From contig JABGYD010000008.1 in the NCBI GenBank assembly GCA_018675425.1, positions 1-64,000 of the forward strand: DNA of 64,000 nucleotides, in the 5' to 3' direction. This stretch comes from Kordiimonadaceae bacterium. Lineage in GTDB: Bacteria; Pseudomonadota; Alphaproteobacteria; Sphingomonadales; Emcibacteraceae. This document shows, piece by piece, positions 1 to 64,000 of the stretch (within the stretch, counting starts at the first letter, position 1; each line of letters starts with the position of its first letter). The notes under the pieces are model-generated. The model searched no databases and was not told where the DNA came from. It saw only the letters and a list, made by a program, of their open reading frames with translations. The position numbers and the translations under genes are program-made.

Positions 1-523
1 CACGTGCATCAATCAAATTAACTGCTGGCAATGCGAGTAATTCCGAACGAACCCTTCTCGCTACTGTAGCTAATGTTTTCTGATCCGTGACGCCAGAAAT
101 AATAATATCGATTATATCATCATTTTGAACATTGTGTCGTATTCTTGGGGGTTCAATATCTCTCGGAAAAGAACGAATTCCATCTATACGCGACTGAACT
201 TCGTCGACGACCGTCTGGATATTTGCCTGACGCTCAACTTGTAGCGTTATTCTTGAACTTCCACGTCCAGAACGTGAAGTCATTTTTTTAATATTTGCTA
301 CACCTCGAAGCGCATCCTCAACGGGTATAGTTATATTTTGTTCAACCTCAGTTGGACCTGCCCCCAAATAACTTACGTTCACCGAGATTTCATTAGGTGT
401 AACGACTGGAAACACTTCAGTTCGTAACAGCGGTAAACTAACTACACCACCAACAACGATGAGTATCATAAGTAAATTTGCAGCTACATGATTATCTGCA
501 AACCAGGCTATTAAATTTTTCAT
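1..523 (-). CDS. RND efflux transporter permease, N-terminal part
   Basis: This is the inner-membrane, proton-driven pump subunit of a tripartite drug or metabolite efflux system. Only the first 174 or so residues are present; the gene runs off the left edge. The visible protein starts MKNLIAWFADN, has one hydrophobic segment at about residues 12-32, and continues with the start of the periplasmic porter domain (a GPTEVEQNI motif, then a VQSRIDGIRSFP stretch), as in AcrB/MexB-type permeases. Its ATG overlaps the stop codon of the adaptor gene by one base (TAATG), so translation is probably coupled. Family membership is secure; the substrate cannot be told. Confidence 0.9.
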   Translation of the reverse strand, partial: MKNLIAWFADNHVAANLLMILIVVGGVVSLPLLRTEVFPVVTPNEISVNVSYLGAGPTEVEQNITIPVEDALRGVANIKKMTSRSGRGSSRITLQVERQANIQTVVDEVQSRIDGIRSFPRDIEPPRIRHNVQNDDIIDIIISGVTDQKTLATVARRVRSELLALPAVNLIDAR

Positions 524-1869
524 TAACGGCCACCTTCCAGTTGCACGCTGTTGGCAGCAGGACCGTTATTTTCTGTAATTATCTTTTTTTTCTCATCCAC
601 TGAAGGTTTTAGTGCCTCCACCGCCTTTAAATTTGAAGCTCCTACACCTGGTCTACCTGCACCTCCGCGACCAGGTCGCCCACCACCACGCCTACCACCT
701 GCCTGAACACCATCAATACTAGCAATCATTGCCTTCATTCCTGGAACATATGAGTATGGAGGTTTTGGTACAATGTAATCACCTTCAATAATACCAGACT
801 TTATTGTGACAAAGCTCTGATCCCGATCAATTATTTCAACTCTTTTGGTGATAAGTTTATTATCCGAATAGATAAAAATATTGTCATCATCACGCATCGC
901 CATTGCCGGAACCTTAAACACATTACTAATCTTTGGCCCAAAAACTTCAAGGTCAACAAATATCCCCGGCAGGAGCGGAGGAGTTTCTTTTACATATTTT
1001 ATATTTATTGGATCATATATGGTTGCCACGGCGTAATACACTCGACTTTTACGGTCAATCGAACCATCAAGACGTAAAATTTTCGCATCCCATACAACAC
1101 TATCTTCACGGGTTAAATCCCTAACCTTAACATTCAGGGTTTTTTCCTTAGGTAAAATACCCACATTACTCACATTGAGAAGGTCAAGCTGCTTTTGACT
1201 AAGAGGCATCCTAATTTCAGCCTCTTCAGTACCAAATACTCTAACTAAGTCCTGATTAACGCTAACAATTTGACCTAAGTCAACTTGTTTTTGATCAATC
1301 ATTAAAGGAAATGGAGCTTTAATTTCGGTCCGCTCAAGACGAATACGCTGTGTATCATAATTAGCCTGAGCCCCTTTTAGCCCCGCCTCAGCTTCCCGAA
1401 GTTGGGGTATGCGAAGTACAAGATCCGTTGCTTCTCCTTGACCGTATTTTTCCCAGTCTATCTTGGCAAGGTCCGTCTGTTCAAGCTCAACACTTAATGT
1501 TTGCTGGGCCTTGGCAACATTTACCTCTGCTTGAATTAATGCAAGTTCATAGTCGCTAGGATCGATCCTCATAATCACTTCGCCAGTGTCAAAAAAACCA
1601 CCTGACTCAAACCTTGGTGATGTATACACAACTTGCCCAGAGACCTGTGACTTTATGTTAATGTTCAAGCTAGATTCAACAACTGCTTGCGTATTTACTG
1701 TCGGAAAAACATCCATTTTCTTAGCTGTAATAACTTCCAAACGTTCCACGCGTTCTTCAATTTTTTCAACAGGTGCCGTCGGACGCAAAAGATACAACGC
1801 TGCGAAAGTTATTGCTGTAACAACACCAACACCCGCAACAATCATTAGTTGTGATTTACTTTTATTCAT
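523..1869 (-). CDS. RND efflux periplasmic adaptor (HlyD/MFP family)
   Basis: Membrane fusion protein of 448 residues linking the RND permease to the outer-membrane channel. It has one N-terminal membrane segment (about residues 8-28), a lipoyl/hairpin region rich in Leu, Gln and Glu (about 90-185) and beta-barrel and membrane-proximal domains after that. The start overlaps the stop of the upstream TolC-like gene by one base (TAATG), and its own stop overlaps the permease start in the same way, giving a tight three-gene operon. The oddity is the C terminus: residues 391-410 are almost only Gly and Arg, followed by a charged, probably disordered tail. The core adaptor fold does not need such a tail. 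Confidence 0.9.
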   Translation of the reverse strand: MNKSKSQLMIVAGVGVVTAITFAALYLLRPTAPVEKIEERVERLEVITAKKMDVFPTVNTQAVVESSLNINIKSQVSGQVVYTSPRFESGGFFDTGEVIMRIDPSDYELALIQAEVNVAKAQQTLSVELEQTDLAKIDWEKYGQGEATDLVLRIPQLREAEAGLKGAQANYDTQRIRLERTEIKAPFPLMIDQKQVDLGQIVSVNQDLVRVFGTEEAEIRMPLSQKQLDLLNVSNVGILPKEKTLNVKVRDLTREDSVVWDAKILRLDGSIDRKSRVYYAVATIYDPINIKYVKETPPLLPGIFVDLEVFGPKISNVFKVPAMAMRDDDNIFIYSDNKLITKRVEIIDRDQSFVTIKSGIIEGDYIVPKPPYSYVPGMKAMIASIDGVQAGGRRGGGRPGRGGAGRPGVGASNLKAVEALKPSVDEKKKIITENNGPAANSVQLEGGR

Positions 1870-3323
1870 TATAAACTTTCCTGGTTGCTGCTGACTTGAT
1901 TCGTATCAGCAACTTCATTTATATAATTATCGATATTAGCTCCACCAAGAGCCAGATGGAGATCAGCACGGTTAAGAAGACGTCTATGTTTTACTCGAAG
2001 CAAACTTTGTTGTGATGAAATTCTGCTACGCTGAACATTGATCAATGACAAAATATCAGTTAATCCTTTTCCGTATTGCTCAAGGGCTTTATCTTCACTG
2101 GCAAGAGCCCTCTCTACTGCAATATTTAGGTGCTGCTCCTGCTCAGCTAATGTAACTTCGGCAGTTAACGCATTTTCAGCTTCTTGATAAGCATTAAGAA
2201 CTGTCTTTAAGTAACCCGCAAGTATAGTGTCAAGATTAATTTCACTTATAATAACCTGTTGACGTCGCCGGCCTCCGTCAAATATAGGTTGAACTAAGTT
2301 GCCAACCACACTCCAAACTAATCGATCAATATCAACAATATCAGCTATCTCATCGCCATTCGCAGTTGTACTTCCAGAGATACTTAGGGACGGATAAAGA
2401 GCTTTCTTAGCGAAATTTAGGTCGTAATTTGCTTCATATACACGATTTTTGGATGCAACGATATCCGGCCTAGACGCAAGCATATCGGATGGAATACTCA
2501 GTAAAATTTCTTTCTTAAGACTTGGTAGCGACACTCCTTTCTGGATATCACCCGATGGATAGGCTCCAATCAATACTTCAAGAATACGCATACGTTCCGT
2601 TATCGTTAGCCGTTGATTAGCAATATTCGATCTTGCTGTCGCAAGGTTTGTATCGAGTTGAAGTACATCAAGTACATCAACAAGTCCTCTGGCATAACGA
2701 CTATTTACCAAATCTTTTGCCTGCGTTAATTTGCTAAGGTTCAGCTCAAGCAAATTATATTGCATAATTGATTCTGTTACATCGAACCAACGCTGTGCCG
2801 TTCTTGTTGCTAATGATATTCTCGCATACTCAAGATCATTTTTAACTGCTAAAACATTTTGCTGTGCTGCCGCATTATCACTTGCAAGCCGACCCCATAC
2901 ATCTGCTTCCCAAGCTAGCCCACCGCGCAGTGAAAAAATTTGTTTATCTGCTGTACCACTCTCAAAGTCACCCGTTCTCGTTGCCCCAGATGAAAGATTT
3001 CCTGTAACACCTCTAGTGCCACTGGTGATCTGTTGCTGTGCTATGGCTGTATTCAGGCGGTTTGCAGAAATTCTCAGGTCAGGGTTGTTTTCGAACGCAA
3101 GCATAACGATCATTGAAAGATCCTTGAATTCATCCCCGTCAAGCCAACTAAGTTCTGACCTAACACCTTCCATGTCAAGGACCATCCATTGCTCTGGGAC
3201 AGAAACCATGTCTAATTGTTCACCTATTTTCAGCTGAGGTGCACATCCTGTAATTATGAATAAAATAATGCTAAGGTTTCTAAATAAATTTATCGCCGAC
3301 CTTCCAAAGATGAAATTTTTCAT
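1869..3323 (-). CDS. TolC/NodT-family outer-membrane efflux lipoprotein
   Basis: Outer-membrane channel component, 484 residues, first gene of the efflux operon. It has a signal peptide ending in a lipobox (FIITGC) with Cys27 as the likely acylated residue, typical of the NodT/OprM group. Two repeats of long amphipathic helices follow, with family sequences such as RPDIVASKNRVYEANY and GGRRRQQV in the second half. The downstream adaptor and permease on the same strand, each joined by a TAATG overlap, fix its role as the exit duct. The 224-bp AT-rich gap upstream, shared with the divergent rluA-like gene, should hold the operon promoter; no regulator gene is adjacent. Confidence 0.9.
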   Translation of the reverse strand: MKNFIFGRSAINLFRNLSIILFIITGCAPQLKIGEQLDMVSVPEQWMVLDMEGVRSELSWLDGDEFKDLSMIVMLAFENNPDLRISANRLNTAIAQQQITSGTRGVTGNLSSGATRTGDFESGTADKQIFSLRGGLAWEADVWGRLASDNAAAQQNVLAVKNDLEYARISLATRTAQRWFDVTESIMQYNLLELNLSKLTQAKDLVNSRYARGLVDVLDVLQLDTNLATARSNIANQRLTITERMRILEVLIGAYPSGDIQKGVSLPSLKKEILLSIPSDMLASRPDIVASKNRVYEANYDLNFAKKALYPSLSISGSTTANGDEIADIVDIDRLVWSVVGNLVQPIFDGGRRRQQVIISEINLDTILAGYLKTVLNAYQEAENALTAEVTLAEQEQHLNIAVERALASEDKALEQYGKGLTDILSLINVQRSRISSQQSLLRVKHRRLLNRADLHLALGGANIDNYINEVADTNQVSSNQESL

Positions 3324-3547
3324 GTTTTAAATCCGAATTTATTGTCAACTTTATACGAATAAACTTATTTGTTAGATTAACTTAAAAAATTAGAGAATAT
3401 ATTACATTGAAACATAACCCCTTATGCTTAGTATCTACTAGATTATATTGTTATACGTGTCAAAAATAAAAAACTTGCGATTTCATTATTTTAAATTCAT
3501 TTATTATTGATAAACAATCTCTAAATTTTAACAAAAGTTAGTCATTA

Positions 3548-4201
3548 ATGCTTTTTAAATATCAGCCCCCCAAGGACCCCTATCTAGATATTGTTTATTA
3601 TGATGATGATATTTTAATTATAAATAAACCGTCTGGACTTCTAAGTGTCCCGGGAAAAGGCCAACACCTCTCAGACTGCTTGGAAAGACGAGCACAAAAA
3701 AGCTTTCCAAATGCACTAACAGTACACCGGCTTGATATGGACACGTCTGGTTTGATGGTCATGGGCCTAAATAAATTCGCCCATCGCCACCTCAGTCTAC
3801 AATTCCAAAATAGAAATGTGGGTAAAACATATTTTGCCTGGGTCTATGGAAATTTAAAAAAAGAAGAAGGCATGATTGATCTACCAATAATTTGCGACTG
3901 GGATAATCGACCGAAACAAATGGTTCACTTTAAAAATGGGAAGCCATCACAGACTAAATGGCATGTTATTAAAAAAAATAAAAATAAAACTCTTGTCCGC
4001 TTAATACCTATAACAGGCCGAACTCACCAGCTACGTGTACATATGAATGAACTTGGTCACCCTATTCTTGGTGATCGCTTTTATGCACATGACCAAGCAC
4101 TTAACATGAGTTATCGTCTTTGCCTTCACGCCACAGAGATTACCGTTATGCAACCAATCAAAAAAACAAAGATAACTTTTAAGGCACCGGTACCATTTTA
4201 G
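3548..4201 (+). CDS. RluA-family RNA pseudouridine synthase
   Basis: Converts uridine to pseudouridine in rRNA and/or tRNA. The 217-residue protein has the RluA signature HRLDMDTSG with the catalytic aspartate at residue 63, the preceding NKPSGLLSVPGKG motif, and the later GRTHQLRVHM motif. Its short length and lack of an S4 domain fit RluA itself (23S U746/tRNA U32) better than RluC or RluD, but target specificity is not proved by sequence alone. Its TAG stop overlaps the TAA stop of the convergent next gene by four bases. It is divergent from the efflux operon. Confidence 0.88.
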   Translation: MLFKYQPPKDPYLDIVYYDDDILIINKPSGLLSVPGKGQHLSDCLERRAQKSFPNALTVHRLDMDTSGLMVMGLNKFAHRHLSLQFQNRNVGKTYFAWVYGNLKKEEGMIDLPIICDWDNRPKQMVHFKNGKPSQTKWHVIKKNKNKTLVRLIPITGRTHQLRVHMNELGHPILGDRFYAHDQALNMSYRLCLHATEITVMQPIKKTKITFKAPVPF

Positions 4202-5250
4202 AGCTCTAGATCTTCACCTTCATCAGGAATATTAAAGTGAGCCATAACCATATCAGTTTTCACCTCTTCCAATGATACAGGTATCCAAGATGGATTATGG
4301 TCTTTATCAATCAAAACAGCCCTAACACCTTCATAAAAGTCACTGTCGTAAGATGAAATAGCACAAACAATCCGATACTCCATTTTCATGCAATCATCAA
4401 AGTCAAGCTTGGCACCACGCCTTAGTTGTTCAATTATTATTTTTAAACTTATAGGTGACATTTTTTTAAGAACTGCAACTGTTTCCTTGGCCCAGTTATG
4501 ATCAATGATACTAAGGTGATCAAAAATATCCTCAATAGTATTTTCGCCGAAGGCTGCATCAATTAGATCTCGAAACTCATCAAGCTGAGCGGGACCTGGG
4601 TCTTCGGCAAAGCATCCAATAATTGCGTCGACGTCAACATTCGAAGATATATCATCTTTTAGAAGAGCATTTACAAATTCATCTAATTTTTTTGAACTCA
4701 TATATGCAGTGCCAATTCCAGCATACAAAATATCCGCAGACGTAAGCCGCGCACCAGTTAGTCCAAGATACAACCCCAGTGCTCCAGGCAGGCGTGGTAA
4801 AAAATAACTGCCTCCGACATCTGGTATTAAACCGATTGCTGATTCCGGCATAGCAAACATAGTTTTTTCCGTAATAATTCTATGAGAGCCATGAATTGCA
4901 ACACCAACACCGCCACCCATAGTAATGCCATCAAGAAGAGCAATAAATGGTTTTGGAAAATGAAATATTCGAGCATTCATTTTATACTCTGCCGCAAAGA
5001 AATGTTTGCCCGCGAAATTATTTTTATATCCTTGTTCAACAATAGCTCTTACATCACCCCCAGCACAGAATGCTTTTCCCCCAGAAGATTTAATAATAAT
5101 AGCTTGGATTGAGTTATCCTTTTCCCAAACTGTGAGTTTATTATCCAGAGCTATGCACATTTCTATTGAGAGGGCATTAAGCACTTCAGGACGGTTCAGC
5201 GTGATTATTCCTAAACCGGATTTATCTTCGAAAATAATATCATTTGTCAT
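4198..5250 (-). CDS. 3-hydroxyisobutyryl-CoA hydrolase (crotonase superfamily)
   Basis: Probably hydrolyses 3-hydroxyisobutyryl-CoA in valine catabolism. The 350-residue protein starts with a crotonase fold (oxyanion-hole segment GGKAFCAGGDVRAIVEQG and GITMGGGVGVAIHG) and carries the HIBCH-type catalytic segment MPESAIGLIPDVGGSYFLPR. It is longer than an ordinary enoyl-CoA hydratase (about 260 residues) because of the C-terminal HIBYL-CoA hydrolase region that ends with DKDHNPSWIP, a common HIBCH feature. No other valine-degradation gene is adjacent. It may be annotated enoyl-CoA hydratase/isomerase, but length and motifs favour the hydrolase. Confidence 0.87.
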   Translation of the reverse strand: MTNDIIFEDKSGLGIITLNRPEVLNALSIEMCIALDNKLTVWEKDNSIQAIIIKSSGGKAFCAGGDVRAIVEQGYKNNFAGKHFFAAEYKMNARIFHFPKPFIALLDGITMGGGVGVAIHGSHRIITEKTMFAMPESAIGLIPDVGGSYFLPRLPGALGLYLGLTGARLTSADILYAGIGTAYMSSKKLDEFVNALLKDDISSNVDVDAIIGCFAEDPGPAQLDEFRDLIDAAFGENTIEDIFDHLSIIDHNWAKETVAVLKKMSPISLKIIIEQLRRGAKLDFDDCMKMEYRIVCAISSYDSDFYEGVRAVLIDKDHNPSWIPVSLEEVKTDMVMAHFNIPDEGEDLEL

Positions 5251-5331
5251 GAGGGATTACCTTTTTTCTAACTATAATAACTTAAGAGGCTATGTAATTT
5301 AAAAATATTTTTACTAACACCCATGACATAA

Positions 5332-7116
5332 TTAATTGATTGCAATCGCCTCCGTTGCTTGGACGAGCCACTTTTTTTCTGTTTCATCAAGCAACGGAAA
5401 TAACTTTTCACGAACCTTAGAATGATAAGTATTAAGCCAGTTAATTTCTTCTCTGGACATCATAAGAACATTTACGAGCTTAGTTGAAATTGGCACCATA
5501 GTTATAGTCTCAAAGTTAAGCATAGGTCGTCCTTCTCCTTCAAGGTCACTATTTCTAACAATCACCAAATTTTCAATCCTAATGCCATATTGCCCCGTTT
5601 TGTAATACCCTGGTTCATTAGAAAGGATCATACCAGGCGTTAATGCCACATTGTTACTAAAGGGAGATATAGATTGTGGGCCCTCGTGAACACCAAGATA
5701 ACTTCCAACACCGTGTCCTGTGCCATGATCATAATCAAGCCCAACGTCCCATAGTGACTTTCTCGCCAGCGTGTCAATATGAGCGCCGGTTCTTCCCACA
5801 GGAAAGCATGCACAGGCCACTGCAATATGCCCCTTTAGAACTCGCGTAAAGTTATCGCACTGCTCTTTCGTTGGCGCACCAATAGGAACAGTTCTTGTAA
5901 TATCAGTAGTTCCATCAAGATATTGCCCCCCCGAATCAACTAAATAAATCATTCCCTTTTCAAGCTTAAGAGATGTTTTTTCGGTTACTCTATAGTGTAC
6001 AATTGCACCGTTGGGTCCTGCACCGCTTATGGTATCAAAACTATTCCCCTGAAAAAGTGGAACCTCTGTTCTAAAGCCATAAAGCTTATTAACAGCGTTA
6101 ATTTCATCAATTTTTCCGCTTGGGCCGTGCTCATCAAGCCAGCATAGAAAGCGGCACACCGCTACAGCATCTCGGATATGTGCGTTTCTTGCCCCACTAA
6201 GTTCAATATCATTTTTACAGGCTTTATCGAGCTGACAGGGATCATCCACCTCTATAATTTTTGCACCCCCACTTTCTAATGCTTCAAAGACGGCAGCATG
6301 TGAGCGCTTAGGATCCGCGAGTACCGTTAGTCTCCGAGACCCAAGTTTCATCAAGGCCATTTCAAAATTTTTCTTGTCGTAATGCGTAACAAGCGAGCCC
6401 AGGTGCTTTTCAAGCTCTGGGTTAATTTTATCAACATCCATAAAAAAATCTAATTCTCCTGATCCATAAAGTATAGCAAAACTGAGTACTAGTGGAGTAC
6501 AGTCAACATCAGTTCCACGAATATTAAGAAGCCAGGCTATGCTATCAAGTGATGTAATCACGAGTGCATCTGCTTTTTTAGCTTTGATTATTGTTGCAAT
6601 TCTTTTTCTCTTACAGGAAGATTTTTCACCGGAATACTTTTCTTTATGAACACTTACTTCAGCCTTTGACGGAATAGGGCGTTCTGTCCAAATAGCATCT
6701 ATCGGATTAACCGTGATGGCCTTTAAAATAATGTTCTTCTCAGATAGCTTCTTGGCTATGGACTTTAGCCAAGTCTTACTATGAAGCCAAGGGTCATAGC
6801 CAATAACTCCACCCTGCTCCGTATTGTTAAATAACCAGTCTTTGATGGATTTTTGATCAAGGCTATGTCGAGAAAAGAGTAACTCATCGACTTGTTTTTT
6901 TGCCTGAATTGTATAACGCCCGTCTACAAAAACTGCCGCCGAAGTCTGCGTAACAGCACCAAACCCAGCTGAACCATCAAACCCTGTTATCCAAGCTAGC
7001 CGTTCTGCATATGAGGGTGTATATTCGCTCTGATGTTCATCAGTATGAGGTATAAGAAAGCCAGATAATTCATGCTCTCTTAATTTCTGCCTCAATGATA
7101 CTAATCTCTTATCCAT
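5332..7116 (-). CDS. Xaa-Pro aminopeptidase (M24B family)
   Basis: Cytosolic metalloaminopeptidase of 594 residues that removes N-terminal residues preceding proline. It has two creatinase-like N-terminal domains (about 1-300) and a C-terminal pita-bread catalytic domain. The metal ligands are visible: two Asp in VDSGGQYLDGTTDITRT, a His in GTGHGVGSYLGVHEGPQ, and Glu residues in SNEPGYYKTGQYGIRIEN. Length and the extra C-terminal segment match the long, eukaryote-like PepP branch rather than the roughly 440-residue E. coli enzyme. It stands alone, with 81 bp to the preceding same-strand gene stop. Confidence 0.92.
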   Translation of the reverse strand: MDKRLVSLRQKLREHELSGFLIPHTDEHQSEYTPSYAERLAWITGFDGSAGFGAVTQTSAAVFVDGRYTIQAKKQVDELLFSRHSLDQKSIKDWLFNNTEQGGVIGYDPWLHSKTWLKSIAKKLSEKNIILKAITVNPIDAIWTERPIPSKAEVSVHKEKYSGEKSSCKRKRIATIIKAKKADALVITSLDSIAWLLNIRGTDVDCTPLVLSFAILYGSGELDFFMDVDKINPELEKHLGSLVTHYDKKNFEMALMKLGSRRLTVLADPKRSHAAVFEALESGGAKIIEVDDPCQLDKACKNDIELSGARNAHIRDAVAVCRFLCWLDEHGPSGKIDEINAVNKLYGFRTEVPLFQGNSFDTISGAGPNGAIVHYRVTEKTSLKLEKGMIYLVDSGGQYLDGTTDITRTVPIGAPTKEQCDNFTRVLKGHIAVACACFPVGRTGAHIDTLARKSLWDVGLDYDHGTGHGVGSYLGVHEGPQSISPFSNNVALTPGMILSNEPGYYKTGQYGIRIENLVIVRNSDLEGEGRPMLNFETITMVPISTKLVNVLMMSREEINWLNTYHSKVREKLFPLLDETEKKWLVQATEAIAIN

Positions 7117-7209
7117 TTAAACCTCTGTTTATTGTTTGTAGCTCAGAAAATATTACTTCTTAATACAAAAACCTTGCGGTCGGGTAGGTAAAATTTTTAC
7201 TAAAGACTG

Positions 7210-7995
7210 TTAAGAAATTTTCCTCGCTACAAACCCTGTAAAAAGCCCTGCAGATAGAGCTACAATAATTGCCATAATACCATAATATGCCGGATGATCA
7301 TGGGCAAAATTATAGATAAACCTCTCAAATCCACGTTTGTCGACCAAAAGATCCGTACGATGATTAATAATAACATTACCGTCACGAACAAGGTAGACAT
7401 CAGCCTTATAATCACCGACAGGCATATTTGATGGAAATTCTAAGTTTGCTCGAAATAGAATTTCATTCTTCACAGTAATGTTACCGCTACTTTCCCTGTA
7501 AAGCCCTCTAGCCTTCATGTTACGAATTAAAGCATCTTTATAATCACCAATGCCTTCATTGTTTTCATTAACAATCTTAATATTTTCCAAGCCTAATTCT
7601 AATTCAATCTGATCTTCTTTCGACAAAAATTCGTTTAGTGGCCTTGTTGATCCTACCAAATAGTAACCCGGGACACCGCGAACCATTTGATTTTCATTAT
7701 TAATCCATATGCCAGCTACTCGTTTTTTTTTTCTAATCATCAAGTCCGTTGGATCACTTCGAACAACTACGATGATATCATAATCAAGCCCCTGAACTGC
7801 AATTTCATCAGATTGTATACTCTCCATCGCGTGGCGTTCCAAAGCTCCGAATAAGAGAAGCTCGCTTCCAGAAAATTGTGAAGTAATTTCGATTACATGC
7901 TGTGATAAATCCGTCACCAGCGTCTCAGATCGAGTGGGCAGCGATGAGATACAGAAGAAAAACCCCAATGACATAATAATACTTATATTTTTCAT
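7210..7995 (-). CDS. TIGR02186 family membrane-anchored protein
   Basis: Function unknown. The 261-residue protein has an N-terminal signal peptide (about 1-23), a periplasmic beta-rich domain, and one C-terminal membrane segment (about 237-256), so most of it should face the periplasm. It matches the alphaproteobacterial family TIGR02186 by overall build and by its place directly behind a TauE/SafE gene, with only two bases between them. That linkage recurs in alphaproteobacteria and suggests a partner of the exporter, perhaps a periplasmic substrate or sensor domain; this is inference. Family assignment is from recall of sequence and context, not a search. Confidence 0.75.
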   Translation of the reverse strand: MKNISIIMSLGFFFCISSLPTRSETLVTDLSQHVIEITSQFSGSELLLFGALERHAMESIQSDEIAVQGLDYDIIVVVRSDPTDLMIRKKKRVAGIWINNENQMVRGVPGYYLVGSTRPLNEFLSKEDQIELELGLENIKIVNENNEGIGDYKDALIRNMKARGLYRESSGNITVKNEILFRANLEFPSNMPVGDYKADVYLVRDGNVIINHRTDLLVDKRGFERFIYNFAHDHPAYYGIMAIIVALSAGLFTGFVARKIS

Positions 7996-7997
7996 TA

Positions 7998-8924
7998 TTA
8001 TTGCCTCCCTAATCCAATAGTAGAAATGGTAAATAGGTCATCTGGCTCAACAACCAGATCAAAAGCCATTTTTGCACAAACTAAAAGCACCATACCGGCA
8101 AGCAGAATACGAAGCTGCTCACCTTTAAGTTTAGCGCCTACTACTGCACCAATTTGAGCGCCCACAACCGCCGCGGTAAGAAGGGTCACTGCAAGCACCA
8201 CATCAACAGTTTGAGTATTTATTGAATGAAAATAGGTGGCCGCAGCAGTAACAAATGTAATTTGAAATAGAGATGTTCCAATGACAACATTTGTAGGCAT
8301 GTGGAGAAGGTAGATCATCGCCGGAACCATTACAAAACCACCACCAACTCCCATAATAGCGGCAAGGACCCCCACAAGGCACCCTATTGTGATTGGCATA
8401 ATAGCACTGATATACATTTTTGATTTTCTAAAACGCATTTTAAAAGGTAACGCATCAACCCATGTACGCTGTCGGCGCACCGACTTAGTAATTTCCCCCC
8501 TACGGGCCTTAAGAATACTGCGAACACTCTCAACAAACATTAGGCCACCAATGCTACCAAGAAAAATTACGTAAGCCAGAGAAATCATCAAATCAACCTG
8601 ACCAATTTCACGTAGGTACGTAAAAATCATCGCTCCGAAATAGGTGCCCACAAGGCCGCCACCTATCAGCACGGTTCCCATTTTAAAATCAACTCCACCG
8701 CGCCGCCAATGTGCAACAGCACCAGAAACAGACGCCGCTGTAATTTGGTTGGCTTCAGTTGCCACCGCAATGGCGGGTGGAATGCCCGCAAAAATAAGTA
8801 ACGGCGTCATTAAAAATCCGCCCCCAACTCCAAACATTCCTGATAAAAAACCCACACTGCCACCCATGGCTAAAAGAACGAAAATGTTCATTGAGAGTTC
8901 GGCTATGGGCAGGTATATCTGCAT
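7998..8924 (-). CDS. TauE/SafE-type anion exporter
   Basis: Polytopic inner-membrane protein (308 residues, about 8 hydrophobic segments) of the TauE/SafE family, which moves sulfite, sulfoacetate or related organic acid anions. Two homologous halves each open with a glycine-rich motif: FLSGMFGVGGGFLMTPLLI and LAAIMGVGGGFVMVPAMIY. I place the start at the ATG encoding MQIYLPIAEL; a longer frame extends 21 codons upstream but begins at TTG and its extra residues look unlike the family. The TIGR02186 gene follows two bases after its stop, so they form a pair. Substrate is not determinable from sequence. Confidence 0.87.
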   Translation of the reverse strand: MQIYLPIAELSMNIFVLLAMGGSVGFLSGMFGVGGGFLMTPLLIFAGIPPAIAVATEANQITAASVSGAVAHWRRGGVDFKMGTVLIGGGLVGTYFGAMIFTYLREIGQVDLMISLAYVIFLGSIGGLMFVESVRSILKARRGEITKSVRRQRTWVDALPFKMRFRKSKMYISAIMPITIGCLVGVLAAIMGVGGGFVMVPAMIYLLHMPTNVVIGTSLFQITFVTAAATYFHSINTQTVDVVLAVTLLTAAVVGAQIGAVVGAKLKGEQLRILLAGMVLLVCAKMAFDLVVEPDDLFTISTIGLGRQ

Positions 8925-9292
8925 TCGATTTACTATATGTGTTGGCGTTAAAAAATATTTGCCTAATTTGCTATAGCTATCTGGCAAATGCTGACTTTAA
9001 GAATCAAACATTGGCTTTATATAGACCCAAAAAGGGCTTCCTGCAAGTGAACAATATATTCATAGGATTATCATATTTTATATGTTTATTTAAGGAAGTA
9101 TGACTGGACTTGATTAATGGCACTCCCTAAAGTTTGGCCAAAATCATAAAGAAAATCTTCCGCCTACAAAATCTAAATGATAGTATGGAACAAAAACAAG
9201 TTTACAACTCACATATTGCTATTATATCTTTCATAAAGAAGGTCTATATTAGATAAAAATCAACAGCAAAATATATAAAACAGGTGATCAAA
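8925..9292. other. Intergenic region between divergent tauE-like and yceI-like genes
   Basis: 368 bp, AT-rich, between outward-reading genes, so it should hold both promoters. I see no RNA gene, long repeat or clear palindrome. The only clear signal is the Shine-Dalgarno AGGTGA at 9282-9287 in front of the yceI-like ATG. Confidence 0.5.
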
Positions 9293-9886
9293 ATGACTAA
9301 ATATAAAGGTATGCTTGGCGCAGCAGCAATATTCATCGCCTCTTCTCTATTTTCAAGCGCGGCGTATGCCGATTGGATACTAGATGCCGAAAACTCAAAT
9401 ATTTCTTACGGCACCGTTAAAAACGATATGATAGGAGAAAATAATACATTTAAAACAATTTCGGGGCACCTTAATAATGATGGGCAGATTGATATTGAAA
9501 TTGATCTCTCATCTATTGATACATTAATCGAAATTCGTGATGGTCGCATGCGAGATATTGTTTTTAAAGTATCTGAAAATGCTACAGCAAAGCTAAGTGG
9601 TGAGATTGATCTAAAAGCCTATGATAATCAAGAAATTGGTACCAGTCGCATTATTGAAACGACTGTTAGCCTCGAGCTTGTTGGTCAAAAACTCGAGCAT
9701 GACGTTAAGCTTCTAGTAACTCGTTTAGCAAAAAATAAAGTTATGGTGACGCCACACGGAGTAATGTTTATTGACGCAGACGATTATGATCTGGTAGATG
9801 CTATAGAAATCTTAAGAAACCTTGCAGGTCTTGACTCAATTGCATCGGTTATCTCAATGGGATTTTATTTAACATTTATAAAATAG
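9293..9886 (+). CDS. YceI-like periplasmic protein
   Basis: Exported protein of 197 residues with a signal peptide (cleavage probably after SSAAYA) followed by the start of a YceI-type lipocalin-like beta-barrel: WILDAENSNISYGTVKN resembles the family opening (W-x-D-x-x-x-S-x-I-x-F). YceI proteins bind amphiphilic or isoprenoid ligands, so a lipid-binding envelope role is possible. I chose the ATG at 9293 because AGGTGA lies at good spacing; an in-frame GTG at 9284 would put the ribosome site inside the gene. The DUF481 gene starts 14 bp downstream, so co-transcription is likely. The match is from motif and length, so family is likely rather than certain. Confidence 0.72.
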   Translation: MTKYKGMLGAAAIFIASSLFSSAAYADWILDAENSNISYGTVKNDMIGENNTFKTISGHLNNDGQIDIEIDLSSIDTLIEIRDGRMRDIVFKVSENATAKLSGEIDLKAYDNQEIGTSRIIETTVSLELVGQKLEHDVKLLVTRLAKNKVMVTPHGVMFIDADDYDLVDAIEILRNLAGLDSIASVISMGFYLTFIK

Positions 9887-9900
9887 GTTTATAGAAAAAA

Positions 9901-10878
9901 ATGACTATTAAGTTTTTTAAAGTACCCCTTGCAACTGGGTTATTTTGTTTATCACTTCTACCAAATATGTCACATGCAGAATTAACTCCTAACCAAATTA
10001 ATCTTTTAACAGTCGCTAGTGAAAAAGACAGTGGAAAGCATTTTATGGTTCTTGTAGACCTATTGATAATTGCAAACCCCGCGGACGAAGTTGAAATTAG
10101 ACGTATAGCGCGTACGATAATGCCAAAAATATTTTGTGAACCTAAGGCATCAGCTCCCACCAACATAACTAGCCCAATGATTATTAATGGTACAATTTTT
10201 TCAGACAGTGGCGCGGAGCAACTTTCTAAATTTATTTTACCTGGGTGGGACAAAGAGGTAGAGCTAAATGGTCTTGTTAGTTCAGGGAATACAAGTCAAA
10301 AATCATTCGGTGTAGCAACAAAATTTCATCGGGAAAATGGAGCTTACGAGCAAACAGTAGCCACATATTTTGACTACAACACCAGTAAATCGATCACTAA
10401 CAAACGTCGCTATGGTGTCTCTTTTAAAAATGATTATAGCATTAACAATTCTTCTTACGTGACTGGTTTTGCAGGTGTTGAGGCTGATAGTTTTGGCGCA
10501 TTTAATAAACGCCTCACAATAAACTCAGGCTATGGTCTAAGAGTTTTTGATAACGATAAATACAAATGGAATTTTGAGGGTGGTCCAGCAATGCTGATAA
10601 CAAAACCCCTCGCCACAGGAAAATACGGGACGGATATTCTAGTTTATGGAAGTAGTTTATTTACTTGGAATATTAATGAACGCAGTGATTTTGAAAATGA
10701 AACTAAGGTGTTTATGGGAAGCAAGGTTGTTATCGAAAATAAAACCGACTACAAACTTAAGGTTAGTGGTGCCCTTAGCGGAAAATTATCTTTTGATGTG
10801 ATTTATAACCGTGATGCGCCAATTGGTCGGAAAAATACAGATACAATTACACGTATTGGAGTTTTATACGATTTCTAA
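9901..10878 (+). CDS. DUF481 family outer-membrane beta-barrel protein
   Basis: 325-residue exported protein with a signal peptide (cleavage near MSHAEL), an N-terminal segment of about 90 residues of unknown fold, then a repetitive strand-rich part beginning KEVELNGLVSSGNTSQKSFG. That opening, with the SSGNT motif, is typical of DUF481 (YdiY-like) proteins, predicted outer-membrane barrels seen mainly in Proteobacteria. The last residues, TRIGVLYDF, end in phenylalanine, the usual barrel-assembly signal. The frame follows the yceI-like gene by 14 bp and the two are probably one unit. The N-terminal extension is longer than in small DUF481 proteins. Confidence 0.8.
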   Translation: MTIKFFKVPLATGLFCLSLLPNMSHAELTPNQINLLTVASEKDSGKHFMVLVDLLIIANPADEVEIRRIARTIMPKIFCEPKASAPTNITSPMIINGTIFSDSGAEQLSKFILPGWDKEVELNGLVSSGNTSQKSFGVATKFHRENGAYEQTVATYFDYNTSKSITNKRRYGVSFKNDYSINNSSYVTGFAGVEADSFGAFNKRLTINSGYGLRVFDNDKYKWNFEGGPAMLITKPLATGKYGTDILVYGSSLFTWNINERSDFENETKVFMGSKVVIENKTDYKLKVSGALSGKLSFDVIYNRDAPIGRKNTDTITRIGVLYDF

Positions 10879-10916
10879 GATGTTTATAGTGCCTATTTAT
10901 GTGGCTTTGACCCCTA

Positions 10917-12188
10917 TTAACTTAGATAATTTTTGAGCATTTTGATCATTTTGTCTACATCCTGATTTGTGTTAAACATATGATTAGAAATCCGTATTGC
11001 ATTATATTGTGGAAGCCGTTTGATAGTAATACCCTTATCTCTCATTCCTGTAAAAACTTCATTATTTTTTACACTTTTAGGCAGACTAAAACTAACTATT
11101 GCTGAAGACAGCTCAGGATCATTTGGACTAATTATTTTTATACTTTTTATTTTTTTAAGCTCGCTATAACAATATTTAGCAAGTTTCATACAATGTCTCT
11201 CGATACGCGAAGTCCCCAGAGCCATATGCCAATCAATTACATCCCCAAATCCAATTATTATCGGTGCGTTTCTTGTGCCTGAAGAGGCAGAATAAACATC
11301 GTAACCACCGGCAATAAAAACATTATTCACACGATCTTGAATTCCTTGACGTAAATATAAAATTCCCGTTTCTTTTGGCCCCATAATCCATTTATGTCCA
11401 CTACAAGCATAAACATCACAACCCAAATCTTGAAGGTCAATATGAAACATTCCAGGCGCCTGAGCCCCATCAACAATGAAAAGAATATCTCTGCCCCTAA
11501 TTAGCTCTGACACTTCCTTTATTGGCCAACGTAACCCCGTCACAGTCTCCACGTGACTAAGAAGTATCATTTTTGTTTTACTTGTTAAGTTAGCTCGAAC
11601 CAACTCGAGGAGTTCTTCTTTACTATCCGCTGGATAGGGCATAGTAATTCTTTTAATCAAAGCACCTTTCGTGCTCGCAAGGAATTCAATCCCAGTGTCA
11701 GCACCCCCATGTTCATGATTAGTTGTTAAAATTTCATCCCCTGCAGCCCAAGAAATGCTGGAACAAACTAAGCTGATGCCCTCTGTCGTATTTCTGGTAA
11801 GTATAATTTCCTCTTCATTGGCCCCCATGAAAGCCGCTACTTTTAATCGGGTTTTTTCCATTTCTCTACCCATGGGTCCAAAGTTTTCTATTGCAGGGTT
11901 AGCTTCGAGACGTTTCGTAAGTTGGCTCACCTTATTAAAGACTAGCTTTGGTGCGGGCCCTAAAGTCCCTGTATTTAAATAAACAAGATCTTGCTTAAGC
12001 ATAAGCTCCTCTCTAACAATGCCGAATAACTTATCATCAGGCATAATGTTAATTTCTTTTTCAAACCTATCCTGAGTTGAAGCAGTCCCCTTTGAAAGGC
12101 CTAGCAAAGCTAATGCTCCAAGGCCTGCACCTTTTAGGAGACCGCGCCGGGTATTCAAAAGTTTATTCTCAGATAACAATTTTTTCAT
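10917..12188 (-). CDS. Tat-exported class V aminotransferase-fold PLP enzyme
   Basis: 423-residue PLP-dependent enzyme of the class V group (relatives include isopenicillin N epimerase and cysteine desulfurases). Lys266 in SGHKW is the expected Schiff-base lysine and Asp240 in VDGAQ the pyridine-nitrogen contact. The N terminus carries a twin-arginine signal (Arg14-Arg15, NTRRGLLKGAG, then a hydrophobic Ala/Leu stretch), which implies folding and cofactor loading in the cytoplasm before export. It lies 26 bp behind msrQ on the same strand, so it is probably co-transcribed with msrPQ. Its substrate is unknown; a sulfur amino acid role would suit the context but is only inference. Confidence 0.83.
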   Translation of the reverse strand: MKKLLSENKLLNTRRGLLKGAGLGALALLGLSKGTASTQDRFEKEINIMPDDKLFGIVREELMLKQDLVYLNTGTLGPAPKLVFNKVSQLTKRLEANPAIENFGPMGREMEKTRLKVAAFMGANEEEIILTRNTTEGISLVCSSISWAAGDEILTTNHEHGGADTGIEFLASTKGALIKRITMPYPADSKEELLELVRANLTSKTKMILLSHVETVTGLRWPIKEVSELIRGRDILFIVDGAQAPGMFHIDLQDLGCDVYACSGHKWIMGPKETGILYLRQGIQDRVNNVFIAGGYDVYSASSGTRNAPIIIGFGDVIDWHMALGTSRIERHCMKLAKYCYSELKKIKSIKIISPNDPELSSAIVSFSLPKSVKNNEVFTGMRDKGITIKRLPQYNAIRISNHMFNTNQDVDKMIKMLKNYLS

Positions 12189-12214
12189 CTTCGATCCCCT
12201 AATATAAAAACTTA

Positions 12215-12826
12215 CTATTTTTTTTTAAACATTCGTTTTTTATCCAAAATAAAATAAATCCGCAAGGCCAATAAACATGATAAAATCATAGCATGAATAA
12301 CGGGAATAAGTATATCCGCTTTGACCATCATATAATTGTGCGTGATCGCGGATATAGTGATTATATAAATAATTCGGTGAAGACTTTTCCAATTCGCGGC
12401 CATTTTCTTTATGAAGTATTTAAAAGAAGTGATAGCCAGAGGAATGAGTAACAGAAAAGCCAGCATACCAAAGGTTATTGCCGGCCTTTTAAAAATATCT
12501 TCCAATATGAGCATCCAGTCGAAAAAATAATCCAAAACCGTATAATTAAGGAAGTGAAAAAGCCCATAGCTAAATGCGTAAAGCCCCAAAGCACGACGAT
12601 ATTTAATGAGGCGCCATTTCGTTAATTTTGCAAGGGGTGAAATACATAAAGTCAGTAATAAAAAACGAATTGTCCAGTTGCCCGTAAAGTCGGTAATAAA
12701 TTCTATGGGATTTGCAGTAAGGTCATGAGGGAAAAAGTTGTACCAAAGCCACATCTGCCAAAAGAGCCAAGTGGCCGGAATTAAGCTGATTATATGCAAA
12801 AAAATACGCGGACTATGATTTTTCAT
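12215..12826 (-). CDS. msrQ: MsrQ heme-binding membrane subunit of the MsrPQ system
   Basis: Polytopic inner-membrane b-type heme protein of 203 residues, about six helices, that passes electrons from the quinone pool or a flavin reductase to periplasmic MsrP. It belongs to the ferric-reductase-like transmembrane family (formerly YedZ); the sequence shows FTGNWTIRFLLLTLCISPL, a typical YedZ segment, with conserved His in the helices (SYGLFHFLNY, SLHRIIYI). Its ATG overlaps the msrP stop by one base (TAATG), the usual msrP-msrQ order, so identification is firm. Confidence 0.93.
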   Translation of the reverse strand: MKNHSPRIFLHIISLIPATWLFWQMWLWYNFFPHDLTANPIEFITDFTGNWTIRFLLLTLCISPLAKLTKWRLIKYRRALGLYAFSYGLFHFLNYTVLDYFFDWMLILEDIFKRPAITFGMLAFLLLIPLAITSFKYFIKKMAANWKSLHRIIYIITISAITHNYMMVKADILIPVIHAMILSCLLALRIYFILDKKRMFKKK

Positions 12827-13782
12827 TAATAGTTTCTTTTTAGATCCATACCCGAGTATAGAGAGGCTACTTGTTCGCCATAACCGTTAAACATGAGTGT
12901 ATCTCTTCGTCTAAAGTCGCCGATACGACGCTCAGTGGCCTGTGACCACCTTGGATGAGGTGCATTTGGGTTTACGTTTGCGTAAAATCCATATTCCTGC
13001 GGCGCTAGGCGCATCCAACTTGTGTTAGGCTCTTTTTCAAGAAAGGAAATTTTTACAATAGACTTAACTCCTTTGAACCCATACTTCCATGGCACAACCA
13101 AGCGCATAGGTGCACCATTTTGATTAGCGAGTTTTTCACCGTAAAGTCCCACAGCCATAATAGTCAGCGGATGCATAGCTTCATCCATACGCAGCCCTTC
13201 CCGGTATGGCCATTTAATAATACCACGGCTCAGACCTGGCATTTGCTTCGGGTCTGCTAAGGTTTCAAAATAAACATATTTTGCATTAGATGTCGGTTTA
13301 AGTTTTGAAATAACCTCTGACAACGAAACACCAATCCACGGGATCACCATCGACCAAGCTTCTACACAACGCATCCGATAAACACGGTCTTCCAAAGCAT
13401 TAAAGTCAATTAAATCTTCAACGTTGTAGTCGCCAGGATTTTCACAGGCACCATTCACTTTTACCCTCCAAGGGTCAGTAACAAGGCTCTGGGCATAGCG
13501 TGCCGGATTGTCTTTATTCATTCCAAACTCATAATAATTATTATAACCTCGCACAGCTTTGATATCTGTTTTTTCGTCCATAATATCATGACCATCATAT
13601 AGATTAGAAACTGTACTTAAACTTTCCTCCGCCAAGGCTAAATTTGATGACATTAGGCTGGCAGCACTAGCTGCGCCCATAATTCCAGCATTTTTGATAA
13701 AGCCACGCCGCGAAATATAATCTTTCAGAGAAGTTATTTGATTTTCTTTTAATTCCCATGAGCCTTTAATTTTTATCAGCAT
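12826..13782 (-). CDS. msrP: MsrP molybdopterin periplasmic methionine-sulfoxide reductase
   Basis: Catalytic subunit (318 residues) that reduces protein-bound methionine sulfoxide in the periplasm, repairing envelope proteins after oxidative or chlorine stress. It has a twin-arginine signal (Arg25-Arg26 in SRRGFIKN) and a sulfite-oxidase-fold molybdopterin domain. Cys139 in [10 protein letters not shown] is the expected molybdenum ligand. Other family segments are [16 protein letters not shown] and the C-terminal [18 protein letters not shown]. msrQ follows with a one-base overlap, and a Tat-exported PLP enzyme follows msrQ. The gene is divergent from the ABC-F gene across 123 bp that must hold its promoter. 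Confidence 0.95.
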
Positions 13783-13905
13783 TCTGTTACCTAACTTAAT
13801 ATATTGGTTGTTAATTTATATATATACCCATTTTGATTGTTTCTGTTAACAGCTTATCACATTTATGATATGGGCTTAAGTTAAACACAACAAGAAAGAT
13901 TTTAG

Positions 13906-15711
13906 ATGGCACCTCCAATACTAACCCTTACCAATATGAGCCTTAGATTTGGGCCCGATCCCCTCTTTACGGGAGCGGAGCTAGCTATCGGTGCTCGAGA
14001 TCGTATTTCATTAGTAGGTAGGAACGGGGCGGGAAAATCAACATTAATGAAAATCATTCACGGCACAGTAGATTCAGACAGTGGCGAACGTTTTATAAAA
14101 CCGGGTTGTCACGTCACCTATCTTGAACAAGACCCAGACTTATCTAACTATAAAAATGCACACGACTATGTAGTTTCTGGCCTAACTCACAGTTCAGCTG
14201 AAGACCATTTTCAGGTAGATATCATGCTTGCAGAAATAGGTTTAAATGCAGACATGGAGACCTTAACCATGTCTGGAGGAGAACGCCGAAGAGCTGCCAT
14301 TGCTCGCGCATTAGTAAGTGATACGGATATATTATTGCTTGATGAACCAACTAATCACCTAGATATAGCTACCATCGAATGGCTGGAGGGAAAACTTAAG
14401 GCCTGGCGACGAGCACTCGTGATGATAAGCCATGACCGTACTTTTTTAAATAACCTCTCCAATACCACTTTTTGGCTCGATCGTGGCCGAGTTCGAAGAC
14501 TTAACAAAGGATTTTCACATTTTGATGAATGGTCCGGCACTATTCTTGAACAGGAGGCGACTGAACGTCTTAAACTTGATAAATTGATAGAAAAAGAAAC
14601 TGACTGGTCTCATAAAGGTATTACGGCAAGGAGAAAACGAAATATGGGACGTATGAGAAACCTCTGGGAACTCCGAGAGAAGCGCGCCGAGCAAATAACA
14701 GTCATGGGTAGTGCACGTTTGGCTACAGACAGCAGCAAAACATCTGGGAAAAAAGTTATCGAAGCTGATAAGGTTAGTATTGCTTATGGTAACAATCAGA
14801 TCCTTAAAGATTTTTCAGTTAAAATCCTTCGCGGAGACCGTATTGGCATTATAGGGCCCAATGGAGCTGGCAAGACAACCTTACTTAAGGTTCTTACTGG
14901 ATCACTTAAGCCAGATCAGGGCTATATTAAATTAGGTACAAATCTTGAAGCCACCTTTCTTGATCAACACCGCAGCCTTCTCAAAGACAGTGACACAGTT
15001 TGGGAAACCCTCAGTGATGGAAGCGACCATATTATGGTCCGTGGCCATCCCAAGCATATTATTTCTTATATCAAAGATTTCTTGTTTGATGCCTCCCAAG
15101 CTCATAGTCCAGTAAGTTCGCTTTCAGGCGGTGAAAAAAATCGACTTCTATTAGCGAAAACACTCGCACAGCCAACGAACCTATTGATCCTGGATGAGCC
15201 CACAAATGATCTTGATATGGATACCCTCGATTTACTTCAGGACGTTCTGAGCGATTATAGTGGTACCATGTTAATGGTTAGTCATGATCGCGACTTTCTT
15301 GATCGACTAGTTACATCAACCATTGTTATAGAAGAAAATGCTGTCTTACAGGAGTATCCTGGCGGCTATTCTGATTATATAAGACAAAAAGAAAACCGAA
15401 CTGATAGTCCGCAAATGGTAAAGGAAGTAAACCAAAAAACTAGTGTAAAAATACAAAATCGAAAAGTAGTTTCGAAAAAAAAATTAAGTTATAAGTATCA
15501 ATATGCACTTGAAACACTTCCAAAAGAAATGGAAGAAATTAATGCTCAGATTAAAAAAGTTGAAAAAAAAATTTCAGAGCCAAGTCTGTATGACAAAAAC
15601 CCTAAAATGTTTAATCAGGCTACTGCAGACCTAAAAAATCTTGTTAATAACCTTGCGGATAAAGAAGAGCAATGGCTCAAGCTTGCAATGTTAAGCGAAA
15701 GTAAAGAGTGA
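13906..15711 (+). CDS. ABC-F family ATPase (Uup-like)
   Basis: 601-residue soluble protein with two ABC ATPase domains and no membrane segments, as in ABC-F proteins that act on ribosomes or DNA structures. Walker A motifs are GRNGAGKST and GPNGAGKTT; signatures are TMSGGERRRAA and LSGGEKNRLL; Walker B regions are ILLLDEPTNHLD and LLILDEPTNDLD. The linker between domains and a Lys/Glu-rich C-terminal coiled coil (about 520-600) resemble Uup rather than EttA. Uup is linked to precise transposon excision and ribosome-related functions; the exact role here is inferred. It reads alone, 59 bp ahead of a nitroreductase gene. Confidence 0.9.
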   Translation: MAPPILTLTNMSLRFGPDPLFTGAELAIGARDRISLVGRNGAGKSTLMKIIHGTVDSDSGERFIKPGCHVTYLEQDPDLSNYKNAHDYVVSGLTHSSAEDHFQVDIMLAEIGLNADMETLTMSGGERRRAAIARALVSDTDILLLDEPTNHLDIATIEWLEGKLKAWRRALVMISHDRTFLNNLSNTTFWLDRGRVRRLNKGFSHFDEWSGTILEQEATERLKLDKLIEKETDWSHKGITARRKRNMGRMRNLWELREKRAEQITVMGSARLATDSSKTSGKKVIEADKVSIAYGNNQILKDFSVKILRGDRIGIIGPNGAGKTTLLKVLTGSLKPDQGYIKLGTNLEATFLDQHRSLLKDSDTVWETLSDGSDHIMVRGHPKHIISYIKDFLFDASQAHSPVSSLSGGEKNRLLLAKTLAQPTNLLILDEPTNDLDMDTLDLLQDVLSDYSGTMLMVSHDRDFLDRLVTSTIVIEENAVLQEYPGGYSDYIRQKENRTDSPQMVKEVNQKTSVKIQNRKVVSKKKLSYKYQYALETLPKEMEEINAQIKKVEKKISEPSLYDKNPKMFNQATADLKNLVNNLADKEEQWLKLAMLSESKE

Positions 15712-15770
15712 TTGAATTTAGTGTAAACTTTTTTTAGAGTACATTTCCGAAATATAAATTAAGGTGAAAA

Positions 15771-16487
15771 ATGTCAGATATAAATAAAAAGTACCATTCC
15801 TCAATTCCACTTAATCATGATTATGTTGAGCTCCCCATGCCAGATAAATCGAATATGAGTAACCAGGAAATGATTAAAAATTCTGAGAAATTTTATGATT
15901 TGATGACAAAACGCCATACGATACGTGAATATTCAAGTAAAATGGTACCTCAAGAGGTTATAGAAAACTGTATTAAAGCTGCTGGTCTGGCTCCAAGTGG
16001 CGCAAACCATCAACCTTGGCATTTCGCAGTAATTAAAGATCCAGATCATAAACAAAAAATTCGGTTGGCTGCAGAAGAAGAAGAAAAAACTTTTTACGCA
16101 GGCAGAGCTAGTGATGAATGGCTTGGGGCGCTAGAGCCTATCGGCACCAACGATCTTAAGCCTCACCTAACCGATGCGCCATGGCTGATTGTCATTTTTG
16201 CTCAGCGCACTAGCATTGACCGAAACGGTCGAAAATTTAAAAACTATTATGTAAAAGAATCTGTCGGGATCGCAACTGGATTTTTAATAACAGCACTTCA
16301 TAAGGCGGGACTTACCACCCTCACCCATCCCCCAAATCCCATGAAATTTCTCAATAAGCTTTGCGACCGGCCATCAAGTGAAAAACCAGAAATGATACTA
16401 GTAGTTGGTCATCCAACTGAAAAAGCTACTGTCCCTGCTCATGCAAAATGGAAAAAATCACTTGATGAAATCATGTCAATTTTTTAA
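15771..16487 (+). CDS. Nitroreductase family flavoprotein
   Basis: 238-residue FMN-dependent NAD(P)H oxidoreductase fold. The FMN-binding opening is visible at about residues 49-75 (KRHTIREYSS and APSGANHQPWHF), and a later segment, VGIATGFLITALHKAGLTT, matches the family's dimer core. Such proteins reduce nitro compounds, quinones or halogenated tyrosines; an iodotyrosine-deiodinase-like subgroup shares this length and the N-terminal extension. The substrate is not assignable. Start is supported by AAGGTG seven bases upstream. The stop lies three bases from the convergent peptide transporter. Confidence 0.88.
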   Translation: MSDINKKYHSSIPLNHDYVELPMPDKSNMSNQEMIKNSEKFYDLMTKRHTIREYSSKMVPQEVIENCIKAAGLAPSGANHQPWHFAVIKDPDHKQKIRLAAEEEEKTFYAGRASDEWLGALEPIGTNDLKPHLTDAPWLIVIFAQRTSIDRNGRKFKNYYVKESVGIATGFLITALHKAGLTTLTHPPNPMKFLNKLCDRPSSEKPEMILVVGHPTEKATVPAHAKWKKSLDEIMSIF

Positions 16488-16490
16488 AAT

Positions 16491-18029
16491 TTAATGAATA
16501 CCGTGCATTCTTTTTTTAAGAAGCGGCGTCATCAATATTACAAATAAACCAACCCCAATACTGACTATGCCTATAGTTGTATAAACATTCATAGTCGATC
16601 CAATATCAAGTGTCCCTTCAGTCACACCACTACCTGTCAATGAGCTGATCCAACCGGCAACATTATTTCCAAGAGCAGTAAACAGAAACCATGTTCCCAT
16701 CATCATCCCCATGATTTTAGAGGTACTTAGTTTTGTTACCATAGAGAGGCCAACTGGACTAAGAAATAACTCCGCAAGTGTCAGCATAAAGTATATAAAA
16801 ATCAGCCAGAAAAAGCTTTTGGTTGTAGTGTCATCAAGTCCTATTCCCCATGAAAAAACAATATAACCTGCACCAATAATAATTAGTGCATAACCAAATT
16901 TACCGGGTGTCGAAGGTTCAACCCGCCTCTTTGCCATAACTACCCAAAGCCATGCCATAATTGGCGCAAGAAGGATAACAAAAAGAGAGTTCATAGTTCC
17001 AACTTGAGATGATAAAATATTTATACCAAAGAAATTAAGGTTAAACTGCTGATCTGCTAACAGAGTGAGAGATGCTGCTTGCTGTTCAAATAGCGCCCAA
17101 AAAACTGATTGAATTGCTATTAAAAAAAGTGCCACCCAAAGGCGATCCCTATCAACTCTCTCACATTGCGTAAAGGAATAAAATAGTATCAATCCTATCA
17201 TTATTAAACCCGCAACACCAACAAGCTGTATGACCATTTGATCATATTGCATCATGACCCAGCTTAATCCTACAAGACCTATTCCAAAGAGATATATTGT
17301 ATATTCCTTATTCAACCCAATCGGTGATTTTTCTTTCAAAATCTCTGGCCTTGGTGGTTCCGCACGACCATCAAGATATTTTTGGCCCCATAAAAAAACT
17401 AAAAGACCGAACAACATACCGATGCCAGCAATTGAGAAACCATAATTCCATCCATGCACTTCACCAACATAACCAACAACAATCATAGCCAACAGTGCGC
17501 CAAGGTTTATACCCATATAAAAGATAGAGAAACCACCATCACGGCGTGGATCATTCGGCCCATAAAGAGCACCAACCACCCTAGAAATATTCGCCTTGAG
17601 AAAGCCCACACCACCTATGATAAGTGCAAGTGCAAGAAAAAAAACATTAATAAAAAAATCATCCCTGATGATATTTTCACCATCCATATAGGCAGCTGGT
17701 CCATGAAACGCCATAAGTCCATGTCCAAGGACAAGAAGGATTGCTCCATAGGTCACGGCTTTTCGGCTGCCTAAGTAACGATCCGCCAAATAACCACCAA
17801 CAATTGGCATCATATAAACTAAACCCGCATAAGCACCATAAATCATACTAGCTTTATCAACGCCAAATAGATGATATTTTGTTAGGTAAAGGATAAGGAT
17901 AGCGCGCATACCATAATAGGAAAAGCGCTCCCACATTTCGGTGAGAAAACATATTGATAATCCGATTGGGTGGCCCAGAAAATTCCTTTCCTGTGAACCT
18001 TTATAAACATCATCAACCATATTAGACAT
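16491..18029 (-). CDS. Proton-dependent oligopeptide transporter (POT/PTR2 family)
   Basis: 512-residue major-facilitator protein with about 14 hydrophobic segments that imports di- and tripeptides with protons. The POT signature EMWERFSYYGMRAIL (ExxERFxYY) lies near residue 31, and a second family segment GGFSIFYMGINLGAL follows near residue 165. The first residues, ERNFLGHPIGL, are usual for bacterial DtpT/YjdL-type members. It is convergent with the nitroreductase gene and divergent from an M14 carboxypeptidase gene, a plausible peptide-use neighbourhood together with the Xaa-Pro aminopeptidase 10 kb away. Confidence 0.93.
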   Translation of the reverse strand: MSNMVDDVYKGSQERNFLGHPIGLSICFLTEMWERFSYYGMRAILILYLTKYHLFGVDKASMIYGAYAGLVYMMPIVGGYLADRYLGSRKAVTYGAILLVLGHGLMAFHGPAAYMDGENIIRDDFFINVFFLALALIIGGVGFLKANISRVVGALYGPNDPRRDGGFSIFYMGINLGALLAMIVVGYVGEVHGWNYGFSIAGIGMLFGLLVFLWGQKYLDGRAEPPRPEILKEKSPIGLNKEYTIYLFGIGLVGLSWVMMQYDQMVIQLVGVAGLIMIGLILFYSFTQCERVDRDRLWVALFLIAIQSVFWALFEQQAASLTLLADQQFNLNFFGINILSSQVGTMNSLFVILLAPIMAWLWVVMAKRRVEPSTPGKFGYALIIIGAGYIVFSWGIGLDDTTTKSFFWLIFIYFMLTLAELFLSPVGLSMVTKLSTSKIMGMMMGTWFLFTALGNNVAGWISSLTGSGVTEGTLDIGSTMNVYTTIGIVSIGVGLFVILMTPLLKKRMHGIH

Positions 18030-18151
18030 TGCAGTTTCCTACTTTTATTTTCTATTTTAGATACATTGCCAGAAGAAAATTAGAAAGTCACGTTTGCGTT
18101 TTGTGAAAATCATATTATAAATCATCAAATAACCAATTAAGAGAGATTGTA

Positions 18152-19276
18152 ATGAAAATCAGTAGTAATTTTGACAGCGGCAATATAAATGTTATCGAAT
18201 GTTCAGCTCCAGGTAATATACGACTTTCTATTAATAACGATAAGAACTCAGAATTTTATCAATGGTTTCACTTTCGGCTTACTGGCGCCAAAGATCAATT
18301 ATGTGCCCTAAGAATCGAGAATGCTGCTGGTGCCGCTTATCCAAATGGTTGGGAGAATTATCAAGCGGTAGCATCTTATGATCATGAAACGTGGTTCCGC
18401 GTAAGTACTGTTTATAAAGAAGGGGTCCTTACCATTCAACACGTGCCAGAAACCGATAGTGTCTATTATGCATATTTTGCACCCTATAGTTATGACCGTC
18501 ACCAAGAATTAGTCTCAACTGCTGCAATGAATGATCGTGTTAGCCTTGAAGTTATAGGTGAAAGTTGCGATGGGCGCGATCTTGATCTATTAACTATCGG
18601 TGAAGAAGGAGGGGAGAAGAAAAAAATCTGGATTATTGCCCGCCAACATCCCGGCGAGAGCATGGCCGAGTGGATGGTAGAGGGAATAATTTCTCGCTTA
18701 CTTGATGATGAAGACGCGCTAAGCCGAGAGCTTTTAAATAAATGTGTCTTTTATATAATGCCTAATGTCAATCCCGACGGCAGCATCCGCGGGCACCTTC
18801 GTTGCAACGCGAAAGGTCAGAACCTAAATCGAGATTGGCACGATCCCAATCCAGCTGTTAGTCCAGAAGTTTATCATCTTCGCAACAAAATGGATGAAAA
18901 GGGTCTTGATTTTTCACTTGATTGTCATGGTGATGAAACGTTACCATATAATTTTATTGCTTGTTTTGAAGGGGTGCCAGAACTTAATCAATACAATCTA
19001 GATACAGCTTATATTTTTGGTAACGAACTCGAAAAAACAAATCCCGATTTTCAAAACGAAAAAGGTTATATGAAAAATGAACCCGGCACTGGTAATCTAG
19101 GCATGAGTACGAATTTGATAGCCCACCGCTTCGATGCTGTTGCAATGACACTTGAAATGCCATTTAAAGATACTGTCGATAGCCCTAATCCAAAAACTGG
19201 TTGGTCCCCTGAACGAAGTATTAAATTAGGCTATAGTTCACTTGATGCATTACGAACTATAGTTGAAAGGCTTTAA
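18152..19276 (+). CDS. M14 family zinc carboxypeptidase (cytosolic carboxypeptidase-like)
   Basis: 374-residue metallocarboxypeptidase. An N-terminal beta-sandwich domain (about 1-125) precedes the M14 catalytic domain, the arrangement of bacterial homologues of cytosolic carboxypeptidases. Zinc ligands are His166 and Glu169 (RQHPGESMAEW) and His259 (DCHGDE); the substrate-binding Asn-Arg is in GQNLNRDWH and the catalytic Glu is Glu335 (TLEMPF). No signal peptide is present, so it acts in the cytoplasm. The natural substrate of bacterial members is largely unknown. It is divergent from the peptide transporter across about 120 bp. Confidence 0.92.
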   Translation: MKISSNFDSGNINVIECSAPGNIRLSINNDKNSEFYQWFHFRLTGAKDQLCALRIENAAGAAYPNGWENYQAVASYDHETWFRVSTVYKEGVLTIQHVPETDSVYYAYFAPYSYDRHQELVSTAAMNDRVSLEVIGESCDGRDLDLLTIGEEGGEKKKIWIIARQHPGESMAEWMVEGIISRLLDDEDALSRELLNKCVFYIMPNVNPDGSIRGHLRCNAKGQNLNRDWHDPNPAVSPEVYHLRNKMDEKGLDFSLDCHGDETLPYNFIACFEGVPELNQYNLDTAYIFGNELEKTNPDFQNEKGYMKNEPGTGNLGMSTNLIAHRFDAVAMTLEMPFKDTVDSPNPKTGWSPERSIKLGYSSLDALRTIVERL

Positions 19277-19340
19277 TTTTAAAAAAACTTGTCTTTTAGA
19301 TTTTAAACTTAAGATTTATTTTTCCATTTAGTAAAGAGAC

Positions 19341-20315
19341 CTAAAACTTGACTACTTTCTGATTAATCCTCCCAAAAATTGTCTTGCCGTCTTTATCAAA
19401 CATATCAATCTCAACACGGTCACCAAATTTCATAAACTCTGTTTTGGGTTTACCTTCCCTTATTGTCTCAAGACACCTTATCTCAGCAAGGCAACAAGAA
19501 CCATCTTTGGAACCTTTGTTTGATACAGTGCCTGAGCCCACTACGGTACCAGGGTCAAGGTCACGAGTTTTTGCAGCATGCTCAATTAGCTTACAAAAAT
19601 CAAAAGTCATGTCAATTCCAGCATTTGGGGAACCAATTTTTTTACCATTTAATATGGCGTGAAGTGGTAAATGTAGTTTTTTTCCATCCCAAGCATCGCC
19701 AAGTTCTTCAGGAGTAACAAAAACAGGCGCAAACGCCGTCCATGGTTTTGATTGATAAAAACCAAACTGTTTTCCAAGTTCTGCCGGAATAAGGTTACGC
19801 AGCGAAACATCATTCAGGATAGAAATAAGTTTTATATGTTTTCCAGCCTCTTCTGCTGTTGTAGCAGCCGGAACATCGTCAGTGATTACAGCAACCTCAG
19901 CTTCCAAATCAATCCCCCAATCTTCAGAGCCTGTACGAATGTCATCATGAGGGCCAATAAAGGCATCAGATGCACCCATATAAACTAGTGGGTCCTCCCA
20001 AAAGCTAGGTGGTAGTTCTGCTCCACGGGCTTTTCTAACCAGCTGAACATGAGTAACATACGCGCTTCCATCAACCCAGTGATATGAGCGCGGTAAGGGT
20101 GCATCACAAAGTGTTGGATCAAAGTCAAACCCAGAGATTGATCCTGATTGAAGTTTTTCATAAACTCCGATAAGGTCACTCTCACTGTCACTCCAATTAT
20201 CAAGTGCTTCTTGCATTGTTCGTGCTATTGGTTCCGCACTTGTATAACGAGAAAGGTCTTTCGAAACGACAACCAGTTTGCCGTCTCTACCGTGTTTTAA
20301 AGATGCGAGTTTCAT
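19341..20315 (-). CDS. Fumarylacetoacetate hydrolase family protein
   Basis: 324-residue enzyme with a short N-terminal domain and the FAH fold that cleaves or hydrates beta-keto or enol acids using a divalent metal. The metal site is visible in DWGIDLEAEVAVITDD (Glu/Glu) and the later ILNDVSLRN. It ends the hut-strand gene run: 60 bp after the RAM-domain gene, which itself follows hutG. Length fits the roughly 330-residue proteobacterial FAH group often found with tyrosine-degradation genes, but none is nearby. A true fumarylacetoacetase role is possible; a role in histidine breakdown is not established. Confidence 0.82.
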   Translation of the reverse strand: MKLASLKHGRDGKLVVVSKDLSRYTSAEPIARTMQEALDNWSDSESDLIGVYEKLQSGSISGFDFDPTLCDAPLPRSYHWVDGSAYVTHVQLVRKARGAELPPSFWEDPLVYMGASDAFIGPHDDIRTGSEDWGIDLEAEVAVITDDVPAATTAEEAGKHIKLISILNDVSLRNLIPAELGKQFGFYQSKPWTAFAPVFVTPEELGDAWDGKKLHLPLHAILNGKKIGSPNAGIDMTFDFCKLIEHAAKTRDLDPGTVVGSGTVSNKGSKDGSCCLAEIRCLETIREGKPKTEFMKFGDRVEIDMFDKDGKTIFGRINQKVVKF

Positions 20316-20375
20316 ATTCTAAAGTCTTCTTTCAATTTAGTTAAACTTGGCTAGTTTTGATGAATAATTATTAGA

Positions 20376-20618
20376 TTACTTGAATGCTTTAAAAGTCATA
20401 GTTGTAAAAGTATCTTTAATGCCGGGAATAGTTTGAACCTTTTTATTTATAAAGCGCCCAATATCTACATCATCGCTCAAATGAAATTTTATTAGTAAAT
20501 CAAATGCTCCAGAAATTGAATACACATCTTGGGCTTCTTCCAAATTGTCAACAACACCTTCAGCAACGCTATAGACTTCACCAAGCTCACATTTGATCTG
20601 TACGAAAATATTTTGCAT
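20376..20618 (-). CDS. Stand-alone Lrp/AsnC effector (RAM) domain protein
   Basis: 80-residue protein consisting only of the ligand-binding/oligomerisation domain of Lrp/AsnC regulators: it opens QNIFVQIKCELGEVYSVAEG and ends TFTTMTFKAFK, with no DNA-binding helix-turn-helix. In full regulators this domain binds amino acids and assembles dimers and octamers. Stand-alone versions may modulate a full-length Lrp partner or sense an amino acid. It lies 55 bp downstream of hutG and 60 bp upstream of the FAH-family gene, same strand, so it is probably part of the hut transcript. Role here unknown. Confidence 0.82.
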   Translation of the reverse strand: MQNIFVQIKCELGEVYSVAEGVVDNLEEAQDVYSISGAFDLLIKFHLSDDVDIGRFINKKVQTIPGIKDTFTTMTFKAFK

Positions 20619-20673
20619 GATGTTACATCCAGTTAAAATTTAAATTTCGTTCATTATAAAAAGGTCTTCAGTA

Positions 20674-21441
20674 TTATTCAATCATTGTTTCAATAAGCGC
20701 CCTTAAAATCAAACGAAGTTTATTTGCACGTTGTTCTTGAAATTTGATATTAGGGCTTTCATCCATATAAATTATTTGAGAAATTTCAAGTTGAACTGCA
20801 TGGATATTGTTTTTCGGTTTACCGTAGTGACGAGTGATATAACCTCCTTTAAAACGACCGTTTAGGGCGGAGCTATAGGAGGACTTTGAAATAATTCCAT
20901 CAAGTTTTTCAACAAGTGCATGGCTCGCAGTAACCCCATTTCCAGTGCCTAAATTAAGGTCTGGGAGACAACCATCAAAAAGTCCCGGAATTCGGCTTTT
21001 GATAGAATGGGCATCCCATAACATGGCCCGCCCAAACTTACTTTTTATTCGAGAAAGCTCTTCATTAATTTTATCATGATAAGGCTGCCAATACTTTTTA
21101 GTTCGACTTTCAACGTCTGGTTCATATTTATCCTTATAAAGCGCACAATCATCAAAGGTCATTTTAGGGCAAAAGCCTGTAACACGCTGCCCTGGATATA
21201 GGCTTAATCCATCCCTGCCACGGTTTAGATCAACTACATATCTACTATATTTAGCCGAAATAACAGACACATCTAACTCTACTAAAAAATTATAAAGCCG
21301 GTCGATAAACCAATCTGTATCGTTCAGAGCCAAGGCTTCATCAGTCATCTTCTCCTTAATTTTTCTTGGTATTTCAAGACCAACGTGGGGCATGCTAACC
21401 AGGAGTGGCTTTGAGCCTTGGTAGAAATGAAATGTATCCAT
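20674..21441 (-). CDS. hutG: N-formylglutamate deformylase
   Basis: Last step of the five-step hut pathway: N-formylglutamate to glutamate plus formate. The 255-residue protein belongs to the N-formylglutamate amidohydrolase family and shows its segments PLLVSMPHVGLEIP, SRYVVDLNRGRDG, LWDAHSIKSRIP and LPDLNLGTGNG, with His and Asp/Glu residues for the metal site. Start is the ATG at 21441, which overlaps the hutH stop by one base (TGATG); a GTG one codon earlier is less likely. The presence of hutF rather than a formiminoglutamase agrees with this deformylase route. Confidence 0.93.
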   Translation of the reverse strand: MDTFHFYQGSKPLLVSMPHVGLEIPRKIKEKMTDEALALNDTDWFIDRLYNFLVELDVSVISAKYSRYVVDLNRGRDGLSLYPGQRVTGFCPKMTFDDCALYKDKYEPDVESRTKKYWQPYHDKINEELSRIKSKFGRAMLWDAHSIKSRIPGLFDGCLPDLNLGTGNGVTASHALVEKLDGIISKSSYSSALNGRFKGGYITRHYGKPKNNIHAVQLEISQIIYMDESPNIKFQEQRANKLRLILRALIETMIE

Positions 21442-22970
21442 CACATATTTCCACTAGGTAATATTTTCATGATATGCTCTGTAAATTCACCGGTTAGTAT
21501 CATTTTAGTAGCTCTTTCAATATCAGGTGCAAAAAATCTATCAGCCCCATAATGAGGAATACTCTCTCTAATTAAGTTGTGATATGCGCCAAGTTTACTT
21601 GATGTTTTATGAGATCCCCGAAAATCAATACCTTGAGCAGCAGCCAACAATTCAATCGCTACAACCGTTGCACTATTAAAGCACATTGATGTGAGCCGCC
21701 GAGCACCATATGTTGCCATACTAACATGATCTTCCTGATTGGCAGAGGTTGGAATGCTGTCAACACTGGAAGGATAAGCTCGGGACTTATTCTCACTAAC
21801 GAGAGCCGCCGCCGATACTTGCGCAATCATGAAACCAGAGTTAACTCCACTGTTTTTAACCAAAAATGCAGGAAGGTCGCTCATTTTTGGATCTACCATA
21901 ATCGCAAGGCGTCTTTCAGAAATGGACGCTATTTCACAGATAGCTAACGCCAGATTATCGGCAGCAAATGCTACAGGCTCGGCATGAAAGTTTCCACCGG
22001 AAATGACATCACCATTATCTATAAAAATCAATGGATTATCGGTAACTGCATTGGCTTCGATCAAAAGTGTTTTAGCTACGTTATTGATAATATCCAAAGC
22101 TGCTCCCATAACTTGTGGTTGACACCTGAGTGAATAAGGATCCTGAACCTTCTCACAATTTAAATGGGATTTGTTAATCTCACTCCCCTCCAGTAACTCA
22201 AGATAAAGTGGAGCAACAGCAATTTGACCTGGCTGGCCCCTTGCAATATGAATGCGAGCATCAAAAGGAGTAATGCTTCCTAATAATGCATCAACACTCA
22301 TAGAGCCTGCAACAACGGCTGATGCAAAAACATCCTCCGTTTGAAAAAGGCCCTTTAAGGCTAAAGCGGTTGACACCTGGGTACCATTTAAAAAAGCAAG
22401 ACCTTCCTTAGAGCTTAAAGTAATTGGCTTTAAACCTACTATCTCTAACGCTTCTTTTGCTGGGAGCCTCTCTCCATCAAGCCGAATAAAGCCTTCCCCC
22501 ATTATGGCCGCCGTCATATGAGCTAATGGTGCCAAGTCGCCCGACGCACCAACAGAACCTTTTTCGGGTATGTCAGCAATAAGACCGGCGTTAATAAAGT
22601 CAATAAAAGCTTCTATAGTGACTGCGCGGATACCAGAGTGTCCCTGAGCCAAGCTAGAAATCTTAAGTATATAAATTAATCTCACTACATCATCTGTGAG
22701 TGGTTTTCCTACACCCGTACTATGAGAAAGAACAAGATTAGTTTGTAAAAGGGAGAGTTGGTCGTCAGGAATTGAGGTGTGAGCCAGAAGTCCAAAACCA
22801 GTATTTATACCATATACCGTTTGTCCTTCTTCAATGATATCATCAACTACTTTTCGTGACTTACGAACTACATCCCAAGCGGCTCTGTTAAGTGATATTT
22901 TTGTTTCCTGTCTATAAATCTTTCGAAGTTCAACAAGAGATAATTCTCTAGGGCTGATTATAAAACTCAT
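21441..22970 (-). CDS. hutH: Histidine ammonia-lyase
   Basis: Converts histidine to trans-urocanate and ammonia in the cytoplasm, the entry step of histidine degradation. The 509-residue protein has the Ala142-Ser143-Gly144 triad ([15 protein letters not shown]) that cyclises to the MIO prosthetic group, and the Tyr53 region [12 protein letters not shown]. The length equals that of typical HutH. The start overlaps the hutU stop by four bases (ATGA) and has a strong ribosome site (GGAGG) seven bases before it, inside hutU. hutG follows with a one-base overlap. Expression probably follows the HutC-controlled hutU promoter. Confidence 0.97.
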
Positions 22971-24643
22971 GAACTTTCCTCCATCATCGGCAAGTTCAGC
23001 CCTTGCTCACGAGCACACTGCTTTGCTACTTCATAACCGGCATCCGCATGACGCATTACACCAGTCGCTGGATCGTTCCAAAGCACCCGACCTATGCGTT
23101 CCGCAGCCTCATCTGTGCCATCACATACAATGACAACTCCGCTATGCTGTGAAAAGCCCATTCCCACACCACCACCATGATGAAGAGAAACCCATGTTGC
23201 CCCGCTTGCCGTGTTTAAAAGAGCATTGAGAAGCGGCCAATCAGAGACCGCATCTGATCCGTCCATCATGCTTTCGGTTTCACGATTAGGACTTGCTACC
23301 GAACCACTATCGAGGTGATCCCGACCAATGACTACTGGCGCACTAAGTTCTCCACTTTTTACCATTTCATTGAAAGCGAGACCAAGGCGGTGCCGATCAC
23401 CAAGACCAACCCAGCAAATTCGAGCAGGGAGCCCCTGAAACTGAATACGCTCTCGCGCCATATCAAGCCAATTATGGAGATTTGGGTTATCCGGAATAAG
23501 TTCCTTAACTTTCTGATCGGTTTTAAAAATATCTTCTGGGTCTCCACTTAATGCCACCCAACGAAACGGGCCAATTCCTCTACAAAAAAGAGGCCTTACG
23601 TAAGACGGAACAAACCCGGGAAAATCAAACGCATTCTTAATACCGTTATCGAAAGCCACCTGACGTATATTATTGCCATAGTCAAAAGTAGGAATGCCCA
23701 TTTTTTCATACTGAAGCATTGCCTCCACATGTAAGGACATAGAATTGATTGCTGCCGCCTCAACTTCTTTCGGTGCACGTTCAATTTTTTGCTCCCACTC
23801 ATCGACGGTCCAGCCGATTGGCAAATAGCCATTTATAGGATCGTGAGCCGATGTCTGATCAGTGACTGCGTCGGGCCTAATACCTCGTTTAAGCATTTCT
23901 GGTATCACTTCTGCTGTATTACCTAGCAGGCCGACAGATACAACCTCCCCTTTCTCTATTGCTGTGTTAATTATTTCCATAGCTTCGTCAAGACTATCCG
24001 CACGCTTATCCACATAACCAGTGCGAATACGAAAATCAATTCGATCGGAGCGGCATTCGATTGCAAGCATAGACGCACCAGCCATAGTCGCCGCAAGGGG
24101 TTGTGCACCTCCCATGCCTCCAAGGCCCCCCGTTAGAACCCATTTACCACTTAGATCGCCACCAAAATGTTGCCGGCCCATTTCAACAAATGTTTCGTAG
24201 GTTCCCTGAACAATTCCTTGGCTTCCAATATAAATCCAACTGCCAGCTGTCATCTGGCCATACATCATCAATCCTTTTTTATCAAGTTCGTTAAAATGAT
24301 CCCAAGTAGCCCAGTGTGGCACAAGGTTTGAATTAGCAATAAGAACACGCGGGGCATTTTCATGTGTTTTAAACACACCTACAGGTTTTCCCGACTGAAC
24401 AAGTAATGTTTCATCATCTTCAAGATTTTTTAAACTTTCAACAATTTTATCAAAACATTCCCAATTTCGAGCTGCACGGCCAATACCACCGTAAACAACG
24501 AGATCCTCTGGTCGTTCTGCTACGTCCGGATCAAGATTATTCATCAACATCCGCATTGGCGCTTCCGTAGCCCAGCTTTTAGCCGTAATTTCTGATCCCG
24601 TGGGAGCCTTAATAACTCGATTATTAGTTTTTATGTCTGACAT
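22967..24643 (-). CDS. hutU: Urocanate hydratase
   Basis: Converts urocanate to imidazolone propionate using tightly bound NAD+. The 558-residue protein has the conserved segments [29 protein letters not shown], the glycine-rich [14 protein letters not shown], and [17 protein letters not shown] near the C terminus. I chose the ATG at 24643 (MSDIKTNN): it has AGGA eight bases upstream, whereas the longer frame begins with a TTG inside the operator palindrome. A HutC-type operator sits 9-22 bases upstream of this ATG and overlaps the ribosome-binding region. hutH overlaps the end by four bases. Confidence 0.97.
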
Positions 24644-24651
24644 TTTTAATT

Positions 24652-24665
24652 CCTGTATATACAAG
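24652..24665. promoter_or_regulatory. Probable HutC operator in front of hutU
   Basis: The 10-base palindrome TGTATATACA (24654-24663) with partly symmetric flanks (C and G at the ends). The same core occurs at two other hut promoters in this window. It covers the upstream part of the hutU leader and touches its ribosome binding site, so a bound repressor would block transcription from any promoter in the 43-bp hutC-hutU gap. Confidence 0.8.
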
Positions 24666-24706
24666 TTTATTTATTTGTTTTTTTCTATCTTTTTAAAGAA
24701 TCTTTT

Positions 24707-25426
24707 CTATTCCGGTTTAAATAGTCCAGAAAGTTCATATCTTGATCCGGGATGATAAAGTTTTGCTGTTGAAGCGACCCTACCTTTAGTCCAGGTGCGG
24801 CGCTCTATAAGTAAACATGCTTCATTATCAGACATGTCTAGCAGAGATTTTGTTGACCCGGTCGGCATAATGGCCTTTACTACGTGCTCTACCTTTTGGA
24901 GCGGTGCTTGTTTAATTAGATACTCGTAGGGCGTCTTTTTGGTGAAATCCTGGTCACCGTAACCGGGTACAACATCTTCATTAACGAGCCGGTCTTCCAG
25001 CTGAATGGGAATACCTTGTTCTTTATGTATAATGAGGGAGTGCACAAGCGTTACGTCCACATCAATATTCATGTAAGCAGCAATTTTATCATTTACTTTT
25101 ATAGCCTCGCATTTGAGAACGTCCGCACTGTAGACATGGTGGCGCGAACGAATTTCATCGGCAATATTATGAATTTCGAGGGGATTACTTTGTGCTTTTA
25201 GCTCAGCCACAAAGGTTCCTACACCAGCGACACGGATCAAATAGCCTTCATTAGTAAGTTCACGAAGGGCCCGATTAGTAGTCATTCGTGATACAGAAAA
25301 TTCTTTTACTAATTGGTTCTCAGAGGGTACCCGCATGGTCGTCATCCACTCACCACTATCAATACGGTCGAGAATATGATTTTTAATTTTTAGGTACAAT
25401 GGTTCAGCTTTTAATTCAGTGGTCAT
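24707..25426 (-). CDS. hutC: HutC, GntR-family repressor of histidine utilisation
   Basis: 239-residue transcription factor with an N-terminal winged helix-turn-helix (about 10-75; RVPSENQLVKEFSVSRMTTN and the wing RVAGVGTFVAE) and a C-terminal UTRA ligand domain. In known systems HutC represses hut genes and is released by urocanate. Its place between hutF and hutU, plus three TGTATATACA palindromes at hut promoters, supports that role here, including autorepression through the 28-bp palindrome 29 bp upstream. Start: ATG at 25426, or GTG one codon earlier; AAGGA lies upstream of both. Confidence 0.93.
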   Translation of the reverse strand: MTTELKAEPLYLKIKNHILDRIDSGEWMTTMRVPSENQLVKEFSVSRMTTNRALRELTNEGYLIRVAGVGTFVAELKAQSNPLEIHNIADEIRSRHHVYSADVLKCEAIKVNDKIAAYMNIDVDVTLVHSLIIHKEQGIPIQLEDRLVNEDVVPGYGDQDFTKKTPYEYLIKQAPLQKVEHVVKAIMPTGSTKSLLDMSDNEACLLIERRTWTKGRVASTAKLYHPGSRYELSGLFKPE

Positions 25427-25455
25427 CACGCATTTCCTTTGTAATTTATATTGAA

Positions 25456-25483
25456 TGATTAAGTTGTATATACAACTTAATCA
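25456..25483. promoter_or_regulatory. Probable HutC operator in front of hutC (28-bp perfect palindrome)
   Basis: A perfect 28-bp inverted repeat centred on TTGTATATACAA. It starts 29 bp upstream of the hutC ATG and covers the hutF stop codon (25477-25479). It lies where the hutC promoter is expected, so HutC probably represses its own gene; it could also act as a roadblock to transcription coming from hutF. It is the most symmetric of the three hut operators. Confidence 0.85.
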
Positions 25484-26829
25484 AGAAGTTTTTTTAACTT
25501 CGTCATAGTTTTTGAAAATTCGCTAGTTATACTTTGTTCGTCCTTATGTTTGTAATCACTAATGACCATCTCGCCGCCAACAATTACATGTTTTATAGAA
25601 TTTTGATTACCACTAAAAATAAAGCGATCAATTACACTCAGCTCTGGTGTGCCAACTAAAAGTGGCGATGTCTCGTCGAGAACAATCAGGTCCGCACGCT
25701 TGCCAATTTCAATTGAACCATTATCGAAGCCGCTCGCCTTTGCACCACCGCGGAGGGATTCTTTGTAGAGGTGGGTTCCCGTATGTGGCTCTTTATCATT
25801 TGTATTTATATTGCGACGTTGATATTTCAAGCGCTGACCATATTCAAGGAGCCGAATTTCCTCCGTGATACTCACTGAAATATGGCTATCTGAGCCAATG
25901 GCTATTAAACCGTCACGTCTTAAATAATCCGTAAGTGAAAAAATTCCATCGCCAAGATTAGCTTCCGTTGTTGGACATAGACCTACTACAGCGCCAGACT
26001 CTGCGACCATAGATATCTCACTTTCATTTAAATGTGTTGCATGAATAAGGCACCAACTTTCATCCACAGATACATGGTCGAATAACCACTCAATTGGTCT
26101 TTTTCCAGACCAGGCAATACAATCGTTTACCTCTTGCATTTGTTCAGAAATATGAATGTGCGTTGGACCAGTTAAATTTAACGATAACACGTGATTTAAT
26201 GCGTCTTCAGGAACCGCGCGCAGTGAATGAAAGGCTACTCCAATATGTTGGTTCTGAGTGCCATTTATCTGATCAATTAGTTTACTATGAAGTTCCAAAT
26301 AATCATCAACATCGTGAGAAAATCTCTTCTGACTCATATTTAGAGGCTGACCTCCAAAGCCAGATGATGTGTAAAGCACAGGCAAATGACAAAGTGCAAT
26401 TCCTACATTTTTAGCAGCGGAAATTATAGCATTTGACATAGCAAGGTTATCATCTCCTTCACGGTGAAGGTAATGAAATTCGGATACGCTTATGTAACCA
26501 GCCTTCAACATTTCCATATAAAGTTGGCACGCTATCACCTCAAGATCTTTAGAAGATATCTTCGCGGCAAAGCGGTACATAATATCACGCCAAGTCCAGA
26601 AGCTATCTTCCACCGAAGTTGAATATTCAGTGAGGCCTGCCATTGCTCTCTGGAATGCATGACTATGAATATTATTAATTCCAGGAAGTGCATAACCACT
26701 TATCCAATTACTCCCTTTAACCTGATTTGGAGTAATCCTAGAAATTACCCCCTGATCATCGATATCGACAGCAACATTTTGTGCCCATCCACTAGATAAA
26801 AGTACTGATTTAAAGTTTATTCTTTTCAT
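25477..26829 (-). CDS. hutF: Formimidoylglutamate deiminase
   Basis: Hydrolyses N-formimino-L-glutamate to N-formylglutamate and ammonia, the fourth step of the pathway. The 450-residue amidohydrolase-superfamily protein has the metal motif NNIHSHAFQRAMAGLTE, the VSEFHYLHREGD segment, HIHISEQMQEVNDC, LIHATHLNESEI, and the last metal Asp in IGSDSHISVS. Start is taken as the ATG at 26829 (MKRINFKS); ATGs at 26838 and 26835 are alternatives, and the longest frame starts at a TTG inside the operator. It is divergent from hutI and its stop codon lies within the hutC operator. Confidence 0.93.
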   Translation of the reverse strand: MKRINFKSVLLSSGWAQNVAVDIDDQGVISRITPNQVKGSNWISGYALPGINNIHSHAFQRAMAGLTEYSTSVEDSFWTWRDIMYRFAAKISSKDLEVIACQLYMEMLKAGYISVSEFHYLHREGDDNLAMSNAIISAAKNVGIALCHLPVLYTSSGFGGQPLNMSQKRFSHDVDDYLELHSKLIDQINGTQNQHIGVAFHSLRAVPEDALNHVLSLNLTGPTHIHISEQMQEVNDCIAWSGKRPIEWLFDHVSVDESWCLIHATHLNESEISMVAESGAVVGLCPTTEANLGDGIFSLTDYLRRDGLIAIGSDSHISVSITEEIRLLEYGQRLKYQRRNINTNDKEPHTGTHLYKESLRGGAKASGFDNGSIEIGKRADLIVLDETSPLLVGTPELSVIDRFIFSGNQNSIKHVIVGGEMVISDYKHKDEQSITSEFSKTMTKLKKLLD

Positions 26830-26845
26830 AGTCATCATTTCTAGA

Positions 26846-26867
26846 TATAGTTGTATATACAACTATA
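26846..26867. promoter_or_regulatory. Probable HutC operator between divergent hutF and hutI
   Basis: A perfect 22-bp inverted repeat centred on TTGTATATACAA, 16 bp upstream of the hutF ATG and 49 bp upstream of the hutI ATG. One site could control both divergent promoters. It shares the 12-base centre exactly with the hutC operator, which argues for one regulator. Confidence 0.85.
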
Positions 26868-26916
26868 CATTATTGAATTCTTATACTTTGTCAAATTTTA
26901 TCGAAATGGCTACACA

Positions 26917-28155
26917 ATGAGCACTAAAATATGGATTGATGTAAATCTACTAACTATGGTGGAAGGCGATAAGCCCTTTGGTCTGCTAGAGGATGCAGCT
27001 CTAGTAACCAATAACAAACAGATTGTATGGGTTGGACACAAAAGCAATCTACCGGATCATTTTGTTGGAGAAATAATCTATTGCAAGGGCTCCTATTTGT
27101 CACCCGGTCTAATTGATTGCCATACTCACCTCATTTATGGAGGGAACCGTATCGATGAATTTGAAAAACGTTTAACTGGGGCTAGTTATGAAGAAATAGC
27201 AGCAGCTGGAGGTGGCATTTTATCTACTGTAGAAGCCACGCGTGCCGCCAGTGAAGATGACCTGGTTAGAACCGCACAAAAAAGGCTAGCGGCGTTTATG
27301 AAAGAAGGTGTAACCACCATTGAAATAAAGTCAGGTTACGGACTTGATATTGTGAATGAAATAAAAATGTTACGTGCTGCTAGGAAGCTTGGAAACATTT
27401 CAGGCATTGATGTTATACCTACATTCCTTGGTGCGCACGCACTACCACCAGAGTATTCAGGTGATCGTACTGGTTATATAAAACTCATAATTGAGGAAAT
27501 GTTACCTATAATTGCAAAAGAGCAGCTTGCTGATGCAGTTGATGGTTTTTGTGAAAATATTGGTTTTACTCACCAAGAAATGGAGCAAATTTTCACAGCC
27601 GCCACCAAACTTGGGTTTAAACTAAAGCTTCACGCCGAACAACTTTCAGATCAAAAAGGGGCAACGTTAGCAGCAAAATTTAACGCATTGTCGGCTGATC
27701 ATCTAGAGTACCTGTCAACAGATAGTATTTTAGAAATGAAGAAGTCAGGCACTGTAGCTGTTTTACTTCCTGGTGCTTACTACACACTTCGCGACACCAT
27801 CATTCCCCCGGTAGAGAAACTCCGCAGCGCTCAGGTTCCAATCGCCATTGGCTCAGACTGTAATCCAGGTTCTTCTCCTGTCTTGTCACTTAAGTTAATG
27901 ATTAATATGGCCACTACATTATTTAGATTATCCCCTGAAGAAGCTTTAGCCGGCGTTACTCGAAATGCAGCCAAGGCTTTGGGGTTAGACGATCGTGGAA
28001 TTTTAAAGAAAGGGTTAAAAGCAGATATGGTGTTATGGGATATTGAGCATCCAGCTGAACTATCTTATCAGATAGGCGGCGATCAAACCCTTATGGTCAT
28101 TAAGGATGGGGATGTTACTTTTGCACGTAATAAATATAAAAGCGGTCAAAATTAA
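26917..28155 (+). CDS. hutI: Imidazolonepropionase
   Basis: Opens the imidazolone ring of imidazolone propionate to give N-formimino-L-glutamate, the third step of histidine breakdown. The 412-residue metal-dependent amidohydrolase has the metal motif LIDCHTHLIYGGNR, the KSGYGLD segment, FLGAHALPPEY, the KLHAEQLSDQKGA motif and the IGSDCNPGSSP Asp. I start it at the ATG at 26917 (MSTKIWIDVN); the longer frame begins at a TTG within the operator and adds 22 non-family residues. It is the only hut gene on the plus strand, sharing a control region with hutF. Confidence 0.96.
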   Translation: MSTKIWIDVNLLTMVEGDKPFGLLEDAALVTNNKQIVWVGHKSNLPDHFVGEIIYCKGSYLSPGLIDCHTHLIYGGNRIDEFEKRLTGASYEEIAAAGGGILSTVEATRAASEDDLVRTAQKRLAAFMKEGVTTIEIKSGYGLDIVNEIKMLRAARKLGNISGIDVIPTFLGAHALPPEYSGDRTGYIKLIIEEMLPIIAKEQLADAVDGFCENIGFTHQEMEQIFTAATKLGFKLKLHAEQLSDQKGATLAAKFNALSADHLEYLSTDSILEMKKSGTVAVLLPGAYYTLRDTIIPPVEKLRSAQVPIAIGSDCNPGSSPVLSLKLMINMATTLFRLSPEEALAGVTRNAAKALGLDDRGILKKGLKADMVLWDIEHPAELSYQIGGDQTLMVIKDGDVTFARNKYKSGQN

Positions 28156-28183
28156 ATTTGGACCACCCTGTAAAATTTCACTA

Positions 28184-29602
28184 TTACAAGATGAAAGCCA
28201 TCAGCGGATCGAGGAGCTCAAAGAGTTGCAAAATGAGAACGCTAATTACAACTGGAACGACCACCTTAATAATCACACGCCAGAACTTAAAGAGTAAACT
28301 ATCGTCAAGACCAAGTTCTTCAAGTACATCCTTGCGCTTCATGACCCAACCAACAAAGATACCTGCAAAAAGTGCGTTAACGAGCATCATCGCATTAGCA
28401 GACATATATTCAAGTATATCCATGATATTTTTACTGGCAACCGTATCACTGAAGGTAAGTAAGCGGACATCTGATAGAATATTCATGGAAAGTGCAGATA
28501 CCGCAGCAAGACACCATAAACCAAGACCAACCACCAAGGACCCCTTACCACGAGTAAGAATGCCACGTTCTTCTAGATTAGAAACTGCGGGCTCAAAAAG
28601 TGATATGGTTGAAGTAACCGCAGCAAATGCAAGAAGTAAGAAAAAGAGTATGCCGAATAATTGCCCAAATGGCATCTGATCAAATATAATTGGCAACGTT
28701 ACAAAAACAAGATTTGGCCCAGAATCTAGCTCAAGTCCATTTGTAAATACGATGGGAAATATTGCAAAACCAGCAATCAGTGCTACGAAGGTATCAGCAA
28801 ATGCTACACCGCACGCAAGCTTTGGAATACTCTCACTCTTTGGCAGATATGAACCATAAACTAACATCGTTGCACTACCCAAAGATAATGAAAAGAATGC
28901 TTGGCCGGCTGCCTCAAGAACAGTTTTGCCAGTAATTTTTGAAAAATCTGGCGTAAACATAAACTCAAATGTTTCCCTCATACCACCGTTAAATGCAGAA
29001 TAAATCACCAAGGATACAAGGATTAAAAATAACATTGGCATGAGTATTTTAACAGCTTTTTCAAGGCCTAACTTCACACCTCGCGAAATAACAAATGCAG
29101 TAATTGAAAGGCTTATCGTCATCCAGAAAATAAGTGTTAATGGACTTTGTTGCATGTCCGTAAACACCTTTAAAGTCTGGCCTTCTACTAGGTTGTTAAG
29201 CTGCCCTGAAATCATGGAGTAAACATAATTAAGTGTCCATCCCGATATAACAAAATAAAACCCGAGAATACCAAGAGGCGTAAGAACGTTAATCCATCCT
29301 ATAAATTTCCAAAATGGTTGACTTTTTTTACCTTGTGAAAGTGTGGTAAAAGCAGAGATTGGAGGAAGCTGGTTTCGACGTCCAATGGTTAATTCTGTCA
29401 TTACTAATGGAATTCCAAAAAAAGCAACAATACCTAAATAAAGAAGTACGAAGGCACCTCCGCCATTCTCCCCAACAACATAAGGAAACCTATAAATATT
29501 TCCAAGTCCAACCGCAGAGCCAATTGCCGCTAAAAGGAACGCCGTTCCCGAAGACCATTTTTCCTGAGCCACATGTGTCACCGTAATCTCTCCATTTTTC
29601 AT
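28184..29602 (-). CDS. Neurotransmitter:sodium symporter family transporter
   Basis: 472-residue inner-membrane protein with about 11-12 hydrophobic segments of the LeuT-fold SNF family. It opens with the family signature WSSGTAFLLAAIGSAVGLGN and continues RFPYVVGENGGGAFVLLY, which includes unwound-helix substrate and Na+ contacts. Bacterial members import amino acids with sodium. It is convergent with hutI (28 bp apart), so it may supply the hut pathway, but it has no TGTATATACA operator in its 255-bp upstream gap and its substrate is not shown by sequence. I saw no glycine-riboswitch-like elements upstream. Confidence 0.92.
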   Translation of the reverse strand: MKNGEITVTHVAQEKWSSGTAFLLAAIGSAVGLGNIYRFPYVVGENGGGAFVLLYLGIVAFFGIPLVMTELTIGRRNQLPPISAFTTLSQGKKSQPFWKFIGWINVLTPLGILGFYFVISGWTLNYVYSMISGQLNNLVEGQTLKVFTDMQQSPLTLIFWMTISLSITAFVISRGVKLGLEKAVKILMPMLFLILVSLVIYSAFNGGMRETFEFMFTPDFSKITGKTVLEAAGQAFFSLSLGSATMLVYGSYLPKSESIPKLACGVAFADTFVALIAGFAIFPIVFTNGLELDSGPNLVFVTLPIIFDQMPFGQLFGILFFLLLAFAAVTSTISLFEPAVSNLEERGILTRGKGSLVVGLGLWCLAAVSALSMNILSDVRLLTFSDTVASKNIMDILEYMSANAMMLVNALFAGIFVGWVMKRKDVLEELGLDDSLLFKFWRVIIKVVVPVVISVLILQLFELLDPLMAFIL

Positions 29603-29857
29603 TTATTGGTTAAAGTAGCATAACAATTCATCTCGTCCATAAAATAATTCCAAGAAATTTTATTAACGATTTTATTATTATCAGCTACAAAGAGAATGCT
29701 TAACTTTTAATAAAGATAATTCAATCTAAACCCTTTGTTACTCAATTTAACCTAATAATAGTATAGAAAATTAATTGATCTCTATAAATCTAAGGAATGT
29801 CTGGATGATTATTTTAATATCTGAGAATTCTAATGCTACAAAAGGTTTAGACTGATC

Positions 29858-30892
29858 TTAGCGTTTTGCCGCATTAGCAATTCTTAAACAAGCACGTGCG
29901 CAGATTGCTTCAACGGGCATGCCTGTAGTCTTACAGTCTTGTTCGGCATCTGAAGTGATCGACATGGCGCTTGCTAGGCGGCCAGTTGTCCATTTTGAGA
30001 GGTCCGCCTTAAAAGTGCGGGCTTCCATCACAAAAACTTTAGGGACCAGTTTACCCATTGCATCTTCGGCTGAAAAACCCTGGTCCATATATCCTCTGGC
30101 TAAATGCATGCGTTGAATTTTACGCAGCAATGACCTCAGTATAGCGATTGGATTTTCCCCACGATTAAAGGCTTTAAAGATACTATCATCAAGTTTGCGT
30201 AAATCCCCGCCAGTGGTTGCACTAATTATGTTATCAATGCTCAAAGTACCGCTATCGCCAATACAAGCTACAACATCTTCAAGACTTACTATATCGTCCT
30301 GTCTTTTTTCCGAAGGCCCCATATAAACCGCAAGCTTATTAAGTTCGCTTCTAGAAACTAAACGATCACTGCCTAAATTCAATTGTAAAAATGAGCTAGC
30401 ATCAGCATCAATTGAAAGATTATTTTCCCGCATAACTTCATGAATTAGTGCGTCAAGTGACGCGTGAGTATCTTCATAGCAAGCAATTGCTAAAGCATTT
30501 TTAGCTTTTTCAAAAAGCTTTCTTAACCCTGATGTAGGACGGAGATTTCCAGCTGTTATAATTATAAGGCCATCTCCAATTGGGTTTTCTAGAAAAGCTT
30601 GCGCAGCCTTAGTGGCATTTTCTGAAGCACCATCGATCCTAATCACCCTCCTGCCTCCCATCATTGAAATAGCAGCGGCTTCATCAGCGAGCAGCCCTGG
30701 TTCAGATTTCAAGTTATTGGGATCAATATTAGCAACTAGAAATGGGTCTTTTAGGTCTTGCACCACTTGTTTTGCTATTTTTGATGAACGCTCCCTTACC
30801 AAACCCTCGTCAGGGCCAAAAACAAGAACAGCAAGATACTGAGGGGAAAGTTTTGTAACTTGTGTATCAACATCACGGGGATAAACCTTCAT
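29858..30892 (-). CDS. holA: DNA polymerase III subunit delta
   Basis: Clamp-loader subunit of 344 residues that opens the beta clamp. It has the family N-terminal segment LAVLVFGPDEGLVRERS, the KAAQAFLENP and KNALAIACYED regions, and helices of the lid domain and collar (AILRSLLRKIQRMHLARG). The ATG overlaps the lptE stop by one base (TAATG). The order leuS-lptE-holA is a conserved alphaproteobacterial operon, which supports the call despite weak conservation of HolA in general. Confidence 0.93.
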   Translation of the reverse strand: MKVYPRDVDTQVTKLSPQYLAVLVFGPDEGLVRERSSKIAKQVVQDLKDPFLVANIDPNNLKSEPGLLADEAAAISMMGGRRVIRIDGASENATKAAQAFLENPIGDGLIIITAGNLRPTSGLRKLFEKAKNALAIACYEDTHASLDALIHEVMRENNLSIDADASSFLQLNLGSDRLVSRSELNKLAVYMGPSEKRQDDIVSLEDVVACIGDSGTLSIDNIISATTGGDLRKLDDSIFKAFNRGENPIAILRSLLRKIQRMHLARGYMDQGFSAEDAMGKLVPKVFVMEARTFKADLSKWTTGRLASAMSITSDAEQDCKTTGMPVEAICARACLRIANAAKR

Positions 30893-31443
30893 TACTCCGC
30901 TCCAGCTGGGTTTTCACTTAAAAATGTGCCTATGCGCGTAATAATCTGATTTGCAACTTCTTCTGACAGACGTGAAAGAGAAGTATTACGAGCCGTCATA
31001 TTAGAAAAATCAGATTGCACCAAATCATAAGTTACTATGGCCCTCGCGGTTCCGTCCATGACAACATTCTCTGAGTTTATCTCACTCAATTTAAACACTA
31101 CAGTAAGCTTAAGGTTTTGAAGTGTGACAGTTTCGTCCCCACGAATTCCGTAACCTGCTTCTTCAACATCATAGTTTGCTTGGAGCAGGTATAGTGCAGG
31201 TGATTGATTAGAAGAAAGTGGAGAAACTCGTTCAATTAAATTGTTTTGCAACAACTGCGATAGACGTTCTTGTCGACCTTGCATATTTCTAATTCGATCT
31301 ATCTCAATATTGGCCATTACTTGAGATAGACCTGAGCCACCTGCAGAGTTGGCTCCATACATTGGTTTAAAACCACACGACGACATAATAAGCATCAAAA
31401 AAACACCTAAGGCCGTACTAATTATTTTAGAATTACGCTGCAT
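30892..31443 (-). CDS. lptE: LPS-assembly lipoprotein LptE
   Basis: 183-residue outer-membrane lipoprotein that plugs the LptD barrel and helps deliver lipopolysaccharide to the cell surface. The signal peptide ends in the lipobox MSSC with Cys23 as the likely acylated residue, followed by GFKPMYG, the family's opening. The body is a small alpha/beta domain. It sits 23 bp after leuS and is translationally coupled to holA, the standard order. The cell is therefore expected to make LPS. Confidence 0.92.
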   Translation of the reverse strand: MQRNSKIISTALGVFLMLIMSSCGFKPMYGANSAGGSGLSQVMANIEIDRIRNMQGRQERLSQLLQNNLIERVSPLSSNQSPALYLLQANYDVEEAGYGIRGDETVTLQNLKLTVVFKLSEINSENVVMDGTARAIVTYDLVQSDFSNMTARNTSLSRLSEEVANQIITRIGTFLSENPAGAE

Positions 31444-31466
31444 ACAGAGCCTCCGTTGTTAATGCA

Positions 31467-34031
31467 TCAAACAACAATATTAACGATTTTATTAGGGACA
31501 ACAATAATCTTTCTGATCTCTTTTTCTCCAATGGCTTTTTGGACTTTTTCAGATGCTAACGATAACGATTCCAGCAACTCCTTGTCTAAATCTTTTTCAA
31601 CCTCAAGCTTATCCCGAAGTTTTCCTTGAACCTGCACAACCACAGTCACAGATGTTTTTTGCATAAGCAAAGGTTTTGCTAATGGCCATGCTGCATCAGA
31701 AGCTAGTCCTTTTTCACCAATCATTGCCCACATTTCCTCAGCCAAATGTGGCATCATTGGGGACGTCAACAATATTATTGTCTTCACCGCTTCAAAAAGC
31801 GAAAATTTATCACCCTCGCTATTATCAGAATCAAACGAAGCGATTGCATTAGCAAACTTATAAGTTTGCGCTACTGAACTATTAAAATGAAACTCTTCAA
31901 TATCTTTCCCAATTTGAGCAATTGAAACATGGGTCATACGGCGTAGCTCTTTGGCAGCCTTACTAAACTCTTTTGGCTCCAATATATTTTTAGAGGCCTT
32001 ATCAATATTTCCTGTAACAGTCCGCCAAAGACGCTGGGTAAAACGCCATGCGCCCTCCACACCCTCTTCTGTCCATTCAAGGTCACGCTCTGGAGGGCTA
32101 TCAGATAGCATAAACCAACGCGCCGTATCAGCACCATAGGTGTTTATAATAGATGTCGGGTCAACAACATTCTTTTTAGATTTTGACATTTTAACCGAGC
32201 GACCAGCAGTAACAATTTCTCCTGTTATGCGGTGAACAAATTGACCGTCCTGCCGCCTATCTAATTCTTCTGGTAAGACCCAGTCACCATTTTTGTTTTG
32301 ATAAGTTTCGTGGCAAACCATACCCTGAGTAAAAAGACCATCAAACGGTTCTTCAACATCACACAATCCAACTTCTTTCATAGCGCGAGTAAAAAACCGT
32401 GAATATAGAAGATGGAGAATAGCATGTTCAACCCCACCTACATATTGGTCAACTGGCATCCAATAATCTGCAGCTTCTTTATCAAAGGGTTTATCCGAAT
32501 TGGGCGAAGCAAAGCGAATAAAATACCAGGAGCTATCTATAAACGTATCAAATGTATCAGTTTCCCTTTCCGCTGGTTTGCTGCAACTAGGACAATTCAC
32601 ATACTTCCAGGTCGGATGGTGGCTCAGAGGGTTGCCTGGCAAATCAAAGCTTACATCATCAGGTAAAACCAAAGGAAGTTCGTTTTTTGGAATAGTTACC
32701 ACACCACAGTCATCACAATAAACTATAGGGATCGGCGCACCCCAATAGCGTTGACGACTTATGCCCCAATCCCGCAAGCGATAATTGGTTGTAGCTTCTC
32801 CAAAGCCACCCTCTTCTGCAAGAGAAATAATCTTTGATTTAGCATCGTTAATGGACATTCCGTTTAAGAATTCAGAATTTCCTAAAATACCTGTATCGGT
32901 GTAGGCAATATTCTCAACAACAAATTTAGCGGCAGCCTTACCTTTCGGAATAACGACTGCCTTAACATCAAGGTCATATTTTCTAGCAAAATCAAGATCC
33001 CGCTGGTCATGGGCTGGACAACCAAAAACTGCCCCCGTTCCGTATTCCATTAATACAAAATTAGCAACATAAACTGGCAATTCAGAGCCATCGACAAATG
33101 GATGGCACATACTTAGGTCAAGCTTAAAGCCTTTTTTTTCAGCTTTTTCAAGTGCCTCTTCACTCGTTCCTAGCTTACGACATTCTCCAATAAATGCCTC
33201 CAGCTTTTTATTGTTTTCAGAAAATTTTAAGGCAATTGGGTGATCGGCTGCAATAGCAATAAAGGATGCTCCAAAAATAGTATCTGGGCGGGTTGTATAA
33301 ACTTTAATTTTATCCTGTGTACGGGTCCCATTAAACGTAATTTGCATCCCTTTGGATTTTCCAATCCAATTCTTTTGCATAGTCCTAACTTTTTCCGGCC
33401 ACCGTTCAAGCATATCTAATTTTGCATCAAGATCATCAGCGGCATCGGTAATTTTCAAAAACCATTGACTTAACTTTTTACGTTCTACCGACGCACCACT
33501 ACGCCAACCCTTACCATCGATAACTTGCTCATTGGCGAGCACAGTATTATCCACTGGGTCCCAATTGACCCAACTTGCTTTTCGGTAAACTAAACCCGCA
33601 TTTAAAAAGTCAATAAACATAGCCTGTTCTTTGCCATAGTAATCAGGATCACACGTGGCTATCTCACGTGACCAATCTATCGAAAACCCTATAGATTTCA
33701 TTTGCCTCTTCATATGATCAATGTTTTCATAGGTCCATTTAGCGGGATGGACCTTGTTTTCCATAGCAGCATTTTCTGCTGGCATACCAAAAGCATCCCA
33801 CCCCATAGGATGAAGAACATTAAAGCCTTGCAAGCGCTTATAACGGGCGACAACATCTCCTTGGGTATAGTTTCTAACATGCCCCATATGTATGCGACCC
33901 GAAGGATATGGGAACATCTCAAGCACATAATATTTTGGCTTACTATAGTCCTCACTCACCTTGAAGGTATCGTTATCTGCCCATGCTTTTTGCCACTTTT
34001 CTTCTGTTGCACGGGCATTATAGCGTGTCAT
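31467..34031 (-). CDS. leuS: Leucyl-tRNA synthetase
   Basis: Class I aminoacyl-tRNA synthetase of 854 residues that charges tRNA-Leu. The HIGH-type motif is in [15 protein letters not shown], the KMSKS motif in [14 protein letters not shown], and the CP1 editing domain lies between (for example [14 protein letters not shown]). Two Cys pairs in the zinc-like insert are visible (YCDDCG and VNCPSC). First of the leuS-lptE-holA operon, 97 bp after the DUF3576 lipoprotein gene. Confidence 0.98.
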
Positions 34032-34128
34032 AATTTCTAATCCCAGTATATAAAAATAAGCACCCCTAACCTATTAAGTTAGCTCAAATCATGGTGCCAA
34101 AAAATTATTTATTTATTGTTTAATATTA

Positions 34129-34599
34129 TTAAGTCGTTAGCGGCGCGTTATCGCGTCGTAATAATCTAGCCTCTAATAGGATCGCAGTATTAATCTGTAT
34201 TACAGCATCAGGGCGGGGCTCAATAGAAACCCAGTTTCCATCCCGAAGCATTTCTCTGTGCACATTGATATTTAATGCATCTGCGCGTAATTGTTTACCA
34301 ACAATATATACGTCAACTTTAGTGCGCTCATTCGCATTCGCGGGATTAATTTTCCAGTCAGTAATAATTGTTCCACCTGCATTATCTGCAGATAACATTG
34401 GCATAAACGATAATGTATTTAAAGTAGCGCGCCAAAGATAGGCATTCACACCTATAGTATAGACTTCCTCGGCTGCTAAAATATTGTTACGAGGTTCCCC
34501 AACTTCACTTCTCTTACTGCATCCACTCATAGGAAATAAAATCAGAGCTACCAGAACTGTCAACACAATTTTCACTGAATTTTTATATTTTATTATCAT
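34129..34599 (-). CDS. DUF3576 family lipoprotein
   Basis: 156-residue predicted lipoprotein with the lipobox MSGC (Cys27). The rest is a compact domain with GVNAYLWRATLNTLSFMPM and IITDWKINPANANERTKVDVYIVG, matching the alphaproteobacterial DUF3576 family, which is regularly found just upstream of leuS. No biochemical role is known to me. The constant linkage with lptE could hint at an envelope function; this is inference. The upstream 303-bp gap to the divergent outer-membrane protein holds its promoter. Confidence 0.85.
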   Translation of the reverse strand: MIIKYKNSVKIVLTVLVALILFPMSGCSKRSEVGEPRNNILAAEEVYTIGVNAYLWRATLNTLSFMPMLSADNAGGTIITDWKINPANANERTKVDVYIVGKQLRADALNINVHREMLRDGNWVSIEPRPDAVIQINTAILLEARLLRRDNAPLTT

Positions 34600-34902
34600 T
34601 TATGTTCCATTCCATTATCCCAAATAAGATAAATATTTTACCATGCTCGCATCATGATTTTGTATACCATAAATATTACTACTGTCTAGATAAAGCGGTT
34701 TTTCTATATTGATTAATGAAATTTATTTAATTTAATGAGAAAATACAATTTTATTTACTCAAAAGATTGAATTTATATTTTAAGTCTATATACTTACGAT
34801 CAAATTAACAAAAAACTTTTATGATAAAAAATATTATCTTTCAGTTGGGTTAGCAATAAAATTACACCTTACTGAATTTGTATATATAAATGAAGTGCTT
34901 AG
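34600..34902. other. AT-rich intergenic region between divergent DUF3576 and outer-membrane protein genes
   Basis: 303 bp, very AT-rich, containing the promoters of two outward-reading genes. I see no RNA gene or convincing hairpin. A TGTATATATA at 34879-34888 resembles the hut operator core but lacks its ACA half and is not counted. Confidence 0.5.
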
Positions 34903-35808
34903 ATGACAAAATACGCTGAAAAAATTCGATGTGCAATCTTAATTGGGTGCCTTACTGGTACCCTGGGGTTGACCACAGGTGCGTACGCTCAAAATCAGGT
35001 AGGCACTAATTTAACTCCTAGGGTGAGCTCTAATGAAGAATTAGGAGACGATTTTCTTCAATTTCTCAATCCGCAAGCTGAAACTGAACAATATATTCTA
35101 CTGACTAACCCCAAGGAAAGGGATACACCTCTTCTCGCCTTAGGAAAAAATAGTGAGAAATCTGCCCCACTTTTACAAGTTAATCACGAATATAAATACA
35201 ATCCATCAATATCATTTAATTTACCTTCTACATCACCAGCTATTGCTGGTAGCCTAAAAACTGGTCTGCTCTCTACTAGCGGACAAGGTGGATCACAATT
35301 TGTTGTTTCATTAAATCCATCGAGAAAAGAGCAGTCTCCATTCAAATCCTCTAAATCTCTTAAGCTTTTTCTAGGTTCGAGCTTTATTAACACACCCACA
35401 AATCGTTATGCTGCATTCATAAATGATGGTCTGCTTACACAGCGAGCTTACAACTTATCGCTAGGCCTAGGGTATTCAGGGTTTAGACTTGGCGCGTCAT
35501 ACAGTCGCAACGACTTCCTATTTTCATCCGATATGTCTGGTTTTGATTTAGGGTTTGGTTATGTAGGTGATAGTTGGTCGGCAAATTTACGTATGGGCGA
35601 ATACAATAAATCCCCATCACTATTACTATCCCAAGATTATAATATATTTGACCATATTTCAGCATATGAACTTGGGGCAGCTTATAAATTATTTTCTAAT
35701 GTTAGCTTAACTGGCCGATTTACTTATTACTCATATGGTATGGGTAGCGAATTTGCAGCAGTTAATGATGTACAGTCACTCATTTTCGGTACGAACTTAA
35801 GCTTTTAA
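34903..35808 (+). CDS. Predicted outer-membrane beta-barrel protein
   Basis: Not recognised as a named family. The 301-residue protein has a signal peptide (cleavage near TGAYAQ), a Ser/Pro/Asn-rich linker to about residue 150, and then strand-like repeats with alternating aromatic and small residues (LGLGYSGFRLGASYS, LGFGYVGDSWSANLRMG, ELGAAYKLFSNVSLTGRF). It ends LIFGTNLSF with the C-terminal Phe of outer-membrane barrels. Porin-like or surface-exposed function is possible. It stands alone; its stop is three bases from the convergent thiE-like gene. Confidence 0.7.
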   Translation: MTKYAEKIRCAILIGCLTGTLGLTTGAYAQNQVGTNLTPRVSSNEELGDDFLQFLNPQAETEQYILLTNPKERDTPLLALGKNSEKSAPLLQVNHEYKYNPSISFNLPSTSPAIAGSLKTGLLSTSGQGGSQFVVSLNPSRKEQSPFKSSKSLKLFLGSSFINTPTNRYAAFINDGLLTQRAYNLSLGLGYSGFRLGASYSRNDFLFSSDMSGFDLGFGYVGDSWSANLRMGEYNKSPSLLLSQDYNIFDHISAYELGAAYKLFSNVSLTGRFTYYSYGMGSEFAAVNDVQSLIFGTNLSF

Positions 35809-35811
35809 AAT

Positions 35812-36423
35812 CTAAAATCCTCTTATTGCAGCAATCCCCGCAACACCCGTACCCTTTAGCTTTTCTGCTGTAATATTATTCACCCCCCCCAGGGCATAAA
35901 TAGGTACTCTAATGCCTTCACAAATTGATCTCAATCTACCCGGCCCAATCGTTAGTCCTTTATTTTTCATTGTCTCCGGGTGACTTCTAGTCTCAAAAAT
36001 AGGTGCCAGTAAAATAGCATCAAGACCTTGACCGTCTAGCTCCCCCATGTCAGTCTTAGAATGACAAGACGCGGTTATAAATAATTTTGGATAGGATTTG
36101 CGTATTTTTTTTACTTCATTAATCATATGCTCGGGTAAATGAATCCCATCAGCATCAACCTTGATCGCAAGAGTTAAATCACCAGCAACTAAAAACTTGA
36201 TACCTTTTAGTCTACATATATTTCTTAATGCAAAAGATAACTCAACCCTGCTTTCGTGCTCATAATCCCTAAAAATGACCATAGCACCACGAGGAAGATT
36301 TTCTATAACATCCTCGGGAAGAGGTTGGGCAATCTGATCTGTTAAAAAAATCATTCCAGGTAAGTTTTTCCAGCCACTTTGGCGGTTGAGCTCCTGTGAA
36401 ATCTCTGCTAGGTTTCTTTTCAT
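35812..36423 (-). CDS. Thiamine phosphate synthase-like TIM-barrel protein (ThiE/TenI family)
   Basis: 203-residue barrel protein resembling thiamine phosphate synthase. Recognisable parts are KVDADGIHLPEHM, LAPIFETRSHPETM and the C-terminal phosphate loop YALGGVNNITAEKL. Several usual ThiE features differ: the NDR motif reads AGDLTLA, the HLGQ motif reads HLPE, and the G-S-H segment reads TASCH. It may be a TenI-like paralogue with another role. No other thiamine gene or TPP riboswitch is present. It is divergent from yggS with only 28 bp between the two start codons. Confidence 0.75.
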   Translation of the reverse strand: MKRNLAEISQELNRQSGWKNLPGMIFLTDQIAQPLPEDVIENLPRGAMVIFRDYEHESRVELSFALRNICRLKGIKFLVAGDLTLAIKVDADGIHLPEHMINEVKKIRKSYPKLFITASCHSKTDMGELDGQGLDAILLAPIFETRSHPETMKNKGLTIGPGRLRSICEGIRVPIYALGGVNNITAEKLKGTGVAGIAAIRGF

Positions 36424-36451
36424 AAATTGACTTTAACTGAAGGTTTTATTG

Positions 36452-37114
36452 ATGACCAGCAATCTGATGGATATTGAAGAAAAAATTGCCGCCGCAGCCG
36501 AACACTGTGGCCGCGTTCCAAAAGATATAACACTAGTAGCAGTGTCCAAAGTTCATATCGCAGAGACTATTCTGCCCGTACTCGAAAGTGGGCAGCGGGT
36601 CTTTGGTGAAAACAGAGTTCAGGAAGCTACTCAAAAATGGCCTGCCCTAAAAAATAGATTTGATAATGTCAAACTTCACCTTATTGGTCCCCTTCAAACC
36701 AATAAAGCCCGACAGGCCGTTCATTTATTTGATGTAATCGAAACGGTTGATCGACCAAAACTAGCCAAAATGCTTGCCCGGATCTTTGAAGAAGAAGCAA
36801 AAAAATGTGATATTTATATTCAGATTAACACGGGGCACGAAAAACAAAAGGCAGGTATTCTTCCGGAAAGTGCTGACAAGTTTATTACCCTCTGCCGTGA
36901 TGATTTAAAACTACCGGTAAAAGGGGTAATGTGCATTCCTCCCTTTGATGAGGATAGTACGCAACATTTTAAATTATTAAAAGAAATTGCGGACCGTAAT
37001 AATATCAAAAATTTGTCTATGGGTATGAGTGGTGATTTTGAAAAAGCCATAAAAAACGGTGCAACACACGTTCGTGTGGGTACAGCAATTTTTGGAACAA
37101 GACCAGGTTATTGA
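36452..37114 (+). CDS. YggS-type pyridoxal-phosphate homeostasis protein
   Basis: 220-residue PLP-binding barrel protein (COG0325, YggS/PLPBP) that buffers PLP and affects amino acid and keto acid pools; it has no established enzyme activity. The PLP lysine is in VAVSKVH, followed by FGENRVQEA, HLIGPLQTNKA and the C-terminal phosphate-site segment SMGMSGDFEKAI. Start is the ATG at 36452 with AAGG eight bases upstream; an in-frame TTG one codon earlier is less likely. It is divergent from the thiE-like gene. Confidence 0.93.
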   Translation: MTSNLMDIEEKIAAAAEHCGRVPKDITLVAVSKVHIAETILPVLESGQRVFGENRVQEATQKWPALKNRFDNVKLHLIGPLQTNKARQAVHLFDVIETVDRPKLAKMLARIFEEEAKKCDIYIQINTGHEKQKAGILPESADKFITLCRDDLKLPVKGVMCIPPFDEDSTQHFKLLKEIADRNNIKNLSMGMSGDFEKAIKNGATHVRVGTAIFGTRPGY

Positions 37115-37149
37115 TAGTCCTATTAGTGATAATAAAAATATCGAAAATA

Positions 37150-39213
37150 CTACTTATTTATGCCTATTAGATCAAAAAAGAAGGCATATTCGAGTGCAGT
37201 TTGTTTATAACGTTTAAAGCGCCCTGATGCACCACCATGCCCTGCTTCCATATCTGTTTCAAATATGAGCGTATTATTGTCAGTTTTATATTCACGTAAC
37301 TTAGCCACCCACTTCATAGGCTCAAAATATTGTACCTGGCTGTCCCAAAGGCCAGTAGTGACTAAAATATTTGGATAATCTTTTCTGTCTATTTGATCAT
37401 AGGGAGAATATGAAAGCATGTAATCATAATATTCTTTCTTAGCTGGATCACCCCACTCATTCCATTCACCAGTAGTAAGTGGGATCGATACATCAAGCAT
37501 GGTAGTAACCACATCCACAAAAGGCACATGGGCACCAACACCAATATATAGTTCTGGTGCCATATTAAGTACACCGCCCATCAAAAGACCTCCCGCGCTT
37601 CCACCCATTGCATAAATTTTATTTGGATGAGCGTATTTTTTCTTAGCAAGACCTTTTGTTACGTCAATAAAGTCTAAAAAACTTTTCTTTTTATTGAAAA
37701 GTTTACCGTCATCATACCAAGGGCGGCCGAGCATTTGACCGCCTCTTACGTGCGCTATAACGAATATAACACCGCGGTCCAAAAGACTAAGGCGAGCTCC
37801 GCTAAAGGACGGATCAATAGTTGCGCCGTAAGAGCCATAAGCATATTGGAAAAGTGGGTTACTTCCATCTTTCTTGAACAAATTTTTACGATAGACAATT
37901 GAAACGGGCACTTTACTATCGTCACGTGCTTCAATAAAAATACGCTCGCTACGGTAATTGATAGAAGAAAACTCTCCCATGACCTTATCTTGCTTAAGTA
38001 ATTTTCGCTCTCCATTGATGAGTTTATATTCGTAAACACTGGGTGGGGTCGTCAAGGAACTATAGTCAATACGTACAACGTCACTACTAACTTCCGGATT
38101 ATCAGCTATGCGAATACTAAATACCGGATCGTCAAACTTTAATTCTAAAATTTTACCCGTATTAAACAATAAAACTTTAATACGATTTTCACCGTTTTCC
38201 TTTTCCTTAATCACTGCTGCATTTTTAAAAATAGTGAAGTCTTGAAGATAAACTCCTTCCCGATGTTCAATAACTGGCTGCCAACTACTTTTATCAGACG
38301 TTGTGTCTTTATTGACCCTCATAAGGCGAAAGTTTTTTGCTTGCCAATTAGTATGAATGTAATAATAATCACCTAGTTTTTCTATTGTATATTCATGATT
38401 ATCTTCAATTTTTAGGAATGGTACAAAGCTATCTAGCGGACTTCTAGCATTTAAAATAGACACACCAGATTTAGCCGTGCTGTTATGATGAATAAAAATT
38501 ACTGAACCATCACGAGATTTAGAAAGTGTGGTATAAAAGGTATCATCGTTCTCGCGATAAACCAGGATGTCTTGACACTGATCTGTGCCAAGCTTGTGAC
38601 GATATACTTCCTGACCAAGCAGTGTTTGAACATCTTTTTTAATATAAAAAACATGTTCATTATCGCTGGCCCAGATAGCCGCTCCATCTGTATTAATAAG
38701 CTTATCTGGATAAAAATTACCTGTTTCTAAGTTTTTGAATTCGAGAGTATAGAGACGACGACTAACAGTATCCGTTCCGAAGGCTATGAGCATGTTATTA
38801 TTGGAAACGGTATAACCACTTAAATCAAAGTAACCATTGCCTTCTGCCATTTCATTGACATTAAATAATAATTCACTTTTTTTTTCACCATCTTTCCAAC
38901 GAATATAGACCGGGTATTCAACCTCTCCGTCAAATTTAGATTGATACCAATATCCCCTAATATTTATTGGAACGCTGCTATCATCTTTTTGCACCCTTCC
39001 AACTATTTCATCATAAAGTATTTTCTGAAAACCTTCAGTGTGTTTCATTTTTGCCTTTAAATAATCATTCTCGGCCTCAAGTTGAGCAAGAATTTCTAAA
39101 TCCTTACGCTTGTCATCGCGCATCCAGTAATAGTCATCGACCCGCTTATGACCGTGAATTTCCATTTCAAAGGGAACTTTTTTGGCGACGGGAGCCAAAA
39201 TTTTATTTATCAT
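37150..39213 (-). CDS. ptrB: Oligopeptidase B (S9A serine peptidase)
   Basis: 687-residue cytosolic prolyl-oligopeptidase-family enzyme that cleaves short peptides after Arg or Lys. An N-terminal seven-bladed propeller (about 70-410, with HKRVDDYYWMRDD at the start) gates a C-terminal alpha/beta hydrolase domain. The triad is visible: Ser in GGSAGGLLMGG, Asp in LVTTGLWDSQVQYFEP and His in DMEAGHGGASGR. Length and opening sequence fit PtrB rather than prolyl oligopeptidase. Divergent from the sdh operon, convergent with yggS. Confidence 0.93.
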   Translation of the reverse strand: MINKILAPVAKKVPFEMEIHGHKRVDDYYWMRDDKRKDLEILAQLEAENDYLKAKMKHTEGFQKILYDEIVGRVQKDDSSVPINIRGYWYQSKFDGEVEYPVYIRWKDGEKKSELLFNVNEMAEGNGYFDLSGYTVSNNNMLIAFGTDTVSRRLYTLEFKNLETGNFYPDKLINTDGAAIWASDNEHVFYIKKDVQTLLGQEVYRHKLGTDQCQDILVYRENDDTFYTTLSKSRDGSVIFIHHNSTAKSGVSILNARSPLDSFVPFLKIEDNHEYTIEKLGDYYYIHTNWQAKNFRLMRVNKDTTSDKSSWQPVIEHREGVYLQDFTIFKNAAVIKEKENGENRIKVLLFNTGKILELKFDDPVFSIRIADNPEVSSDVVRIDYSSLTTPPSVYEYKLINGERKLLKQDKVMGEFSSINYRSERIFIEARDDSKVPVSIVYRKNLFKKDGSNPLFQYAYGSYGATIDPSFSGARLSLLDRGVIFVIAHVRGGQMLGRPWYDDGKLFNKKKSFLDFIDVTKGLAKKKYAHPNKIYAMGGSAGGLLMGGVLNMAPELYIGVGAHVPFVDVVTTMLDVSIPLTTGEWNEWGDPAKKEYYDYMLSYSPYDQIDRKDYPNILVTTGLWDSQVQYFEPMKWVAKLREYKTDNNTLIFETDMEAGHGGASGRFKRYKQTALEYAFFFDLIGINK

Positions 39214-39423
39214 TTTGCTTTGTTTCTCGTTATTTCAATTATTGTTGTAGCCATAAGTAATAATTAACGCAAAAATGGCTGTAGATAATATCTTTTAGAA
39301 GATAATTCTTCGATTAATTTTTTGAATATAAGTAAAAAATCATAGAATGTAAGTGTTATCATTAAAATTGATCTAAAAGAGCTCTCTACTCGTAAAAAAA
39401 TCATTGTTGCTTATATTGGCTTG

Positions 39424-39472
39424 CTCTATCTACAAATTGTGTTAAAAACACAGGTAGAAAGAGGGTTTTTTT
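39424..39472 (+). terminator. Terminator-like hairpin in the sdhC leader (possible attenuator)
   Basis: Outer stem CTCTATCTAC (39424-39433) pairs with GTAGAAAGAG (39454-39463), nine of ten pairs; an inner GTGTT/AACAC stem sits in the loop; a run of seven T follows at 39466-39472. The structure reads as an intrinsic terminator on the plus strand, 36 bp before the sdhC ATG. No plus-strand gene lies upstream within 2 kb, so it probably acts within the sdh leader or ends a small RNA. Confidence 0.55.
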
Positions 39473-39507
39473 CCTTTCATTTATTTAATTGTTACTAGGA
39501 GTATTAT

Positions 39508-39903
39508 ATGTCAGATACTAAGAGGCCATTGTCTCCACATCTGCAGGTATATTCATGGAGTCTGGAAATGGCATTATCCATTTTTCATAGGGCGACCGGA
39601 GTAGCCCTAGGCGGTGGCGCTCTTCTTATAACATGGTGGATTATTGCCATAGCCACAGGCCCGGACGCATATGATCAATTTCGTACAGTAATGAGCAGTA
39701 TAACTGGTAAAGTATTTTTGTTTGCTTTTACGTTTTCCCTGATGCTCCACATGTGTAATGGTATTCGTCACTTATTTTGGGACATGGGTAAAGGTTTTGA
39801 TCTTGGAGACTCTCGGCGTTCCAGTAAAATGGTACTGTTTTTTTCAGTCTTTCTGACGGCCCTTTCATGGGTCATCGGCTATGGTATGATATTGGAGGTA
39901 TGA
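39508..39903 (+). CDS. sdhC: Succinate dehydrogenase cytochrome b556 subunit
   Basis: Membrane anchor of complex II, 131 residues with three helices. It has the family motifs RPLSPHLQVYSW, SIFHRATGVALG and the heme region LHMCNGIRHLFWD, where His81 is the likely axial ligand. It binds heme b and forms part of the quinone site with SdhD. A clear ribosome site (AGGAG) precedes the ATG. First of sdhCDAB; sdhD starts one base after its stop. The 294-bp upstream gap contains a terminator-like hairpin near the gene. Confidence 0.97.
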   Translation: MSDTKRPLSPHLQVYSWSLEMALSIFHRATGVALGGGALLITWWIIAIATGPDAYDQFRTVMSSITGKVFLFAFTFSLMLHMCNGIRHLFWDMGKGFDLGDSRRSSKMVLFFSVFLTALSWVIGYGMILEV

Positions 39904-39904
39904 T

Positions 39905-40279
39905 ATGAGTTTGCGCTCTCCTTTGGGAAAAGTACGCGGTCTTGGTTCTGCAAAGAACGGGACACATCACTGGTGGATGCAAAAAGTATCTGCAGTCGCC
40001 TTGGTCCCATTAACAATTTGGTTTGTGTCAAGTATTGTACAAATGACCCGGGCTGATTATGAGGTGGTTATTAATTGGATGAATTCTCCGATCGTTGCGG
40101 TACTTATGCTTTTATTCGTCACTACTGGTATTTATCATTTAAAGCTTGGGCTCCAGGTTATAATTGAAGATTATATTCATTCAGAAGGATCAAAAGTTTT
40201 TCTTCAGATGCTTGTTACATTTAGCTGTGTTGCGGTTGGCACCACTGCTGGTTTTTCCATATTAAAAATTGCGCTTTAA
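39905..40279 (+). CDS. sdhD: Succinate dehydrogenase membrane anchor subunit
   Basis: Second membrane anchor of complex II, 124 residues with three helices. It has the family opening LRSPLGKVRGLGSAKNGTHH, then WWMQKVSAVALVPLTIWFV and the TGIYHLKLGLQVIIEDYIH segment, whose His and Asp residues lie near heme and quinone. The start is separated from the sdhC stop by one base, and sdhA follows after 12 bp. Sequence and order make the call firm. Confidence 0.96.
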   Translation: MSLRSPLGKVRGLGSAKNGTHHWWMQKVSAVALVPLTIWFVSSIVQMTRADYEVVINWMNSPIVAVLMLLFVTTGIYHLKLGLQVIIEDYIHSEGSKVFLQMLVTFSCVAVGTTAGFSILKIAL

Positions 40280-40291
40280 AGGTTAATTCAC

Positions 40292-42079
40292 ATGAGTAAT
40301 TCATACGAAATAGAAGATCATGTCTATGACGCAATAGTGGTTGGTGCCGGCGGCGCTGGACTTCGTGCCGCTATGGGCATCGCAGAAAGTGGGCTTAAAA
40401 CTGCTTGTATTTCAAAAGTTTTTCCAACAAGATCTCATACTGTTGCGGCGCAGGGTGGAATTGCAGCTTCACTTGGTAATATGGGTCCAGATAAGTGGCA
40501 ATGGCATATGTATGATACTGTCAAAGGGTCTGACTGGCTTGGCGATCAGGACGCTATTGAATATATGGTGCGTGAGGCACCTAAAGCAGTTTATGAGCTT
40601 GAGCATTTTGGCGTCCCGTTCAGCCGCACCGAAGAAGGCCGCATATATCAGCGTCCTTTCGGCGGTATGACTACCGAGTTTGGAGAGGGGCCTGCTGCAC
40701 AAAGAACATGTGCAGCAGCAGACCGTACGGGCCATGCTATGCTTCATTCGCTCTACCAGCAGTCGCTTAAGTATGATACAGATTTTTACGTTGAGTATTT
40801 TGCCATCGACCTCATCATGGAAAATGGAGAATGTCGCGGTGTAATTGCTCTAGATATGAACACAGGTAAACTTCATCGTTTTCGCGCTCATTCAACAACA
40901 CTGGCAACGGGAGGTTATGGCCGGGCATATTTTTCTGCAACCTCCGCTCACACCTGCACAGGTGATGGTGGCGGTATGGTACAGCGTGCCGGCCTTCCGC
41001 TCCAAGACCTTGAATTTGTACAATTTCATCCGACCGGCGTTTATGGAGCCGGGGTGTTGATTACAGAGGGTGCACGCGGTGAAGGTGGTTATCTTGTAAA
41101 TTCAGAAGGTGAACGTTTTATGGAGCGTTACGCTCCGTCAGCAAAAGACCTAGCCTCACGCGACGTGGTATCACGTTCAATGTCATCTGAAATACGCGAA
41201 GGTCGTGGTGTTGGCCAAGATGGTGATCATATTTATCTTCACCTTGATCATCTCGATGCTGATATCCTTGCAGAACGCTTACCTGGAATTTCAGAGTCTG
41301 CAAAAATTTTCGCAGGAGTTGATGTCAACAAAGAACCTATTCCTGTTCTTCCAACAGTTCATTATAATATGGGGGGTATCCCAACTAATTATCATGGTGA
41401 AGTACTCAATCCATCCTCCGATAACCCGGACCGTATTGTTCCTGGCCTTATGTCCATTGGGGAGGCTGCCTGCGTATCTGTTCATGGAGCGAACCGCCTT
41501 GGTTCAAACTCGCTTATAGATCTTGTGGTTTTTGGTCGTGCGGCTGCGCACCGAGTGGCAGATGTTGTTAAGGCTGGAGAGCCCCACCCTAAGCTTGCAG
41601 ATGATCACGCCGACATGGCACTTTCGCGTCTTGATCGTCTTCGTTATGCAGACGGTGCAGTTTCTACTGCTACAATACGTGATAAGATGCAACGGACTAT
41701 GCAAGGAAATTGCGCCGTATTTAGAACAGAAGAAATTCTCGAAGAAGGTAAAGTGAAAATTGATGAGATAGCAAACCTTCTGCCTGATATTAAAACCTTT
41801 GATCGCTCCTTAGTTTGGAATAGTGATCTAATTGAAGCAATGGAACTTGAAAATCTATTAGGCCAAGCTCAAGTCACTATGCATTCTGCTGCCAATCGCA
41901 AGGAAAGTCGAGGTGCACACATGCATGAAAATTTTTCAGATAGAAATGATAAAGAGTGGATGAAGCATACAATTGCTCACCTTAAAGACGGTAAAGTTGA
42001 TATTACCTATCGTCCGGTTCATGAATATACTTTGACCGATGAAATAGACTATATTAAACCAAAGCCCCGTGTTTACTAA
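40292..42079 (+). CDS. sdhA: Succinate dehydrogenase flavoprotein subunit
   Basis: Catalytic subunit of complex II (595 residues) that oxidises succinate to fumarate. It has the FAD dinucleotide fold [12 protein letters not shown], the covalent FAD attachment His49 ([11 protein letters not shown]), substrate-site segments [17 protein letters not shown] and [12 protein letters not shown], and the C-terminal [13 protein letters not shown]. Length is normal. It sits between sdhD and sdhB in the usual alphaproteobacterial order. Confidence 0.98.
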
Positions 42080-42095
42080 GAGAAGGTAGAAAAAA

Positions 42096-42878
42096 ATGGC
42101 AGAATTTAAACTCCCTAAGAATTCCACCTATAAAAAGGGGAAAGTTTGGGCTTCCGACAGTGACATTACGAGAGTTAAACGGTTTAATATTTATCGTTGG
42201 AACGAAGATGACGGGGAAAATCCGCGGATTGATACCTATGAAATTGATTTAGATAAATGCGGCCCAATGGTGCTTGATGCTCTTATTAAAATTAAAAATG
42301 AAATTGATCCAACGCTTACCTTCCGCCGCTCATGCCGTGAAGGCGTTTGCGGATCTTGTGCTATGAACATTGGTGGTAAAAATACACTTGCCTGTACCAT
42401 TGATATGGCCTCATACAAGGGTGATGTGAACATCTTCCCCCTTCCGCATATGGACGTAGTCAAAGATCTAGTTCCAGATCTAACCAATTTTTATGCCCAA
42501 TATGCTTCCATTAAACCATGGATGCAAACACAAACGCCTGCCCCATCTGGTACTGAACGACTGCAAAGTCCGGAAGATAGGCTTAAGATCGACGGACTAT
42601 ACGAGTGTGTACTTTGCGCTTGCTGTTCTGCATCATGCCCAAGTTATTGGTGGAACAGTGATAAATACCTGGGCCCTGCAGTATTACTTCAGGCCTATAG
42701 GTGGCTCGTAGACACACGTGATGAAAATACTGGAGAACGCCTAGATAATCTCGAAGATAGCTTTCGCCTATACCGTTGTCACACAATTATGAACTGTGCT
42801 AACGCCTGTCCTAAAGGGCTAAATCCAGCTAAGGCAATTGCAGAAATCAAAAAAATGATGGTTGCAAGACAAGGATAA
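42096..42878 (+). CDS. sdhB: Succinate dehydrogenase iron-sulfur subunit
   Basis: Electron-transfer subunit of complex II (260 residues) with three Fe-S clusters. The 2Fe-2S ligands are in [20 protein letters not shown] with a following Cys; the 4Fe-4S and 3Fe-4S ligands are in [16 protein letters not shown] and [16 protein letters not shown]. Length is normal. It ends the operon, followed 13 bp later by a strong terminator hairpin shared with the convergent asd gene. Confidence 0.98.
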
Positions 42879-42891
42879 AATACTTTTTAAT

Positions 42892-42923
42892 AAAGAAGGC
42901 CGGCCTCGTAGCTGGCCTTCTTT
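42892..42923 (+). terminator. Intrinsic terminator after sdhCDAB, possibly bidirectional
   Basis: AAAGAAGGCC (42892-42901) pairs with GGCCTTCTTT (42914-42923); three more inner pairs leave a six-base loop. It is followed by TTATTT-like sequence on the plus strand. It lies 13 bp after the sdhB stop and 63 bp from the asd stop on the other strand, so it can serve both. Confidence 0.85.
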
Positions 42924-42986
42924 ATTTCAATCTTTACTAAACTAACTTGAACAAGCCATTAAAAAGTAAATAAGTAACTTTGTTTT

Positions 42987-44006
42987 TTAACCCTTCTTTA
43001 GATGATCTCTACATAGAAGTTCTGCAATTTGAACAGCGTTGAGCGCTGCACCTTTTAAGAGATTATCGGATACACACCAAAGATTTAGGCCGTGCTTGAC
43101 GGTTTCGTCTTTACGGATACGACTGATGTATGTAGCGAACTCACCTGTAGCATCAACAGGAGTGATATATCCACCATCTTCACGTTTATCAATAACCATA
43201 ATACCTGGCGCTTCACGAAGAATGTCACGAGCTCGGGCAACAGTTATATCCCTTTCAAACTCAAGATTGATACTCTCACTATGGCTCACAAAGACCGGGA
43301 CGCGAACACATGTAGCAGTAACACGGATATCTGGATCCAAAATTTTTCCGGTTTCAGCAACCATCTTCCATTCTTCTTTAGTATCTCCATTTTTCATGAA
43401 AATATCAATATGCGGTATAACATTAAACGCTATCTGTTTTGGATAAATATTAGTCTCAACAGGATCATTAACAAAAATAGCTCGAGTTTGTGTCCATAGC
43501 TCCTCCATGGCAGCTTTACCACTTCCAGATACTGACTGGTAAGTTGAGACTACGCAGCGTTTAATTTTAACAGCATCGTGAAGTGGTTTAAGCGCTACCA
43601 CCATTTGTGCCGTAGAGCAGTTGGGATTGGCTATAATATTCTTTTTAATATAGCCTCCAAGCGCACCCGGGTTTACTTCTGGCACGATTAAAGGTACGTC
43701 AGGATCCATACGAAAGTAGGAGCTATTATCTATAACAACGCACCCCGTTTTAGCAATTTTTTCGGCCCATTCTTTAGAAATAGCACCCCCAGCAGACATA
43801 AGTGCAATATCAGTATCCTTAAAGTCATAGTCATCGAGGCATTTACATTTGATCGTCGTATCACCAAAAGTTACTTCAGAACCAACTGAGCGACGTGACG
43901 CAAGTGCTACAATATCTGAGTAAGGGAATTGACGCTCATGCAATATGTTCAATATTTCACGGCCAACATTACCAGTTGCGCCAACAACGGCCACTTTATA
44001 GGACAT
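42987..44006 (-). CDS. asd: Aspartate-semialdehyde dehydrogenase
   Basis: Makes aspartate semialdehyde from aspartyl phosphate, feeding lysine, threonine, methionine and cell wall precursors. The 339-residue protein has the NADP-binding opening VAVVGATGNVGREIL, the active-site Cys130 in ANPNCSTAQMV, and the later SVSGSGKAAMEEL. The final part, LLKGAALNAVQIAELL, is typical. It follows leuB by 22 bp, the common leuCDB-asd order in alphaproteobacteria, and probably shares its transcript. Confidence 0.97.
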   Translation of the reverse strand: MSYKVAVVGATGNVGREILNILHERQFPYSDIVALASRRSVGSEVTFGDTTIKCKCLDDYDFKDTDIALMSAGGAISKEWAEKIAKTGCVVIDNSSYFRMDPDVPLIVPEVNPGALGGYIKKNIIANPNCSTAQMVVALKPLHDAVKIKRCVVSTYQSVSGSGKAAMEELWTQTRAIFVNDPVETNIYPKQIAFNVIPHIDIFMKNGDTKEEWKMVAETGKILDPDIRVTATCVRVPVFVSHSESINLEFERDITVARARDILREAPGIMVIDKREDGGYITPVDATGEFATYISRIRKDETVKHGLNLWCVSDNLLKGAALNAVQIAELLCRDHLKKG

Positions 44007-44028
44007 TACTATCTCCAGTCTTATTTAT

Positions 44029-45126
44029 TTAATTACTTAGTTTATCCAAGGCATCTACAATATGGTTTCCCATTTCGCTTGTGGATACAAGTTTCATTCC
44101 TGACTGGTCAATATCTGCCGTACGATAATTATTTGCTAGCACCTCATTAATAGCACCCTCAACCAAATCAGCTGCGCTCGGTTCGTCGTATGTGTATCGA
44201 AGTGCCATAGCAAAACTCAGAATAGTCGCTATTGGGTTTGCTATACCTTTTCCAGCAATATCCGGCGCACTGCCGTGGACGGGTTCGTAAAGAGCACCCA
44301 TACCAACTTCACCAAGTGATGCTGATGGCAACATGCCGAGAGAGCCTGTTAGCATTGCTGCAACATCACTGAGCATATCACCAAATAAATTATCCGTGAC
44401 AATAACGTCAAATTGTTTAGGTGCACGAACTAATTGCATTCCACAATTATCGGCAAGCATGTGTTCAAGGCGAACATTGGGATAGTCTTTTGCAATAACC
44501 TCAAGCTCTTCTCGCCAAAGGAGTCCACTTTCCATAACATTGGATTTTTCAGATGATGTCACAAGACCATTTCTTTTTTTTGCAAGCTCAAATGCCACAT
44601 GAGCAATACGATGAATTTCATAAGTTTCATAAACCTGTGTATTAACGCCACGACGCTGGCCATTACCTAAGTTTGTGATACCACGTGGCTCACCGAAATA
44701 AACCCCCCCAGTGAGTTCGCGGACAATCATAATGTCGAGACCACTTACCAGCTCTGGTTTAAGGCTGGAAGCATCAACAAGTGGTTCAAAACACATTGCT
44801 GGGCGCAGATTGGCAAAAAGATTAAGTTCTTTACGTAGCGTCAGAAGGCCGGCTTCGGGACGCTTGTCATAATCCACTCCATCCCATTTAGAGCCACCAA
44901 CGGCTCCGAACATCACAGCATCCACTAGCTTAGCTTTAGCAAGAGCATCCTCGCTCAGGGGGACGCCATAATCGTCATAGGCTCGACCACCTACATGATC
45001 TTCTGAGATATCGAATTCCAGGCCTGTATTAGTGCTGAACCATGCAATGACTTTTTTTACTTCAACCATTACTTCAGGGCCGATACCATCTCCGGACAAA
45101 ATTAACATACTATGTTTTTTGCTCAT
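44029..45126 (-). CDS. leuB: 3-isopropylmalate dehydrogenase
   Basis: Third step of leucine synthesis: oxidative decarboxylation of 3-isopropylmalate with NAD+. The 365-residue protein has [13 protein letters not shown] at the start, the [14 protein letters not shown] motif specific for the isopropylmalate enzyme, [17 protein letters not shown] for metal and substrate, and [14 protein letters not shown] for NAD. I chose the ATG at 45126 (MSKKHSML); the longer frame would add a Lys/Asn-rich stretch overlapping leuD. That leaves 13 bp after the leuD stop. Confidence 0.96.
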
Positions 45127-45139
45127 TACTTTTCTCTTC

Positions 45140-45751
45140 TTATTTATACAACCAGGGTTGTTGAATTTTTTGTTCTTTTTCAAACGCAGAAATTTTTTCC
45201 CCCCTCTCCATAGTCAAACCAATATCATCAAGACCGTTTACAAGGCAGTGTTGACGAAAAGGATCAATTTCAAAACCTATCACTTCCCCATCCGGACGGG
45301 TAATTTCAAGGTTTTCTAGATCCACCGTAAATACCGCATTTGCGCCACGTTCTGCGTCCTTTATCAAACTATCAATAATGTCCTGGGGCAGTTTGATAGG
45401 CAGTAAGCCATTTTTAAAACTATTACCATAAAAAATGTCAGCAAAGCTGGGGGCAATAATACATCTAAGACCAAAATCAGTTAAAGCCCACGGGGCATGC
45501 TCACGGCTTGACCCGCACCCAAAATTTTCCCCCGCAATTAAGATTTGTGCTCTACGATAAGCAGGCTGATTTAGTATAAAATTTTTCTGTTCCGAGCCAT
45601 CATCATTATACCTAATATTAGAAAAGGCATGTTTTCCAAGTCCAGTTCTTTCAATAGTACGAAGAAAATTTTGCGGTATAATCATATCCGTATCAATATT
45701 GGTGATTGGAAGTGGGGCCGCCACTGAGCTAATTTTTGTAAATTTATCCAT
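45140..45751 (-). CDS. leuD: 3-isopropylmalate dehydratase small subunit
   Basis: Swivel-domain subunit (203 residues) that with LeuC isomerises 2- to 3-isopropylmalate. Family segments are [16 protein letters not shown] near the start and [16 protein letters not shown] in the middle, followed by [19 protein letters not shown]. It starts one base after the leuC stop, so the two subunits are probably coupled. Confidence 0.97.
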
Positions 45752-45752
45752 A

Positions 45753-47153
45753 TCAAAGCTCCCTAATATCAGTAAGGTAACCCCTGAGGGCCGCCGCAGC
45801 TGCCATAGCTGGGCTAACTAAATGAGTACGACTTTTTGGGCCCTGACGACCTTCAAAATTACGGTTCGACGTCGAGGCACAACGCTCCTGCGGTAGAATT
45901 TTATCTGCATTCATAGCGAGGCACATTGAACATCCAGGTTCACGCCATTCAAATCCAGCATCAATAAAAATTTGATCAAGTCCTTCATGTTCAGCTTGCA
46001 ATTTAACTAACCCACTTCCGGGTACAATGAGCGCCTGGACAACAATTCTACGCCCTTTAACAACGGCCGCGACGGCGCGCATGTCTTCAATGCGTCCATT
46101 TGTACAGGATCCAATAAAAACTTTATCTACTTTAATATCTGTAAGCTTTGTACCTGGCTTAAGTCCCATATAATCAAGCGCACGTTTAATAGACGCTTTT
46201 TTATCGAGACCCTTAAAATTCATAGGATCAGGAATTATACCAGTAATTGGTAAAACATCCTCGGGACTAGTGCCCCAGGTGACTTGTGGGACTATATCAA
46301 ACGCATTAATAAATACTTCATTATCATATTTGGCTTCAGGGTCAGACTTTAAACTATTCCAATATTTAACGGCTACTTCAAATTCAGCTTCTTTTGGAGC
46401 CTTTGGTTTACCTTTAATATAATCATAGGTTTTATCATCTGGCGCGATAAGTCCTGCGCGGGCACCCCCTTCGATAGCCATATTACAAACAGTCATACGA
46501 CCTTCCATAGATAGGTTGGTAAAAGTTGATCCAGTAAATTCAATTACTGACCCCGTGCCTCCAGCCGTACCAATCTTTCCTATTACAGCAAGAGCAACAT
46601 CTTTTGCTGTCACACCAGAACCAAGTGGACCGCTGACATCGATACGTAAATTTTTTGAACGTTTAAGAATAAGTGTTTGGGTTGCCATCACGTGTTCAAC
46701 TTCTGACGTTCCAATTCCAAACGCTAGAGCACCGAAGGCACCGTGGGTTGATGTGTGACTATCACCACAGACCAATGTCGTTCCCGGAAGTGTAAAGCCT
46801 TGTTCTGGGCCAACAATATGAACAATACCCTGACGGGCGTCCATCATTGGAATATAATCAACGTTAAATTCTTTGCAATTACGCTCAAGCGCATCAAGCT
46901 GCGTTTTGCTTTCAATGCTATCAACTCGGGTTTCTCGGTCAGCTGTAGTAGGTACATTATGATCAGGAACAGCTAGAATAGTTTCCACACGACGCAAACT
47001 GCGGCCAGCAGTTCGCAGGCCCTCAAAAGCTTGAGGGCTAGTGACTTCATGAATAATGTGACGATCAATATATATCAAGCTGTTGCCACTCTGTTGTTCT
47101 TCAACAACATGGCTATCCCAGATTTTATCATATAATGTACGCGGACTTGTCAT
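45753..47153 (-). CDS. leuC: 3-isopropylmalate dehydratase large subunit
   Basis: Aconitase-type 4Fe-4S subunit (466 residues) of isopropylmalate isomerase. It has [19 protein letters not shown], the cluster Cys in [13 protein letters not shown] and the pair in [11 protein letters not shown] chose the ATG at 47153 ([12 protein letters not shown]): GGGGA lies six bases upstream, whereas an ATG four codons earlier has that site inside it. First gene of leuCDB-asd. The rplS terminator lies just upstream, leaving under 40 bp for a separate promoter. Confidence 0.96.
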
Positions 47154-47192
47154 CATTATCCCCATTTTTTCTTATAATATCCCAAAAAGCAA

Positions 47193-47224
47193 AAAGTGAG
47201 GCCCCGTTACCCGAGCCTCACTTT
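47193..47224 (-). terminator. Intrinsic terminator after rplS
   Basis: AAAGTGAGGC (47193-47202) pairs with GCCTCACTTT (47215-47224), a ten-bp stem with a 12-base loop. On the minus strand the stem is followed by TTGCTTTTTGGG, a broken U-tract. It ends the ffh-rplS operon 50 bp after the rplS stop and lies 40 bp before leuC. Confidence 0.82.
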
Positions 47225-47273
47225 ACTAGAGGCGCTTATAATAAAGCCTCGAAATTATTTAGACGAAGAGGTC

Positions 47274-47654
47274 TTAATTCACAGACTTCTTATGCCAGTC
47301 TGTTTTTTCAGCAATACGAGCTTTTTTACCGCGCAGGCCACGAAGGTAGTAAAGTTTCGCTCTACGAACACGGCCACGACGAATCACTTCTATGCTATCA
47401 ACATTTGGTGAGTAAAGCGGGAAGACGCGTTCAACACCTTCCCCGTAAGAAATTTTTCGTACAGTGAAGGAAGAATTAAGGGCACGGTTAGAACGAGCAA
47501 TACACACGCCTTCGTAGGCCTGGATACGCTCACGTTCCCCTTCAACAACCTTCACATTAACTTTAATTGTATCGCCAGGGGCAAACTCAGGGATGGTTTT
47601 ACCTTCAGTGAGTTGAGCCATTTGCTCTTTTTCAATTTTTTCAATCATATTCAT
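47274..47654 (-). CDS. rplS: 50S ribosomal protein L19
   Basis: Large-subunit protein at the 30S-50S interface. From the ATG at 47654 it has 126 residues; the core runs [19 protein letters not shown] to [20 protein letters not shown] longer frame starts at 47714 within the end of trmD but has no family sequence, while AAGGA lies upstream of 47654. Last gene of ffh-rpsP-rimM-trmD-rplS, followed by a terminator. Confidence 0.96.
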
Positions 47655-47710
47655 AATATTTTTTCCTTGTACGGCGGCTCTTTTAAACAAGTTTGAGCCA
47701 TAATTCAATA

Positions 47711-48433
47711 TCAATCGTCACTTTTCTTATAACTAAATTTATTCCAAAGGTCTGGACGCCTGTCTTTGGTTAGTTCTTCTGACTTTAACTTACGCCATTC
47801 TTTAATTTTTTCATGATGCCCTGACGTCAAGACATTAGGTATTTTTTCACCCTCCCACTCTTGTGGTCGGGTATATTGTGGATACTCAAGTAACCCACTG
47901 GTAAAACTTTCTTCTAATAACGTATCCGGCTCTCCAATAACACCAGGAATAAGCCGCACCACAGCGTCTATAAGCATCAGAGCTGCTATTTCTCCACCAG
48001 AAAGAACAAAATCACCAAGAGAAATCTCCTGCACATTTCGCTTTTTCAATACTCGCTCATCGAGACCTTCAAACCTACCGCAAATAAGAGTTATTCCTTG
48101 GTTTTTTACAAAACTATGAACCATTTTTTGATCCATAGTTTTGCCCCGTGGTGACAAATAAATAAGCGGCCAATCTTCATTGGATGTGCCTTTAGGCCTT
48201 TTTTCTATAGCCCTGTCAATTGCATGACCCATAACATCTGCCCGCATCACCATTCCAGGTCCACCACCAGCCGGAGTATCATCAACGCTACGATGTTTAT
48301 CCCTAGCATGGTCGCGAATTTGCATCACATCCATACCCCAAATTTTATTCTCTAACGCCTTACCCGCCAAGGAGAGACCAAGCGGTCCAGGAAACATTTC
48401 AGGAAAAAGAGTTAAAATCTGTGCCTGCCACAT
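47711..48433 (-). CDS. trmD: tRNA (guanine37-N1)-methyltransferase
   Basis: Methylates G37 of tRNAs next to the anticodon to prevent +1 frameshifting. The 240-residue SPOUT enzyme has [16 protein letters not shown] at the start, [24 protein letters not shown] and [17 protein letters not shown] for the SAM knot, and the C-terminal helical domain. It starts five bases after the rimM stop, the conserved order. Confidence 0.97.
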
Positions 48434-48438
48434 TCTTC

Positions 48439-49029
48439 CTATCCTTCTTGATCTACTTCAAAATCTTCGGGCGTATCATTGAAGGCATCACGGTCGATAA
48501 CGATATACCCTTCCTCGATATTTACCTCTGGAACAACATTATCTGAAAAAGGATACATGCGTTTCCCTTTTTCTTTTGAAAGCTTAACCTCAACAATATC
48601 GCCAGCACCAAAGTTAAAAACTCCATCCACCCTACCAAATAAATCATCTTGTTTGTCCTTGACCAACAGTCCGATCATATCCTCAAAATAAAAATCCCTC
48701 TCATCTTCAATTTCTGGTAGGGCCGATCTTTCAATATAAAGTTTTGACCCCTTTAAAGAATCCGCCTGATTACGATCAACAACATTTTTGAGCTGAACAG
48801 CAACACCATCTTTTACATTATGAAGAATTTTTAAATCGAATTTTTTACCTTGTGGAAATTCAGACCCTATTATTGTAACAGGACCATATTTTGATATAGA
48901 TTTTATATCTTCGGTAAAAACCTTAAGTCGAACAGCACCCCTTAGGCCAGCCGCACCAAAAATCGCACCTATACAAATAAGGTCCTCAAGATTATTAGTG
49001 CATTTATTTAATGGAGTTAATGCGTTCAT
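48439..49029 (-). CDS. rimM: 16S rRNA processing protein RimM
   Basis: Assembly factor for the 30S head that binds ribosomal protein S19. The 196-residue protein has a first barrel domain (about 15-100, opening ICIGAIFGAAGLRGAVRLKV) and a PRC-barrel domain (about 110-185, with DFYFEDMIGLLV and YPFSDNVVPEVN). It starts five bases after rpsP and stops five bases before trmD, all in one operon. Confidence 0.94.
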   Translation of the reverse strand: MNALTPLNKCTNNLEDLICIGAIFGAAGLRGAVRLKVFTEDIKSISKYGPVTIIGSEFPQGKKFDLKILHNVKDGVAVQLKNVVDRNQADSLKGSKLYIERSALPEIEDERDFYFEDMIGLLVKDKQDDLFGRVDGVFNFGAGDIVEVKLSKEKGKRMYPFSDNVVPEVNIEEGYIVIDRDAFNDTPEDFEVDQEG

Positions 49030-49034
49030 AGTTT

Positions 49035-49565
49035 TTAAGCTTTTTCATCTTTCTTTTCTTCTTCAGCGGTAGGAGCTTCATCAACGACAACTTCTTCAGC
49101 TGAGGCTTCAGCAGCGGGAGCTTCAGCAGCTTCTTTAGCAGCAACTTTAGCAGCTTCTTCTGCTTCAGCGGAAGCTTTAGCAGCAGCTTTCGCAGCTTCT
49201 TTAGCCTCTGCAGCAGCGGTAATAGCATTTTCTGCTTTTTCTTTTTGCTCTTCAATACGCTCGAGTGCTTTTGTGCCAGGCTTACCTTTATTAGGATTGG
49301 TACGCGCATCGCGTTTCAATACACCAGCGGCATCAAGAAACCTTGCAACACGGTCGGATGGTTTTGCACCCTGACCAAGCCAATGTTCAATGCGCTCAAT
49401 ATCAAGCTTGATACGGTCAGGATGGTCTTTCGGAAGCAATGGGTTATGCGTTCCTACTTTTTCAATATATTTACCATCACGCGGGGAGCGAGAATCCGCT
49501 ACTACAACTCGATAGTAAGGACGTTTTTTAGCACCGCCGCGTGCCAGTCTAATTTTAACAGCCAT
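49035..49565 (-). CDS. rpsP: 30S ribosomal protein S16 with Ala/Glu/Lys-rich tail
   Basis: Small-subunit assembly protein. The core (about 1-85) is classical: [20 protein letters not shown], then [15 protein letters not shown] and [16 protein letters not shown]. The protein is 176 residues, about twice the E. coli length; the extra 85 or so are a low-complexity Ala, Glu and Lys tail, probably a long helix or disordered. Extended S16 tails occur in alphaproteobacteria. It follows ffh by 57 bp and is coupled to rimM. Confidence 0.95.
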
Positions 49566-49622
49566 TTTATTTTTCCTTCAGTTTATTTAATTTGATTAAT
49601 TCATATTAAGATTGTTTGCTTA

Positions 49623-50984
49623 TTATTTTGGAAGCAAGCCTTCCATTCCTGGTGGCATAGCTCCGGGGAGAGGCATACGCCCACCTTTCTTACCTAATTT
49701 TTTCATCATAGTTGACATTTGTTTTTGCATTTTCATGAGTTTATTAACGTCCTGAACGGACGTTCCTGAGCCTGCTGCAATCCTCTTTTTTCGGGAAGCG
49801 TTCATCAACTTAGGTCGCGTACGCTCAGTTGGTGTCATACTGTTGATAATAGCTTCTTGCCGCAATAAAACTTTATCATCTAAATTAGCAGAGGCCATTT
49901 GCTTTTGCATTTTACCAAGTCCTGGAAGCATACCGAGAATACTACCCATACCACCAATTTTTTTCATTTGTTGAAGTTGGGAACGCAGATCATCAAAGTC
50001 AAACATACCCTTCTTCATTTTTTTCATCATGCGTTCCGCATCTTCAGCCTCAATGGTTTCAGACGCCTTTTCAACAAGTGAAACAACATCTCCCATACCA
50101 AGAATTCGGCTAGCCACACGCTCAGGATGAAACTCTTCAAGGTCGTCGATCTTCTCACCAACGCCAACAAGTTTGATCGGCTTACCTGTTACCGCACGCA
50201 TACTTAGAGCAGCACCACCGCGTCCATCACCATCCATACGGGTCAGAACCACACCAGTCACACCAATTTGACCCCCAAATTGTTCTGCAACATTAACTGC
50301 GTCCTGACCAGTAAGTGCATCAACTACCAAAAGTGTTTCGTGAGGATTTACAGCGTTTTTGACTGCCGAGACTTCAGCCATAAGTGCCTGATCAACATGA
50401 AGTCGACCTGCGGTATCAAGCATCACTACATCAAACCCCTGAAGCTTTGCAGCGGTCATAGCACGCTTCGCAATGTCTACTGGCGTTTGACCTTTAATAA
50501 TTGGCAATGTTTGGACATCTATTTGCTTTCCTAGGATTTCCAGTTGTTCCATGGCAGCCGGGCGTTGAACATCAAGGGAGGCCAAAAGTACTTTTTTGCG
50601 CTCCTTAACCTTCAGTCGTTTTGCAATTTTAGCAGTGGACGTTGTTTTACCCGAACCCTGAAGACCCACTACCAGTATGGGAACAGGTGCCGGAGCATTT
50701 AAATCAATGGTCTTAGCATCCCCGCCCAGCATCTCAACCAATTGATCATTGACTATCTTGACTACCATTTGACCTGGCGTCACAGATTTAACAACTTCTT
50801 GTCCGACAGCAGCTTTTTTTACTTTAGCAATAAAGTCTTTAACAACGGGCAGTGCAACATCAGCCTCTAATAAAGCAAGACGAACCTCACGCATAGCGGT
50901 GTCAACGTGGGTGTCACTTAGTGCACCACGTCTTTTCAGGTTATCAAATATACCGCCTAGTTTATCACTTAAACTATCAAACAT
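49623..50984 (-). CDS. ffh: Signal recognition particle protein
   Basis: SRP54 homologue of 453 residues that binds signal sequences with SRP RNA and docks with FtsY. It has the N domain, the G domain (P-loop GLQGSGKTTSTAK, DTAGRLHVD, TRMDGDGRGGAAL) and the Met-rich M domain (about 300-453) with the RNA-binding segment TPTERTRPKLMNASRKKRIA-like and a Met/Gly/Pro tail. It heads the rpsP-rimM-trmD-rplS operon; a promoter and folded leader lie upstream. FtsY is encoded 3.7 kb away on the other strand. Confidence 0.97.
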   Translation of the reverse strand: MFDSLSDKLGGIFDNLKRRGALSDTHVDTAMREVRLALLEADVALPVVKDFIAKVKKAAVGQEVVKSVTPGQMVVKIVNDQLVEMLGGDAKTIDLNAPAPVPILVVGLQGSGKTTSTAKIAKRLKVKERKKVLLASLDVQRPAAMEQLEILGKQIDVQTLPIIKGQTPVDIAKRAMTAAKLQGFDVVMLDTAGRLHVDQALMAEVSAVKNAVNPHETLLVVDALTGQDAVNVAEQFGGQIGVTGVVLTRMDGDGRGGAALSMRAVTGKPIKLVGVGEKIDDLEEFHPERVASRILGMGDVVSLVEKASETIEAEDAERMMKKMKKGMFDFDDLRSQLQQMKKIGGMGSILGMLPGLGKMQKQMASANLDDKVLLRQEAIINSMTPTERTRPKLMNASRKKRIAAGSGTSVQDVNKLMKMQKQMSTMMKKLGKKGGRMPLPGAMPPGMEGLLPK

Positions 50985-51043
50985 ATCGCTTACTTAATCC
51001 AGTTACTTCAAAAATTTTCGAATGAATTTTAATAACAAAAGCA

Positions 51044-51116
51044 CACCAGTGGGCGAACCTTCGCTGACTGGTGGGCATCCTTGGACACATGCTATTCAAC
51101 ATCCATTGGTAATGGA
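51044..51116 (-). ncRNA. Candidate structured 5' leader of the ffh operon
   Basis: Downstream of the promoter at 51120-51148 the minus strand can form a triloop hairpin (51102-51116, TCCATT with AATGGA), an alternative wobble-rich stem (51083-51104) that shares three bases with the first, and a strong hairpin at 51044-51073 (CACCAGT with ACTGGTG plus an inner GCGA/TCGC stem) followed by TGTGCTTTTG. It is not SRP RNA: the conserved GGAAGCAGCC-type loop is absent. It could be an attenuator or a protein-binding leader. Confidence 0.45.
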
Positions 51117-51119
51117 GGG

Positions 51120-51148
51120 AAAATATGAGTATTTGAGAGAAGAGTCAA
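51120..51148 (-). promoter_or_regulatory. Sigma-70 type promoter of the ffh operon
   Basis: On the minus strand TTGACT (51143-51148) and TATTTT (51120-51125) are separated by exactly 17 bp. Start of transcription would be near 51113, giving a leader of about 130 bases before the ffh ATG. It is the best promoter I see in the window. Confidence 0.7.
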
Positions 51149-51228
51149 GTTCTTGTTTACGCATTCTTTAAAAAATGCAATAAGTTTCCTTAAATTTGAA
51201 AGAATACTCACTATTGGATCAATAAAAA

Positions 51229-51924
51229 ATGACACTTAATCGGATTAAATTTTTAGTTTTTATACAGGTAATGTTATTTATTTCTGTTGGACCCCTTCAA
51301 GCTTTTGCTGGCGTTGATGGTAGCCCCTTTGAGGGACCATATTTAGGCGTTACAACATCAAAATCTACTTTTTCATCAACGATTGCCAATACTATTGTTA
51401 GCACTGCTGATAAGCCGAGCCTCTTCGGTTCCTCTACAAGTGCCAAATCCAAAAATAGTTATGGTGGCGGTATATTCGCAGGCTATGGTTTAAACTATGG
51501 TCCAGTTTATACCAGCGCTGAAGCTGGGTTTATAGTTGATAAAGGCAATACTATATTAAGCAATGGCACAAATACAATTAAATTTTCGCAGAGCAACACT
51601 TTTGAACTTAATGTTCGAGCAGGGTTTCATCTAACAGAAAACGCCCTTATATTTGGCATGTTCGGTTACTCTGGTGCAAATATGAAATCTCACGGTATCG
51701 ACGAACGAAGCAAGCCCACTGATGGTTTAAGCTACAATCAACGTCTGACTAGCCTACGGTATGGCGCAGGAGTAGAAGTAGCCGTATATGAAAATATATC
51801 GCTTAGAGGTGAGTATACGAAGTCAAAAGTCGGTAGTGACTTTTATCTTGATGGTTCAGATAAATTCACAATCTCACCTAAAACTTCCCGGATAATGTTC
51901 AGTGTCGTCCTACACATGTATTAA
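51229..51924 (+). CDS. Outer-membrane beta-barrel protein (OmpA/porin-like)
   Basis: 231-residue exported protein. The signal peptide ends near LQAFAG, and the body is a small barrel: GPYLGVTTSKSTFSS, then GGGIFAGYGLNYGPVYTSAEAG, FELNVRAGFHLTENALIFGM and VAVYENISLRGEYTKSKVGS, alternating strands as in the outer-membrane beta-barrel (OMP_b-brl) group. It ends with a hydrophobic-aromatic VVLHMY. Function unknown; such proteins are often surface antigens or stress-linked barrels. The SLC13-type gene follows after 32 bp. Confidence 0.75.
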   Translation: MTLNRIKFLVFIQVMLFISVGPLQAFAGVDGSPFEGPYLGVTTSKSTFSSTIANTIVSTADKPSLFGSSTSAKSKNSYGGGIFAGYGLNYGPVYTSAEAGFIVDKGNTILSNGTNTIKFSQSNTFELNVRAGFHLTENALIFGMFGYSGANMKSHGIDERSKPTDGLSYNQRLTSLRYGAGVEVAVYENISLRGEYTKSKVGSDFYLDGSDKFTISPKTSRIMFSVVLHMY

Positions 51925-51956
51925 TTTTGCAAATCTAAAAGAAGGTCATGGAATAA

Positions 51957-53402
51957 ATGAATAAAATCCATGTTGGAAATTTCAACATTTTTTTAGGTGT
52001 GGTTATTTTTTTAACAATGATGTTAATACCTGCTCCCTCAACTATGAGCGAAAATGCTTGGGATGTTGCCGCAGTCACTGTTTTACTCGCATATTGGTGG
52101 TCCACAGAAGCGATCCCAGTGCCCGTTACATCGCTCTTGCCAGTTGTTTTATTTCCTATGCTCGGAGTATCTTCCATTGCCGCAGCTACAACTCCTTATG
52201 CAGCCCCAACTATATTTTTACTTTTGGGTGGATTTATTATGGCAACAGGGCTTACCAAATGGAACCTGCATCGACGAATAGCGCTGATGGTCTTGGTGAG
52301 AGTTGGCAACAACCCAACGGCCCTTATTGCCGGCTTCATGGCTGTCACAGCAATGATCTCTATGTGGATTAGCAATACAGCAAGCTCTCTAATGATGATC
52401 CCAATTGCGCTTTCAATGGCAAATGAAATCGTTAAGGAAAAAAATGAGAAAACACTTGGGTTTATTCTTTGTTTAGTACTTGGCATTGCCTATGGTGCCA
52501 ATATTGGCGGCTTTGGAACACCCATTGGCACGCCCCCTAATCTGCTTGTGATAGCCTTTATGAAGACAAACTACGATATTGACGTAAGTTTTTTATCTTG
52601 GATGTTCATAGGAATACCTACAGTGCTTGTCATGCTGCCAATTGCATGCCTTGTGCTGACAAAATGGGCACACCCTTTTGATTTGACTGATAATTCTCTG
52701 GCACACGACCTGTTACAAAGCAAGCTAGACGAAATGGGCCCAATGTCCCTACCCGAAAAAAGAATGGCCTTAATGTTTTTCTTTGTGGCCTGTGCTTGGG
52801 TATTTAGAACGCCCATACAAAAAAATCTGGAGATTTTTCTTTGGCTCAGTGATACGCTAATTGCGATCGCGGGTGCAATTATTATTTTCATAATACCTTC
52901 TGGCGTTAATAAAGTTAATAAAAGTCGCCTATTAGATTGGAAAACAGCTGAAAAACTTCCTTGGGGAGTTCTACTTCTTTTCGGTGGTGGTTTGAGCCTA
53001 GCAGCAGCTGTTCAATCAAGCGGTTTAGCAGTTTGGATAGGAAATGAACTGGCTGCAATTGCTGTTTTTGATCTTATAGTTACAATATTTATTCTTGTTA
53101 CAATCGTAGTTTTTCTCACCGAGCTTACAAGCAACACCGCCACAACAGCAACCTTACTTCCTATAATGGGAGCTCTTGCTGTAGCTTCCGGACTTGACCC
53201 TATGATTTTATTTGTGCCTCTTGCAATATCCGCTAGTTGTGCATTTATGCTCCCTGTGGCAACCGGACCAAATGCAGTTGTATTTTCCAGTGGTGAGGCC
53301 ACCATTCCCCAAATGGCGGGCGCTGGTTTCAAACTGAATCTTTTTGCTATCTTCGTTGTAACTGGAATAAGTTATACGTTGGTGCCAATTATTTTTGGAT
53401 AA
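51957..53402 (+). CDS. SLC13/DASS family sodium:anion symporter
   Basis: 481-residue inner-membrane protein with about 11-12 hydrophobic segments of the divalent anion:sodium symporter family (relatives of VcINDY), which import di- and tricarboxylates, sulfate or related anions. The two Ser-Asn-Thr motifs that build the substrate and sodium site are present: WISNTASSLMMIP and LTSNTATTATLLP. The opening WSTEAIPVPVTSLLPVVLFP is typical. Substrate is not assignable; dicarboxylate uptake is most frequent. It reads the same way as mtaB 39 bp downstream. Confidence 0.92.
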   Translation: MNKIHVGNFNIFLGVVIFLTMMLIPAPSTMSENAWDVAAVTVLLAYWWSTEAIPVPVTSLLPVVLFPMLGVSSIAAATTPYAAPTIFLLLGGFIMATGLTKWNLHRRIALMVLVRVGNNPTALIAGFMAVTAMISMWISNTASSLMMIPIALSMANEIVKEKNEKTLGFILCLVLGIAYGANIGGFGTPIGTPPNLLVIAFMKTNYDIDVSFLSWMFIGIPTVLVMLPIACLVLTKWAHPFDLTDNSLAHDLLQSKLDEMGPMSLPEKRMALMFFFVACAWVFRTPIQKNLEIFLWLSDTLIAIAGAIIIFIIPSGVNKVNKSRLLDWKTAEKLPWGVLLLFGGGLSLAAAVQSSGLAVWIGNELAAIAVFDLIVTIFILVTIVVFLTELTSNTATTATLLPIMGALAVASGLDPMILFVPLAISASCAFMLPVATGPNAVVFSSGEATIPQMAGAGFKLNLFAIFVVTGISYTLVPIIFG

Positions 53403-53441
53403 TGGTTGGAATTTTTAAAGAATCGGCCCATATAGTAATCT

Positions 53442-54722
53442 ATGAAAAACAATAAAGCGAAAGTCGTCACGTTCGGCTGCAGGCTAAATATTTATGAATC
53501 TGAAATTATTAAAGAACACGCAGAAAATGCGCGGCTTACTAATGCGTTTATTTTTAATACTTGTGCGGTTACAGCAGAGGCAACCCGTCAGGCAAAACAG
53601 TCGATCCGACGCACTCGCCGCAATAATCCTGATGCAAGTATCATCGTTACGGGGTGTGCTGCGCAAATTGATCCTCAACAATTTTCAAACATGGCGGAGG
53701 TCGATCAGGTCTTTGGTAATGAAGAAAAACTAAATGTACAAAGTTATGAAGATTTTGGAGTTTCTACGTCAGAGCGCGTTGCTGTAAATGATATCATGTC
53801 CATAAAAAAAACTGCGCCACATTTAATTGATGGTTTTGAAGAACGCTCACGAGCTTTTGTTCAGGTACAAAACGGTTGTGATCACCGTTGTACTTTTTGT
53901 ATTATTCCCTACGGCCGAGGCAATAGTCGCTCTGTTCCTGCCGGCGAGGTAGTCGCTCAAATTCAAAAGTTAGTAGATAATGGCTATAAAGAAGTTATTA
54001 TCACCGGCGTAGACATTACTTCTTACGGACCCGATCTTCCCGGTAATCCTACACTTGGAACTCTATGTCAACAGATCCTCAAGAGGGTTCCCGACCTGCA
54101 ACGCCTGCGGCTCAGCTCAATAGATAGTATTGAAACCGATGAAGCTCTATTCGAAATTATTACTAATGATCAACGCATGATGCCGCACCTTCACCTGTCA
54201 CTGCAAGCTGGCGATAATATGATTCTCAAACGTATGAAACGAAGACACACTCGCGAAGACTCGATTGAGTTTTGCAACACTGTACTTAAAGCTCGCCCAG
54301 ATGTAGTTTTTGGTGCTGATATTATTGCTGGGTTTCCAACCGAAACAGAGGAAATGTTTGAAAATTCGATGCGTTTGGTAGAGGATTGCAATCTCACCTA
54401 CCTCCATGTGTTTCCCTATTCAGAACGCGACGGAACTCCGGCAGCAAAAATGCCACAGCTTGAACGAAGTATCCGCAAAGAGCGTGCAGCGAGATTGCGG
54501 GTGTTGGGTGAAAAAAAAGTAAATCAAGTTCTTAAAAAAACTGTCGGCAAGATAGTAAGCATCTTAATTGAGAAAAACATGAAAGATGAACAAATCTCTA
54601 TCGGGCATACCGAGCATTTTGCACCAATAAAATTAATTGGTATTCACGCCATAGGAGATATTGCAAAAGCTCGGGTAACGAACTTTCAAGGCGGCATACT
54701 CATTGCGGAAATTATTCAATGA
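53442..54722 (+). CDS. mtaB: tRNA t6A37 methylthiotransferase MtaB
   Basis: Radical-SAM enzyme (426 residues) converting t6A to ms2t6A at position 37 of tRNAs reading ANN codons. Its three domains are visible: the N-terminal UPF0004 domain with three Cys (FGCRLN, NTCAVT, TGCAAQ), the radical-SAM motif CDHRCTFC, and a C-terminal TRAM domain. FGCRLN rather than GCQMN distinguishes MtaB from MiaB. ftsY follows with a four-base overlap (ATGA), a common alphaproteobacterial pair. Confidence 0.95.
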   Translation: MKNNKAKVVTFGCRLNIYESEIIKEHAENARLTNAFIFNTCAVTAEATRQAKQSIRRTRRNNPDASIIVTGCAAQIDPQQFSNMAEVDQVFGNEEKLNVQSYEDFGVSTSERVAVNDIMSIKKTAPHLIDGFEERSRAFVQVQNGCDHRCTFCIIPYGRGNSRSVPAGEVVAQIQKLVDNGYKEVIITGVDITSYGPDLPGNPTLGTLCQQILKRVPDLQRLRLSSIDSIETDEALFEIITNDQRMMPHLHLSLQAGDNMILKRMKRRHTREDSIEFCNTVLKARPDVVFGADIIAGFPTETEEMFENSMRLVEDCNLTYLHVFPYSERDGTPAAKMPQLERSIRKERAARLRVLGEKKVNQVLKKTVGKIVSILIEKNMKDEQISIGHTEHFAPIKLIGIHAIGDIAKARVTNFQGGILIAEIIQ

Positions 54723-55660
54723 CGGAGAAAAAACAAAAACTGGGTTGGTTTAGTAGACTAAAGCAAGGATTGAAAAAAAGTTCAAGTGCTCTAACGGAGG
54801 GCATTACAGGAATTTTCACTAAAAAGAGGTTGGACGCATCAACGCTCGAAGAGCTGGAGGATCTACTTATTATGTCTGACCTTGGCGTAGCCGTAAGCGC
54901 TAGGGTCTGTGAACGACTAGCAAAGAACCGCTTTGATAAATCCATATCAGCTGAAGAAGTCCAGCAAGCTCTTGCCGAGGAAATAGGCGAAATAATGGAG
55001 GATGTAGCCAAACCTCTCGAGGTCAATGGTGAAAACACTCCACATGTAATACTTATGGTAGGTGTCAATGGTGCTGGAAAAACGACAACAATTGGTAAAA
55101 TGGCTAAACAATTTAAAAACCAAGGTAAATCGGTGATGCTCGCCGCGGGGGATACTTTCCGGGCTGCAGCAACACAACAGCTCCAAATTTGGGGCCAACG
55201 TAACAATATACCAGTCGTGGTTGGTAAGGAAGGTTGCGATGCTGCGGGGCTAATCTACGATGCTATTGAAAAGGCCCGTAACACCAATACAGATATTTTA
55301 ATGGTTGATACCGCAGGAAGGCTCCAAAATAAGGGCTACCTAATGGATGAACTTAAAAAAATTATCCGCGTGATTAGTAAATTTGACCAAACAGCACCCC
55401 ACAATACAGTGTTAATTTTAGATGCCACTACAGGCCAGAATGCTGTTTTGCAAACAGAAGTCTTTCTTGAGATGGCAGGTATAACTGGAATTATTATGAC
55501 AAAACTTGATGGTACTGCCCGCGGAGGGGTACTCGTGGCATGTGCTGAAAAGTTTAGGTTGCCTATACACGCCATTGGAGTTGGTGAAACTATCGACGAT
55601 TTACAGCCGTTTGATGCAGCTGATTTTTCCAAGATGCTGGTTGGTGTAGACATAAATTAG
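54719..55660 (+). CDS. ftsY: Signal recognition particle receptor FtsY
   Basis: GTPase (313 residues) that docks SRP-bound ribosomes at the membrane. The NG domain is complete: P-loop GVNGAGKTTTIGKM, DTAGRLQNKG and TKLDGTARGGVLVA. The acidic N-terminal A domain found in E. coli is nearly absent, as in many alphaproteobacteria; the first 25 residues are basic and could touch the membrane. Overlaps mtaB by four bases and is followed after 14 bp by ispZ. Confidence 0.96.
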   Translation: MTEKKQKLGWFSRLKQGLKKSSSALTEGITGIFTKKRLDASTLEELEDLLIMSDLGVAVSARVCERLAKNRFDKSISAEEVQQALAEEIGEIMEDVAKPLEVNGENTPHVILMVGVNGAGKTTTIGKMAKQFKNQGKSVMLAAGDTFRAAATQQLQIWGQRNNIPVVVGKEGCDAAGLIYDAIEKARNTNTDILMVDTAGRLQNKGYLMDELKKIIRVISKFDQTAPHNTVLILDATTGQNAVLQTEVFLEMAGITGIIMTKLDGTARGGVLVACAEKFRLPIHAIGVGETIDDLQPFDAADFSKMLVGVDIN

Positions 55661-55674
55661 AAGGAAAATAGAAG

Positions 55675-56253
55675 ATGAACCAAATTATAAAACTTCTTAT
55701 TGAGCTTGGACCACTGATTATTTTTTTCTATGCTAATAATCATTTTTCAGATGAAACTGGGGTTGGCGGATTAATACCTGCAACAAAAATATTTATGATT
55801 GCAATGCCTATATCCATGATTTGCTCAAAAATATTTCTCAAAAAAATAGCTCCCATGCTTTGGATTTCAGCTGGGTTTATCAGCGTTCTAGGCGGCCTCA
55901 CGATTTATTTTGATAGTGAGATATTTATTAAAATAAAACCAACTATCGTCTACCTCCTTTTTTCTAGTATATTGCTTGGGGGTTATGCTTACGGAAAACC
56001 ATTTATCAAAACTTTGTTTGAGGCTGGGCTTCCGCCAATTAAAGAAATCGCTTGGTTGAAAATTAGCCGAAACTGGGGAATATATTTTATTTTTGCTGCT
56101 ATGTTGAATGAATATATATGGCGAAATTACTCAAATGCCGACTGGCTCTGGGCCAAAATATGGGTGTTTATGCCCTTGAGCCTTATTTTTGCAATGTCCC
56201 AAATGCCCTTAATTATGAAGCATGTTATTGAAGAAGAAGTTGAAGATATATAG
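55675..56253 (+). CDS. Intracellular septation protein A (YciB/IspZ)
   Basis: Polytopic inner-membrane protein of 192 residues with about five helices. It matches YciB: LLIELGPLIIFFYAN at the start, TKIFMIAMPISMICS, GGLTIYFDSEIFIKIKPTIVY-type central segments, and the LSRNWGIYF-like helix. It influences septation and envelope synthesis, with a mechanism not settled. It is the last gene of the mtaB-ftsY run and is convergent with ccmI, 34 bp apart. Confidence 0.92.
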   Translation: MNQIIKLLIELGPLIIFFYANNHFSDETGVGGLIPATKIFMIAMPISMICSKIFLKKIAPMLWISAGFISVLGGLTIYFDSEIFIKIKPTIVYLLFSSILLGGYAYGKPFIKTLFEAGLPPIKEIAWLKISRNWGIYFIFAAMLNEYIWRNYSNADWLWAKIWVFMPLSLIFAMSQMPLIMKHVIEEEVEDI

Positions 56254-56287
56254 ATATGGGTGTTGTTGATAAATCTTTTTTTAACTT

Positions 56288-57427
56288 TTAAGGTGACTTA
56301 ATTAATTTTTCTAGTTCTTTCCTTATAATTTCTTGTTGTTCTTTTGGTGCATTTGTCAAAGCACTCTTCATGGCAGTAATAGCATCTGGTTTTTGACCAA
56401 GAACCATATATGCTCGTGAAAGACGCAGCCAACCCTCAATATTATCAGGGTTTTGCGTCTGTTTATCCGCAAGCTGCAACACCATCTGATAAATAAGTTC
56501 TGCCTGTTCACCCTCATCCATATTCTGAATTGTCTCTACTTGTTCGCTAGTGATTGATGGCGCTCTTGTCTCAGGAAGGCCTTGAGCCAAACCCAATTCC
56601 ATCGCAGCTTTGTCCGCCCAATAATCCACCAGCGGCTTAAGTGGACTTTGTTCTTCAAGTCCTCTGCTTATTTCAAGCCAATTACGATAGGCAACCTCTA
56701 TATCTCCTGCCTGATAATCTGCAAGCGCAAAATAATACTTAGGGCCCGGATGTGCCGGTTGTGTTTTTGCAGCCTTATTCAAAACAACAAGAGCTGCCGG
56801 AGTTACTTTTTCCTTGGCCGCAACAATTAGACTTTCACCATACATAAGTTGAAGGTCAAAGCTTTTTGGATCAATAACTTGAGCTTGATAAAGAGCTTTA
56901 GCCGCTGATTGAAAGTTCCCTAAACTCATTTCTAAACGAGAAAGATAAACAAGACCCTCAATATCAGGGGCTTTGCTAGCAAGCTGAGTGACTAGACGTT
57001 CACGAAGTTTAATTTTGTTTTTATAATCTTCTGCCTGATCTCCTTCCAAGCGCGCTTTTTCAGCAAGGCTTCTCGGGTAATCCGGCATAGATGGCGTCCC
57101 AAGCACTGAATAAAGTGCAATTGACATCAAAAGAAACATCAACATAGAAATGGTAAACAAACTATTTGGAGCCTCCTCTATAATTACTCCTTCTTCATTT
57201 GATGCTGCTGATAAAATTCGTCTTTCTATTTCTATACGGGATCTTTTGGCTTCAACTTCGCTCAAAAGGTCAAGTTTAAAATTATTTTCTAACTCTTTTA
57301 GTTGTTCAGTATAGACTGAGATATCCGGCTTTCTTTGCTCTGTCATCACAGCCTTTTTGTAATAAGGAATAAGCAGGACAAGAACGGCAACAAAACAAAA
57401 AATTATGAGGGGAATAAGGTACATCAA
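56288..57427 (-). CDS. ccmI: Cytochrome c maturation protein CcmI (CycH)
   Basis: Apocytochrome c chaperone (379 residues). The N-terminal part has two membrane helices (about 3-22 and 93-112) around a cytoplasmic loop, and the periplasmic C-terminal part (about 130-379) contains TPR repeats, for example GLVYLSRLEMSLGNFQSAAKA and GWLRLSRAYMVLGQKPDAITA in part. It presents apocytochrome c to the CcmF-CcmH ligase. Overlaps ccmH by four bases and closes the ccm operon. Confidence 0.92.
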   Translation of the reverse strand: MMYLIPLIIFCFVAVLVLLIPYYKKAVMTEQRKPDISVYTEQLKELENNFKLDLLSEVEAKRSRIEIERRILSAASNEEGVIIEEAPNSLFTISMLMFLLMSIALYSVLGTPSMPDYPRSLAEKARLEGDQAEDYKNKIKLRERLVTQLASKAPDIEGLVYLSRLEMSLGNFQSAAKALYQAQVIDPKSFDLQLMYGESLIVAAKEKVTPAALVVLNKAAKTQPAHPGPKYYFALADYQAGDIEVAYRNWLEISRGLEEQSPLKPLVDYWADKAAMELGLAQGLPETRAPSITSEQVETIQNMDEGEQAELIYQMVLQLADKQTQNPDNIEGWLRLSRAYMVLGQKPDAITAMKSALTNAPKEQQEIIRKELEKLIKSP

Positions 57428-57891
57428 TCATCAGCCCTTTCATCAAGCAGCACTCTTAGTCGTTTTTCTTCTTCTTTATTAAGTGGTGGCGAGACTGCTA
57501 AAGATTTTCTCTGCGATTGATTACGGTAAATAACAAAAAAGCCAATAAGAAGTAAAAGTACCGGCGATAACCATAAAATTATCGTCGTCCTATCAAATGG
57601 GGGTTTTAAGAGCACCCAAACACCGTAACGTTTGGTCATAAAAAATAGGACCTCTTCATCGGTATCTCCTGCCGTTATTCTTTCCCTAACAATTTCACGA
57701 AGGTCTTTGGCAAGCGGAGCATCACTGTCAACGATCGATTGGTTTTGACAAACTAAACATCGTAGTTTTTTCATAATTTCTTGGGCTCTTATCTCTGAAG
57801 CTGGGTCAGCAAGTTGCTTTTCATCAACCCCAACGGCATGCACGGCAAATGTTATAAATATAAATAAGGTAATACTTAAAAAAACTCTCAT
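57424..57891 (-). CDS. ccmH: Cytochrome c maturation protein CcmH (CycL)
   Basis: Thiol-reductase subunit of the heme ligase (155 residues). It has a signal peptide, the LRCLVCQNQS motif with Cys45 and Cys48, and one C-terminal membrane helix (about 104-122). It reduces the disulfide in apocytochrome c CXXCH motifs before heme attachment. It overlaps ccmG and ccmI by four bases each (ATGA-type). Confidence 0.96.
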   Translation of the reverse strand: MRVFLSITLFIFITFAVHAVGVDEKQLADPASEIRAQEIMKKLRCLVCQNQSIVDSDAPLAKDLREIVRERITAGDTDEEVLFFMTKRYGVWVLLKPPFDRTTIILWLSPVLLLLIGFFVIYRNQSQRKSLAVSPPLNKEEEKRLRVLLDERADD

Positions 57892-58409
57892 TCCCCCATC
57901 CTTTTAATTATAGGCAAGAACTTATCTTCAAAGTCCATTTCGTGAATGGGGCCCGCATGCTTGTAACGAATAATTCCGTCTTGAATGACATAAGTTTCCG
58001 GCACTCCGTAAACACCAAAATTAATGGCGACACGACCATCTTCATCAGCGGCTATTTTATAATAAGGATTACCTTGTTCTTTAATGAAGCGATTGGTGTC
58101 ACGAGCTTTATCCTTATAGCTGATACCATAAATTTTATAGCCTTGATTTTTGAGTTCCATCAAAAACGGATGCTCCACATAACATGGGGCACACCATGAA
58201 GCAAAAAAGTTAATAATGATGACTTCTTCCTCGGCTTTTACGTCAGTCGATGAAAAACCAAGGCTTTCACCACCAACTATTGGCAGCGAAAATTCAGGAA
58301 TAGGATCATTAATTAGTTCGGATGGAATATTACCTGGGTTTAAACTAAGCCCAGTAAAAAGTGCCAGAGAAATAAAACAAAAGATAGCGAACGGGATAAA
58401 TTTTTTCAT
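57888..58409 (-). CDS. ccmG: Thiol:disulfide interchange protein CcmG/DsbE
   Basis: Membrane-tethered periplasmic thioredoxin (173 residues) that keeps CcmH and apocytochrome c reduced. An N-terminal anchor (about 5-23) precedes a thioredoxin domain with FFASWCAPCYVEHPFL, Cys73 and Cys76, and the family GVYGVPETYVIQDG segment with the cis-proline. It begins directly after the ccmF stop (TAG then ATG). Confidence 0.95.
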   Translation of the reverse strand: MKKFIPFAIFCFISLALFTGLSLNPGNIPSELINDPIPEFSLPIVGGESLGFSSTDVKAEEEVIIINFFASWCAPCYVEHPFLMELKNQGYKIYGISYKDKARDTNRFIKEQGNPYYKIAADEDGRVAINFGVYGVPETYVIQDGIIRYKHAGPIHEMDFEDKFLPIIKRMGE

Positions 58410-60365
58410 CTAATTTATCTTTTTCTTTGCAGCACCCATTCGAAAGCGTCTATCACTTAATGAAATAAACCCTCCAAAAACCATAACTACGACACCACCC
58501 CACAGCCAGGTTTGCAAAGGCTTATAGTATAGCCGCACCGCCCATTGATCATAAGTTTTATTATTAGCTTCCCCTATGACTATAAATAAATCACCCATAA
58601 GAGTGCTGTATATTGCAGCTTCCGTTGTTGGCATTGGAGGGGTAGAAAAAAGACGGGCTTCTGGTTCCAGGGTAGCCACAATTTTACCATTTTTTCTGAT
58701 ATCAAACGCCCCCCTTACCGCCGTATAATTGGGTCCAATAATACCGTTTGTATCCCTAAAGTTTACATCATAGCCACCGATATTAATTTCGTCCCCATAA
58801 GCCATAATTTTTTGCTGCTCAGTGCCCCAATAAGAAGAGCCGGCCATACCCAGCACCGCAATCGCAAGGCCAAGATGACCAAAGCTCATCCCCACAGAAG
58901 CTCTTGGTTGACGCCTTATCCGCTTCATAGCATTTACCTTAAAGAGTTTGACTCTATCAGCCCATTCATAAAATGTTGCCGCCATAAGCCACAATCCAAG
59001 GCCAAGCCAAACCGCTGCCATTATTTCACCCCCACCTAGCATATAAAAGAAGGCAAGCGCTGCAACCAGTGATGTAGCAAATACAAATCCAAGCCTTGAA
59101 ACTATACCTGCCAGGTCTGCCCGTTTCCAACTTGCAGAAGGGCCAAGGCCCATTACCAAAAGAAGAGGTATCATTAAAAAGCCAAATGCAAGGTTAAAAA
59201 ATGGCGGACCCACTGTAATTTTATCACCAGTAAGGGCATCACGTAAAAGTGGATAAAGAGTACCAAACATTACGACCATCGCTGCTACAGAAAGCAGTAA
59301 ATTATTAATTACTAGCATGCTTTCTCTGCTAATGGGTGCAAACAAGCCACCAGCTTGCAGTTTATCAGCCCTAAGTGCAAAGAGGAGTAAGCTACCTCCT
59401 ATAACTAGGAAAAGAAATGCGAGAATAAAAACACCGCGCTCAGGGTCAGTCGCAAATGCATGAACGGATGTCAAAACACCACTTCGAACAATGAACGTAC
59501 CAAGCAGGCTAAATGAAAACGCAATGATAGCTAGTAATATAGTCCAAGCCTTAAGTGTATCACGTTTTTCCACAACAATTGCCGAATGAAGAAGCGCCGT
59601 AGCCACTAACCACGGCATAAAGGATGCGTTTTCAACTGGGTCCCAAAACCACCACCCGCCCCACCCTAATTCATAGTAAGCCCACCATGATCCAAGCGTA
59701 ATCCCAGCAGTAAGAAAACACCACGCTAGTAGGGTCCAAGGTCGAACCCAACGCGCCCAAGCCGCATCAACACGACCCTCAATCAGCGCGCCAACAGCGA
59801 AGGAAAATGTGACCGAAAGACCCACATAACCGAGATAAAGAAGGGGTGGATGAAAAGCTAGCCCAGGATCCTGCAATAGCGGATTAAGGCCACTGCCTTC
59901 CATAGGGAATGGATAGAGGCGCTCAAATGGGTTAGATGTCAGAAGTAAAAATAGATAAAAGCCCAGCCCAATCAATGCTTGGATGCTTAGAACTTTAACA
60001 TATAAGGTTTTTGGTAATTTTCGGCCAAAAAAAGCAACGGCTGCCCCATATAGGGCAAGTATGAGCGCCCATAATAAAATTGAGCCTTCATGGTTACCCC
60101 ACGTCGCTGAAACTTTATAAAGCATCGGTTTTAGCGTGTGTGAATTTTTAGCTACATTAACTACCGAGAAATCAGAAACAATAAATGCATACATTAATGC
60201 ACCAAAGGCTATACTAACAAAGAAAAATTGCCCATATGCAGTCGGGGCCGATAGTCTCATCAAGCGGCCACGTCCTGTCAGTGCACCGTAAAGCGGAAAG
60301 ATTCCTTGCACTAACGATAAAGTACATGCCAAAATAAGTGCATAATGCCCAGATTCAACTATCAT
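58410..60365 (-). CDS. ccmF: Heme lyase CcmF
   Basis: Large polytopic subunit (651 residues, about 15 hydrophobic segments) of the System I cytochrome c synthetase that joins heme from CcmE to apocytochrome c. The WWD heme-handling motif is in GWGGWWFWDPVENASFMPW, with conserved His in the flanking loops (ATWGNHEGSILLW, HPPLLYLGYVG). The last part is the large periplasmic loop. It overlaps ccmE by four bases. Confidence 0.97.
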   Translation of the reverse strand: MIVESGHYALILACTLSLVQGIFPLYGALTGRGRLMRLSAPTAYGQFFFVSIAFGALMYAFIVSDFSVVNVAKNSHTLKPMLYKVSATWGNHEGSILLWALILALYGAAVAFFGRKLPKTLYVKVLSIQALIGLGFYLFLLLTSNPFERLYPFPMEGSGLNPLLQDPGLAFHPPLLYLGYVGLSVTFSFAVGALIEGRVDAAWARWVRPWTLLAWCFLTAGITLGSWWAYYELGWGGWWFWDPVENASFMPWLVATALLHSAIVVEKRDTLKAWTILLAIIAFSFSLLGTFIVRSGVLTSVHAFATDPERGVFILAFLFLVIGGSLLLFALRADKLQAGGLFAPISRESMLVINNLLLSVAAMVVMFGTLYPLLRDALTGDKITVGPPFFNLAFGFLMIPLLLVMGLGPSASWKRADLAGIVSRLGFVFATSLVAALAFFYMLGGGEIMAAVWLGLGLWLMAATFYEWADRVKLFKVNAMKRIRRQPRASVGMSFGHLGLAIAVLGMAGSSYWGTEQQKIMAYGDEINIGGYDVNFRDTNGIIGPNYTAVRGAFDIRKNGKIVATLEPEARLFSTPPMPTTEAAIYSTLMGDLFIVIGEANNKTYDQWAVRLYYKPLQTWLWGGVVVMVFGGFISLSDRRFRMGAAKKKIN

Positions 60366-60835
60366 ATATTTTCTTCCCCGTCAGAATATTGAAAAACACC
60401 ACGTTTCTTGAGACTTTCAATTACTTCCTTAGGCATATAATTTTCATCATGTTTAGCCAGCACCTCTGTTGCAAAAAAAGGTCCAGAATTATTAATCTCA
60501 CCCTCAACAACCACACCTTGTCCTTCGCGAAACAAGTCAGGAAGGGAGCCCTTATAAATAACCTTTACCGTTTCATTGCCATCAGTAATATCAAACCTGT
60601 AAGTGAGGCCGTCCTCGTCTTTAAAGAAACTTTCTTCAACAACAAGTCCACCAAGGCGAACACGTTGACCATCAGAAAGATTACTTTCTGCAAGGTCAGA
60701 TGGATCAAGAAACAGACTTATGCTGTCTTGAAGGGCGGTAAGTACAAGTCCGACCGCCAAGAGCAAAATGGTCATTGAGGTAAGGAGTAAATAAAATCTT
60801 TTTGTCTTACGTTTTCCAGCACGAGTATTCGCCAT
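60362..60835 (-). CDS. ccmE: Heme chaperone CcmE
   Basis: Membrane-anchored periplasmic OB-fold protein (157 residues) that carries heme covalently bound to a histidine. The single N-terminal helix is at about 14-34, and the heme His129 is in LAKHDENYMPKEV, the canonical HxxxY motif. Overlaps ccmF by four bases; ccmD ends 15 bp upstream. Confidence 0.96.
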   Translation of the reverse strand: MANTRAGKRKTKRFYLLLTSMTILLLAVGLVLTALQDSISLFLDPSDLAESNLSDGQRVRLGGLVVEESFFKDEDGLTYRFDITDGNETVKVIYKGSLPDLFREGQGVVVEGEINNSGPFFATEVLAKHDENYMPKEVIESLKKRGVFQYSDGEENI

Positions 60836-60850
60836 GACGCGCTAATCCTA

Positions 60851-61000
60851 TTATTCGTTTATTGAGAGCTTTTCTTTCAGCTCATTATATTTTTTTAAAT
60901 CGGTTCTTTTATTTTTCCAACTCGAAAAGCCGTAAATTCCAAGTAAAATTATGACTGCACCATAGCACGGCCAGACAAAAATTCCATATTCACCCATCAT
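60851..61000 (-). CDS. ccmD: Heme exporter accessory protein CcmD
   Basis: Small single-span membrane protein of 49 residues that helps release heme-loaded CcmE from CcmABC. A helix at about 6-24 (FVWPCYGAVIILLGIYGF) is followed by a basic, Lys-rich cytoplasmic tail. I chose the ATG at 61000 with GGAGGAGA six bases before it; a second ATG follows immediately at 60997. The longer open frame lies inside ccmC and is not real. It overlaps the ccmC end by 11 bases. Confidence 0.88.
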   Translation of the reverse strand: MMGEYGIFVWPCYGAVIILLGIYGFSSWKNKRTDLKKYNELKEKLSINE

Positions 61001-61721
61001 CCTTCTCCTCCACCATTCTAATCTGGAGCCCCCTAATCTGGCGATTGATAATTTGGCTCTCAATACGCACCAACAACACGGTGACAAAATAAAAGTTAAA
61101 GGCGACTATACATATTAATAATGGCCATAACATGTCAGGGTGAATGCTTGCACCACCACTTTTCATAATGCTGGCTGGTTGATGAAGCGTATTCCACCAG
61201 TCCACAGAAAATTTAATAATTGGAAGATTAACTGCGCCGACAAGAGCTACTATTGCAGCTACTCGGGCTGCTTTTGCGCGATCATCGATGGCTCCCCACA
61301 CCGCCATATATCCAAAATAAAGGAATAATAAAACCAGTTCTGATGTCAAGCGCGCATCCCAAATCCAGTATGTGCCCCACATAGGTTTTCCCCAAAGACT
61401 ACCAGTAAATAGCGCAAGAACTGTAAAAATTGCTCCAATTGGTGCAGCGGCCCGAGCAGACTGATCTGCCAGTGGATGTTTCCAGATGATCCCGACGGCA
61501 CTAGCTACGGCCATAAAACCATAACAAAAAATCGACATGTAAGATGACGGCACATGTACAAAAATAATTCGGTAAGCACTGCCCATCTGGTAATCTTCAG
61601 GAGCAATAAAAAGGCCCCAATAAAGGCCAACAACCATTGATGTCACAGTGACAAAAAAGCACCATGGCATGATCGCTCTAGAGATCCGTAAGAAACGGGC
61701 TGGGTTCGCTAACTTATGCAT
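60990..61721 (-). CDS. ccmC: Heme handling protein CcmC
   Basis: Polytopic membrane protein (243 residues, six helices) that loads heme onto CcmE. The WWD motif is in GTYWIWDARLTSELVLLF, with conserved His in the loops on either side (FVHVPSSYMS and WNTLHQPAS). It opens the ccmCDEFGHI run; ccmB lies 475 bp upstream beyond a small gene on the other strand. Confidence 0.97.
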   Translation of the reverse strand: MHKLANPARFLRISRAIMPWCFFVTVTSMVVGLYWGLFIAPEDYQMGSAYRIIFVHVPSSYMSIFCYGFMAVASAVGIIWKHPLADQSARAAAPIGAIFTVLALFTGSLWGKPMWGTYWIWDARLTSELVLLFLYFGYMAVWGAIDDRAKAARVAAIVALVGAVNLPIIKFSVDWWNTLHQPASIMKSGGASIHPDMLWPLLICIVAFNFYFVTVLLVRIESQIINRQIRGLQIRMVEEKDDG

Positions 61722-61863
61722 AACCCTGATTTATCCCTTTCGCGGTTCATAATCAAGAATTAGTCAAAAAAATCGACATAGATGCCACTTTTTAGCCTTT
61801 TTATTTTATTAACCTTTATTATCCATACTTCCAAATCAGCCAACCCCAAGAGTTCCTAATGCT

Positions 61864-62148
61864 ATGCACTTAAAAATAATTAGAAAACCGCTAAAGCTTA
61901 TTGCTGGCAGTATGTTGTTTATTATTGGGGTAATTACCGCCCCAGCCCCCCTACCTATCGGCCAGTTTTTTGCCCTTGTTGGGCTAAGCCTTCTCATTTC
62001 AGAAAGCTCTTGGGTGAAGGTCAGAATACAAAGACTTCGTCGCCGTGTTCCCTTCATCGGTCAGCAACTTCAACGCGTGCGGCCACATTTACCTAAGTTT
62101 CTTAAAAAAGTGATCGACGATACTGACCCTGGTAATCTAAAAGAGTAA
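61864..62148 (+). CDS. Small membrane protein, PGPGW-like
   Basis: 94-residue protein of unknown function. Two hydrophobic segments (about 10-25 and 32-46) are joined by a short APAPLPIG turn, and the C-terminal half is basic with an amphipathic stretch (VRIQRLRRRVPFIGQQLQRV). The layout resembles the small putative transmembrane proteins with a PLPGPGW turn. It reads opposite to ccm genes on both sides, splitting ccmAB from ccmCDEFGHI. The signal is plain enough for a real gene, but the family call is tentative. Confidence 0.6.
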   Translation: MHLKIIRKPLKLIAGSMLFIIGVITAPAPLPIGQFFALVGLSLLISESSWVKVRIQRLRRRVPFIGQQLQRVRPHLPKFLKKVIDDTDPGNLKE

Positions 62149-62196
62149 TTTCAACAAGAAGCCTTATGCAGTCAAGGGGAAGGAGAAAATACTGTA

Positions 62197-62871
62197 TTAA
62201 TCTAAAGCTAACCTTAGGGCTGCAGCTGAAACCCAAGGAGTTATTGCAAAGCTAAAAAGGGTGACCGCCGCAAGAAAAAGAAGCGATGCATTGCTGCCAA
62301 TACCACTAATCCCTGCATCTACTGCCATCACACCAAAAATTAATACTGGAACATAAAGCGGCAATATTAGAAGAGATAGAAGTACACCACCTCTTTTTAG
62401 AGATACGGTGAGCGAAGCTCCGATAGTACCAATTAGTGAGAGCGCTGGCGTACCAATCAGCATAGCATAAATCAACGGTAAAAGAGCCGCATCATTCATA
62501 TTTAAAAGTACAGCAAGAACGGGGGTTATTAGTATTAGTGGGAGTGAGGTTGTTAACCAATGAGCAAGCGATTTTCCAATTACTATAAGCTCGAGCGGCA
62601 AGCGACTTAATGCGTATTGATCAAGGGTGCCGTCTTCGTAGTCTGCCTGGAAAATTCTGTCCAGTGAAAGAAGACAAGCAAGAAGTGCCGCTACCCAGAT
62701 TACTCCAACAGCAATACGAGCAAGAACACTCTGCTCAGGGCCAACACCAAGTGGAAAAAGAGTAACCACTATAATAAAGAATGCCACAACCATGCTACTA
62801 GTACTGCCACCCTGCCAACCTATTTTAATGTCGCGTTTTACGACTGACCAAAAATGGGTATTCATGACCAA
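62197..62871 (-). CDS. ccmB: Heme exporter protein CcmB
   Basis: Membrane subunit (224 residues, about six helices) of the CcmAB ABC transporter that works with CcmCD to release heme-CcmE. Family segments are FQADYEDGTLDQYALSRLPL, GKSLAHWLTTSLPLI and GTPALSLIGTIGASL. It overlaps ccmA by 10 bases. Confidence 0.95.
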   Translation of the reverse strand: MVMNTHFWSVVKRDIKIGWQGGSTSSMVVAFFIIVVTLFPLGVGPEQSVLARIAVGVIWVAALLACLLSLDRIFQADYEDGTLDQYALSRLPLELIVIGKSLAHWLTTSLPLILITPVLAVLLNMNDAALLPLIYAMLIGTPALSLIGTIGASLTVSLKRGGVLLSLLILPLYVPVLIFGVMAVDAGISGIGSNASLLFLAAVTLFSFAITPWVSAAALRLALD

Positions 62872-63524
62872 TCATCTCCCGAAGAAGAGAGCGATACGGA
62901 AAACTTTGTAACGTCGAAATTTTTAACCATCTCATCTTTAATTCTCAAATTATCGTGCGTTGCACAAATAATCATGCCCCCACCCGCCAAGTGCTTTTCC
63001 ATAGCAATTGATAAATAATCTAACCCTTGATCATCAATACCAACAGTAGGCTCGTCGTATAGCCAAAGAGCTGCAGGATGGCAAAGTGACCTCGCAAGAG
63101 CTACGCGTCGAGCTTGACCAGATGAGAGGTATCGAACCGGCGTATCTCTAAGGTAGTCGATACCCATTTGGTTGAGGGAGTATAATATTTTATTTTGACA
63201 TCCCCATAAGTCAGCCCAAAATTTAATATTTTCAAGCACCGTAAATTCAGATTTGAGAGCATTTTTGTGGCTAAGGTAGCAAATATTTCTAGCAATCCAC
63301 TCTCTGTTGCCCATTACAGAAATTCCATCTGATAAGACGTCACCTTCTTCAATATCAATGAGGCCAGCAAGTGTTTTTAAAAGCGTGGATTTTCCCGATC
63401 CATTGGGACCAATTAACTTTAAGAGCAACCCCGATATTAGATTAAAGCCAAGACCACGAAGCACTGACCTGTCTCCGCGCTTTATGGATAAATTTAAAAC
63501 TGAAAAGGTATCTATTTTTTCCAC
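62862..63524 (-). CDS. ccmA: Heme exporter ATP-binding protein CcmA
   Basis: ABC ATPase (220 residues) of the CcmABCD complex. Walker A is GPNGSGKSTLLKTLAG, the signature LSSGQARRVALARSL, and Walker B LWLYDEPTVGID; the fold is complete. The start is a GTG with AGGG five bases upstream; a perfect 15-bp inverted repeat ends right before that ribosome site. ccmB follows with a 10-base overlap. Confidence 0.95.
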   Translation of the reverse strand: MEKIDTFSVLNLSIKRGDRSVLRGLGFNLISGLLLKLIGPNGSGKSTLLKTLAGLIDIEEGDVLSDGISVMGNREWIARNICYLSHKNALKSEFTVLENIKFWADLWGCQNKILYSLNQMGIDYLRDTPVRYLSSGQARRVALARSLCHPAALWLYDEPTVGIDDQGLDYLSIAMEKHLAGGGMIICATHDNLRIKDEMVKNFDVTKFSVSLSSSGDDWS

Positions 63525-63532
63525 TTGACCCT

Positions 63533-63569
63533 ACTGCTATAGCTTTTATTTCTAAAAAGCTATAGCAGT
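63533..63569. repeat. Perfect inverted repeat upstream of ccmA
   Basis: Arms ACTGCTATAGCTTTT (63533-63547) and its exact complement (63555-63569) flank a seven-base loop. In the ccmA mRNA this would be a 15-bp hairpin whose base abuts the AGGG ribosome site. No long T-tract follows the stem on either strand, so it is not a standard terminator. Confidence 0.85.
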
Positions 63570-63596
63570 ATATAGGCGTGCTGAGAAGCCCTCAGT

Positions 63597-63824
63597 TTAG
63601 CTATAAAACTTTTTTGAAATATCGCGGGCCCATATAAGAATTCCAGATGCAATTGTAAAAAAGCTAGTACCAACTAAAATTGATATCAATTCATTGCTTT
63701 CTAAACCGCCTTTTGCACCAGACGCAAACACATAAAAGGTTGCAACCATCAAGCTTATCAGAAGATTTTTACCGTTTAAAAAACTCCTAATTAATACGCT
63801 TTTTGTTTTTTGTTCTAGAATCAT
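63597..63824 (-). CDS. Small two-helix membrane protein, unknown
   Basis: 75-residue hypothetical protein. Two hydrophobic segments (about 20-36 and 45-64) suggest a hairpin in the inner membrane with a basic N terminus; a short Gly/Glu loop separates them. I recognise no family. It reads in the same direction as ccmA but is separated from it by 72 bp holding a long inverted repeat. Codon use looks like its neighbours. Confidence 0.5.
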   Translation of the reverse strand: MILEQKTKSVLIRSFLNGKNLLISLMVATFYVFASGAKGGLESNELISILVGTSFFTIASGILIWARDISKKFYS

Positions 63825-63931
63825 AATATTTACTCCTCACAATTTTAGCAATGTTATGAAAATAAATATTGAACAAATTTTTGGCATTTTTTTGGCAAGA
63901 ATAAGGTCTTTTTCAGGCAGTCAAAGGCAGG

Positions 63932-63987
63932 AGCGCCTTATTTTAAAAAATAATTAACTTTTATGACCACCAAAAAGGCGCTTTTTT
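63932..63987 (+). terminator. Possible terminator-like inverted repeat at the window end
   Basis: AGCGCCTT (63932-63939) pairs with AAGGCGCT (63975-63982), followed by a T-run on the plus strand; the 35-base spacer also contains a self-complementary A/T stretch. No plus-strand gene lies just upstream, so its role is unclear. It may belong to a gene beyond the window. Confidence 0.35.
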
Positions 63988-64000
63988 CTTGAGTTTTAGA

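Follow-up and report, generated by a model that had tools for sequence, protein, structure and literature searches.

What does the folded leader between a strong promoter and ffh do, and for which gene of the operon? The question is raised by the minus strand of the window (the whole stretch of 64,000 nucleotides analysed), where ffh is followed by rpsP, rimM, trmD and rplS in this order. A preliminary description of this DNA had proposed a TTGACT-17-TATTTT promoter followed by three hairpins and a T-rich stretch. The promoter was recovered on the minus strand (Table 1): 17 nt separate its two hexamers, and in the 27 listed loci of the window's family, whose nearest named relatives carry the labels Kordiimonadaceae and Emcibacteraceae, this spacing is as constant as the hexamers themselves, the letters of the spacer being variable. 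Across the class, TTGAC lies 20-190 nt upstream of the hairpin called P2 below in 123 of 137 non-redundant leaders (from 188 usable ones), compared to 17.7 expected from shuffles. Transcription would start at about 51113, giving a leader of about 129 nt which ends at the ffh ATG (50984, minus strand). With one exception, the family loci have 69-72 nt between this putative start and the point where P2 ends.

Table 1. Features of the ffh leader and operon in the window.
Feature	Position	Strand	Remark
-35 element TTGACT	51143..51148	-	identical in 27/27 listed loci of the window's family
-10 element TATTTT	51120..51125	-	identical in 27/27 listed loci of the window's family
Hairpin 1 of the preliminary description	51102..51116	-	partly overlaps the putative start site; genus-level only
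Hairpin 2 of the preliminary description, GGA/UCC	51083..51104	-	predicted alternative pairing in the window's family; excludes P1
P1, GUGUC-CAAG-GAUGC, 5 bp and tetraloop	51075..51088	-	unpaired in the RF01793 model; directly before P2
P2, the RF01793 hairpin (hairpin 3 of the preliminary description)	51044..51073	-	family model, fold, covariation
Tail, positions 1-14 after P2	51030..51043	-	class consensus about CGUUUUGCGUUUGG; window copy UGCUUUUGUUAUUA
ffh (SRP54 domains)	49623..50984	-	
rpsP (S16)	49035..49565	-	gene always downstream of the element
rimM	48439..49029	-	
trmD	47711..48433	-	
rplS (L19)	47274..47714	-	

Hairpins of the leader and membership in RF01793

The preliminary description could match the leader to no known family. 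A search of the window with RNA family models (cmscan) did so, returning RF01793 ("ffh sRNA") at 51088-51036, 59 nt before the ffh ATG, with 49.5 bits for a curated threshold of 35; apart from one chance-level match, the Rfam scan of the leader gave no other family. In the available part of the work of Meyer et al. 2009 (PMC2704228), the ffh motif consists of one bulged hairpin in front of ffh, in which two cytosines hardly vary. Its reported range took in Rhizobiales, Rhodobacterales, Sphingomonadales and Pelagibacter, whereas Rhodospirillales and Caulobacterales had none; the authors guessed a regulatory role and saw no likeness to 4.5S RNA. The window copy is the same hairpin at the same place, a single bulged hairpin upstream of ffh with bulge cytosines C51066, C51051 and C51052. 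The window thus contains an ordinary member of an established family, the published account of which is too restricted: it comprises one hairpin, whereas a second hairpin (P1) and a tail are found here, it is named after ffh, whereas the partner gene here is rpsP, and its published range is exceeded, as described below.

P2 corresponds exactly to the third hairpin of the preliminary description. It is built of 7 bp, the mismatches C51066.C51051 and A51065.C51052, 4 bp and a 4-nt loop, and its predicted fold (MFE -15.2, z -4.47) was equalled by none of 200 shuffles. Both-side changes were found at 9 of its 10 pairs, with 121 such cells compared to 26.5 after shuffling; the percentage of paired cells holds by construction, as the P2 seeds were picked by a pairing descriptor. 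The C.C mismatch is present in 136 of the 137 leaders, in part through the selection of these leaders.

P1 was analyzed in 37 non-redundant leaders picked by their loop letters alone. There, 175 of 185 cells pair (95.4% on alignment A2, compared to 66.8% after shuffling, the leaders again being selected on the loop letters and not on the stem), whereas shuffles gave 120.6 paired cells with a maximum of 137 in 2000. The stem stops at pair five, a sixth pair being found in only 2 of the 37 leaders. On alignment A2 (39 leaders), both-side changes occur at all 5 pairs, in 54 cells compared to 17.7 after shuffling, and the covariation score was 0.835 compared to at most 0.201 for slid versions of the stem. 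When the selection on loop letters was removed, the best hairpin adjoining P2 scored a mean of 13.4 in the 137 leaders, compared to 10.9 for upstream pieces swapped between species (200 draws, maximum 11.7). Covariation among relatives, whose absence the preliminary description had named as counting against a functional leader, is therefore present in P1 and P2 alike. P1 is longer in many Rhodobacterales-like leaders. In a rumen clade (L289-L305), it often carries a UACG loop with a C-G closing pair, and a UACG loop closed by C-G is a stable tetraloop type.

The two upstream hairpins of the preliminary description fared less well. Hairpin 1 (51116-51102) does fold (-3.4, z -2.55), but by eye similar hairpins were seen only in the same genus. 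Hairpin 2 (51104-51083) is weak when taken alone (z -0.26, matched by 70 of 200 shuffles) but is predicted in the context of the leader: in 19 related loci of the window's family, the pairing of GGA (51104-51102) with UCC (51085-51083) has a mean probability of 0.88 compared to 0.15 with shuffled upstream DNA, whereas outside this family the values are 0.23 and 0.23 (31 leaders). The mutual exclusion of hairpins 1 and 2 was borne out, and hairpin 2 also excludes P1, a point which had been missed. Thermodynamically, P1 is not supported as the preferred structure of the window's family, hairpin 2 prevailing in 19 of 20 predicted folds. Since only in this family does hairpin 2 clearly exceed shuffled DNA, it may displace P1 as a family-specific switch, as judged from folds of related loci in which the paired letters are invariant.

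We also considered an upstream peptide. An ATG at 51078, within P1, opens a frame of 33 codons (51078-50977, minus strand) which overlaps the ffh start. This frame is probably due to chance, since several sister species have GATACC at that place (seen by eye), and the candidate was rejected.

Distribution and partner gene

Leaders were screened with a descriptor of the hairpin, composed of a 7-bp stem, the C.C mismatch and an inner stem. It matched 104 of 116 ffh leaders from alphaproteobacteria (340 nt each), 32 of 700 shuffles and none of 24 gammaproteobacterial ffh leaders (320 nt each). The model R1, built from alignment A1 of 63 of the descriptor-matching leaders, matches at least 242 of 385 Alphaproteobacteria, a count that is partly circular as the R1 seeds overlap the class set, and RF01793 matches at least 106 of the same 385. 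In these large sets 14-19 first-look candidates were scored per genome, so that the counts are lower bounds. In a sample of the phylum, R1 matched at least 75 of 86 alphaproteobacteria and at least 1 of 213 genomes of other classes (that one with 25.6 bits), the split between the two groups resting on listing order. The element is thus a known RNA spread over most of one bacterial class. Sixty R1 loci without an RF01793 match were examined; every one is located upstream of ffh and in the same orientation, with rpsP behind, one of them (L210) being the second match of a genome whose other match fits RF01793. R1 matches include Rhodospirillales- (L080, L086, L096), Caulobacteraceae- (L112) and Hyphomonadaceae-labelled loci, against the distribution given in 2009, and RF01793 itself matches once in ten such or rearranged loci. 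Among 18 Ffh loci from R1-negative genomes, 5 reached E < 0.05 when searched alone and 12 have a P2-like hairpin according to a relaxed descriptor, which matched 15 of 420 shuffles. The motif was not seen in some genomes that keep ffh next to rpsP (for example L235, L240 and L247). One genome, G066, carries two copies of the element (G066:C63 and G066:C595), one of them at a contig end, in an assembly with 7% contamination.

Among the 107 loci with enough DNA downstream of the motif, rpsP was found in 107, ffh in 104, rimM in 100, trmD in 93 and rplS in 81. The gap between P2 and ffh ranges from 17 to 533 nt, and a whole gene lies between the element and ffh in L034/L078, in L083/L089/L093 and in L218. 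The variable gap and the intervening genes make blocking of the ffh ribosome site unlikely, and this mode of action was rejected. The intervening genes differ; we named them by eye as cupin-like, CrcB-like and a small Cys-containing frame. In five loci of one genus of the window's family (L005, L010, L012, L024, L068), repeat-like insertions were seen between the hairpin and ffh, in tandem in L010/L068.

Rearranged operons allowed ffh and rpsP to be considered separately. In G709, ffh lies outside the operon and its leader is without the motif, which is found at rpsP (32.5 bits). The 18 loci of the G709 clade comprise 13 with the order motif-ffh-rpsP and 5 with motif-rpsP; one of these five and two further genomes have the order ffh, promoter with motif, rpsP. 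In seven genomes in all, the element stands directly before rpsP-rimM-trmD-rplS and not before ffh. The ffh leaders of these genomes gave no motif in 6 of 6 examined, the seventh ffh not having been found. The two genes are also apart in G078 and G113, and there the motif was found at neither of them. On trees that left out L294, the seven rearranged genomes, which are MAGs, require 3 changes, yet their grouping in one clade is not rejected (p-AU 0.429; 0.144 when tested with five rearranged genomes). Independent origins of the rearranged operon were therefore not retained, and these genomes represent a natural experiment that is strong but may have happened only once. Had the motif served Ffh alone, decay would nevertheless be expected in the seven genomes, and its retention at rpsP argues against such a role. 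The evidence thus points to the rpsP part of the operon more than to Ffh and suggests that the element serves as leader to the rpsP transcription unit, which is the best-supported new statement of this analysis. As in S16 leaders, a ribosomal protein gene lies downstream (107/107) of a conserved covarying structure.

The conserved tail

Conservation extends for 14 nt after P2 and stops there. Positions 3-6 of this tail are T-rich, A often taking the place of T at positions 3-5, and the best-conserved positions are 10 (T in 125 of the 137 leaders) and 11 (T in 130). Of 136 tails (one tail with N was dropped), 119 have a T|G step 11 or 12 nt downstream of P2, compared to 30.7 in shuffled tails (maximum 48). 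The step is also present in 60 of 73 leaders found by RF01793 or Ffh and not by R1, the distal tail lying outside this selection. According to the available part of PMC12288461 (see also the parts of PMC6336406 and PMC9291695 consulted), hairpin-stabilised pauses have Y-1 and G+1 and a duplex 11-12 nt upstream of the RNA 3' end. The element may resemble such his-type pauses by a duplex 11-12 nt before a T|G step across the class. It differs from them in that G-10 of the pause consensus is mostly absent (28 of 50 tails with 11-nt spacing, 6 of 69 with 12-nt spacing) and in that the window's own tail reads TTATT and is without the step. For these two reasons we put pausing forward as a proposal.

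Possible modes of action

The computations show family membership, the covariation of P1 and P2, the class-wide distribution, the linkage to rpsP and the fixed tail. The reading that we favour, with a probability of about 0.6, is a cis-acting leader which tunes the S16 operon, ffh being regulated along with it as the usual first gene, and which was misnamed after that gene. The strong sigma-70-type promoter would transcribe the leader ahead of ffh-rpsP-rimM-trmD-rplS, with the adjacent hairpins P1 and P2 and then the short conserved tail. Once P2 has left RNA polymerase, the conserved site 11-12 nt downstream may cause a pause, during which a product of the operon, most likely S16, could bind P1/P2. 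Binding would shift the balance between continued transcription and premature release, in a direction which we can only infer, and release would leave a short transcript of about 80 nt. Displacement of P1 by hairpin 2 may add a switch in the window's family. By the reasoning applied to other ribosomal protein leaders, S16 is the likeliest ligand because rpsP alone is always present; in multi-gene operons the ligand is often not the product of the first gene (PMC7247131, in the part available). The same source (Eckert and Weinberg 2020) describes an S16 leader of Flavobacteria as covarying and located before rpsP, often with rimM. The present element is alike in being a covarying leader in front of rpsP, but in most genomes ffh lies in between and binding of the ligand is a supposition. 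The interpretation given in the preliminary description is partly supported: the ffh operon does have a structured leader with exclusive hairpins, for which attenuation or binding of one of the operon's products (S16, L19 or Ffh) had been proposed, whereas Ffh appears less favoured as the product than the rpsP part.

Ffh might bind the leader hairpin and repress its own operon, a possibility raised in the available part of the 2009 paper (PMC2704228). Ffh is an RNA-binding protein, and its gene lies downstream in 104 of the 107 long loci, but the motif remains with rpsP where ffh has left. The SRP RNA model RF00169 gave no match to the leader at E up to 5, in agreement with the lack of resemblance seen by the 2009 authors, and we consider this mechanism improbable. 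SRP RNA has a functional link to the element through Ffh only, and a separate 4.5S gene is present in the window's genome. Mimicry of SRP RNA was considered as the fragments CCAAGG and ACCAGUCAG looked alike, in comparison with what we take to be the 4.5S letters, yet it was rejected on the RF00169 result. Mimicry of 16S rRNA was likewise rejected: the best resemblance to E. coli 16S rRNA was 5.3 bits, and none of 13 short motif words sought there occurs. The window's own assembly (G000; 2.2 Mb, 94 contigs) gave no 16S rRNA match though it is 99.6% complete.

A free small RNA with its own promoter, ending near the U-rich tail and acting in trans, would fit the classification of RF01793 as sRNA in Rfam, the transcript present in small-RNA metatranscriptomes (PMC2704228), the 'ffH leader RNA' among Bartonella RNA-seq peaks (PMC7717549) and an entry in a Mesorhizobium list (PMC5596092), each in the available part of the source, as well as the nearly constant distance from start to P2 end. 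A trans-acting RNA would also be kept when ffh leaves. We nevertheless regard this alternative as unlikely, as rpsP lies downstream in every long locus, the loops vary without a conserved unpaired seed other than linker, mismatch and tail, and the strongest unpaired conservation is that of the tail at fixed spacing. Rather unlikely, too, is a plain intrinsic terminator-attenuator, in which P2 and a U-tract would stop part of the polymerases. The T-rich stretch noted after the third hairpin is indeed present, and some tails have at least 6 T in a row (L008, L071, L073, L223, L252); in the window, however, it is broken (TGCTTTTGTTATT) and a terminator scan called none. TTTT occurs within the first 9 nt after P2 in only 51 of 137 leaders, and an intrinsic terminator was rejected as the common feature on this ground. 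The frequent A at positions 3-5 and the location of positions 10 and 11 beyond the usual release point also speak against this explanation. Finally, the operon carries ribosome and secretion genes, and the two stable hairpins close to its 5' end could act as a general stabiliser or processing site of the mRNA, without a ligand. This is very unlikely, as it leaves unexplained the C.C mismatch (frequent partly by selection), the fixed tail and the constant partner gene.

If the cis-acting S16 leader is the correct reading, an orphan RNA family becomes a ribosomal protein leader in most of a large bacterial class, the name and model of RF01793 have to be revised, and a defined pause site becomes available for immediate assay. 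A literature search gave no paper tying RF01793 to rpsP or giving it a second hairpin. The fullest version of this reading is tentative: an ancient S16 autoregulatory leader throughout alphaproteobacteria, in which nascent P1-P2 would induce a hairpin-stabilised pause 11-12 nt downstream and S16 binding would decide on transcription of the S16-L19 genes and of the SRP gene. Were it true, secretion capacity would be tied to ribosome supply via a ribosomal protein.

Two minor observations concern the surroundings of ffh. The window encodes a second SRP54-type GTPase with an N domain (54719-55657, plus strand), about 3.7 kb from ffh and facing away from it, which is presumably FtsY-like. L252 comes from a distant genome, whose Ffh is 43% identical. 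Upstream of its ffh stands a hairpin shaped like P2, C.C mismatch included, after which come TTTTTTATTTTTT and the start codon; P2 looks here as though it had turned into a terminator.
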